From Geobacteraceae bacterium (lineage in GTDB: Bacteria > Desulfobacterota > Desulfuromonadia > Geobacterales > Geobacteraceae), in assembly GCA_023701365.1 (NCBI GenBank), contig JAMPXD010000016.1:1-32131 (forward strand): 32,131 nucleotides of DNA, written 5' to 3'. How positions within the stretch are numbered: the stretch's first letter is position 1; the number at the start of each line of letters is the position of its first letter. This document shows positions 1 to 32,131 of this stretch, one piece after another. The notes below the pieces were generated by a model that was not told the DNA's origin, did no database searches, and worked only from the letters and a program-made list of their open reading frames with translations. The position numbers and the translations under genes are program-made.

Positions 1-425
1 CTACAAGGGCTATGTCCGGCAGGAGTCCCTGGAAGGGGTTTCAATCCTCGCGCGCCCTCACGAGCGCGCGCTACGGCCATGCTGTGTCGCAACCTTGGCC
101 CCAGGCGGTTTCAATCCTCGCGCGCCCTCACGAGCGCGCGCTACCGTATTCTCCCCCACATTGAGATCATCCGTGATGTTTCAATCCTCGCGCGCCCTCA
201 CGAGCGCGCGCTACCGTTGACCAGCGTCTCCATCAGCTGGGTCGGCTCGTTTCAATCCTCGCGCGCCCTCACGAGCGCGCGCTACCGTATTCTCCCCCAC
301 ATTAAGATCGTCAGTAATGTTTCAATCCTCGCGCGCCCTCACGAGCGCGCGCTACCCTGGAGGCCGACATTCGGCGCCCCGGTGTAGGGTTTCAATCCTC
401 GCGCGCCCTCACGAGCGCGCGCTAC
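1..425 (-). CRISPR. Type I-C CRISPR array, six full 37-nt repeats, truncated by window edge
   Basis: Six identical 37-nt repeats start at 38, 108, 178, 249, 319 and 389. Bases 1-4 (ctac) are the tail of a seventh repeat, so the array continues to the left. Spacers are 5-37, 75-107, 145-177, 215-248, 286-318 and 356-388, of 33 or 34 nt. Read on the minus strand the repeat ends in GAGGATTGAAAC, the usual type I-C 3' end, so the array is transcribed leftward, in the same direction as the cas genes, and the newest spacer should be 356-388. The repeat holds a long GCGCGC-rich dyad that would form the hairpin recognised by Cas5c. The 37-nt length exceeds the roughly 32 nt usual for type I-C. Spacers 145-177 and 286-318 are near-duplicates. 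Confidence 0.98.
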
Positions 426-600
426 TGTCTCCCATTTTAGGTGACAGAATACAACTACTTAGCTATCCTTTTTTGCGAAACCATTATATTACAGCCAAAT
501 TAAACCGAAATATCCTCCCTCCTTTTTCAAAGATTTGAAAGAACAGCATCTTATCCATCCGCGAACCCCACCTGCTTTCCTTTATCGCACCAGGTTCGCG
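426..600 (-). promoter_or_regulatory. CRISPR leader with array promoter
   Basis: This 175-bp AT-rich stretch lies between the cas2 stop and the first repeat and has no coding sequence. On the minus strand it holds a perfect TATAAT (+ strand 483-488), with no good -35 but a weak TTTCGG 16 bp away. Transcription would start about 50 nt before the first repeat. Two dyads are visible: TTTCAAA-GA-TTTGAAA at 525-540, and CGCGAACC/GGTTCGCG at 560-567 and 593-600 directly after cas2. The first could be a protein-binding site for adaptation or transcription; the second could end the cas1-cas2 message. Both roles are inference. Confidence 0.75.
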
Positions 601-891
601 CTAAATTATCAGGGGCTCATCAAAGAACACTGTCCGGCTCTGGCCGTAAGTCTCCACATGATCGTCCCTCGGCTCGGTGAGCCGGTAAAGCCGCAAATTG
701 TCCTCTTCTTTGTTGATTTCTTTCAACAGTTTCCGACGCAGGTCCTCAAACTTCATTTCGTTCACCTGGCACTCGAAAACGGATTTCTGCACCCGCTGGC
801 CATAGTTCTTGCACACCTGCGCCACCCGTCTAAGCCTTCTGCGTCCGGGCTTAGTGTCGGTGCAAACGTCATAGGCAACGACAATCCACAT
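601..891 (-). CDS. cas2: CRISPR adaptation protein Cas2
   Basis: A 96-residue Cas2 of normal length. Cas2 forms the central dimer of the Cas1-Cas2 integrase, which inserts new spacers at the leader end of the array. The N-terminus shows the ferredoxin-like first strand with the conserved aspartate (VAYDV, Asp8). The start is set by a strong AGGAGGGG a few bases upstream that overlaps the cas1 stop, so the two genes are translationally linked. It is the last cas gene before the leader. The family and order match type I-C. Confidence 0.96.
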   Translation of the reverse strand: MWIVVAYDVCTDTKPGRRRLRRVAQVCKNYGQRVQKSVFECQVNEMKFEDLRRKLLKEINKEEDNLRLYRLTEPRDDHVETYGQSRTVFFDEPLII

Positions 892-900
892 AACCCCTCC

Positions 901-1935
901 TCATGAATACAAGACCGGCGTATACGCATCCAGGTCACCCCGCAGATGCCGGGCCAGAAGACGCGCCTGGACATGGGGCAGAAGACCGAACGGGACCTTT
1001 TCGTCCAATATCGGATGATGGAACTCATCCTGCTTCCGCTTTTGATATGCCACCACAACTTCCTTCCGCCCCGCGTCGTTCAGATAGGTCGCGCCGCCGG
1101 GCCTCACCTCGAAGCTCTTGCCGGTTATCTGCTTGCGGTTAATCAGGGTCAATGCAAGCCGGTCGGCCAGAACTGAGCGAAACTCCTCCATCAGATCGAG
1201 CCCCAGTGACGGCCTTCCCGGTCGCAACGCATGGAGAAAGCCCATCTGCGAATCGAGCCCCACCCCTTCCACCGCCGTGATGCAGTCGTTGAGGAGCATC
1301 GTATAGAGAAACGACAACAGCCCGTTCATCGGATCGAGCGGCGGCCGGCGGCTCCGCCCTTTCATGGTAAAAGTCTGCCGGTCCTCCTCTTTCACCATCC
1401 GGTCGAATACATTGAAATAAGCGTGGGCCGACTCTCCCTCAAGCCCCCGCACATAGTCGATGTCGGTGCTGTCCTTCAGGTGAAACAGCGCATCCGCAAG
1501 CACGTCGGCAGCCCTCTTCAACGCATCGATTTCCTCATGATCGTCCGTCTCCCGCGCCCCGCGCAGGAGGATCTGCCGCGAGTTCTTCACCTTGCCTGCG
1601 ACGATGTTCCGGGCAATCGCCGCCGCCCGTTCCTTGTCCCGCACCGCCTCATACTGGGCCTGGCGCAGCAGCACGTTGCCGCTGGTCTTCCCCACGATCC
1701 GGCACTTGAAGCGGCCGTTCCAGTCGAGGATCACCACCGCCCGGCCGTCGTCGGCGCAGCGCCCCATGATGAAGGGACTGAGCATGACATTGCCCACGGT
1801 GACAATCGCCCCCAGGTGGTGGAGCGGTACCTGCATCTGCACCTTGCCGTCGATCTCGACCTTCACCGTCTCGTGGTCAAGGCAGACGTAAGCCCCCTGG
1901 GTCATGACGTAGAGCGTGTTGAGAAGCTGTTTCAT
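901..1935 (-). CDS. cas1: CRISPR adaptation endonuclease/integrase Cas1
   Basis: A 344-residue type I-C Cas1, full length. It catalyses spacer integration. The metal site is visible: Glu166 in the RGLEGES motif, His235 in GFLHALRPG, and the acidic cluster LDLMEE at 246-251. GGGAGG lies upstream of the ATG. cas2 follows 9 bp after the stop. Unlike the usual cas4-cas1-cas2 arrangement, cas1 is cut off from cas4 by a toxin-antitoxin pair on the other strand. It therefore either needs its own promoter in 1936-2048 or relies on readthrough through antisense genes. Confidence 0.97.
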   Translation of the reverse strand: MKQLLNTLYVMTQGAYVCLDHETVKVEIDGKVQMQVPLHHLGAIVTVGNVMLSPFIMGRCADDGRAVVILDWNGRFKCRIVGKTSGNVLLRQAQYEAVRDKERAAAIARNIVAGKVKNSRQILLRGARETDDHEEIDALKRAADVLADALFHLKDSTDIDYVRGLEGESAHAYFNVFDRMVKEEDRQTFTMKGRSRRPPLDPMNGLLSFLYTMLLNDCITAVEGVGLDSQMGFLHALRPGRPSLGLDLMEEFRSVLADRLALTLINRKQITGKSFEVRPGGATYLNDAGRKEVVVAYQKRKQDEFHHPILDEKVPFGLLPHVQARLLARHLRGDLDAYTPVLYS

Positions 1936-2048
1936 ACGCTACCTCCCGAACAGGCAAATATTTGATGCTGTTCAAACGGTTGGAAAAATACGTCACATTC
2001 TGTTAAGATAAAATCGTTCTGAAAGAAAAAGCATTAAAGGAGCGCACG
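1936..2048 (+). promoter_or_regulatory. Divergent promoter region, cas1-cas2 (-) and toxin-antitoxin (+)
   Basis: On the plus strand TTGGAA (1980-1985), an 18-bp spacer and TAAGAT (2004-2009) preceded by TG make a plausible extended -10 promoter for the antitoxin gene. AAAGGAG lies just before its ATG. A small dyad TTTGA-N6-TCAAA near 1961-1976 could be an operator for autoregulation by the antitoxin. No convincing minus-strand promoter for cas1 stands out. Confidence 0.5.
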
Positions 2049-2303
2049 ATGAAAAGCGCATCAATAACCGTCAAGCTGCCGGAGCCAGTCAAAACCCGTC
2101 TGGACCGTCTCGCCAAGACCACCCACAGGAGTAGGTCATCCCTCGTCTCGTCCGCCGTTGAGGAGATGCTCTCCGTCGAGGAGTGGCAGATTCAAGGGAT
2201 CAAGGAAGCCATTCATGAAGCGGATTCCGGCAATCTTCTCGCCCACGAAGAGATCAAGCTGGAATGGGAGGCGCGTCGCCGTGCACATCAAGTGGGCAAG
2301 TAG
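2049..2303 (+). CDS. Ribbon-helix-helix antitoxin (CopG/ParD/RelB-like)
   Basis: An 84-residue protein. Residues 1-45 have the ribbon-helix-helix pattern of CopG/ParD antitoxins: a basic strand (KSASITVKLPEPV) followed by two helices with the SRSSLV turn. The acidic, amphipathic C-terminus would wrap the toxin. The gene starts after AAAGGAG and overlaps the toxin gene by 23 bp. Such antitoxins neutralise the partner toxin and repress their own promoter. It lies on the plus strand inside a minus-strand cas cassette, which points to insertion. The family (ParD versus RelB) cannot be fixed by eye. Confidence 0.88.
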   Translation: MKSASITVKLPEPVKTRLDRLAKTTHRSRSSLVSSAVEEMLSVEEWQIQGIKEAIHEADSGNLLAHEEIKLEWEARRRAHQVGK

Positions 2304-2565
2304 GGCGCGTCGTGACCTCTTCAGTGTCGAGGCTTACATTTCGCAGCACAACCCCACCGCAGCCGTAGAAACGGTCCTGACGATCATCGCCGCAGTAGAT
2401 TCCCTCCCGGCATTAGCCAACATGGGACGGCCCGGCAGAGTGCCGGACACGCGGGAACTCGTCATCCCCGGCCTCCCTTACATCGTCCCGTATCGCGTCA
2501 ACGACTCCACCGTTGTTATCCTCCGCGTTTACCACACCTCCCGCAAGTGGCCCGATCAGCTCTGA
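2281..2565 (+). CDS. RelE/ParE-family toxin
   Basis: A 94-residue protein if started at the GTG at 2281, which overlaps the antitoxin end and is preceded by GGAGG nine bases upstream. A longer ATG-started version would only extend into the antitoxin gene. The fold signature is typical of ParE/RelE: an N-terminal helix (ARRDLFSVEAYI), a central GRPGRVPDTRELVIPGLPYIVPYR strand region and a C-terminal RVYHTSRKWP strand. ParE members poison DNA gyrase and RelE members cleave mRNA on the ribosome; the terminal HTSRKWP is more ParE-like. It converges on cas4 with only 22 bp between the stops and no clear terminator there. Confidence 0.88.
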   Translation: MHIKWASRARRDLFSVEAYISQHNPTAAVETVLTIIAAVDSLPALANMGRPGRVPDTRELVIPGLPYIVPYRVNDSTVVILRVYHTSRKWPDQL

Positions 2566-2587
2566 CAAATCGATTCTTTCTCCTTTC

Positions 2588-3202
2588 TTAAACGACAAAC
2601 AGCTCCCGCGCCGCCTTGCGGCTTCGCCCCTTCTCACCTACCACATGGGGCAGGCACGACTCCTTCAACGAACAGTCCTTGCAGCGCTTGTCGTTCACTG
2701 GAGGAGGAACGTGATTGCCGGCAACCATTGCATGCACGGCGGCAACCACTTCCTCCAGATGCCCCCGCATGGCCTCGGTAAAGACAATCTCCTTGCGCTC
2801 CCGCGAGCCGTGCCAGTAGAGCGCCCCCTTCTCCACCTTCACCTGAAACATCTCCTCCAGACAGACCGCCTGGGCGAGGAGCTGCAACACCTCGGGGTGC
2901 CCGGCCCGGTGACGGCCCGACTTGTACTCCACCGGATAAGGGACATCGCCGTGGAACTCCACCATGTCGGCCTTGCCGACCAGGTTCAGGCGCCGCGACC
3001 AGATCGGCAAGGCCCGCTCATAGCGGACACCGGCGAGCGCGTGGGACGATTCCACGTCCACGTTTTCATGCACGTCGCGGCCGCGCATGGTGTAGAGGTT
3101 TTCGTGGAAGGTCTGCTCCACGTGGATCAGGGCGCACTGGCGCGGGCAGTAGCTGTAATGCTCCAGGGCGGAGATCATGATGGGGTCGGCTGTGTCAGGC
3201 AT
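2588..3202 (-). CDS. cas4: CRISPR adaptation nuclease Cas4
   Basis: A 204-residue Cas4 (Dna2/RecB nuclease fold with an iron-sulfur cluster). It trims prespacers and selects the PAM together with Cas1-Cas2. Cluster cysteines are visible at the N-terminus (Cys19, Cys23 in YCPRQC) and C-terminus (Cys174, Cys177, Cys183 in CKDCSLKESC). The nuclease core shows GKADMVEF (Asp79) and PVEYKSG (Glu92, Lys94). The ATG at 3202 has GGGGAGG upstream, inside the end of the RhuM gene, whose stop codon overlaps the cas4 start by 8 bp. This makes the two genes translationally coupled. Confidence 0.96.
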   Translation of the reverse strand: MPDTADPIMISALEHYSYCPRQCALIHVEQTFHENLYTMRGRDVHENVDVESSHALAGVRYERALPIWSRRLNLVGKADMVEFHGDVPYPVEYKSGRHRAGHPEVLQLLAQAVCLEEMFQVKVEKGALYWHGSRERKEIVFTEAMRGHLEEVVAAVHAMVAGNHVPPPVNDKRCKDCSLKESCLPHVVGEKGRSRKAARELFVV

Positions 3203-4232
3203 TGGGCTTACCTCCCCGTTTACCGGCCGATTCGATTGCTTTTACCGCCTCCAGAAAATCCCGCTCCGCTCGGGACGGCTCTTTCAGCTGGTCCTGGCGA
3301 TACCGCTCATACTCGGCATGCGCCTTTTGCAGCGCCTCGTCATGGCTGATCCTGCCGGGATGGTTCAGGATCTCCCTACCGCTGAGTTTCAGAAAATCGT
3401 CAAGCTTGGCGATCCAGTCGTGCATGTACATAGGCTTGCGGGAGATGGCCTGCAACTCGGCAAAATCGAGATAGAAGTTCACTATCCGGTTGAGGACCTC
3501 CAATTCCTGCTCGTTCAGGTAGTTCTTGGCGACCTCGACATCGCTCTTCCTCGGCGTGTCGCCCATCCAGGCGGTCATCCCCATGTGTGGCTTGCCGGCA
3601 TCGGCGCGGCTGTGGATGATCTCGGCGGCGGTCTGGCCGTGGGCGGCCCAGTGCATCTTGTTCTGCAGGGCAGCAAAGAACTGCCGGGAAACATCGGTAT
3701 TCGGGTCGTAGTCGATACTGGTGGCGTAAATATCCAACACCTTGCGCCAGAAGACCTTTTCCGACGAGCGGATGTCACGGATGCGGGCCAGCAGCTCGTC
3801 GAAGTAGTTGCCGCCGCCCGCCTGCTTCAGCCGCTCATCATCCATGGCAAAGCCTTTGATGATGTACTCCCGCAGCCGCTGGGTGGCCCAGATGCGGAAC
3901 TGGGTGCCGCGATGGGATTTAACCCGGTAGCCGACTGAGATGATGACGTCGAGGTTGTAATGGTCAACCTGGTATGTCTTTCCGTCCGCGGCAGTTGTTG
4001 CATAATTTGCAACAACTGCCTCACGGCGCAACTCACCTTCGTCGAAGATGTTCCGGATATGCTTTGAAATGACCGACTTGTCTCTTTGAAACAGATCAAC
4101 CATCTGGTTAAGTGAAAGCCAAACGGACTCACCCTTAAACCTGGCCTCAATCCTGGTTTTACCATCCTCGGTTTGGTAGAGGAGGAAGTCGCCGGACTTA
4201 GCAGGATCGTTCTTTTGTGTTCTGGTGGTCAT
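3195..4232 (-). CDS. RhuM-family protein embedded in the cas operon
   Basis: A 345-residue full-length RhuM (virulence-associated) family protein. Typical features are the N-terminal LYQTEDGKTRIEARFKGESVWLSLNQMVDLF, then the KSVISKHIRNIFDEGEL helix-turn-helix-like segment, and YNLDVIISVGYRVKSHRGTQFRIWATQRL at about 93-121. The family is widespread near restriction and mobile genes; its biochemical role is not established. It lies 22 bp after cas7c and overlaps cas4 by 8 bp, with its own CGGAG site, so it is a true member of the cas transcript rather than a loose insertion. It is not part of the standard I-C gene set. A defence, toxin or regulatory role is inference. Confidence 0.93.
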   Translation of the reverse strand: MTTRTQKNDPAKSGDFLLYQTEDGKTRIEARFKGESVWLSLNQMVDLFQRDKSVISKHIRNIFDEGELRREAVVANYATTAADGKTYQVDHYNLDVIISVGYRVKSHRGTQFRIWATQRLREYIIKGFAMDDERLKQAGGGNYFDELLARIRDIRSSEKVFWRKVLDIYATSIDYDPNTDVSRQFFAALQNKMHWAAHGQTAAEIIHSRADAGKPHMGMTAWMGDTPRKSDVEVAKNYLNEQELEVLNRIVNFYLDFAELQAISRKPMYMHDWIAKLDDFLKLSGREILNHPGRISHDEALQKAHAEYERYRQDQLKEPSRAERDFLEAVKAIESAGKRGGKPNA

Positions 4233-4254
4233 GGGTGGCTCCGGGGTCTGACAA

Positions 4255-5172
4255 TTAAACCAATCGAGTAAGAGTTACCCCGGGGAAGCCTAGAGCTTCA
4301 AGAGAACCAGAATCAGGTGCCTGCATTTTATCTTTATACTCTGAAAAACTGCGGGGGGAATTATTGAGCTGCGGGACATCTACAAGCTCTAGGAGTTTAT
4401 TCGCCGGAGCATTTCCATATGGGCACTCATGGCTGAAGATATAAACCCCACGACTGGCCATCATCCCACGGCTAGCAGAACGGTCTATGTCCCACATGTT
4501 TTGCAACGCAGCCCAGAAGATCTTCAAGTCCTCACTGGTCACGCCTGTATCCTTTGCAAAGCCTGGTGTAAAGAATCCATAAGACTTATAAAGACCATAA
4601 GGGAGCAACGCCTTGCGACCCATTTCCGTTGTTTTGCCTCCGGTTTCACCTTCACCCTCGACTGCCTTGGTATCCTCCGGCTTAGTTACCGCAACGCGGG
4701 TAATGGACACGTCCATTGGAATAATCTGGTCAATTGAGCGAGCAAAGGTTATTTGGAGCGGCCCGCGAACCTGACCACAGTTTACCTCGGTTGTCATTAC
4801 GGCTCCGAACATACGGATGTCATAGAAGTTTTTACACATCCACTTGCGGGCCGCGTCAACATCTTCCCGCTTCTGTTTCGTACCCGTCGATTTCATGCCT
4901 TCAGCATCGTATGCCCGTTTATGCATGTCATTCAGGGCAACCCCCTTGTTCTGGACGTAAATCTTCATGGTCTCCTGGTCGCCGCTCATAGCATCCACAT
5001 AGTTGCGCACTTTACGTTTCAGACAGACATCAGTGACTAGGCCTTGCATGGTTTCCGGATCAACGCGAGGCAAATTGCCGGCATCAGGATCGCCGTTAGG
5101 GTTACCATCGGCTACATCGAATAGAAGAACAAAATCATGGCGCTTGGTTACATCGTTAATAATGGAATTCAT
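4255..5172 (-). CDS. cas7c: Cascade backbone subunit Cas7c (Csd2)
   Basis: A 305-residue Csd2/Cas7 protein, which polymerises along the crRNA to form the Cascade backbone. The N-terminal RHDFVLLFDVADGNPNGDPD motif is diagnostic, followed by the DVCLKRKVRNY helix. I place the start at the second ATG (5172), because GGAGG lies eight bases before it. An upstream ATG at 5187 would add MEDTN but would put that ribosome-binding site inside the gene. cas8c ends 8 bp before the 5187 ATG. The usual cas4 neighbour is replaced by RhuM. Confidence 0.96.
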   Translation of the reverse strand: MNSIINDVTKRHDFVLLFDVADGNPNGDPDAGNLPRVDPETMQGLVTDVCLKRKVRNYVDAMSGDQETMKIYVQNKGVALNDMHKRAYDAEGMKSTGTKQKREDVDAARKWMCKNFYDIRMFGAVMTTEVNCGQVRGPLQITFARSIDQIIPMDVSITRVAVTKPEDTKAVEGEGETGGKTTEMGRKALLPYGLYKSYGFFTPGFAKDTGVTSEDLKIFWAALQNMWDIDRSASRGMMASRGVYIFSHECPYGNAPANKLLELVDVPQLNNSPRSFSEYKDKMQAPDSGSLEALGFPGVTLTRLV

Positions 5173-5195
5173 GTTGGTATCCTCCATAGAAGTTA

Positions 5196-5600
5196 TTATT
5201 TGGGATCAGTTGATTCTTTTGCCTTTGCCAGTTTACGTGCTGCAATATCAGCGCTGTCCTGTGCCCGCTGGTGATAATAACCAAGAGCAAACATCCCTTG
5301 CTGCTTGAGGGTTAATGTTGAAGGATACGATGTCAACCCGCTCTGCACCTCCTCTAGTTTTAGCTGCAAGGCTTTGTAGGCGCCTTCATTGTTCTTGCGC
5401 AGTTTCTCCAGATGGGCCTGGGCGCCGCGCAGTAAGGTGCCGAAAACCGAAGCCGGAGCGCTGGACGCCGCACCATAAAAACGCCCGACAATGGTTGTGT
5501 TTGTTTTGTTGAGCGCCGAAAACTGGATTGATTCCAACACCCTCAACAAACGGCCGCACAAATACTCTGGTTCACGGTTTGTCAGCTCAAGCTGTTCCAT
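5196..5600 (-). CDS. cas11c: Small subunit Cas11c from an internal start in cas8c
   Basis: In type I-C systems the small Cascade subunit is translated from within cas8c. Here codon 446 of cas8c is an ATG (5600) preceded by AAAGGAGGG (5605-5613) with five bases between, as strong a ribosome-binding site as any in the operon. The product would be 134 residues, beginning MEQLELTNREPEYLCGRLL and mostly helical, which matches the expected size and position. No proteomic evidence is available from sequence, but motif strength and family precedent agree. Confidence 0.82.
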   Translation of the reverse strand: MEQLELTNREPEYLCGRLLRVLESIQFSALNKTNTTIVGRFYGAASSAPASVFGTLLRGAQAHLEKLRKNNEGAYKALQLKLEEVQSGLTSYPSTLTLKQQGMFALGYYHQRAQDSADIAARKLAKAKESTDPK

Positions 5601-6935
5601 GTATCCCTCCTTTATTTTTGTTTCAGGTTCTGTTGATAGCAACACCATCTTGATCAGCGCGGCATGACTTTTCCTTACCCCTTGCTCCGCTTTTGTTCTC
5701 TTGACTGCCTGAAAAAGAAGCCACATGGGCAAAGTTGTACGTTCACCCTCAAGTGCGCATTTCAGGAGCAAACGCGGCACATTGGGAGTCAGTTTTTCCA
5801 TGTCCGGCTTTTCCTTTTTCAAGGGGACGGTTGCGGCGGCAAGACGGGAGATGCCAAGCGGTTTGGGGGGCTCACCATTAGCCTCCACAATCCGCTGCAG
5901 GGCGAAGTAGTGGGCAAGGTTTCGCTTAACACCGGCAACCGTTGTTTCCAGCCAGTCGCGTACCGCCACGCGGGCACCGCTGGCAGAAAAGGCAGATGCA
6001 TAGAACTTTGTAGTATCCAGGTCTGTTGCCGCCTCTTTCCCACTAAATGCAGATGCAATGAGTTGCTGGACATCAGTTGGGTCTGGGTTCGAAAGTAGAG
6101 TTGCTATAGAAAAGCCATTATCTTCTTTAGTCCAAAAAATATAGACCAATGATCCAACGGTAAGATGGGTGGATTCTCCCTCAAGCAGATTGTTTGCGGC
6201 CTTGCTGAATCTCTCGCCGCAATCAGCACAAGTAGGAGCAATCAGTGATTCTTCAAGACCGTAAGAGGTGAATGCCGCTGAATTTGCCGAAATGAGCGCA
6301 TTCCCGGCGGTCTGTCCATTGGGAATCCGTTTGATTTTGAAGGGCAGACGGCGAACGGCTGGCTTCATTTCGCCACAGATAAGACACATCATTACATCGG
6401 CAGCATCCTTACCACCATCGGCGATTTCTTCTGTTTCGGCACCGGTATAAACCGCCCAGAACCTTTGAACATTTGGCAAATCTGTGGGGAAAATATTATT
6501 GACGCGGAAAGTAACATTATGGGAAGGATCAAAATCCTCTGGCATTTCAGTAGTTAGATGCGCTGCCTTCTCATAAAAGTTCAGGACAGCCTGAATTGTC
6601 GGCTCTGAGGTAGATAGTAGCGCATGCGAAATTAACTCGACAAAGGCATTATTGCGTTTATTCACATTCACTCGATCAGATTCGTCACGAGCTTTCCCTA
6701 GAACATACTCTCCGTTGTCCGCCAACAACTTCGATTTAACTCCTGCAGAGCGCCCGATATGAGGAACCAGAAATTCCTTACCCCTGTCATTCTTCTTGCC
6801 GCTTGTGGTTGCAGTAATCCCTTGGAAATTGCCATCATGGTCAAGTTCGATAATCCATTTAACTGCCGTCTTGCCATACATGGCTGGCGTAGAATCAATC
6901 CGGGTGGAATATTCTCGCAATCGTTGTAGAAGCAT
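5196..6935 (-). CDS. cas8c: Cascade large subunit Cas8c (Csd1)
   Basis: A 579-residue Csd1/Cas8c, the PAM-reading large subunit of type I-C Cascade. A four-cysteine zinc-binding pattern is present: CLIC at 184-187 and CADC at 236-239. The C-terminal third (NREPEYLCGRLLRVLESIQ onward) is the helical part that also serves as the small subunit Cas11c. GGGAGGG lies seven bases before the ATG, and the cas5c stop is 2 bp upstream. Length and gene order are normal for the family. Confidence 0.96.
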   Translation of the reverse strand: MLLQRLREYSTRIDSTPAMYGKTAVKWIIELDHDGNFQGITATTSGKKNDRGKEFLVPHIGRSAGVKSKLLADNGEYVLGKARDESDRVNVNKRNNAFVELISHALLSTSEPTIQAVLNFYEKAAHLTTEMPEDFDPSHNVTFRVNNIFPTDLPNVQRFWAVYTGAETEEIADGGKDAADVMMCLICGEMKPAVRRLPFKIKRIPNGQTAGNALISANSAAFTSYGLEESLIAPTCADCGERFSKAANNLLEGESTHLTVGSLVYIFWTKEDNGFSIATLLSNPDPTDVQQLIASAFSGKEAATDLDTTKFYASAFSASGARVAVRDWLETTVAGVKRNLAHYFALQRIVEANGEPPKPLGISRLAAATVPLKKEKPDMEKLTPNVPRLLLKCALEGERTTLPMWLLFQAVKRTKAEQGVRKSHAALIKMVLLSTEPETKIKEGYMEQLELTNREPEYLCGRLLRVLESIQFSALNKTNTTIVGRFYGAASSAPASVFGTLLRGAQAHLEKLRKNNEGAYKALQLKLEEVQSGLTSYPSTLTLKQQGMFALGYYHQRAQDSADIAARKLAKAKESTDPK

Positions 6936-6937
6936 CG

Positions 6938-7591
6938 CTATCCCTCCCGCATATAAAGGTCAGGCTTAACACGCAAAACTCCACAGTCCAGGCCAGCATG
7001 AAAGAATACCGGTTTGCCTCGGCCAGAGCGATCTTTTGCATAATCCAGATCGAACAGCATCAAGCCCAGATCATCGGTCAGGTCAATCGGCTGTTCGCTG
7101 CCGTCCGGTTCAGCGAAGAATGCCGTAAACTCACGACATCCAAGATATGGGGCATGATAGAACTTTCCTTGTCCGACCCGGCGTCGAAACTGGTCGCGGT
7201 ATTTGGGTTCCGGTTCGGTCGCATGGGGCTGAAGAGCAACATCGGCCTTGATGATGTAGGCGACATCGCGCAACGCCAGGGTGTGCCGTTGCGCCCGGTC
7301 TTCCTCGGCGAAATAACCTCCTCCGCGCTCCATCCACCCTTTCGCAGTTGAGACGACCGCTTTGCTGTTCACCTCATTGCGCAAGATCGAAAAGTGGCGA
7401 ATTGGATTAAGTACCTGAATCTCCCTTATCAGCCATGAGAACTCCGGCTTCCAGAAGATCGCCTCCAACACACCACGAGCAGCGGATGGGGTCATGACCG
7501 GATAGCTGACTCTTTCCGCTTTCATCTCGGGACGGGTAAAGCAGGCAAACTCTCCCCAGACCTTTACTTCCAACGGTGGTCCTGTCTGCAT
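6938..7591 (-). CDS. cas5c: Cas5c (Csd5), crRNA-processing endonuclease
   Basis: A 217-residue Cas5c. In type I-C there is no Cas6; Cas5c cuts the repeat at the base of its hairpin, leaving an 11-nt 5' handle, and caps the Cascade. The start KVWGEFACFTRPEMKAERVSYPVMTPSAARGVLEAI is diagnostic of the family. I use the ATG at 7591 because AGGAGG precedes it. A longer reading frame back to 7663 would overlap cas3 and starts with non-family residues. cas3 ends 25 bp upstream and cas8c begins 2 bp downstream. Confidence 0.95.
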   Translation of the reverse strand: MQTGPPLEVKVWGEFACFTRPEMKAERVSYPVMTPSAARGVLEAIFWKPEFSWLIREIQVLNPIRHFSILRNEVNSKAVVSTAKGWMERGGGYFAEEDRAQRHTLALRDVAYIIKADVALQPHATEPEPKYRDQFRRRVGQGKFYHAPYLGCREFTAFFAEPDGSEQPIDLTDDLGLMLFDLDYAKDRSGRGKPVFFHAGLDCGVLRVKPDLYMREG

Positions 7592-7616
7592 GGTTCCTCC
7601 TTTCTGCGTAATAACA

Positions 7617-9827
7617 TCAACCGCCAAGCACCAAGCGATCCGGTTCAATCGCCGTTGCGACAATTCCCTTTAACTGGTCATACCCACCGCACCACTCCCA
7701 CAGGCCAGGGAACAATGGGATTACCAGCCCTTCGCTTTCATACTTCTTCAGATAATGCCTATTGATGTTCACAAGGTAGGGTTGCAACTTCCTCATAACC
7801 GTGATCGGCTGCTGGTACTTTGCTGCGGCCAGAATCTCGTCAACATCCATATTCTTTCCGTCCAATCCGCGATAGCGAACCACAACCGGGACAGATTGAT
7901 CCTCAATCATCTGGAATCTTTCGCCAACATCCTCGAAACAAAACCTTTGACGAAGCGACTGAATCTTATGCACGTCAGTTGGGACTACCTGATAAAGCAG
8001 CTTGAAGTAGCTTTCATAGGTGGCTGGATGGTGAAAATCAAAATTGTCACTCCCCATCAATGCCGACGCAGTATCGGTTCCGGAGCGGTAAGCGCCTATC
8101 GGTTGACCGCCTTCCGCCGGCTTGAATACGACCATTTCCCCGACATCGAGCCGCCCCTCACGGTTGCAACGGCCTGCCGCCTGAACAATCCGGTCAAGCG
8201 GCCCGAGTGCACGCAGAACAACGGGAAAGTCAATATCAACGCCGGCTTCCACAACCTGTGTCGCAACCAGGCGACACGGTTTGCGGTCATCAAGAGCCTT
8301 TCGCACCTTTTCCAAAACATCACGACGGTGTGCGCCGCAAAGGAGAGTGGAAAGGTGTAAGGCATTTTTATCGTCGAGCGCGTCCAATAAAGCAATGGCG
8401 TCCTTTTTTGTATTTACCACGGCAAGCGCCTGGTTATGGTTTTCGCGCTGCATCTCCCTGGCAACCCGCTCCCAGTCCCATGTTTCAGTCTTAAATGGCT
8501 GCTGATACTCGACCCGTTTCAACGCCTCAAAGAGCCGTGCCGGTTCGGGAATAATCTCGTTAATTCCGTCAATCCCCTTCAGGTATGGGCCGGTGTCGAG
8601 AGATGGCTGTGTGGCGGTACAAAACACAACAGAAACGCGGTAGTAAGTCACCAGTTGCCGCAACACATCCAGGATCGGGGTTAGGTACTGCGTCGGCAAG
8701 GTTTGCGCTTCATCGAGAATGATCACACTGTTGGCAATGTTATGCAGTTTGCGACATTTGGAAGTTTTGTTGGAGAAGAGGCTTTCGAAGAGTTGTACCG
8801 TTGTTGTCACAACGATTGGGGCTTCCCAGTTTTCGGCGGCCAGCCGTGACCAGGATTTGCCGCTTCCATCATCGTCATCATCGGAAGCAACCGCACTGTG
8901 ATGCTCAAGAACGATTCGAGAGTCGATCCTGTCGAATATCCCGCGATATACATCGGCTGTCTGTTCGATGATACTCGTATAAGGAATGGCAACTATGACC
9001 CTATCCATGCCGTGCCTAATGGCATGATTAAGGCCAAATGCCAAGCCCGATCGTGTCTTGCCGCCACCGGTCGGAACAGTGAGTCTGAAAAAGCCAGGGG
9101 CAGATGAAGCCGCATCAACGCAATTCTGATAAATTTCATCCCGAATATGTTTGAGGTTTTCATTCGAACCGACTGGAAGCGCCTTTTGATCTTCTTCGAG
9201 GCAGGCCCAAAGCCGCACCAGCTTGGCATCAAACTTTCGTTTTTCACTTTGTTCAGGCTCAAAATGTGATTCCGTGTCCAGAAAATCGGCATCTACCAAT
9301 GTTGAAAAAAGCAGCCGCAAAAACAATTCACAGACAAGCGGATCCTTACTATTGGCAACGAATTCAGGGAATGATACTTCAGACATTGTCTCGTCAATTA
9401 ACCCTAGCTTCAGAAATTGCTGTATCGCTTCTTGTGTTTGTAATGTGACACTGTATTTATTCAGCCAAGTCTTGAGATTGGCTTTATTCAATACCCCCCC
9501 GTGATGACCAGCAATTAAAAACGCAAGTAATGCTTGGTTTCGCGTCATTGCCAAAACTGCACCTGCACCTTTATGATCCGGACCACGATGTTTTCGATCA
9601 GGTTCATCCTCACACTGTTTCAAATATGACTGAAAATCTGGGTGCACCTTCCCCGCATCATGGATCAAGCCTGCCCAAAATGCAGGTTCTGATGCACCGA
9701 ATTTACCTGCTAATATTTTTGCCAAACGGGCAACTTCGAGCACATGCTTTTTAAAGTCATGGCGCTTGCCTTCCTTGTTTTTCGAATGCGCGCTTAAATT
9801 CGAAAGTGTGCTTTTATCCTCTACCAA
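7617..9827 (-). CDS. cas3: CRISPR effector helicase-nuclease Cas3 (type I-C)
   Basis: A 736-residue fused HD nuclease and SF2 helicase, which unwinds and degrades DNA marked by Cascade. The HD domain shows His23, the LIHDAGK motif (His56, Asp57), His85 and AGHHG (His108, His109). The helicase shows Walker A VPTGGGKT (251-258), the DEAQ box (372-375), the CTATQPS motif III and QAAGRCNREG motif VI. The start codon is TTG, preceded by GGAGGG at five bases. The 98-nt leader between its predicted promoter and this start contains the degenerate CRISPR repeat described separately. It is first in the operon. Confidence 0.97.
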   Translation of the reverse strand: MVEDKSTLSNLSAHSKNKEGKRHDFKKHVLEVARLAKILAGKFGASEPAFWAGLIHDAGKVHPDFQSYLKQCEDEPDRKHRGPDHKGAGAVLAMTRNQALLAFLIAGHHGGVLNKANLKTWLNKYSVTLQTQEAIQQFLKLGLIDETMSEVSFPEFVANSKDPLVCELFLRLLFSTLVDADFLDTESHFEPEQSEKRKFDAKLVRLWACLEEDQKALPVGSNENLKHIRDEIYQNCVDAASSAPGFFRLTVPTGGGKTRSGLAFGLNHAIRHGMDRVIVAIPYTSIIEQTADVYRGIFDRIDSRIVLEHHSAVASDDDDDGSGKSWSRLAAENWEAPIVVTTTVQLFESLFSNKTSKCRKLHNIANSVIILDEAQTLPTQYLTPILDVLRQLVTYYRVSVVFCTATQPSLDTGPYLKGIDGINEIIPEPARLFEALKRVEYQQPFKTETWDWERVAREMQRENHNQALAVVNTKKDAIALLDALDDKNALHLSTLLCGAHRRDVLEKVRKALDDRKPCRLVATQVVEAGVDIDFPVVLRALGPLDRIVQAAGRCNREGRLDVGEMVVFKPAEGGQPIGAYRSGTDTASALMGSDNFDFHHPATYESYFKLLYQVVPTDVHKIQSLRQRFCFEDVGERFQMIEDQSVPVVVRYRGLDGKNMDVDEILAAAKYQQPITVMRKLQPYLVNINRHYLKKYESEGLVIPLFPGLWEWCGGYDQLKGIVATAIEPDRLVLGG

Positions 9828-9846
9828 GGAGCCCTCCGTTAGATGG

Positions 9847-9926
9847 TGCGCCCGCCCAGATGGACGGGCGCATTAATACATCACATTAAAACATACATGT
9901 TTCAACCCTCGCATTGAATTGCGCTT
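9847..9926 (-). ncRNA. Candidate crRNA-like cas-regulating RNA (degenerate repeat plus guide)
   Basis: Read on the minus strand, a degenerate repeat ends at 9899. Its last 14 nt match the array repeat in 13 positions (GCGAGGGTTGAAAC against GCGAGGATTGAAAC) and it keeps a short CGCA-N6-TGCG hairpin where the real repeat has its long stem. The next bases (9898 downward) read ATGTATGTTTTAAT and match the promoter segment 9941-9928 (ATGTAAGTTTTAAT) in 13 of 14 positions. The one mismatch is at guide position 6, which type I Cascades leave unpaired. After 26 nt comes an 8-bp hairpin (9847-9854 with 9865-9872). The start of transcription predicted from the promoter falls at the repeat's beginning. 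Crispr-like autorepressors (CreR) are known in other systems; assignment here is inference. Confidence 0.6.
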
Positions 9927-9932
9927 TATTAA

Positions 9933-9960
9933 AACTTACATAAATAATTTTGTCTGTCAA
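9933..9960 (-). promoter_or_regulatory. cas operon promoter, overlapping the candidate guide target
   Basis: Minus-strand TTGACA (+ strand 9955-9960), 16 bp, then TAAGTT (9933-9938). The -35 is perfect, the -10 weak. The -10 lies inside the 14-nt segment copied by the crRNA-like guide downstream, so Cascade bound there would block this promoter. The three bases 5' of the target are TTT, one base from the type I-C PAM TTC. A dyad CTATT-T-AATAG (9961-9971) abuts the -35 and may be a further operator. Confidence 0.65.
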
Positions 9961-9971
9961 CTATTTAATAG

Positions 9972-10188
9972 TTTTTTCTAACCTAACATTCATTTCCCCT
10001 GAGGTGCTCCTCCAGCCCATGCATCCGCCCATCCTCCGCCATATGCGCAATCTGTACATTACTCATAACCACTCCGCCTTCCCCAGCCATAGCCCCCCCT
10101 CAACATCCCGCAAACTTTACCACAGACTTGCGACAAAATAAGTCATTCTAATTTTATTTATTGAATTTTCTCGTCCGCCCCACCTGCC
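9972..10188. other. Intergenic region upstream of the cas promoter
   Basis: No gene, RNA or clear promoter is visible in this stretch between the cas promoter and the REP cluster that ends the transposase gene. It contains short pyrimidine-rich and AT-rich parts only. Confidence 0.5.
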
Positions 10189-10247
10189 GGGCGCCCCCGC
10201 GGGGGCGCCCCTACATAACCAGGGCGGCCACGCGGGGCCGCCCCTAC
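10189..10247. repeat. REP-like palindromes at the transposase 3' end
   Basis: A 22-bp perfect palindrome of GGGCGCCCCC type (10189-10210) followed by CCTAC, then a second imperfect palindrome GGGCGGCC...GGCCGCCC with CCTAC. The transposase stop codon (TAG, 10244-10246) is supplied by the CTAC of the second copy. The same sequence family recurs at 10470-10617, 10886-10958, 12573-12628 and 14557-14599. Confidence 0.8.
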
Positions 10248-10879
10248 GAAATCATTTTTGCCGGGTTTTCCTCGTCATCCTCCCATCGCAGGGGGTTGCC
10301 TTGAATGTATTCCCGGATGCCGGCCAATTCGTTCTCATTGCGGATCACCCGTTCGTAATAATTGCGCTGCCATAACCGGCCGGGAAATGGCGGCCAAACC
10401 GATTGCTTGACTCCGCGGATATATGCGTTAGTGGTCATCGTCTTGAACCAATCAATCATATCACCCAACGTAGGGGCGGCCCCATGTGGCCGCCCTTCTT
10501 CTGCCCCGCGTGATTGCCCTCGTTTTTCGGCCCCATGCGGCCGCCCTGGTTTTGTATTTGAATTCAGGCACCCACATGGGGATAAAGGCGGGCACCCACA
10601 TGGGGGTGCCCCTACGATGGCGACGATGGCGTGGAAATGGTTCGGCATGATGATGAATTCATCCAATTCAACGCCGGGAAATTTATCCGGCAATTTCGCC
10701 CACCATTCCGCCACCATCCGCCCTGCCTCGTTCGATACCACGGCCCCGCCGACAACCCCGCCGAACAGGCATTCCCGCCCCTGCGCACATACCGTCACGA
10801 AATACGCGCCGATTGCTGAATAATCGTAATCACGCAGACGGATGGAACGGCGATGGTGAATGTCGGGGTTATATTTCAT
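10244..10879 (-). CDS. REP-associated tyrosine transposase (IS200-like Y1 family)
   Basis: A 211-residue RAYT protein from the ATG at 10879 (KYNPDIHHRRSIRLRDYDYS). Family marks are AYFVTVCAQGRECLFG, the HUH motif in FIIMPNHFHAI, and the catalytic tyrosine region LWQRNYYERVIRNENEL near the C-terminus, then YIQGNPLRW. These enzymes act on REP palindromes as single-stranded DNA. About 50 codons between HFHAIVAIV and TLGDMIDWFK (10470-10617) are REP palindromes read in frame as GAPPCGCP/GRPHGAAP-rich sequence, which is not part of the usual domain. A reading frame continues upstream to 11002 but is only translated REP sequence. The insert may or may not leave the enzyme active. Confidence 0.85.
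   Translation of the reverse strand: MKYNPDIHHRRSIRLRDYDYSAIGAYFVTVCAQGRECLFGGVVGGAVVSNEAGRMVAEWWAKLPDKFPGVELDEFIIMPNHFHAIVAIVGAPPCGCPPLSPCGCLNSNTKPGRPHGAEKRGQSRGAEEGRPHGAAPTLGDMIDWFKTMTTNAYIRGVKQSVWPPFPGRLWQRNYYERVIRNENELAGIREYIQGNPLRWEDDEENPAKMIS
10470..10617. repeat. In-frame REP cluster inside the transposase gene
   Basis: Begins with TAGGGGCGGCCCCATGTGG and ends with CCACATGGGGGTGCCCCTA, near-perfect inverted arms, with two further palindromes between. Its length keeps the transposase frame open. Confidence 0.8.
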
Positions 10880-10885
10880 ACATCC

Positions 10886-10958
10886 TGTAGGGGCAGCCCC
10901 ATGTGGCCGCCCTGGTTTTGCATTTGAATTCGGGCACCCACATGGGGGTGCCCCTACA
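10886..10958. repeat. REP pair upstream of the transposase start
   Basis: Two 21-nt arms, 10886-10906 and 10938-10958, are inverted copies with one mismatch, separated by a 31-nt spacer containing CCGCCCTGGTTTTGC. It lies 7 bp before the transposase ATG and could fold as one long hairpin in the transcript. The region 10959-11169 beyond it shows no gene; it contains a CCGATG/CATCGG dyad near 11003-11042. Confidence 0.8.
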
Positions 10959-11169
10959 ATCCATTTGTCATCGCCAGCCAAACCCGTCTTCGCCAAAATC
11001 AACCGATGAGCGGATCAATGAGTATCAGGTTTTTCCCATCGGCTGAAGCGGAACTCCACACATGAAACGCGAGCCACCTACCGCCTCATAAGCATTAGGC
11101 CTCCCCATTTCCCCGAACACCCCTCTTTTCAAGGTCAATTTCCCCGAGATGTGGCGTAACATTCGATAT

Positions 11170-11200
11170 AAAAAAAGGCGCCGCAGTTTCCCGCGGCGCC
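11170..11200 (-). terminator. Intrinsic terminator after the P460 gene
   Basis: On the minus strand GGCGCCGC, an 8-nt loop and GCGGCGCC (11177-11184 with 11193-11200) are followed by TTTTTTT. It closes the riboswitch-htpX-terC-cytochrome transcript 31 bp after the last stop. Confidence 0.93.
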
Positions 11201-11231
11201 CCTCTCACTCTTTACTTTAGCATCAGCCAGC

Positions 11232-11705
11232 CTACCTGAAATCGGCATACTTCGAGATAACGTAATCGGTCCCCTTCGCCTCCTTCAGGTGGCACTCGAA
11301 GCAGTTCTTCACCGGGTCGACGGCGGAGGGCTTGCCGTCCGGGCCGTATCCGGCAAAGAGCCAGCCGCCGGTCTCCGCGTACTTCCTGTTCTTCTCCATC
11401 AGGACGATCATGTTCTTCTTCCCCCTGACCGGCTTTCCCCCCTCTTCCCTGATGTTGTAGAAGACCACCACGAAGCGGCTCCCCTCGGGATATTTCCCCC
11501 CCGACTTGAAGGCCGGCCAGGCCTTCTTGTCCACGTAGGTGTAGTGGATGCCGTAGAAGAGCGAGTTCTTGTCGCTCACCACCTTCTCCTTGCTCTTCTC
11601 CCACTTCTCGTACCCCTTCGGCAGGGAGACCTTGCCCGCGGCCCCGGCCAGTGATGCAACCAGCAGCAGCACAGCGACCGCCACCATGAATACCGCTCTG
11701 TTCAT
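11232..11705 (-). CDS. Cytochrome P460-family periplasmic protein
   Basis: A 157-residue exported protein. The start at 11705 gives a clear signal peptide (NRAVFMVAVAVLLLVASLAGAAG) and has GGAGG nine bases upstream. The mature part matches the P460 pattern: FYGIHYTYVDKKAWPAF, FVVVFYNI, the lysine-rich KKNMIVLMEKN segment and a C-terminal heme site CFECH. P460 proteins bind a cross-linked c-type heme; many in this clade have no known substrate. It follows the TerC gene with an 83-bp gap and precedes a terminator, so it is probably the last gene of that operon. Confidence 0.85.
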   Translation of the reverse strand: MNRAVFMVAVAVLLLVASLAGAAGKVSLPKGYEKWEKSKEKVVSDKNSLFYGIHYTYVDKKAWPAFKSGGKYPEGSRFVVVFYNIREEGGKPVRGKKNMIVLMEKNRKYAETGGWLFAGYGPDGKPSAVDPVKNCFECHLKEAKGTDYVISKYADFR

Positions 11706-11788
11706 TGCCTGTTCCTCCGTATCTGCAGATTTTTTCCGGCCATCGCCGGGACGGCCGCCAGCGAAGATAGCCGATTCGGCCCCGACAT

Positions 11789-12547
11789 TCAAGTCGGTTT
11801 CTGTCCGGACTCCTCGACATAGGGCTGATGCAGGTGCACCGGCGTCCCCTGGCGGCGGAGCCGCAGGTTCAGCATCTCGACCATCACCGAGAACGCCATG
11901 GCGAAGTAGATGTACCCCTTCGGGATGTGCATGTCGAAGCCGTCGCCGATCAGCGCCACGCCGATCAGGAGGAGAAAGGAAAGGGCCAGCATCTTCACGG
12001 TCGGATGGCGCTCGACGAAGGCGCTGATCTTGCCGGAGAAGAGCATCATGAAGCCGACCGCCATGACCACCGCCGCCACCATGACGCCGAGCCTGTTGGC
12101 CATCCCGAGGGCGGTGATGATCGAGTCGAGGGAGAAGACGATGTCCAGCAGGAGGATCTGGACAAGGACCGCGCCGAATGTTGCCCCGGCCCGGGCGGAT
12201 GAGTGCCCTTCCTCACCTTCGAGCTTCTCGTGGATCTCCATGGTGCTCTTCCAGAGCAGAAACAGTCCCCCGGAAATGAGGATGATGTCGCGCCCCGAGA
12301 TTTCATTGCCCAGCACCGTAAAGAGCGGGGAGGTCAGCCCCATCAGCCAGGTGAGCGAGAACAGCAGGGCTATCCGGATGAACATCGCCAGCCCGAGGCC
12401 GACGAGCCTGGCCTTTTCCCGCTGATGGGGGGGGAGTTTGCCCGCCTGGATGGAGATGAAAATGATGTTGTCGATGCCGAGCACGATTTCCAGTGCGGTA
12501 AGGGTAACCAGTGCCAGCCATACCTGCGGGTCCGTCAGCCAATCCAT
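11789..12547 (-). CDS. TerC-family integral membrane metal transporter
   Basis: A 252-residue TerC protein with about seven membrane helices and the two family motifs with acidic residues, EIVLGIDNIIF (about 20-30) and DIVFSLDSI (about 134-142). TerC members such as Alx and YkoY export manganese or supply it to exported enzymes. It is the second gene after a manganese riboswitch, which strongly supports a manganese role. AGGAG lies 11 bases before the ATG. htpX is 95 bp upstream with an REP element between them. Confidence 0.93.
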   Translation of the reverse strand: MDWLTDPQVWLALVTLTALEIVLGIDNIIFISIQAGKLPPHQREKARLVGLGLAMFIRIALLFSLTWLMGLTSPLFTVLGNEISGRDIILISGGLFLLWKSTMEIHEKLEGEEGHSSARAGATFGAVLVQILLLDIVFSLDSIITALGMANRLGVMVAAVVMAVGFMMLFSGKISAFVERHPTVKMLALSFLLLIGVALIGDGFDMHIPKGYIYFAMAFSVMVEMLNLRLRRQGTPVHLHQPYVEESGQKPT

Positions 12548-12572
12548 TTAATCGGTCTCCTAACAAGGAAAA

Positions 12573-12628
12573 TGTAGGGGCACCCCTCGTGGGTGCCCTT
12601 TTGGGCGGGCGCAAGGCCAGCCCCTACG
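12573..12628. repeat. REP-like element between htpX and the terC-family gene
   Basis: TGTAGGGGCACCCCTCGTGGGTGCCC followed by an inverted GGGCGGGC...CCAGCCCCTACGGG. It belongs to the same GTAGGGGC family as the copies around the transposase and could form hairpins in the htpX-terC mRNA. Confidence 0.7.
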
Positions 12629-12642
12629 GGTATCAGATATCT

Positions 12643-13500
12643 CTATAACGGCCGGTACGCCATCGCCTCCAGCCGCGCGATCCGCTCTTCCATCGGGGGA
12701 TGGGTGGAGAAGAGCCTGAGCAGCGAGCCGCCGGTCAGGGGGTTGACGATGAACAGGTGGGCGGTGGCGGGAGTGGCCGCCTCCATGGGGAGCATCTGCG
12801 AGGCGTTGTGCAGCTTGCGCAGGGCATTGGCCAAGGACAGCGGATTGCCGCAGATCCTCGCCCCCGCCTGGTCGGCCAGGTACTCGCGGGAGCGGGAGAC
12901 CGCCATCTGGATCAGCATGGCCGCGATCGGGGCGATGATCGCCATCGCCAGGCCGCCGATCAGCCCGCCGGCCCCCTCCTCGTCGTCATCCCGGCCGCCG
13001 CCGAACATGGCGGCCCACTGGAGCATGTTCCCCAGCATGGAGATGGCGCCGGCAAAGGTGGCGGCGATGGTGGAGATGAGGATGTCGCGGTTCTGCACGT
13101 GGGCCAGTTCGTGGGCCATCACCCCCTCCAGCTCCGCCGGGGTGAGGATGCGGATGATCCCCTCGGTGGCGGCGACCGCTGCGTGGCTCGGGTTCCTGCC
13201 GGTGGCAAAGGCGTTCGGACTCTCCGACGGGATGATATAGACCCGCGGCATGGGGAGCCCGGCCTGGACCGCGAGCCGCCGCACCATCCCGTAAAAGGAG
13301 GGGTTTTCCAGCTCGGTGATCTCCCGGGCGCCGTACATCTTGAGGACGATCTTGTCGGAGAACCAGTAGGAGAAGAAGTTCATGGCGCCGGCCATGAAGA
13401 AGGCGAAGACCATCCCGGTCTTGCCGCCGATGGCGCTCCCCATGGCCACCATGAGGAGGGTGAGACAGGTGAGGAGAAGGGTGGTTTTCAGTCGGTTCAT
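12643..13500 (-). CDS. htpX: HtpX membrane zinc metalloprotease
   Basis: A 285-residue HtpX of normal length. It is an inner-membrane M48 protease that degrades damaged membrane proteins. Two N-terminal membrane helices (about 7-46) precede the HEXXH zinc site HELAH (130-134), two further hydrophobic segments follow (about 145-160 and 178-194), and [13 protein letters not shown] supplies the third zinc ligand. GGAGG lies nine bases before the ATG. It is the first gene after a manganese riboswitch and is probably co-transcribed with the TerC gene. Confidence 0.96.
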
Positions 13501-13528
13501 CGTATTTTACCTCCACTTTGTTGCGCCG

Positions 13529-13688
13529 GGGAAAAAGAAAAGACCTTTACCCTCGGCGTATGCTGCGCGTCAGGTAAAGGTCTTGCATGCGTTGACTCAA
13601 AGTCTCTGCCCCGGGCCCGGGCGGTTAAGCCGTCTTGACGGGCCGTGGGTCGGCCGTTTTCGCGGCCGATAGCTACTCCCCTTTACAG
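13529..13688 (-). promoter_or_regulatory. yybP-ykoY manganese riboswitch with terminator
   Basis: The 5' strand GTAAAGGGGAGTAGC (13672-13686, read on minus) is the signature of the yybP-ykoY family. A TCGGCCG/CGGCCGA hairpin and a CCGTCAA loop motif follow. The 3' strand GCAAGACCTTTAC (about 13574-13586) closes helix P1 by exact pairing of GTAAAGG with CCTTTAC. The same 3' strand is the first arm of a 12-bp terminator (13573-13584 with 13540-13551) followed by TTTTCTTTTT. Aptamer and terminator are therefore mutually exclusive: manganese binding should prevent termination and turn on htpX and the TerC gene. Known family targets include TerC-type manganese exporters. Confidence 0.9.
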
Positions 13689-13694
13689 AGCTTG

Positions 13695-13723
13695 ATGATA
13701 TTTACATTTGCTTTTGCTGTCAA
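13695..13723 (-). promoter_or_regulatory. Promoter of the riboswitch operon
   Basis: Minus-strand TTGACA (13718-13723), exactly 17 bp, TATCAT (13695-13700). The start of transcription would be near 13689, directly before the aptamer. Confidence 0.88.
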
Positions 13724-13794
13724 CAGTTATTTTGATGCCCTGCCGCAGGACCGGCCGCGCGGAAGAGCCACCGTGATCTTCCGGCCGGCGCCGC

Positions 13795-14244
13795 TCAGTA
13801 CTTCACCCTGATCCCGTTCATCTCCTCCTTGGTTATCTCGGGCCACTTCTTCACTACCCAGTTGCCCACCCACGCCTTGAACAGCCCGAGGTTCTTCTGC
13901 CGCTCCTCCTCGGTCGCCCCCAGGTACTGGTACATGTTGCCGGGCTTGCCGTCCTTGGCGCTTTCCCCGTCGTCGAGCCTCCGCATCAGCGCCCCGGTGT
14001 CGGGCCAGGCGGTGAAGTAGACCAGATGGCTGTAGCTGTCCATCCGCATCCCCTGCCCCTTGGCCAGCCACTTCTCCTTCTCCTGCTTGAACGCCGGATA
14101 CTCGGGGGTGTCCTTGCCGTGACAGCCGGCGCACCTGGCATCGAACAGCGGCTTTATCTGCCGCGTGTAGCTGACCTCCTCGCCCCACGCCAGGGTGGCC
14201 GAAAGTGCCGCTATCAGTGACGCTGCCAGAATCAGTTTCCCCAT
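13795..14244 (-). CDS. Exported monoheme cytochrome c
   Basis: A 149-residue periplasmic cytochrome. A signal peptide (KLILAASLIAALSATLAWG) is followed by SYTRQIKPLFDARCAGCHG, giving one CXXCH heme site near residue 40. A likely distal methionine lies in the C-terminal part (RMDSYSHLVYF or MYQYLG). GGAGG lies upstream of the ATG. It has no operon partner visible; the riboswitch promoter lies beyond its stop. An imperfect CCGGCC-GGAAGA dyad at about 13748-13786 may end its transcript, though it lacks a U-tract. The electron-transfer partner is unknown. Confidence 0.9.
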   Translation of the reverse strand: MGKLILAASLIAALSATLAWGEEVSYTRQIKPLFDARCAGCHGKDTPEYPAFKQEKEKWLAKGQGMRMDSYSHLVYFTAWPDTGALMRRLDDGESAKDGKPGNMYQYLGATEEERQKNLGLFKAWVGNWVVKKWPEITKEEMNGIRVKY

Positions 14245-14385
14245 TGCACACCTCCATCAATTGAAATTGCATTTCACTTTTAACAGGAAACCCCTTCCCT
14301 TGTCAACAAAATCCTTTACCTTCGCCCTTGAATTCGGAATTTCCATTTTCTTGCTCCGGCAATTAACATATAAAAATCATTTGGC

Positions 14386-14506
14386 CACAGAGGACACAGA
14401 GTTCTCAGAGAAAATCCAGGCAGTTACAGATTTAAACCATTTCACCAATAAGGTGACCCTAAAAAAAATTTATTTTTTTTGTTGTTATTACTCTGTGTCC
14501 TCTGTG
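14386..14506. repeat. Long inverted repeat of the CACAGAGGACACAGAGT type
   Basis: Perfect 17-bp arms at 14386-14402 and 14490-14506 enclose 87 bp of AT-rich sequence. A related half-element (GATCTCCGTGAGCTCTGTGA) appears at about 20660-20680. This word is a familiar dispersed non-coding repeat in bacterial genomes. No gene is visible in 14245-14615. Confidence 0.85.
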
Positions 14507-14556
14507 ATCTCTGTGGCTGACTGCCGTTTTTAGGATTAATCATGTAAGAACCCTGC

Positions 14557-14599
14557 TGTAGGGGCGCAGCATGCTGCCCGATTGGGCGGGGCAACCCCT
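14557..14599. repeat. REP-like element
   Basis: TGTAGGGGCGCAGCATGCTGCCC followed by GGGCGGGGCAACCCC: a member of the GTAGGGGC palindrome family, at the 3' end of the NmrA-like gene. Confidence 0.6.
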
Positions 14600-14615
14600 T
14601 AAACATACCCTCCGG

Positions 14616-15461
14616 TCACCTCCAGAAAGCCGCACTCTGCCTGGCAAACTCCGCAAATGACAGGGGGGGACGTCCGGCAACCAGCCGCACGTCATCCGTC
14701 ACATCCGCGGCCCAGCCGTTGCGCACGATGCTGTAGAGCAGCCCCATGAACCGCGCGGCTGACTCCGGCAGGCCGTTCTGCATCGCCCCCCGGAGCATTT
14801 CCTCCTCCGATATGGCATGGTAGCAGATTGTTCTCCCCGCAGCCTGGCTGATGAGCCGTGCCACCTCGTCGTGATCGAGCGCCTCCGGCCCGGTCAGGTT
14901 GTACGCGCGGCCGTGCTGGGCACCGGAAAAGGCCTCGGCGGCGACGGCAGCAATGTCCGCCGTGGAGATGAAGCTGGTCCTGCCGTCCCCCGCGGCAAGA
15001 TAAATCCCCCCCTGACCGACCATCGGGGCCAGGAACCCGGTGGTGAAATTCTCCATGAAGAAATTGGGGCGCAAGATGGTGTAGCCGACCCCCGAGGCCA
15101 TCAGGTGCCTCTCGATCCTGCGCAGCGGCGCGTCCTCGCTTGCCTCCACACCGAGGGCCGAGTTGAGGACGATATGCCTGACCCCGAGCGCCTTGGCCCG
15201 GTCGATGACCGGGTTCAGCTTGGCGGGGGACTCCACGTCCAGCGGCGGCGCGATCAGCAGCACGCCGTCCGCCCCTTCCAGCGCCGGCTGGTAGGTTCCC
15301 GGGTCCGTATAGTCGAACCGCACGGCATGAACCGCGGGGGGGATGGCGGGTAGCGGTTGCCGTGATGCAGCCCTGACGCTGAACCCCCTGGCGGTGAGGG
15401 CGGCTACCGCCGCCCGGCCGAGGCTGCCGCTTGCCCCGGTGACAAGAATAGTTTTCATCAT
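14616..15461 (-). CDS. NmrA-like NAD(P)-binding oxidoreductase
   Basis: A 281-residue atypical short-chain dehydrogenase. The N-terminal Rossmann motif is TGASGSLGRAAV, followed by an NADP-type basic ASRQ. Further marks are DGVLLIAPP, the LRPNFFMEN segment and a C-terminal substrate-binding part. Close relatives are NmrA redox sensors and quinone reductases of the QOR2 type; which one cannot be told here. A MarR gene lies 91 bp upstream on the same strand, and both promoters carry the same operator, so it is probably an inducible reductase for a redox-active or phenolic compound. Confidence 0.87.
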   Translation of the reverse strand: MMKTILVTGASGSLGRAAVAALTARGFSVRAASRQPLPAIPPAVHAVRFDYTDPGTYQPALEGADGVLLIAPPLDVESPAKLNPVIDRAKALGVRHIVLNSALGVEASEDAPLRRIERHLMASGVGYTILRPNFFMENFTTGFLAPMVGQGGIYLAAGDGRTSFISTADIAAVAAEAFSGAQHGRAYNLTGPEALDHDEVARLISQAAGRTICYHAISEEEMLRGAMQNGLPESAARFMGLLYSIVRNGWAADVTDDVRLVAGRPPLSFAEFARQSAAFWR

Positions 15462-15522
15462 CTGTCTCCTTTCATTATGCCTGTTTGATGCAAGCGGCGC
15501 GTTACGCCGCTGCCCTGCAATA

Positions 15523-15536
15523 GTTCGTGCCCGAAC
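15523..15536 (-). promoter_or_regulatory. MarR operator in the NmrA-like gene promoter
   Basis: GTTCG-TGCC-CGAAC. On the minus strand it lies between a poor -35 (about 17 bp away) and TATTGC, which directly follows the dyad. The same dyad occurs at 16024-16037 before the MarR gene. Confidence 0.72.
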
Positions 15537-15552
15537 CTTGCAAGTAAAAAAT

Positions 15553-16011
15553 TTACTTCTTGAGGTTCCCCTCGACCACCGCCAGCAGCTCCATCAGGCG
15601 CTGCCGGTCACTCTCTGGCATATCGCCGTATATCCGCCCCTGCACCGTTGCGGAGATCTCCTCGAAATCGTTCCTCAGCGCCCGCCCCTTGTCGGTCAGG
15701 CCGATGCGGACAGAGCGGGCATCCTGGTCGCACCCCTGTTTGCAGAGATAGCCGTGCCGCTCCAGGGTGTTGACGATGCCGGTGACCGTGGACTTGACCC
15801 TGCCTGTCAGCCGGACGAGGGACTTGATCGGCACCGGCTCCTCCTGGCGGAAGAGGAAGTTGAGCACGGAGCCGTGGGCCGGGACGATGCCGGTCATGCC
15901 GCGTGCCCGCAGCTCCTTCTCGATGATCAGGTTGGCCGCTTCACGGATGCGGGCGATCCGGGCGATGATGCCGCGCGGGTCTTCGACTTTGGCACTCTGG
16001 CTTCTTTTCAT
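15553..16011 (-). CDS. MarR-family transcriptional regulator
   Basis: A 152-residue MarR protein starting at the ATG at 16011 (KRSQSAKVEDPRG). The winged-helix core is complete: VPIKSLVRLTGRVKSTVTGIVNTLERHGYLCKQGCDQDARSVRIGLTDKG, with the DxRS wing. Two cysteines (KQGC and YLCK) near the wing could be redox-sensitive. The upstream frame to 16125 would run through the promoter and is rejected. Its own promoter contains the operator, so it is autoregulated and controls the downstream reductase gene. Confidence 0.93.
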   Translation of the reverse strand: MKRSQSAKVEDPRGIIARIARIREAANLIIEKELRARGMTGIVPAHGSVLNFLFRQEEPVPIKSLVRLTGRVKSTVTGIVNTLERHGYLCKQGCDQDARSVRIGLTDKGRALRNDFEEISATVQGRIYGDMPESDRQRLMELLAVVEGNLKK

Positions 16012-16017
16012 GGCTTG

Positions 16018-16047
16018 AATATAGTTCGCAGCCGAACCATTTGTCAA
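16018..16047 (-). promoter_or_regulatory. Autoregulated promoter of the MarR gene
   Basis: Minus-strand TTGACA (16042-16047), 18 bp, TATATT (16018-16023). The dyad GTTCG-CAGC-CGAAC (16024-16037) fills the spacer between the two elements, the classic position for repression. Confidence 0.85.
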
Positions 16048-16147
16048 GGGAAAAGACCCGCTCTCTTTCTTCGACATGGATAAGCCAGTGCCGAAGGTCT
16101 CGGCCATAGGAAGGTTTGCGGGCATTGAATCCAGGGGGAGCGGAGTT

Positions 16148-16975
16148 TCATCGAAACAGCCTGAGCACGCGGCCGAAAAACCTGTTCACCCTCCCCGCGA
16201 GGCTGTCATCCACCTTTTTCTGCATGCCGCTGATATTCGGCGTCTCCGCCAGCGCCAGGCGGTACTCCTCCCCGGTCAGCACCCCTTTGTCCCGCATGAG
16301 CCGCAGGATCTGGTCGGAGCGCTTCAGCACCCGGGAGAGATTCTTGTACGGGTTGTACGCCACCTGCGGCCCGGGGAGCATGGCGGCGAGAAAGGCGCAT
16401 TCCCGGGGGGTAAGGGCGCCGGCCGGCTTGCCGAAATAGTACTGGGCGCCATGGCCGATCCCGTACACCATCGGTCCCAGCTCGATGACGTTCAGATAGA
16501 GCTCGAGGATCCGCCCCTTGGTCAGCTCCTGCTCCATCCGCAGGGCGAGATAGACCTCCCTGATCTTGCGGGTGATGCTCTTTTCCCGGGTGAGATAGAG
16601 GTTCTTCGCGACCTGCTGGGTGATGGTGGAGGCGCCGCGGGCAAGGCTCTTCTTTTCCAGGTCGTACCTGATGGCGTTCCTGATCGCCTTGACGTCTATC
16701 CCCTCGTGCCTGTAGAAGCGGGCGTCCTCCGCCAGGATGACCGCCCATTTCATCTCCGGCGGGATGCTTGCCGACGGCGTCCAGTAGCGGTTCTTCGGCC
16801 CGACGACAAAGGGATGGTCCTTGCCCTGCCAGTCCTTCACCTGGATGGTCAGGTTCATCCTGCGCTCCGCTAGTCCCGCAACCGGGGGGAGGCGGAACAG
16901 CGCGACGCCGATGGAAACCGCATAGAGGGCGATGACGCCGAGGGCTATCGCCGCTATCCATTTTACTGCCTTCAG
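16148..16975 (-). CDS. mtgA: Monofunctional peptidoglycan glycosyltransferase MtgA
   Basis: A GT51 lipid II polymerase without a transpeptidase domain. Visible motifs are ILAEDARFYRHEGID (catalytic Glu in EDARFY), GASTITQQVAKNLYL, KIREVYLALRMEQELTKGRILELYLN and GAQYYFGKPA. From the first in-frame ATG (16858) the protein is 236 residues and lacks a membrane anchor. The frame is open 39 codons further and encodes one: KAVKWIAAIALGVIALYAVS. The only start codon there with a ribosome-binding site (AGAGG, five bases away) is CTG at 16975, which I use. That gives 275 residues, the normal length. Confidence 0.85.
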   Translation of the reverse strand: MKAVKWIAAIALGVIALYAVSIGVALFRLPPVAGLAERRMNLTIQVKDWQGKDHPFVVGPKNRYWTPSASIPPEMKWAVILAEDARFYRHEGIDVKAIRNAIRYDLEKKSLARGASTITQQVAKNLYLTREKSITRKIREVYLALRMEQELTKGRILELYLNVIELGPMVYGIGHGAQYYFGKPAGALTPRECAFLAAMLPGPQVAYNPYKNLSRVLKRSDQILRLMRDKGVLTGEEYRLALAETPNISGMQKKVDDSLAGRVNRFFGRVLRLFR

Positions 16976-17053
16976 ATGTACCTCTCATGTTGAAATGCCG
17001 GCCTTTGCCAGGATAACAAACAATGCCGTTTTATGGTATCTTTAACACAAAAA

Positions 17054-17250
17054 GGCAATTGGACACGGATTTACACGGAAAAAGCGGATTAATACTGACA
17101 ATTCGAACATACCCAGACATAATGTCACAACCTTCTGGGTTAATGCCGTCAATGATTTAAATCCGTGAAAATCCGTATAAATCAGATTTGATCCGTGCCT
17201 GCGCGCTTTAGCGCTTCGGCGCGCAAGCGTGTTCAAATGCTTTTTCCAGG
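17054..17250. repeat. Dispersed repeat, copy A, with a hairpin insertion
   Basis: A 197-nt element starting GGCAATTGGACACGGATT and ending TTTTTCCAGG. It matches 26500-26663 over nearly its whole length. It has internal dyad symmetry (CACGGATTTACACGGA against TCCGTGAAAATCCGT). Compared with copy B it has about 33 extra bases (near 17199-17232) that form a TGCGCGC/GCGCGCA hairpin. No gene is visible in 16976-17324. Confidence 0.85.
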
Positions 17251-17324
17251 TTTAGCGCATCATCAGCCGGGTTCACTGGCGTTACGACAGGGGCTCGGGC
17301 AAGATCTCCCGAGGGCGCACACGT

Positions 17325-17942
17325 ATGAATAACGGGCAACGTTTCAACATCTACACCAGCCTGCCGGGGATGGTGGCGGCACCGGTGGCGGCAACGCTGC
17401 TGCTGGTTGCGGCGGCGCGCCAGGGGGATCCCTGGAAGATCGTGAGCTTCGCCATCTACGGCGCCACCCTGGTCCTCCTCTGGACCAGCAACACCCTCTA
17501 TCATGCCCTGCGGGGAAAGGCAGAACCGGTCCTGCGCAAGCTCGACCACTGCTCCATCTATCTCCTCATCGCCGGGACCTATACCCCCTTCTGCCTGGTC
17601 ACGCTGCGAGGGGGGTGGGGCTGGACCCTGCTCGCGCTCGTCTGGGGGCTCGCCGTGGTCGGCGTTGTCGTGGAGCTGTGGTGGGTGGAGCAGCGGCGCA
17701 TCATTCCGCTGCTGCTCTATCTGACCATGGGGTGGACCATCTTGCTTGCCATCCGCCCCCTGCTGCGGGTCTATCCATGGCAGGGGATGGTCCTGCTGGC
17801 GGCGGGGGGTCTGTTCTACACGGGGGGGATCGTCTTCTACGCCCTCGACAAGAGGTTCGCCCGGGCGCATGGGCTCTGGCATCTCTGCGTGCTGGCGGGG
17901 AGCATCAGTCACTACCTGGCGGTGCTGCTGTATATTGCCTGA
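17325..17942 (+). CDS. Hemolysin III / TrhA family membrane protein
   Basis: A 205-residue seven-helix protein of the hemolysin III (YqfA/TrhA, PAQR) family. Conserved residues are in place: TLYHAL, KLDHCSIYLLIAGTYTPF and a C-terminal HGLWHLCVLAGSISHY, whose histidines and aspartate form the family's metal site. In other bacteria TrhA affects membrane lipid composition; hemolysis is not a safe inference. It is one of the few plus-strand genes, with a weak GAGGG ten bases before the ATG, and is isolated from its neighbours by a terminator. Confidence 0.92.
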   Translation: MNNGQRFNIYTSLPGMVAAPVAATLLLVAAARQGDPWKIVSFAIYGATLVLLWTSNTLYHALRGKAEPVLRKLDHCSIYLLIAGTYTPFCLVTLRGGWGWTLLALVWGLAVVGVVVELWWVEQRRIIPLLLYLTMGWTILLAIRPLLRVYPWQGMVLLAAGGLFYTGGIVFYALDKRFARAHGLWHLCVLAGSISHYLAVLLYIA

Positions 17943-17999
17943 GCGTGGGGAAACCGGGGCGCCGATGCAGACTCAGACCAATGTGCAGCCTGGATGATG

Positions 18000-18046
18000 A
18001 AAAAGCGCCGTGAAACCCCATCCGACAGGGCTTGACGGCGCTTTTT
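18000..18046. terminator. Bidirectional intrinsic terminator
   Basis: AAAAAGCGCCGT (18000-18011) and ACGGCGCTTTTT (18035-18046) form a 12-bp stem with U-tracts in both directions, separating the plus-strand TrhA gene from the minus-strand ABC operon. Confidence 0.93.
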
Positions 18047-18099
18047 CCTGTTCGGCAAACTCAGCGCCTATCAGATTCGGGCAGCGGCCTGTTGCCTAT

Positions 18100-18777
18100 T
18101 CAGGCGGCAACCACCCTGCCGTCCCTGATCTCGATCACCCCCCCGGCCTGGCGGGCGATCTCGTTGTTGTGGGTGACGATGACCACGGTCTTCCCCTGCC
18201 GGTGCAGCTGGAACAGGATCTCCAGCACCTCCCCCTCCGCAGCCGAATCGAGGTTGCCGGTCGGCTCGTCCATCAGCAGGATCTCCGGGTCGTTGGCGAG
18301 CGCCCTGGCGATGGCGACCCGCTGCTGCTGCCCGCCGGACAGCTCGGACGGCTTGGCCCTGAATTTTTCCGCCAGACCCACCAGTGACAGCAGCTCGCGC
18401 GCCCGCACCGGTTGCGCCTTCTCCGGGATTCCGGAAAACATCATGGCAGTCTCCACGTTCTCCTCGGCGGTGAGGTTCTGCAGCAGGTTGAAGAACTGGA
18501 AGACGAAGCCGATCTTCCCCGCCCGCAGCTCGGCCAGCCTGCTGCTGGAGAGGAGGGAGATGTCGGTGCCGTCGACCAGGACCCGCCCCACGGTCGGCCG
18601 GTCCAGCCCGCCGATCAGGTGCATCAGGGTGCTCTTGCCGTGGCCGGAGGGGCCGATGATGCAGGAGAAGGAGCCGCGCGGGATCTCCAGGCTCACCCCC
18701 CGCAGGGCAGCGGTCGTGACCTTGCCAGTGGCGTAGGTCTTGTGCAGATTTTCCGTCTTTATTATCATCTCAGTCAT
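18100..18777 (-). CDS. ABC transporter ATPase (MacB/LolD type)
   Basis: A 225-residue ATPase of the LolD/MacB class, which powers mechanotransmission complexes rather than classical transport. Walker A is GPSGHGKST (42-50), followed by the Q-loop FVFQFFNLLQNLT, signature LSGGQQQR, Walker B ILLMDEPTGNLD and the switch histidine in IVTHN. It is the last gene of a lipoprotein-permease-ATPase operon. The 133 bp before it contain a 7-bp tandem repeat and no strong ribosome-binding site. Confidence 0.95.
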   Translation of the reverse strand: MTEMIIKTENLHKTYATGKVTTAALRGVSLEIPRGSFSCIIGPSGHGKSTLMHLIGGLDRPTVGRVLVDGTDISLLSSSRLAELRAGKIGFVFQFFNLLQNLTAEENVETAMMFSGIPEKAQPVRARELLSLVGLAEKFRAKPSELSGGQQQRVAIARALANDPEILLMDEPTGNLDSAAEGEVLEILFQLHRQGKTVVIVTHNNEIARQAGGVIEIRDGRVVAA

Positions 18778-18843
18778 TGGCTGCCTCGTACAATTATAGA
18801 TGTGGAAGCGTCATCGGCGCGATTATCGCTTTTAAGGTTTTCC

Positions 18844-18905
18844 GGTCCCTGGTCCCTGGTCCCTGGTCCCTGGTCCCTGGTCCCTGGTCCCTGGTCCCTG
18901 GTCCC
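18844..18905. repeat. Heptanucleotide tandem repeat (GGTCCCT), about 8.9 copies
   Basis: Eight exact copies of GGTCCCT and a partial ninth lie between the permease stop (18911) and the ATPase gene. On the mRNA this is a run of AGGGACC. Tandem arrays of this kind change copy number by slippage. Confidence 0.97.
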
Positions 18906-18910
18906 AGTTT

Positions 18911-20074
18911 TTATTCATAACTGATCGCCTCCACCGGTGACAGCCTGGCCGCCCGCCAGGCGGGATAGACCCCCGAGGCGAGGGAGACCGCCACCGAGAA
19001 GAGGATCGAGCCGATGATCACCTTTGGATCGAACACCCCGGCGACGTCGCTCCCCTTGACAAAGGCGGTGAACGCGTTCTGGGAGATGAGGGGGGCCGCG
19101 AACACGGAACAGAGGAGGCCGCCGAGCACGCCGGTAATGCCGCCGAGCAGCCCGTAGAAGCCCGATTCCAGCAGGAAGATGGCGAAGATCGTCTGCTGCT
19201 TCGCCCCGATCGCCTGGAGGATGCCGATCTCCCGCTTCCGCTCGTAGGTAGCGGTCATCATGGTGTTGATGATCCCGAACGCCGAGGCGAGCACCGAGAC
19301 CGCGGCGATCAGCTGGAGGGTGACGTTGACCGTGCCGACCATGGAGAGGACCGATTTCAGCATCTGCTTGTCCGACACCACCCCGAGGTTGACCGTCTCC
19401 TTGATCCGCTCGATGTAGGCATCGGTGCGGGCGAGGTCATCGACCCTGACCGCCACGTAGGAGACCCGGTCGCCGGCCTTGTACAGCCGCTGGGCATGGG
19501 AGAGGGGGAGGAACAGGGTCAGGTCGTCCCTGCTCCCGGTCTCCTTCAGCACCCCGGTCACCGGGAACTGCTCCCCCCTGATGGTGACCGGATCGGCCGG
19601 CTTCAGCCCGAACTGCTGCGCCACCACCTTGCCGATCACGACCCCCCGCTCATCGGCGGCGGCGAAGTAGCTCCCCTGCTCCACCTCCCACCCCTTGAAG
19701 CGCCGCATCTCCGCGGGGAGGATGCCGGTCACCGCCACCGGCCTGTTCCTGATGGCGCTCTTTTCGGTGAGAAAGGGGACGGCGGTCACCCCCTCGATGG
19801 CGCGGACCCTGGCCACCTCCGCCGCGGTGATGGTGGTGGGGAGCTGCTCGCCGGTGAGGATCGAGACCTGCTCATAGGCGCACGACCCCTTGGGGGTCAC
19901 GATCAGGTTGGCGCCGAGGGCGGTAGATTCCCTCCTGATCTCGCTCTTCAGGCTGCCGCCGAGGGAGAGAAAGGTGACGAAGGAGGCGATGCCGATGGTG
20001 ATCCCGAGGAGGGTGAAGACGAACCTCCCCCTCCGGCGGGTGATGTTCTTGATTACCAGCCTGGGAACGTTCAT
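18911..20074 (-). CDS. FtsX-like ABC permease (MacB family)
   Basis: A 387-residue permease: one N-terminal membrane helix (about 20-42), a large periplasmic domain (about 43-265) with the MacB core features, and three C-terminal helices of the FtsX domain. The KREIGILQAIGAK cytoplasmic loop, which couples to the ATPase, is diagnostic. It starts directly after the TAG of the lipoprotein gene. The substrate is unknown; the operon resembles lipoprotein-handling or peptide-export systems. Confidence 0.93.
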   Translation of the reverse strand: MNVPRLVIKNITRRRGRFVFTLLGITIGIASFVTFLSLGGSLKSEIRRESTALGANLIVTPKGSCAYEQVSILTGEQLPTTITAAEVARVRAIEGVTAVPFLTEKSAIRNRPVAVTGILPAEMRRFKGWEVEQGSYFAAADERGVVIGKVVAQQFGLKPADPVTIRGEQFPVTGVLKETGSRDDLTLFLPLSHAQRLYKAGDRVSYVAVRVDDLARTDAYIERIKETVNLGVVSDKQMLKSVLSMVGTVNVTLQLIAAVSVLASAFGIINTMMTATYERKREIGILQAIGAKQQTIFAIFLLESGFYGLLGGITGVLGGLLCSVFAAPLISQNAFTAFVKGSDVAGVFDPKVIIGSILFSVAVSLASGVYPAWRAARLSPVEAISYE

Positions 20075-20449
20075 CTACCCTCCGATCTTGTGGTTCTTCA
20101 CGACCTTAACCTTGGCCGCCGAGAAGAGGTAGCCGCGGCCGTCGTTGGAGAAGCTGCCGGTCACCCGCACCTCGTCCCCCCGCACCGGCATCTGTCCCTG
20201 GCACCTGATCGGGATGATGATCTTGTTGCAGTTGGGAGAGGAGCACTGCAGCTCCTTCATGTCCATGAGCCCGAAGATGGTCGGGTCCTGCTGGGACACC
20301 CCGGCCGTGATCCCGGTGACGGTGATGGCGCCGGTAAAGGCGGCGGGATCGGAGCCCACGTCGTTTACGCCGTAGACGGTCCCCTTGTCGCAGCCGCCGA
20401 CAGCCATCCCGGCCGCAATAAACGCCATGATGATGATAAATCTTTTCAT
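20075..20449 (-). CDS. Putative lipoprotein of the ABC operon
   Basis: A 124-residue lipoprotein with lipobox VGGC (Cys20). The mature part contains LQCSSPNCNKIIIPIRC, three cysteines that could bind a metal, within a small beta-rich domain (GDEVRVTGSFSNDGRGYLFSAAKVKVV) that resembles an OB fold. The stop codon abuts the permease ATG with no gap, so it is translated with it and may be the periplasmic partner of the permease. I do not recognise a named family. Confidence 0.8.
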   Translation of the reverse strand: MKRFIIIMAFIAAGMAVGGCDKGTVYGVNDVGSDPAAFTGAITVTGITAGVSQQDPTIFGLMDMKELQCSSPNCNKIIIPIRCQGQMPVRGDEVRVTGSFSNDGRGYLFSAAKVKVVKNHKIGG

Positions 20450-20512
20450 TTCAACCTCCTTAAGGTCTTTAGTAAATACTTGCCGGACTGTTTAAAGGCA
20501 TTTCGCCGTTTT

Positions 20513-20605
20513 CCTCCCCCTTCAAGGGGGAGGTCAGGAGGGGGATGGGGTGCTTTGGAGCCGAAAAACCCATCCCCACCCCAACCCTCCCCTTGAAGGG
20601 GAGGG
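20513..20605. repeat. Composite inverted repeat (two CTCCCCTT-type palindromes)
   Basis: Two short palindromes (20513-20533 and 20585-20605) flank 51 bp whose halves are themselves inverted copies (GGGGATGGGG against CCCATCCCCACCCC). The whole could fold as a cruciform. The second palindrome is followed by GAGTTTTTT on the plus strand. It is probably a dispersed REP-like unit or a terminator of the neighbouring operon. No gene is visible in 20450-20783. Confidence 0.75.
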
Positions 20606-20783
20606 AGTTTTTTGGGAGTGGCCAAAGTTTAGCGCTAATCGGATTTATTAATCTCCGCGATCTCCGTGAGCTCTGTGAGAGACCGGTTTTCAGGTTTTGC
20701 CTCCTTGCGGGCACAATGACGCACGCAGGCCACGGGCGCCACGAGCAGCGCCTGAAACTTATCGGTCAAGGTTTGGCAGGGAA

Positions 20784-21152
20784 TCAGGCGAGGTTCTGCG
20801 GGGGGATGAACTTGGGGAGATAGACTTCGGGCAGGGCGGTGAACGGTTCGAAGAAGACGAGCTCGCTGATGACCGGCGTATGCTTCAGCTGGAACGGCAG
20901 GCCGGTCACGGGAAGATGGCAGGAGCAGTAGCAGGAGGAAGCGCAGCTGTCCGTCTCCGACTGGCCGCTGTCCGGGCAGGAGGGGCAATGGTCGGCGCCG
21001 GCCCCGCCGGCGTCACAGGCTGCCGCTTGCGCGGCCGCCCCCCACAACGTTTCCGCCGCCCGGCTCTCCTGGCCCGGGCAGAACCCGGACACCGCAAGGA
21101 TCATGACCATGAGGAGCAGCGCGGTGAATTTTCTTACTGACGGATAAGGCAT
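20784..21152 (-). CDS. Exported cysteine-rich protein of unknown function
   Basis: A 122-residue protein with a hydrophobic export signal (FTALLLMVMILAVSGF). The middle is packed with cysteines: Cys46, HCPSCPDS (56, 59), then SCASSCYCSCH (70, 74, 76, 78). The C-terminus is cysteine-free and ends LPKFIPPQNLA. This resembles small periplasmic metal-resistance accessory proteins, but I cannot name the family. It has its own promoter, lies next to the feo locus and is read in the same direction, after the feo terminator. Confidence 0.72.
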   Translation of the reverse strand: MPYPSVRKFTALLLMVMILAVSGFCPGQESRAAETLWGAAAQAAACDAGGAGADHCPSCPDSGQSETDSCASSCYCSCHLPVTGLPFQLKHTPVISELVFFEPFTALPEVYLPKFIPPQNLA

Positions 21153-21186
21153 CCGGTCGTCCCTGAGTGATTTGACAGCAAGACAG

Positions 21187-21216
21187 ATGATAGCCGTTTT
21201 GCCCCGCCGGCGTCAA
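21187..21216 (-). promoter_or_regulatory. Promoter of the cysteine-rich protein gene
   Basis: Minus-strand TTGACG (21211-21216), 18 bp, TATCAT (21187-21192). A dyad CCGTTACA-N7-TGTAACGG lies upstream at 21279-21301 and may be an operator or activator site. Confidence 0.7.
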
Positions 21217-21306
21217 CCTCAAACTGGTCAGAGGCGGCGCGGCCTCCCCGACAAACATCTCGTTCACGGGCATCGCCGCCGTTACATTTCTCCTGTAACG
21301 GCAAAG

Positions 21307-21339
21307 GCTTTCCCAAGGGTTCTGCCCCTCGGGAAAGCC
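21307..21339 (-). terminator. Terminator-like hairpin after the feo operon
   Basis: GGCTTTCCC (21307-21315) and GGGAAAGCC (21331-21339) form a 9-bp stem, followed on the minus strand by TTTGCC. The U-tract is short, so efficiency is uncertain. Confidence 0.65.
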
Positions 21340-21351
21340 CGGCCAACAACA

Positions 21352-21480
21352 CTACTTCTTGTCGCAGCTGCCGCTGTCGCACCCCTGGCAGTGCCCCTTC
21401 TTCTTCCAGAGCGAGCGGTAGAGGAGATAGCCGGCCACGCCGAGGATGACGGCTGCAATGATGATATCCTTTACTCCCAT
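21352..21480 (-). CDS. FeoB-associated Cys-rich small membrane protein
   Basis: A 42-residue protein read from 21480: one membrane helix (VKDIIIAAVILGVAGYLLYRSLW) and a cytoplasmic tail KKKGHCQGCDSGSCDKK with three cysteines. This is the usual layout of the small Cys-rich proteins found directly after feoB, thought to assist the transporter in the place of FeoC. The start lies one base after the feoB stop. It is too short for ordinary gene finders. Confidence 0.88.
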   Translation of the reverse strand: MGVKDIIIAAVILGVAGYLLYRSLWKKKGHCQGCDSGSCDKK

Positions 21481-21481
21481 G

Positions 21482-23719
21482 TCAGCCCCCCAGTCCGAGG
21501 AGTCTCCCCCCCTGGTAGACGATCAATGCCACCCCCCAGGCGAGGGCCGACTGGTAGAGGAAGGCGACCCCGAACCACTTCCAGGAGCCGAACTCCTGGC
21601 GCATGGCGATGGCGACCACCACGCACGGCATGTAGAGGAGGACGAAGCACATGAAGGCGTAGGCGGTAAGGGGGGTGAAGGCCTGGCTGACTGCCGCCTT
21701 GAGTGATGACTGGTCTTCCTCTTCCTCGGCGTCGCCCTGCATACCGAGGGTTGTGGTAACGGCAGTCTTGGCTGCCGCGCCGAACGAGGTGACGATCTCC
21801 TTCAGGTCCTCGCCCAGGGTCGGGACAGCCTCCTTGTTCTCCTCCTTCTTTTCGGGGGCGTAGATCTCCCCCATGGTGCCGACCACGATCTCCTTGGCGA
21901 TCACCCCGGTGAGCAGCGACGAGGCCGCCTCCCAGGTGCCGAAGCCGATCGGCGCAAAGACCGGCGCCATCACTTGGCCCGCTTGGCCGAGGTAGGAGTC
22001 CTTCTTGCTCTCCACCCCCCAGGGGAGGTTCAGCAGGAACCAGACGAAGATGGAGACCGCCAGGATGTAGGTGCCCGCCTTGATCAGGAAGTGCTTCCCC
22101 TTCTCCCAGGTGTGGAGGCAGAGGCTGCGGAAGGAGGGCATCCGGTAGGGGGGGAGCTCCATGATGAACATCGGCGCCTCGCCCCGGAACAGGGTCCGCT
22201 TGAAGATCACCCCCATGAAGATGGCGAGGACGATCCCGAGCAGGTAGAGGGACCAGATCACCGTCCCGGAGCTGCCTGGGAAGAAGACCCCGACGAACAG
22301 GACGTAGACCGGCAGCCTCGCCCCGCACGACATCAGGGGGAGGAGCAGGGCGGTGAGCGCCTTGTCGCGCGGGTTCTCCAGGGTCCTGGTGGCGTAGATG
22401 CCGGGGACGTTGCAGCCGAAGCCGAGCAGCATCGGGATAAAGCTCTTGCCATGCAGACCCATGGAGTGCATCGCCCGGTCCATGACGAAGGCGGCCCTGG
22501 CCATGTAGCCGCTCCCCTCCAGGAAGGTGATGAAGAACATCATGGCGAAGATGACCGGGACGAACACCAGGACGAAGCCGACCCCGGCGATGATCCCGTC
22601 GTTCACCAGCGACACGGTCCAGTCAGGGGCGCCGACCCCGCCGAGGATGGCAGAGGCCCAGCGCTTGAAGGGGCCGTTGGCCATGGCGTCGATCCAGTCG
22701 CCGAACGGGGCGGAGAGGTCGAAGGTGAGCTTGAACATGAGCCACATGGCGGCGAGGAAGATCGGGATGCCGAGGAAGCGGTTGAGGACCAGCCGGTCGA
22801 TCTTCTCGGTCAGCTCCACCTTCCTGAGCTCCGGCTTCCGGAGCACCTCCCGGGTGAGGCCGGTAGCGAGGGAGTAGCGGGTGTCGGCCATGATCGATTC
22901 GATGTCCTCGCCGTGCGCCCGCCGCAGGTGATGGAGCGCCTCGTCCAGGAGCGCGTCCCGGCCGATGTTGACCTCCTTCATGACGTGGCTGTCCTGCTCC
23001 ATCAGCTTCAGGAGGAGCCAGCGCAGCGGGTACTTGTCGGTCAACTGCGGCTGGCTCCGGGTGAGCGCCCCCTCCATGAACTGGGCGGCCGCCTCGATGT
23101 CCTCCCCGTAGTTGAGCTGCCGCGGGGCGTGGCCGGCGGGGTCGTCCGCGGTCCTGAGGACGCTTTTCAGGAGCTCGTCCAGGCCGCTCTTGCGCGTGGC
23201 CGAGGTGGGGACGACGGTAATGCCGAGCATCTCCTCGATCCCCTTGACGTCGATTTTATACCCCTTCGCCTCCGCCTCGTCGTAAATGTTGAGGGCCATC
23301 ACTACCGGAATCCCGAGCTCCAGGATCTGCACGGTCAGGTAGAGGTTGCGCTCCAGGTTGGTGGCGTCCACCACGTTGACGATCAGATCGGGCCGCTCGT
23401 GGACCAGGTAGTCACGGGCGATGATCTCCTCCTGGGTGTAGGGGGAGAGCGAGTAGGTGCCGGGGAGGTCCACCAGCCTGATCCGTTGCCCCTGAAATTC
23501 AAAGGTCGCCTCCTTCTTCTCCACCGTCACCCCGGCCCAGTTCCCCACCTGGAGCCTGGTCCCGGCGATGGCGTTGATCAGGGTCGACTTCCCCGAGTTG
23601 GGGTTGCCGGCGACCGCCACGGTGATGGTCCGCTTCTCCACCGGATGGAGCGCCGCCTTCTTCCCTGCCCGCTCCTCTGTACCGTTAGCGCTCTCTTTAT
23701 TCTTCAGCTGCGTGCTCAC
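21482..23719 (-). CDS. feoB: Ferrous iron transporter FeoB
   Basis: A 745-residue FeoB: cytoplasmic GTPase domain and polytopic membrane domain for Fe(II) uptake. GTPase motifs are GNPNSGKST (38-46), the switch I NWAGVTVEK, DLPGTYS and a G4 site NIYDEAE. The membrane domain contains the paired gate regions with cysteines (GFGCNVPGIYATRTL, LMSCGARLPVYVLF). The start is GTG at 23719, overlapping the feoA stop as GTGA, so the two are coupled. An acidic, less conserved insert (KKEENKEAVPTLGED, AEEEEDQSS) lies in a C-terminal loop. Confidence 0.97.
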   Translation of the reverse strand: MSTQLKNKESANGTEERAGKKAALHPVEKRTITVAVAGNPNSGKSTLINAIAGTRLQVGNWAGVTVEKKEATFEFQGQRIRLVDLPGTYSLSPYTQEEIIARDYLVHERPDLIVNVVDATNLERNLYLTVQILELGIPVVMALNIYDEAEAKGYKIDVKGIEEMLGITVVPTSATRKSGLDELLKSVLRTADDPAGHAPRQLNYGEDIEAAAQFMEGALTRSQPQLTDKYPLRWLLLKLMEQDSHVMKEVNIGRDALLDEALHHLRRAHGEDIESIMADTRYSLATGLTREVLRKPELRKVELTEKIDRLVLNRFLGIPIFLAAMWLMFKLTFDLSAPFGDWIDAMANGPFKRWASAILGGVGAPDWTVSLVNDGIIAGVGFVLVFVPVIFAMMFFITFLEGSGYMARAAFVMDRAMHSMGLHGKSFIPMLLGFGCNVPGIYATRTLENPRDKALTALLLPLMSCGARLPVYVLFVGVFFPGSSGTVIWSLYLLGIVLAIFMGVIFKRTLFRGEAPMFIMELPPYRMPSFRSLCLHTWEKGKHFLIKAGTYILAVSIFVWFLLNLPWGVESKKDSYLGQAGQVMAPVFAPIGFGTWEAASSLLTGVIAKEIVVGTMGEIYAPEKKEENKEAVPTLGEDLKEIVTSFGAAAKTAVTTTLGMQGDAEEEEDQSSLKAAVSQAFTPLTAYAFMCFVLLYMPCVVVAIAMRQEFGSWKWFGVAFLYQSALAWGVALIVYQGGRLLGLGG

Positions 23720-23943
23720 CCGGTCACCTCCACCGCGATCCCCTCCGCCTCCTTCTTCCGAAGCGACAGGTTGTAGCTCTTGACCAACACCTCGATCGGG
23801 TCGCCGAGGGGGGCGACCTTCACCACCTTCACCTCTTCCCCCACCAGCACCCCCATATCCATCAGCCGCCGTTTCAGTGGGCCGATCGCCCCGATGGCGG
23901 TTATCCGCCCCTTTTCGCCCGGCTTCAGCTTTGCCAGATTCAT
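23716..23943 (-). CDS. feoA: FeoA domain protein directly upstream of FeoB
   Basis: A 75-residue SH3-like FeoA protein (NLAKLKPGEKGRITAIGAIGPLKRRLMDMGVLVG...LSLRKKEAEGIAVEV). FeoA binds and modulates FeoB. The ATG at 23943 overlaps the stop of the preceding feoA paralogue by one base (TGATG), and its own stop overlaps feoB. A longer frame upstream is the shadow of the paralogue. Confidence 0.94.
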   Translation of the reverse strand: MNLAKLKPGEKGRITAIGAIGPLKRRLMDMGVLVGEEVKVVKVAPLGDPIEVLVKSYNLSLRKKEAEGIAVEVTG

Positions 23944-24185
23944 CACTGCCTCCTTACCATTATTTTCATCGCCATGCCGCGGGCGATGGCGATCCGCGAC
24001 TCGTCCACCTTGAGCAGGATAGGACCGCCCCCCCCGTTGGTGAGCATCTCCACGCTCTTGCCGACCCTCAGCCCCATGTCCTCCACTCGGCAGTCGCATT
24101 TGCAGCCGTTGTCGCCCATGGCTGCTTCCCTGATCGTTACGATCTCCGCCTTCTCACCACTGCTCAATAGCCCCAGAGGAAACAT
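23943..24185 (-). CDS. feoA: Second FeoA domain protein with a cysteine motif
   Basis: An 80-residue FeoA paralogue starting at the ATG at 24185, chosen because AAAGGAG lies five bases before it. The FeoA fold is clear (GLLSSGEKAEIVTI, VEDMGLRVGKSVEML, ILLKVDESRIAIARGMAMKI). It carries CKCDC (Cys28, Cys30, Cys32) in the loop before the MGL turn, which ordinary FeoA lacks and which could bind iron. It is coupled to the next feoA by a TGATG overlap. Confidence 0.92.
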   Translation of the reverse strand: MFPLGLLSSGEKAEIVTIREAAMGDNGCKCDCRVEDMGLRVGKSVEMLTNGGGGPILLKVDESRIAIARGMAMKIMVRRQ

Positions 24186-24250
24186 GGATACTCCTTTCGT
24201 TTGCATCAGTGCGGAAGCGCGGCCGCCGCACTTCCAGCCTTGCGCGCGCT

Positions 24251-25666
24251 TTAAAAGCTGATCTGCGACCTGAGGGCAAGCGCCACCACGTTGTCGGCGC
24301 TGCGAATCCCCGCCGGGTTGATCAAGTACTGTACTACCGGCGTGACTTCAATCTGCCCGTTCACCTTGAGCTTGTAGTAGACTTCCGCCAGCTTCTCCTG
24401 GGAGTCAGCAACAGCGCCGACCGCCTGAATCTGGCCGTAGGCGAAGCCGAGCACGTCGTCCTTGCGGCAGGGGATGAGGCCGGCATACTGCCCGCCGGCG
24501 CTCCACGCCATCCTGGTCGCGTAGACGTCCTCGTCCCGCTGGCCGTAGCGGGCGAACAGGGTCAGCTTGTCGGTGAGCTGCTGGTCGAGACTCACCCCGA
24601 AGCCGAAGGCGTCCTTCTGCACCAGCTTGATTTGCGCGTCGGGAATGGCGCCGTCGATACTGCCGTAGATCCGGTAGTTCCCCTCCAGCTCCCCCACCTT
24701 GAGCTTGTAGCCCAGTTCGGCGATGCCGAAGCCGTGCTCGAAGACATCGGAGCTGTCGGAGTCGCCGCTTCCGTAGCCAAGCCCGAAGGTGAGCGGTTCG
24801 GCCAGCTTGGCCTCCAGCCTGACGCCCGGGCCGTTGCCGGGAATTCCCAGCACGGCGGAGTGGACGAAGGCGCCGGCCAGGAACTGGCCGTTTTCGTCGT
24901 TCGCCACGGCGTTCGAGTCGAAATAATTGGTCAGGTCGAGCTTGCCTGCGGTCAAGATCAGCCGGTCGCTGAGCGCCGCATGCTCGACCCATGCCTCACG
25001 GAACCGGACCGTGTCGTCGGTGCTGCCGGCCACCCCGTTGAGAACGGAAAAATTGCCGACAGAGGCATCGATCCCGTCGCCGCCGGTCGCTTCCACGTCG
25101 ATCACCGCGATGGTGTTCTCGCCGACCTTGAAGTTGAAGACCAGGTCGCCGCGGCCCACCACGTCTACCTGATCCTTCGGCTCATTGCCGATGGAACCCT
25201 GCACGACTCCGACCAGGCCGCCGGAGAGGGAGATGTTCTTGGTCAGGGCCGTGAACCTGGTCCCCAGCTCCTCGTAGCGCGACTGGAAGGTACGGGTGCC
25301 GACCAGGAGCATCTCGGCGCGCAGCTCCTCCTTCAGTTCGAAGAGAAGCGCCATGTCCTCCTTGGCTACCGCCACGGCCCCTTCCTTCACCACCTTTTCC
25401 GCCATCTTCTCGGCCAGCAGGTGCACGGCCGCCGCCACGTCGATCCGGCTGCACATGGCCTTCCCCTCTTCGAATTCCTTGGAAAACAGCCCCTCGACCT
25501 TATACTTGTTCCCCAGCCGCATGATCTCCTGGCAAGCCTTGTGCTTGATCTCCACCTTGTCCGGAACGGCCAGTTCCGGATGCAGGGCAAAAGCGGCCCC
25601 AGAAAAAAGGAACAGGCTTGCGAACAGGATGAGGCTTACCACTGACAGTTTCTTCGTCTTAAGCAT
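24251..25666 (-). CDS. Iron-regulated outer-membrane porin
   Basis: A 471-residue protein with signal peptide (KKLSVVSLILFASLFLFSGAAFA) cut before LHPE. The N-terminal part (about 30-140) is helical with two cysteines. The rest is a series of amphipathic strands typical of a trimeric porin beta-barrel (GDLVFNFKVGENTIAVIDVE, AGKLDLTNYFDSNAVAND, LFARYGQRDED) and ends in a strand with terminal Phe (ALRSQISF), as barrels do. The pattern resembles OprB-like carbohydrate-selective porins, but the Fur promoter and feo genes downstream suggest a route for iron. Start at 25666 with AGGAGG nine bases away. Confidence 0.87.
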   Translation of the reverse strand: MLKTKKLSVVSLILFASLFLFSGAAFALHPELAVPDKVEIKHKACQEIMRLGNKYKVEGLFSKEFEEGKAMCSRIDVAAAVHLLAEKMAEKVVKEGAVAVAKEDMALLFELKEELRAEMLLVGTRTFQSRYEELGTRFTALTKNISLSGGLVGVVQGSIGNEPKDQVDVVGRGDLVFNFKVGENTIAVIDVEATGGDGIDASVGNFSVLNGVAGSTDDTVRFREAWVEHAALSDRLILTAGKLDLTNYFDSNAVANDENGQFLAGAFVHSAVLGIPGNGPGVRLEAKLAEPLTFGLGYGSGDSDSSDVFEHGFGIAELGYKLKVGELEGNYRIYGSIDGAIPDAQIKLVQKDAFGFGVSLDQQLTDKLTLFARYGQRDEDVYATRMAWSAGGQYAGLIPCRKDDVLGFAYGQIQAVGAVADSQEKLAEVYYKLKVNGQIEVTPVVQYLINPAGIRSADNVVALALRSQISF

Positions 25667-25814
25667 TCCCGACTTCCTCCTATTTGTTGCTGTTATGGTC
25701 CTGCGGCAGCGCCTGCGCGCCGCCCGGGTTCCGATTGAATAGCGGGATAACCGCGGCCGTTGCCTCATTTTCTCGACGGGGCGAGCTGCAACCGGCAGCG
25801 GCCGAACATGATTT

Positions 25815-25858
25815 TGAAAATGTTTTTCACTTATACGGAAATTGAAAATCGTTGTCAA
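25815..25858 (-). promoter_or_regulatory. Fur-controlled promoter of the porin-feo operon
   Basis: Minus-strand TTGACA (25853-25858), 17 bp, TATAAG (25830-25835). Two Fur-type dyads of TGAWAATNNTTWTCA form overlap it: 25843-25857 over the -35, and 25815-25829 just after the -10. Iron-loaded Fur bound here would exclude RNA polymerase. The leader from there to the porin start is about 150 nt with no other feature seen. Confidence 0.82.
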
Positions 25859-25891
25859 GAAAAAGTTTGGCGTTCAAGCCAACCGCGACAG

Positions 25892-26203
25892 TTACGCCTC
25901 CTGCATCCGGTCATTGCCGTTCATGATCAAAAGGCAATTCAGGCAGTCCCTCAGGGTGCAGACCCCGCACGAGTGGTGCATGAAGACCGGGATGCCGTTC
26001 GCCTTCGCCGCGGTCATCGCCTGCTTTTTCACGTTGTGCGACACCTTGTTGGTGAAGATCACCACCGCGTCCATATTCTTCAGCTTCGAGCCGATGTTCA
26101 CCTCAGACCTGGTAAAGACCCGCAGGCTGACTCCAGACCTTTCCGCCTCCTCCAGGTAATGCTTCTCCAGCCGGTCCATCCCGCCGATCAGTGCGATGCA
26201 CAT
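25892..26203 (-). CDS. DUF2325-family protein with C-terminal cysteine cluster
   Basis: A 103-residue protein. Residues 1-75 have the DUF2325 pattern: IALIGGMDRLEKHYLEEA, MDAVVIFTNKVSHNVKKQA, GIPVFMHHS. The C-terminus adds CGVCTLRDCLNC (Cys79, 82, 87, 90), a likely metal site. The function of DUF2325 is unknown. GGGAGG lies before the ATG. It follows the 40-residue Cys protein behind a Fur promoter and precedes the porin promoter, so it belongs to the iron response. Confidence 0.87.
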   Translation of the reverse strand: MCIALIGGMDRLEKHYLEEAERSGVSLRVFTRSEVNIGSKLKNMDAVVIFTNKVSHNVKKQAMTAAKANGIPVFMHHSCGVCTLRDCLNCLLIMNGNDRMQEA

Positions 26204-26270
26204 GGGCGCCTCCCATTATCAATATTGACGTTCATTTTCATTGACTTGACCCTGAACAACCTTATGCCTC

Positions 26271-26393
26271 TCAACCAGAGCAGTTGCGGAACACCCCGCA
26301 AAGCGCGGCCCCTTCACATGCGGCGCACAATGCCGGGCCATCGTTCTCGTTCCGTTCATGGTTGTCCATCTCGTCGATCGCTGCGATGCCCAT
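26271..26393 (-). CDS. Small Cys-rich protein, Fur-controlled
   Basis: A 40-residue protein beginning MGIAAIDEMDNHERNENDG and ending in CAACEGAALCGVFRNC (Cys23, 26, 32, 38). GGGAGG lies six bases before the ATG at 26393, and a Fur promoter lies 26 bp further up. The cysteine spacing recalls that at the end of the next gene product. I do not recognise a family; a metal-binding role is inferred from the cysteines and the promoter. Confidence 0.7.
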   Translation of the reverse strand: MGIAAIDEMDNHERNENDGPALCAACEGAALCGVFRNCSG

Positions 26394-26418
26394 GGCCACC
26401 TCCCGCCTGTGTTGATAT

Positions 26419-26462
26419 TGAAAATTGTTATCACTTATATACCGGATCAGGCCGCCGGTCAA
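26419..26462 (-). promoter_or_regulatory. Fur-controlled promoter of the small Cys protein and DUF2325
   Basis: Minus-strand TTGACC (26457-26462), 17 bp, TATAAG (26434-26439), then TGATAACAATTTTCA (26419-26433), which matches the 7-1-7 Fur box in 12 of 14 arm positions. The layout copies that of the porin promoter. Confidence 0.82.
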
Positions 26463-26499
26463 GGGAAAAGTTGGTCAAGAGGAAAATAAACCTAAAAAC

Positions 26500-26663
26500 G
26501 GCAATTGGACACGGATTTACACGGAAAAAACGGATTAACACCGATAAATCAAAGACATACCTGCTTTAATACCACAACCTTTTGGGTTAATGGTCACAAT
26601 GGTTTAAATCCGCGAAAATCCGTCCAAATCAGATTTGATCCGTGTTCAAATGTTTTTTCCAGG
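26500..26663. repeat. Dispersed repeat, copy B
   Basis: A 164-nt element matching 17054-17250 with scattered substitutions. It has internal dyads of the ACACGGATTTACACGGA type and no coding potential. It lies in a gene-free stretch (26463-26886). Confidence 0.85.
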
Positions 26664-26844
26664 ATAAAATGTCCCGGGGAAAGCATCTGCCGCAGACTGG
26701 GGTAAATCGCCATATTCGTTAATGAGGGATTGCTGCCTTGAATTCAGGGGATTGGAGCAAAGACTGAGAGCAGGGGCTTCGCGCTGAATCCGGGGATCGC
26801 GATTCGCCTGAAGATATGCAAATGACAAGCGAGCCTTTTACCGT

Positions 26845-26885
26845 CTTGCCCAGGACGCAGGTGGAGGAGGTTCCACCTGGGCAAG
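26845..26885 (-). terminator. Hairpin after the lipoprotein gene
   Basis: CTTGCCCAGG (26845-26854) and CCTGGGCAAG (26876-26885) form 10-bp arms that enclose a second dyad (CAGGTGGA/TCCACCTG). It lies just after the lipoprotein stop. No U-tract follows, so it may only stabilise the 3' end. Confidence 0.45.
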
Positions 26886-26886
26886 C

Positions 26887-27477
26887 TTACAAAGGCTTCC
26901 CGTCCAGAATTACCCTGAGCCCTTTAACCCCCTGTTGAAAGCTGGTTACCCCATAATAACCGGGTCTCTGCTTTCCTGTCACCGCACCGTAAACCGGCTC
27001 CAGGACCAGATTGCTACTGCTCCCTGCGGCCAGGGTTATTTCCCGTTCAACGGCGATTTCATCAGCCGGGATGGCAATCACTATCTTGTGCGTCCCTGCC
27101 TTCAGGCGCACAATTTTACTGAACTGATACCTGATGCCTTCCCCCGCCTCCGGGTCCCTGCGCCCCATCGGCTCGATGTCTTCCGCCTTCAAGGCCCCCT
27201 GGATCTGCGTCATCTGGCCGTCAATATTGAGCAGCAGCTTGTACGCGGGGGTGCCATGGGGATCTCTTCTCGCATATATCCCCGGCTTGTGGGTCTTCAG
27301 GGAAGAGACGACGCGCAGATCCGCGTAACCCGGCGGGATTGTCCCCCCATCCGGCAATTCCCGGAATACGTCGTCACGGCTGCTTGTGCCCGCCATCCTG
27401 ATCAGATCTCCGCTTGTTGCACATCCCGTTATCATTACCGCTGCTGCAAGCAGCACAACTGAGAATATCCTTTTCAT
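26887..27477 (-). CDS. Putative lipoprotein of unknown function
   Basis: A 196-residue protein with a lipoprotein signal (MKRIFSVVLLAAAVMITGC, Cys19). The mature part is mixed alpha/beta with YADLRVVSSLKTHKPGIY, YKLLLNIDGQ, YQFSKIVRLKAGTHKIVIAIP (a PEGA-like strand pattern of secretion-linked lipoproteins) and VKGLRVILDGKPL. It lies 33 bp after the czcA stop and is probably in that operon, but no role in metal efflux is evident. Confidence 0.72.
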   Translation of the reverse strand: MKRIFSVVLLAAAVMITGCATSGDLIRMAGTSSRDDVFRELPDGGTIPPGYADLRVVSSLKTHKPGIYARRDPHGTPAYKLLLNIDGQMTQIQGALKAEDIEPMGRRDPEAGEGIRYQFSKIVRLKAGTHKIVIAIPADEIAVEREITLAAGSSSNLVLEPVYGAVTGKQRPGYYGVTSFQQGVKGLRVILDGKPL

Positions 27478-27510
27478 GTCCTGTCACTCCTTTAATGTTT
27501 GAACCGCATT

Positions 27511-30500
27511 TCAATTCAGCTTCAGTTCCGCTCTTCTCTCCCACCAGCGGTAGAGGGTCGGCAGGACCACGAGGGTGAGCAAGGTGGATGTTATCAGCCC
27601 GCCGATGACCACCGTGGCCAGAGGGCGCTGCACCTCAGCTCCGGTGCCGTGAGACAGTGCCATCGGGATGAAGCCGAGGGAAGCGACCAGCGCGGTCATC
27701 AGCACCGGCCTGAGCCGCACCGCCGCGCCGGTGACGATGGCGTCATCCAGCGCCATCCCTTCCTCCCGCAGCTTGTTGAAGTAGGAGACCATGACGATCC
27801 CGTTCAGCACCGCCACCCCGAACAGGGCGATGAAACCGATGGCGCCCGATACCGACAGCGGCAGCCCCCGCAGGAAGAGGGCGACGATCCCGCCGATCAG
27901 GGCGAAGGGGACGTTGAGGATGATGAGGAACGCCTGCCGCACGCTGCCGAAGGTGGAAAAGAGGAGGATGAAGATCAGCGCCAGACAGATGGGGAGGATG
28001 ACCGAGAGACGCGCCATTGCCCGCTGCTGGTTCTCGAATTGGCCGCCCCAGGTTAGGTAGTAGCCGGGAGGGAGCTTGACCTTGCTTTCTATGGCCTGTT
28101 GCGCCGCCGCCACGAAGCTCCCCATGTCACGCCCGGAGACGTTGCACTCGACGACTATGCGCCGCGAGCCGCTCTCCCTGGAAATCTGCGCCGGACCCTC
28201 TTCGGTATAGACCCGCGCAAGCTGCTTCAGTGGAATCCGCGCCCCGCCCGGCGCGGAGATGAGGAGTTCACCGAACTTGTCGGGGTTGTTGGACAACTCT
28301 TCCGGGAAGCGGAGCGCCACGGCGAAACGCTTCTGCCCTTCGAACAGCTCCGAAACCGCCTTTCCGCCGGCTGCCAGCTCCAGGACCTCCTGGATTTCGG
28401 AAACATTGATGCCATAACGGGCAATGGCCTCCCGGTTGATATCCACCTGGAGGTAGGCGAGGCCGGAGACCTTTTCCACCTGCACGTCGGCGGCCCCCTC
28501 GACCTTCCTCACCGCTTCCGCGATCTCGTTCCCCTTGGCCTTCAGCACCTCCATATCCTCGCCGAAGAGCTTGACGGCGACCTGGGATTTCACCCCGGAG
28601 ATCAGCTCGTCCACCCGCAGGGCGATGGGCTGACTGAAGGAGAAGGACATGCCGGGTATATTTTCCAGCCGTTCTCTCATTTTATCAACCAGTTCTTCCT
28701 TGGTCTTGGCTGTCTGCCATTCCGAACGGGGCTTGAGGTTGACGAAGATGTCGGAGATGTCGATTCCCATCGGGTCAGAGGCGATCTCGGCCCGCCCGGC
28801 CCGGGCCACCACCTTCTCCACCTCGGGAAAGGAGAGGATAGCCTTCTCCACTGCGGCCGAGGTGCGCACCGTGTCGGTCACCGACACGGAGGGGAGCCTG
28901 AACGACTGGACCGTCATGCTCCCCTCGTCGAGGGTGGGGAGGAACTCACTTCCCAGGAACGGGACGAGAAGAAGGGAGAGCGCCAGGGCGGAGCCGGTGA
29001 CAACAAGGACCTTTTTCGGGCTTTGCAGGCTCTTCTGCAAGAACGGCAGGTACGATTCGCGGATCAGCCGGAGAAGTCGCGGGTCCTTCTCCTCCACCTT
29101 TCCTTTCAGCAGGAACGAGCAGAGGGTGGGGACCAGGGTCATGGTCAGGATGAGCGAGCCGAGCAGCGCGAAACCAACCGTGAAGGCCATGGGGGCGAAC
29201 ATCTTCCCTTCCATGTCGGTCAGGGTGACGATGGGGAGGTAGACGATGATGATGATGAATACCCCGAACAGGATCGGACGGGCCACCTCCTTCGCCGAGA
29301 GAAAGATGGTGTGGAGCGCGCTCTCCTCCTTTTTCCGCTCCGAGAGGTGGCGCACGGTGTTCTCCACCATCACCACGCTGCCATCGACGATCATCCCGAA
29401 GTCGATGGCCCCCAGGGTCATCAGGTTGGCGGAGAGCCCGAGCCAGTGCATCCCGAGGAAGGAGAAGAGCATGGAGAGGGGGATGGTGAGTGCGACGATG
29501 ATCGCGCCCCGGACGTTCCCCAGGAAGTAGAAGAGGACCGCGATCACCAGGAGCCCCCCCTCGATCAGGTTCGTGGTGACGGTGGTGATGGTCTTCCAGA
29601 CCAGGTCGGTCCGGTCGTAGTAGGGGACGAGCTTCACCCCTTCGGGGAGCGCCTTCCGGATGGTCTTCACCTTCTCCTTCACCCCGGCGACCACCTCCTT
29701 GCTGGAGGCCCCCTGGAGCATCATGACGATGCCGGCAACCGCCTCCCCCTTGCCGTCGTGGGTGGTCGCCCCCTGGCGGGGTTCGTTGCCGATGGCGACC
29801 CGGGCCACGTCGTCCAGATGGATCGGGGTGCCGCCGCGGCTGGTCACCACGATCCGGTTCAGGTCGTCGATCCCCTTGGCCAGACCGAGCCCCCGTATCA
29901 TGTACTGTTCCTCCCGGTGCTCGATATAGCCTGCGCCTACCGTGGCGTTGTTCTTCTCCACCGCCTCCATCACATCATGGATGGTGAGCCCCAGGCTCTT
30001 CAGCTTCCCCGGATCGATCTGCACCTGGTACTGTTTCACCTGGCCGCCGAAAGAGTTGACATCGGTCACGCCGGGGACGGTGCGCAGGATCGGCCGCACC
30101 ACCCAGTCCTGAAGGCTCCGGAGTTCCCGGACATCGTACCCCTCCCCTTCGAGGGTGTACTGATAGATCTCGCCGAGCCCGGTGGTGATCGGCCCCATCT
30201 GCGGTTCGATCCCTTTCGGCAGGCGGTCGCTTGCCTGCTGGAGCCTTTCAAAGACCTGTTGTCGGGCAAAGTAGGTATCGACCCCGTCCTCGAAGACAAC
30301 GGTGATGACCGACAGGCCGATCTTCGAGAGGGAGCGGACTTCGTGGAGACGGGGAAGCCCTCCCATGGAGGTCTCGATCGGGAAGGTAATCAGCTTCTCC
30401 ACCTCGGTGGGGGCCATCCCCCCCGCCTGGGTGAGGATCTGCACCTGGACGTTGGTCACATCGGGAAAGGCGTCCACCGGCAGCTTCTTCATCGCCCAGA

Positions 30501-30582
30501 GGCCGGTGCCGATGAGGATCAGGGTGCCGAGCAGTATCAGCAGGCGCTGTTTCAGCGCAAATTGCAGTATTTTATCGATCAT
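27511..30582 (-). CDS. czcA: HME-type RND metal efflux pump (CzcA/CusA family)
   Basis: A 1023-residue inner-membrane proton-driven pump of the heavy-metal RND class. It starts at the ATG at 30582 (IDKILQFALKQRLL) with GAGG seven bases away; the longer frame reads through a repeat. Helix 4 has DFGMIVDGSVVMVEN, the acidic signature of divalent-cation (Zn/Co/Cd, CzcA-like) pumps rather than copper/silver pumps. Other family marks are DAFPDVTNVQVQILTQAGG near the start and GSEFLPTLDEGSM. It is the third gene of czcCBA; the metal is inferred. Confidence 0.95.
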   Translation of the reverse strand: MIDKILQFALKQRLLILLGTLILIGTGLWAMKKLPVDAFPDVTNVQVQILTQAGGMAPTEVEKLITFPIETSMGGLPRLHEVRSLSKIGLSVITVVFEDGVDTYFARQQVFERLQQASDRLPKGIEPQMGPITTGLGEIYQYTLEGEGYDVRELRSLQDWVVRPILRTVPGVTDVNSFGGQVKQYQVQIDPGKLKSLGLTIHDVMEAVEKNNATVGAGYIEHREEQYMIRGLGLAKGIDDLNRIVVTSRGGTPIHLDDVARVAIGNEPRQGATTHDGKGEAVAGIVMMLQGASSKEVVAGVKEKVKTIRKALPEGVKLVPYYDRTDLVWKTITTVTTNLIEGGLLVIAVLFYFLGNVRGAIIVALTIPLSMLFSFLGMHWLGLSANLMTLGAIDFGMIVDGSVVMVENTVRHLSERKKEESALHTIFLSAKEVARPILFGVFIIIIVYLPIVTLTDMEGKMFAPMAFTVGFALLGSLILTMTLVPTLCSFLLKGKVEEKDPRLLRLIRESYLPFLQKSLQSPKKVLVVTGSALALSLLLVPFLGSEFLPTLDEGSMTVQSFRLPSVSVTDTVRTSAAVEKAILSFPEVEKVVARAGRAEIASDPMGIDISDIFVNLKPRSEWQTAKTKEELVDKMRERLENIPGMSFSFSQPIALRVDELISGVKSQVAVKLFGEDMEVLKAKGNEIAEAVRKVEGAADVQVEKVSGLAYLQVDINREAIARYGINVSEIQEVLELAAGGKAVSELFEGQKRFAVALRFPEELSNNPDKFGELLISAPGGARIPLKQLARVYTEEGPAQISRESGSRRIVVECNVSGRDMGSFVAAAQQAIESKVKLPPGYYLTWGGQFENQQRAMARLSVILPICLALIFILLFSTFGSVRQAFLIILNVPFALIGGIVALFLRGLPLSVSGAIGFIALFGVAVLNGIVMVSYFNKLREEGMALDDAIVTGAAVRLRPVLMTALVASLGFIPMALSHGTGAEVQRPLATVVIGGLITSTLLTLVVLPTLYRWWERRAELKLN

Positions 30583-30593
30583 GATTATCCTCT

Positions 30594-30655
30594 GGTTCAA
30601 GGTTCGAGGTTCAATGTTCAAGGTTTTCCAACTTCGAACGTTGAACGTTGAATGG
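30594..30655. repeat. Short GTTCAA/GTTCGA repeats between czcB and czcA
   Basis: The 76-bp gap between czcB and czcA is built of variants of GGTTCAA, GGTTCGA and TTGAACG in direct and inverted order (for example AACGTTGAACGTTGAA). It could fold in the mRNA and set the relative expression of pump and adaptor. Confidence 0.7.
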
Positions 30656-30658
30656 AAT

Positions 30659-31903
30659 TTAGTGGCCGTGCTCGCCGAGCTCTCCCTTCCTGAGCTCCGA
30701 TTTGAGAATAAAGCTACCCTTCACGGCATAGCGCTCCCCTTCCTTAATTCCGCTGGTCACCTCGACCATACCGCCGGAGGCGATACCGAGCTGAATCTCA
30801 CGTGGGGAAAACTCCTTCCCATCTTCGGTTGCAAAGAGGACCTTCCTCCCCTCCAGCTCCTGGATCGCCTCTTCGGGAACCGACAGGACCGGCGGGGCCG
30901 TGGCCGGGAGAGTCAGTTCCACGGTTGCGAACATCTCCGGCTTGAGCTTTCTGCCTGGATTCTGCACTTCCACCCTGGCCTTCACGGTGCGGGTCGCTTC
31001 GTCCACGATGTCGGCGATGTGGGTAATTCTTCCCCTGAATTTTGTATCCGCAAAGGCCCCCACTTTCACCAAGGCAGCCTGACCCTTGCTCACCTTCGCC
31101 AGGTCTTTTTCATTAATGTCCACCATTACCCACAAAGAAGAAAGGTCGGCGACAGTGTAGAGGCTTTTGGAAGGGTCGGCCAGTTCTCCGACAATGGCAT
31201 GCTTTTCGGTGACCACACCCGCGATCGGAGAGCGCACCGGCACCAGAATCCTTTTTTCGTCCAGGGCTGCCAGATCGCTCCTGGAGAGACCATAGAGGAG
31301 AAGCCTCTCTTCATCGGTATGCAGCTCGGTAAGCGTCGTCTGGTATTCAGTCTCCGCCTGGAGGATGTCTTTCCGGGCGGCGATCTTCTTCTCAACCAGG
31401 GTTTTCACCCTCTCCATGTTATTCCTGGCCAGGGTGAGCCGCGTTTTCGACTGGTGGTAGCGGCCCAGCGCCTCGCCAAGCTCCACGCTGTCGAGGCGGG
31501 CCAGCACCTGTCCCGTCCCGACACTGTCGCCGAGACTCGCTCCGACCGAGACAACCTTGCCTGATATCCGGGGTGAGACATGGGCGATCCGGTCGGCGTT
31601 CACCTCCACCTTGCCGGTGGCGCTGATCACCCCGCCTAGCTTCTTCTTTCCGGCTGTGGCGACTATCACGCCGCTCTTCTTCTGGGTTTCCGGGTCCATC
31701 TTCACGCTTGTGGCTTCTTCGTGCTCCCCGTGCTCCCCTTCTTTGGCCTCCTTACCTTCCTTTTCTTCCTTATGCGCACCGGCCTCTTTATGCTCGGCAT
31801 GCTCCTCACCCTTGCCGGTGGTCAGGTGGGTGAAACGGTAAACGAACGCGCCGCCCAGCACCAGGGCCAGAATGACGCCTATGATGATTCCCTTCTTTTT
31901 CAC
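30659..31903 (-). CDS. czcB: RND periplasmic adaptor subunit (CzcB-like)
   Basis: A 414-residue membrane fusion protein: N-terminal membrane anchor (KGIIIGVILALVLGGAFVYRF), a His/Glu/Lys-rich metal-binding stretch (about 32-66), a lipoyl-like domain (ISGKVVSVGASLGDSVGTGQVLARLDS), a long alpha-hairpin (about 140-205) and a beta-barrel (LWVMVDINEKDLAKVSKGQAALV). The start is GTG at 31903, overlapping the czcC stop as GTGA, with GGAGG before it. It links the czcA pump to the outer-membrane channel; the C-terminal EHGH may also bind metal. Confidence 0.95.
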   Translation of the reverse strand: MKKKGIIIGVILALVLGGAFVYRFTHLTTGKGEEHAEHKEAGAHKEEKEGKEAKEGEHGEHEEATSVKMDPETQKKSGVIVATAGKKKLGGVISATGKVEVNADRIAHVSPRISGKVVSVGASLGDSVGTGQVLARLDSVELGEALGRYHQSKTRLTLARNNMERVKTLVEKKIAARKDILQAETEYQTTLTELHTDEERLLLYGLSRSDLAALDEKRILVPVRSPIAGVVTEKHAIVGELADPSKSLYTVADLSSLWVMVDINEKDLAKVSKGQAALVKVGAFADTKFRGRITHIADIVDEATRTVKARVEVQNPGRKLKPEMFATVELTLPATAPPVLSVPEEAIQELEGRKVLFATEDGKEFSPREIQLGIASGGMVEVTSGIKEGERYAVKGSFILKSELRKGELGEHGH

Positions 31904-32131
31904 TTTTCACCTCCGGAAATTTCTAAACTTATATCGGCTCCCACCGCCGCTTCCAGCTTTGCCAGCGCCGTCTGCCGGTTGTAGAGGGCCGTTAGATAGC
32001 CGTCGTTGACCTCGAAGAACTTCTTCTGCTCCTCGATGACCGTGAGTATCCCCACCTCGCCGAGGCGGTACGCCTCCTGGACAAGCGCGAGGTTTTCCTC
32101 AAGTTGCGGGATAATATTCTTCGCATAAATC
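31900..32131 (-). CDS. czcC: Outer-membrane efflux channel CzcC, C-terminal part only
   Basis: The last 76 codons of a TolC-type channel, read from the window edge: KNIIPQLEENLALVQEAYRLGE, GILTVIEEQKKFFEVN and DGYLTALYNRQTALAKLEAAVGADISL. These are the second helical repeat and terminal segment of the OEP family. The gene continues beyond 32131. Its stop overlaps czcB by four bases. Confidence 0.93.
   Translation of the reverse strand, partial: IYAKNIIPQLEENLALVQEAYRLGEVGILTVIEEQKKFFEVNDGYLTALYNRQTALAKLEAAVGADISLEISGGEK

Follow-up and report, generated by a model that had tools for sequence, protein, structure and literature searches.

Type I Cascades flip out every sixth position of the guide. 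In the CreA RNA, positions 6 and 12 can be mutated without effect, and in H. hubeiense CreA is transcribed from a promoter that it autorepresses, using a seed of positions 1–5 and 7–11 (PMC8501985). When type I-C Cascade is placed on a −10 element in Neisseria, transcription is repressed (PMC10865793). According to the review passages that treat CreR, its repression is eased when competing crRNAs or anti-CRISPRs take Cascade (PMC12737573, PMC13131331). The original prediction for the leader described here overrated its novelty, since CreR autorepression is known for types I-B, I-E and V-A (PMC13131331) and is described as widely distributed in type I (PMC12737573); those passages name these three subtypes and not I-C, which the primary survey may include. 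Here we argue that the leader of a type I-C cas operon is likely to encode a CreR-type autorepressor, in the form of a degenerate mini-CRISPR whose guide matches the promoter immediately upstream of it.

The leader element and its target

The window, by which we mean the whole stretch of 32,131 nucleotides analysed from a Geobacteraceae bacterium, contains a complete type I-C system within about 9 kb of its minus strand, in the order cas3, cas5c, cas8c, cas7, a RhuM-family gene, cas4, cas1, cas2 and array. The cas5c gene is intact and gives a full-length match to the type I-C Cas5 structures 8dex and 8g9t. The leader in question is bounded by the real cas3 and, upstream, by the ghost of another cas3 start. 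The features are listed below; L040 denotes a second locus, treated in the next section.

9955..9960, minus strand: −35 element TTGACA of the putative cas promoter, a perfect hexamer
9942..9944, minus strand: PAM position of the target, read from the sequence as TTT (TTA in L040)
9928..9941, minus strand: promoter target (protospacer) ATGTAAGTTTTAAT, overlapping the putative −10 TAAGTT (9938–9933)
9910..9923, minus strand: reduced hairpin of psi-repeat 1, CGCA-ATTCAA-TGCG, with a 4-bp stem
9899..9909, minus strand: 5' handle AGGGTTGAAAC of psi-repeat 1, 10/11 identical to the cognate AGGATTGAAAC
9872..9898, minus strand: psi-spacer (guide) ATGTATGTTTTAATGTGATGTATTAAT, seed 9898–9885
9848..9871, minus strand: psi-repeat 2, GC-rich stem-loop GCGCCCGTCCATCTGGGCGGGCGC of type I-C repeat sequence, 3' handle lost, then ACC
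9833..9837, minus strand: Shine-Dalgarno sequence GGAGG of cas3
7617..9827, minus strand: cas3 (Pfam/NCBIfam Cas3 HD and helicase)
6938..7663, minus strand: cas5c, the type I-C crRNA-processing nuclease (TIGR01876, over cut-off)
5196..6935, minus strand: cas8c (PF09709, TIGR01863)
4255..5187, minus strand: cas7c (PF05107, TIGR02589)
3195..4232, minus strand: rhuM-family gene within the operon (PF13310), at the same site in L040 and many relatives
601..3202, minus strand: adaptation module (cas4 3202–2588, cas1 1935–901, cas2 891–601)
38..425, minus strand: CRISPR array of six repeats GTAGCGCGCGCTCGTGAGGGCGCGCGAGGATTGAAAC (Rfam CRISPR-DR9)

The RhuM-family gene sits between cas7 and cas4, sharing 8 bases with the latter. 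Many type I-C loci of the order carry this insertion too, for example L014, L015, L017, L018, L021, L025, L036, L039 and L040. Within the array, the spacers at 145–177 and 286–318 are near-copies of each other (ATTACTGACGATCTTAATGTGGGGGAGAATACG, ATCACGGATGATCTCAATGTGGGGGAGAATACG), which suggests two acquisitions from related targets.

Read in the direction of transcription, the leader presents TTGACA, TTT, target, psi-repeat 1 hairpin, handle, guide, stem-loop, and the ribosome-binding site and start of cas3. Target and psi-repeat 1 are only a few bases apart, and cas3 follows psi-repeat 2. The putative −10 (TAAGTT, 16 nt from the −35) is poor despite the perfect TTGACA, and a generic promoter scan called no site for the cas promoter (promoter and terminator scans were uninformative here), so we only infer the start of cas transcription. 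L040 keeps the TTG of the −35 and the 16-nt distance to the −10.

The handle and reduced hairpin of psi-repeat 1 (9909–9899 and 9923–9910), the 14-nt copy of the −10 region in the guide and the TTT at the PAM position (9944–9942) are all present as the original prediction had described them. When the handle is extended to 14 nt (GCGAGGGTTGAAAC) it agrees with the cognate repeat at 13/14 positions, a value reached by 0/2000 dinucleotide shuffles of the leader. GAGGRTTGAAAC occurs eight times in the 3.79-Mb genome, namely in the six array repeats, in the leader and at one place elsewhere. The guide ATGTATGTTTTAAT (9898–9885) matches the target (9941–9928) at 13/14 positions with a sole mismatch at position 6, giving a seed match at 1–5 and 7–14 (1–11 and 13–16 in L040). 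This was equalled by no more than 7/4000 shuffles of the guide and 0/1000 of the region, and the seed motif ATGTANGTTTTNAT is found in the host genome in guide and target only.

Downstream of the guide, a strong hairpin had been noted where a second repeat would be expected. This hairpin is real and keeps the stem and loop of the type I-C repeats found in the same order, but lacks one base and has CACC in place of the handle; aligned with GAGCGCCCGTCCTATCTGGGCGGGCGAGGATTGAAAC, the repeat of L015, L020 and L038, its GCGCCCGTCC-ATCTGGGCGGGCG agrees apart from one gap of 1 base, and a search with the leader matched the CRISPR array of a relative. L040 also has it, including the GCGCACC end. Because the hairpin matches the repeats of these three loci, there are two pseudo-repeats and not one: the degenerate repeat of the original prediction stands, its description as lone does not (the second lies at 9871–9848). 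By its sequence the unit is a psi-repeat 1 with handle kept and stem reduced, a psi-spacer, and a psi-repeat 2 with stem kept and handle lost. The distance from handle to stem is 27 nt in the window compared with about 36 nt in the array and 35 nt in L040, the window guide being about 9 nt short.

The leader folds better than its shuffles at both loci (z −4.1 and −3.1). In the minimum free energy fold the handle is paired with the guide, conformers containing the psi-repeat 1 hairpin lying about 2 kcal/mol higher at both loci. The handle is complementary to the guide seed (window 9908–9881, minus strand; likewise in L040), and a handle–guide hairpin is therefore expected in the free RNA of both, which could mask the guide before it is loaded into Cascade. 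The window handle also contains an SD-like GAGGG followed by a five-codon reading frame; L040 has ATG TAA.

A second locus and the wider survey

Type I-C loci of the order and phylum were collected and their cas3 leaders scanned for any handle-like copy with a leader-matching guide after it. Besides the window, one locus stood out. This was L040, from a genome (G035) of another genus in the same family, which has the same layout upstream of a type I-C cas3: target ATGTAAATTTTTATGT, psi-repeat 1 hairpin CACAC-GTTTCA-GTGTG, spaced from the handle as in the window, handle GGGATTTGAAC, guide ATGTAAATTTTGATGT and, 35 nt past the handle, stem-loop GCGCCCGTCTAGAAGGGCGGGCGC. The L040 guide matches its promoter at 15/16 positions with a sole mismatch at position 12, which 0/4000 shuffles equalled; its handle taken alone is not significant (601/2000 shuffles). 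At both loci the similarity between guide and target begins at the first base past the handle. The original prediction had left chance open as an explanation of the short, AT-rich match; because the independent L040 locus has the same layout, chance is now effectively excluded.

The same prediction had proposed comparing guide and −10 region in related type I-C leaders. Between the window and L040 the seeds differ at guide positions 6, 7 and 12 and at target positions 7 and 12. Position 7 is the one differing position that would be read, and there guide and target have changed alike (G/G vs A/A); unmatched changes are confined to 6 and 12, which belong to the every-sixth positions left unread by Cascade. 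By simple arithmetic, chance would place both mismatches on such positions in about 2% of cases and produce a matching change at position 7 in about 3–5%. Identity between the two loci is 73% (71/97) from target to psi-repeat 2 and 45% (92/203) further upstream, the latter being about the level of unrelated DNA when aligned. These comparisons suggest that guide and target coevolve, at one co-varying read position across two loci. An apparent covariation of the psi-repeat 1 stem (four compensatory pairs, window vs L040) was rejected, since setting the register from the 3' arm leaves one covarying pair (G-C to A-U).

About 50 other type I-C leaders that were examined lack the element, among them those of the nearest effector relatives L052, L054 and L055, in which there was no handle-like copy. 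A model (R1) built from the window element and its L040 homologue found only these two loci among 277 genomes of the class, and only the window locus in a 395-genome sample of the phylum, the returned set of which did not include G035. The next strongest matches in genomes of the order, the two loci aside, were mostly repeat-spacer-repeat units of real arrays and are thus an unprompted sign of the derivation of the element. Searches of phage and plasmid records gave no match to the element, and a scan of genome contigs with Cas3 returned distant loci only.

Two candidates from other leaders were discarded. A 16/16 'guide–target' match in L020 proved to be a dispersed REP-like element (CCGTAGGGGCGAACCT). 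On the L012 contig, a GC-rich MAG sequence that bears the label Bacillota and whose Cas3 is 44% identical, cas3 is preceded by a perfect GAGGATTGAAAC repeat end (1879–1891), but the sequence following that end does not match the promoter convincingly. Dispersed GC-rich REP-type palindromes (for example CGGGCGCCCCCGCGGGGGCGCCCCTAC) also occupy 10180–10960 of the window and occur in the leaders of relatives, where they give false direct-repeat matches.

The PAMs of the two targets, TTT in the window and TTA in L040, are off-consensus relative to TTC. For one L040 spacer, the protospacers in a relative's genome and in a viral contig have TTC, and the one in another genome has TTA. The window's own spacers had no phage match, and scans of viral contigs with three of them produced one unconvincing match. 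Since TTT or TTN is reported to be usable in some type I-C systems (PMC10865793, PMC8482600, PMC10989782), it is plausible that TTT and TTA act here as a working weak PAM.

Alternative explanations and the proposed circuit

The two matching copies, ATGTAnnTTTTnAT, might instead be a direct repeat bound by a protein, that is, a transcription-factor operator with incidental repeat-like flanks. The copies are AT-rich, lie 43–48 nt apart and are kept in both loci, and the region is rich in palindromic sequence. An operator does not, however, account for a similarity that starts exactly where the handle ends, nor for a second copy that sits between the psi-repeat hairpin with its handle and a further CRISPR repeat; it leaves the confinement of mismatches to positions 6 and 12 unexplained, and the genome has no further occurrence of the motif, which would be unusual for the site of a regulator. 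We regard an operator as improbable. The degenerate repeats, short window guide and off-consensus PAM are what would be expected of a dead array relic, in which a spacer once acquired from the promoter is now decaying without function, and any CreR is likely to have begun as an accidental self-spacer. Yet two genera keep the same parts even though their effector genes are only 28–45% identical, the block from promoter to psi-repeat 2 is conserved while its flank is not, and at the only read position that differs guide and target changed in step, all of which make simple decay an unlikely account.

Regulation of cas3 translation has also to be considered, either through the hairpins or through a minigene in which the GAGGG of the handle is the ribosome-binding site for AUG UAU GUU UUA AUG UGA (AUG UAA in L040). 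The window GAGGG is at a usable distance before the ATG, L040 has GGGG before ATG TAA, and the folding of both leaders would suit such an attenuator. The mini-ORF, however, is not conserved past ATGTA, and neither the promoter match nor the CRISPR-repeat identity of the hairpin would be explained, so that a translational leader is very improbable indeed. Operator, relic and translational leader each explain parts of the leader and not the combination.

A crRNA-like RNA of CreR type, encoded in the cas leader and directed against the cas promoter, was the core of the original prediction and is supported at the level of sequence, L040 keeping the whole layout. The CRISPR machinery here probably turns down its own production via the CreR mechanism. 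The cas transcript would start at psi-repeat 1, and Cas5c would cut 3' of the small hairpin to leave an 11-nt handle followed by the guide, the processed RNA being predicted to start AGGGUUGAAACAUGUAUG. Cascade carrying this guide would bind the −10 region through the short match and block transcription, a match of this length permitting binding without licence for attack by Cas3. Abundant free Cascade would then throttle the operon, and titration of Cascade by array crRNAs or its blockage by an anti-CRISPR would release the operon again. If the handle-less psi-repeat 2 goes uncut, the guide would stay at the 5' end of the cas mRNA.

Effector exchange and relation to known systems

The window and L040 have in common the promoter and CreR-type element upstream and rhuM-cas4-cas1-cas2 downstream, with effectors from different type I-C lineages (28–45%) in between. 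Their adaptation genes are closely related (cas4 82–88%, cas1 89% and cas2 86–87% identical; rhuM 65%) and their effector genes are not (cas3 34%, cas5 45%, cas8 28%, cas7 37–38%). The window effectors are closest to those of L052–L055 (49–79%), loci without rhuM in which the element is found in 0/3 readable leaders; the L040 effectors are closest to those of L034, L036–L039 and L041 (57–87%). Conservation of leader and adaptation module around divergent effectors indicates that the effector block was exchanged between them, and on these sequence comparisons the interference module was swapped en bloc within a single operon (window 4255–9844 vs L040).

Upstream of the window leader and the real cas3 lies a ghost of a cas3 N-terminus (10066–9992, minus strand; IAHMAEDGRMHGLEEHLRG / MSNVQIAHMAEDGRMHGLEEHLRGN). 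Similar ghosts are present in L022, L037 and L041, and the functional cas3 of L014–L016, members of the order, starts alike. The ghost has the appearance of a scar left by an exchange of effector modules.

Because the repeat handle is shared, the leader guide would serve any type I-C Cascade slotted in. It is conceivable, and we put this forward tentatively, that the guide is a portable, effector-independent autorepressor that governs expression during effector exchange; the two leaders suggest how an operon may keep its expression in check while its effector genes are exchanged. If our reading of the leader is true, RNA-guided autorepression of CRISPR effectors would extend to type I-C, with guides made by Cas5c and carried in the cas mRNA leader. 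Compensatory changes offer a direct test of the mechanism in the two natural variants, which are one read position apart and associated with very different effector modules.

Among described elements, the phage-borne solitary repeat RNAs (Racr; PMC10651486) resemble the window element in mimicking a solitary CRISPR repeat; they differ in that the window element lies in a host cas operon and has a promoter-matching guide. CrePA, in which a KilA-N-type toxin, CreP, is paired with CreA, likewise directs a crRNA-like RNA against a promoter in a CRISPR locus, as far as the account in PMC12737573 describes it; in the window no CreP was identified, and a RhuM gene is present in the operon. CreA of CreTA (Halobacterium hubeiense, PMC8501985; PMC9458426) is closer, having a psi-spacer that lies between two degenerate repeats and matches its own operon's promoter, the same seed of 1–5 and 7–11 with positions 6 and 12 unread, and a more diverged psi-repeat 1. 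CreA targets, however, carry an exact TTC PAM, unlike the TTT and TTA seen here, and the window has no creT between promoter and guide, the operon under control being that from cas3 onward. We therefore rejected a CreTA assignment, for which the few bases between target and psi-repeat 1, with cas3 after psi-repeat 2, leave no room.

The likeness is greatest to CreR (Cell Host Microbe 2023, as related in PMC13131331, PMC12737573 and PMC12948488), which those accounts present as a mini-CRISPR adjoining cas genes, with a partial match to the cas promoter and expected autorepression of Cas proteins. The window element is likewise a crRNA-like unit in a cas locus with limited seed complementarity (1–5, 7–11) to the cas promoter. 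Compared with CreR as related there, it differs in its proposed processing by Cas5c instead of Cas6 or Cas12a, in its TTT or TTA PAM, and in its position within the mRNA leader, downstream of its own target.
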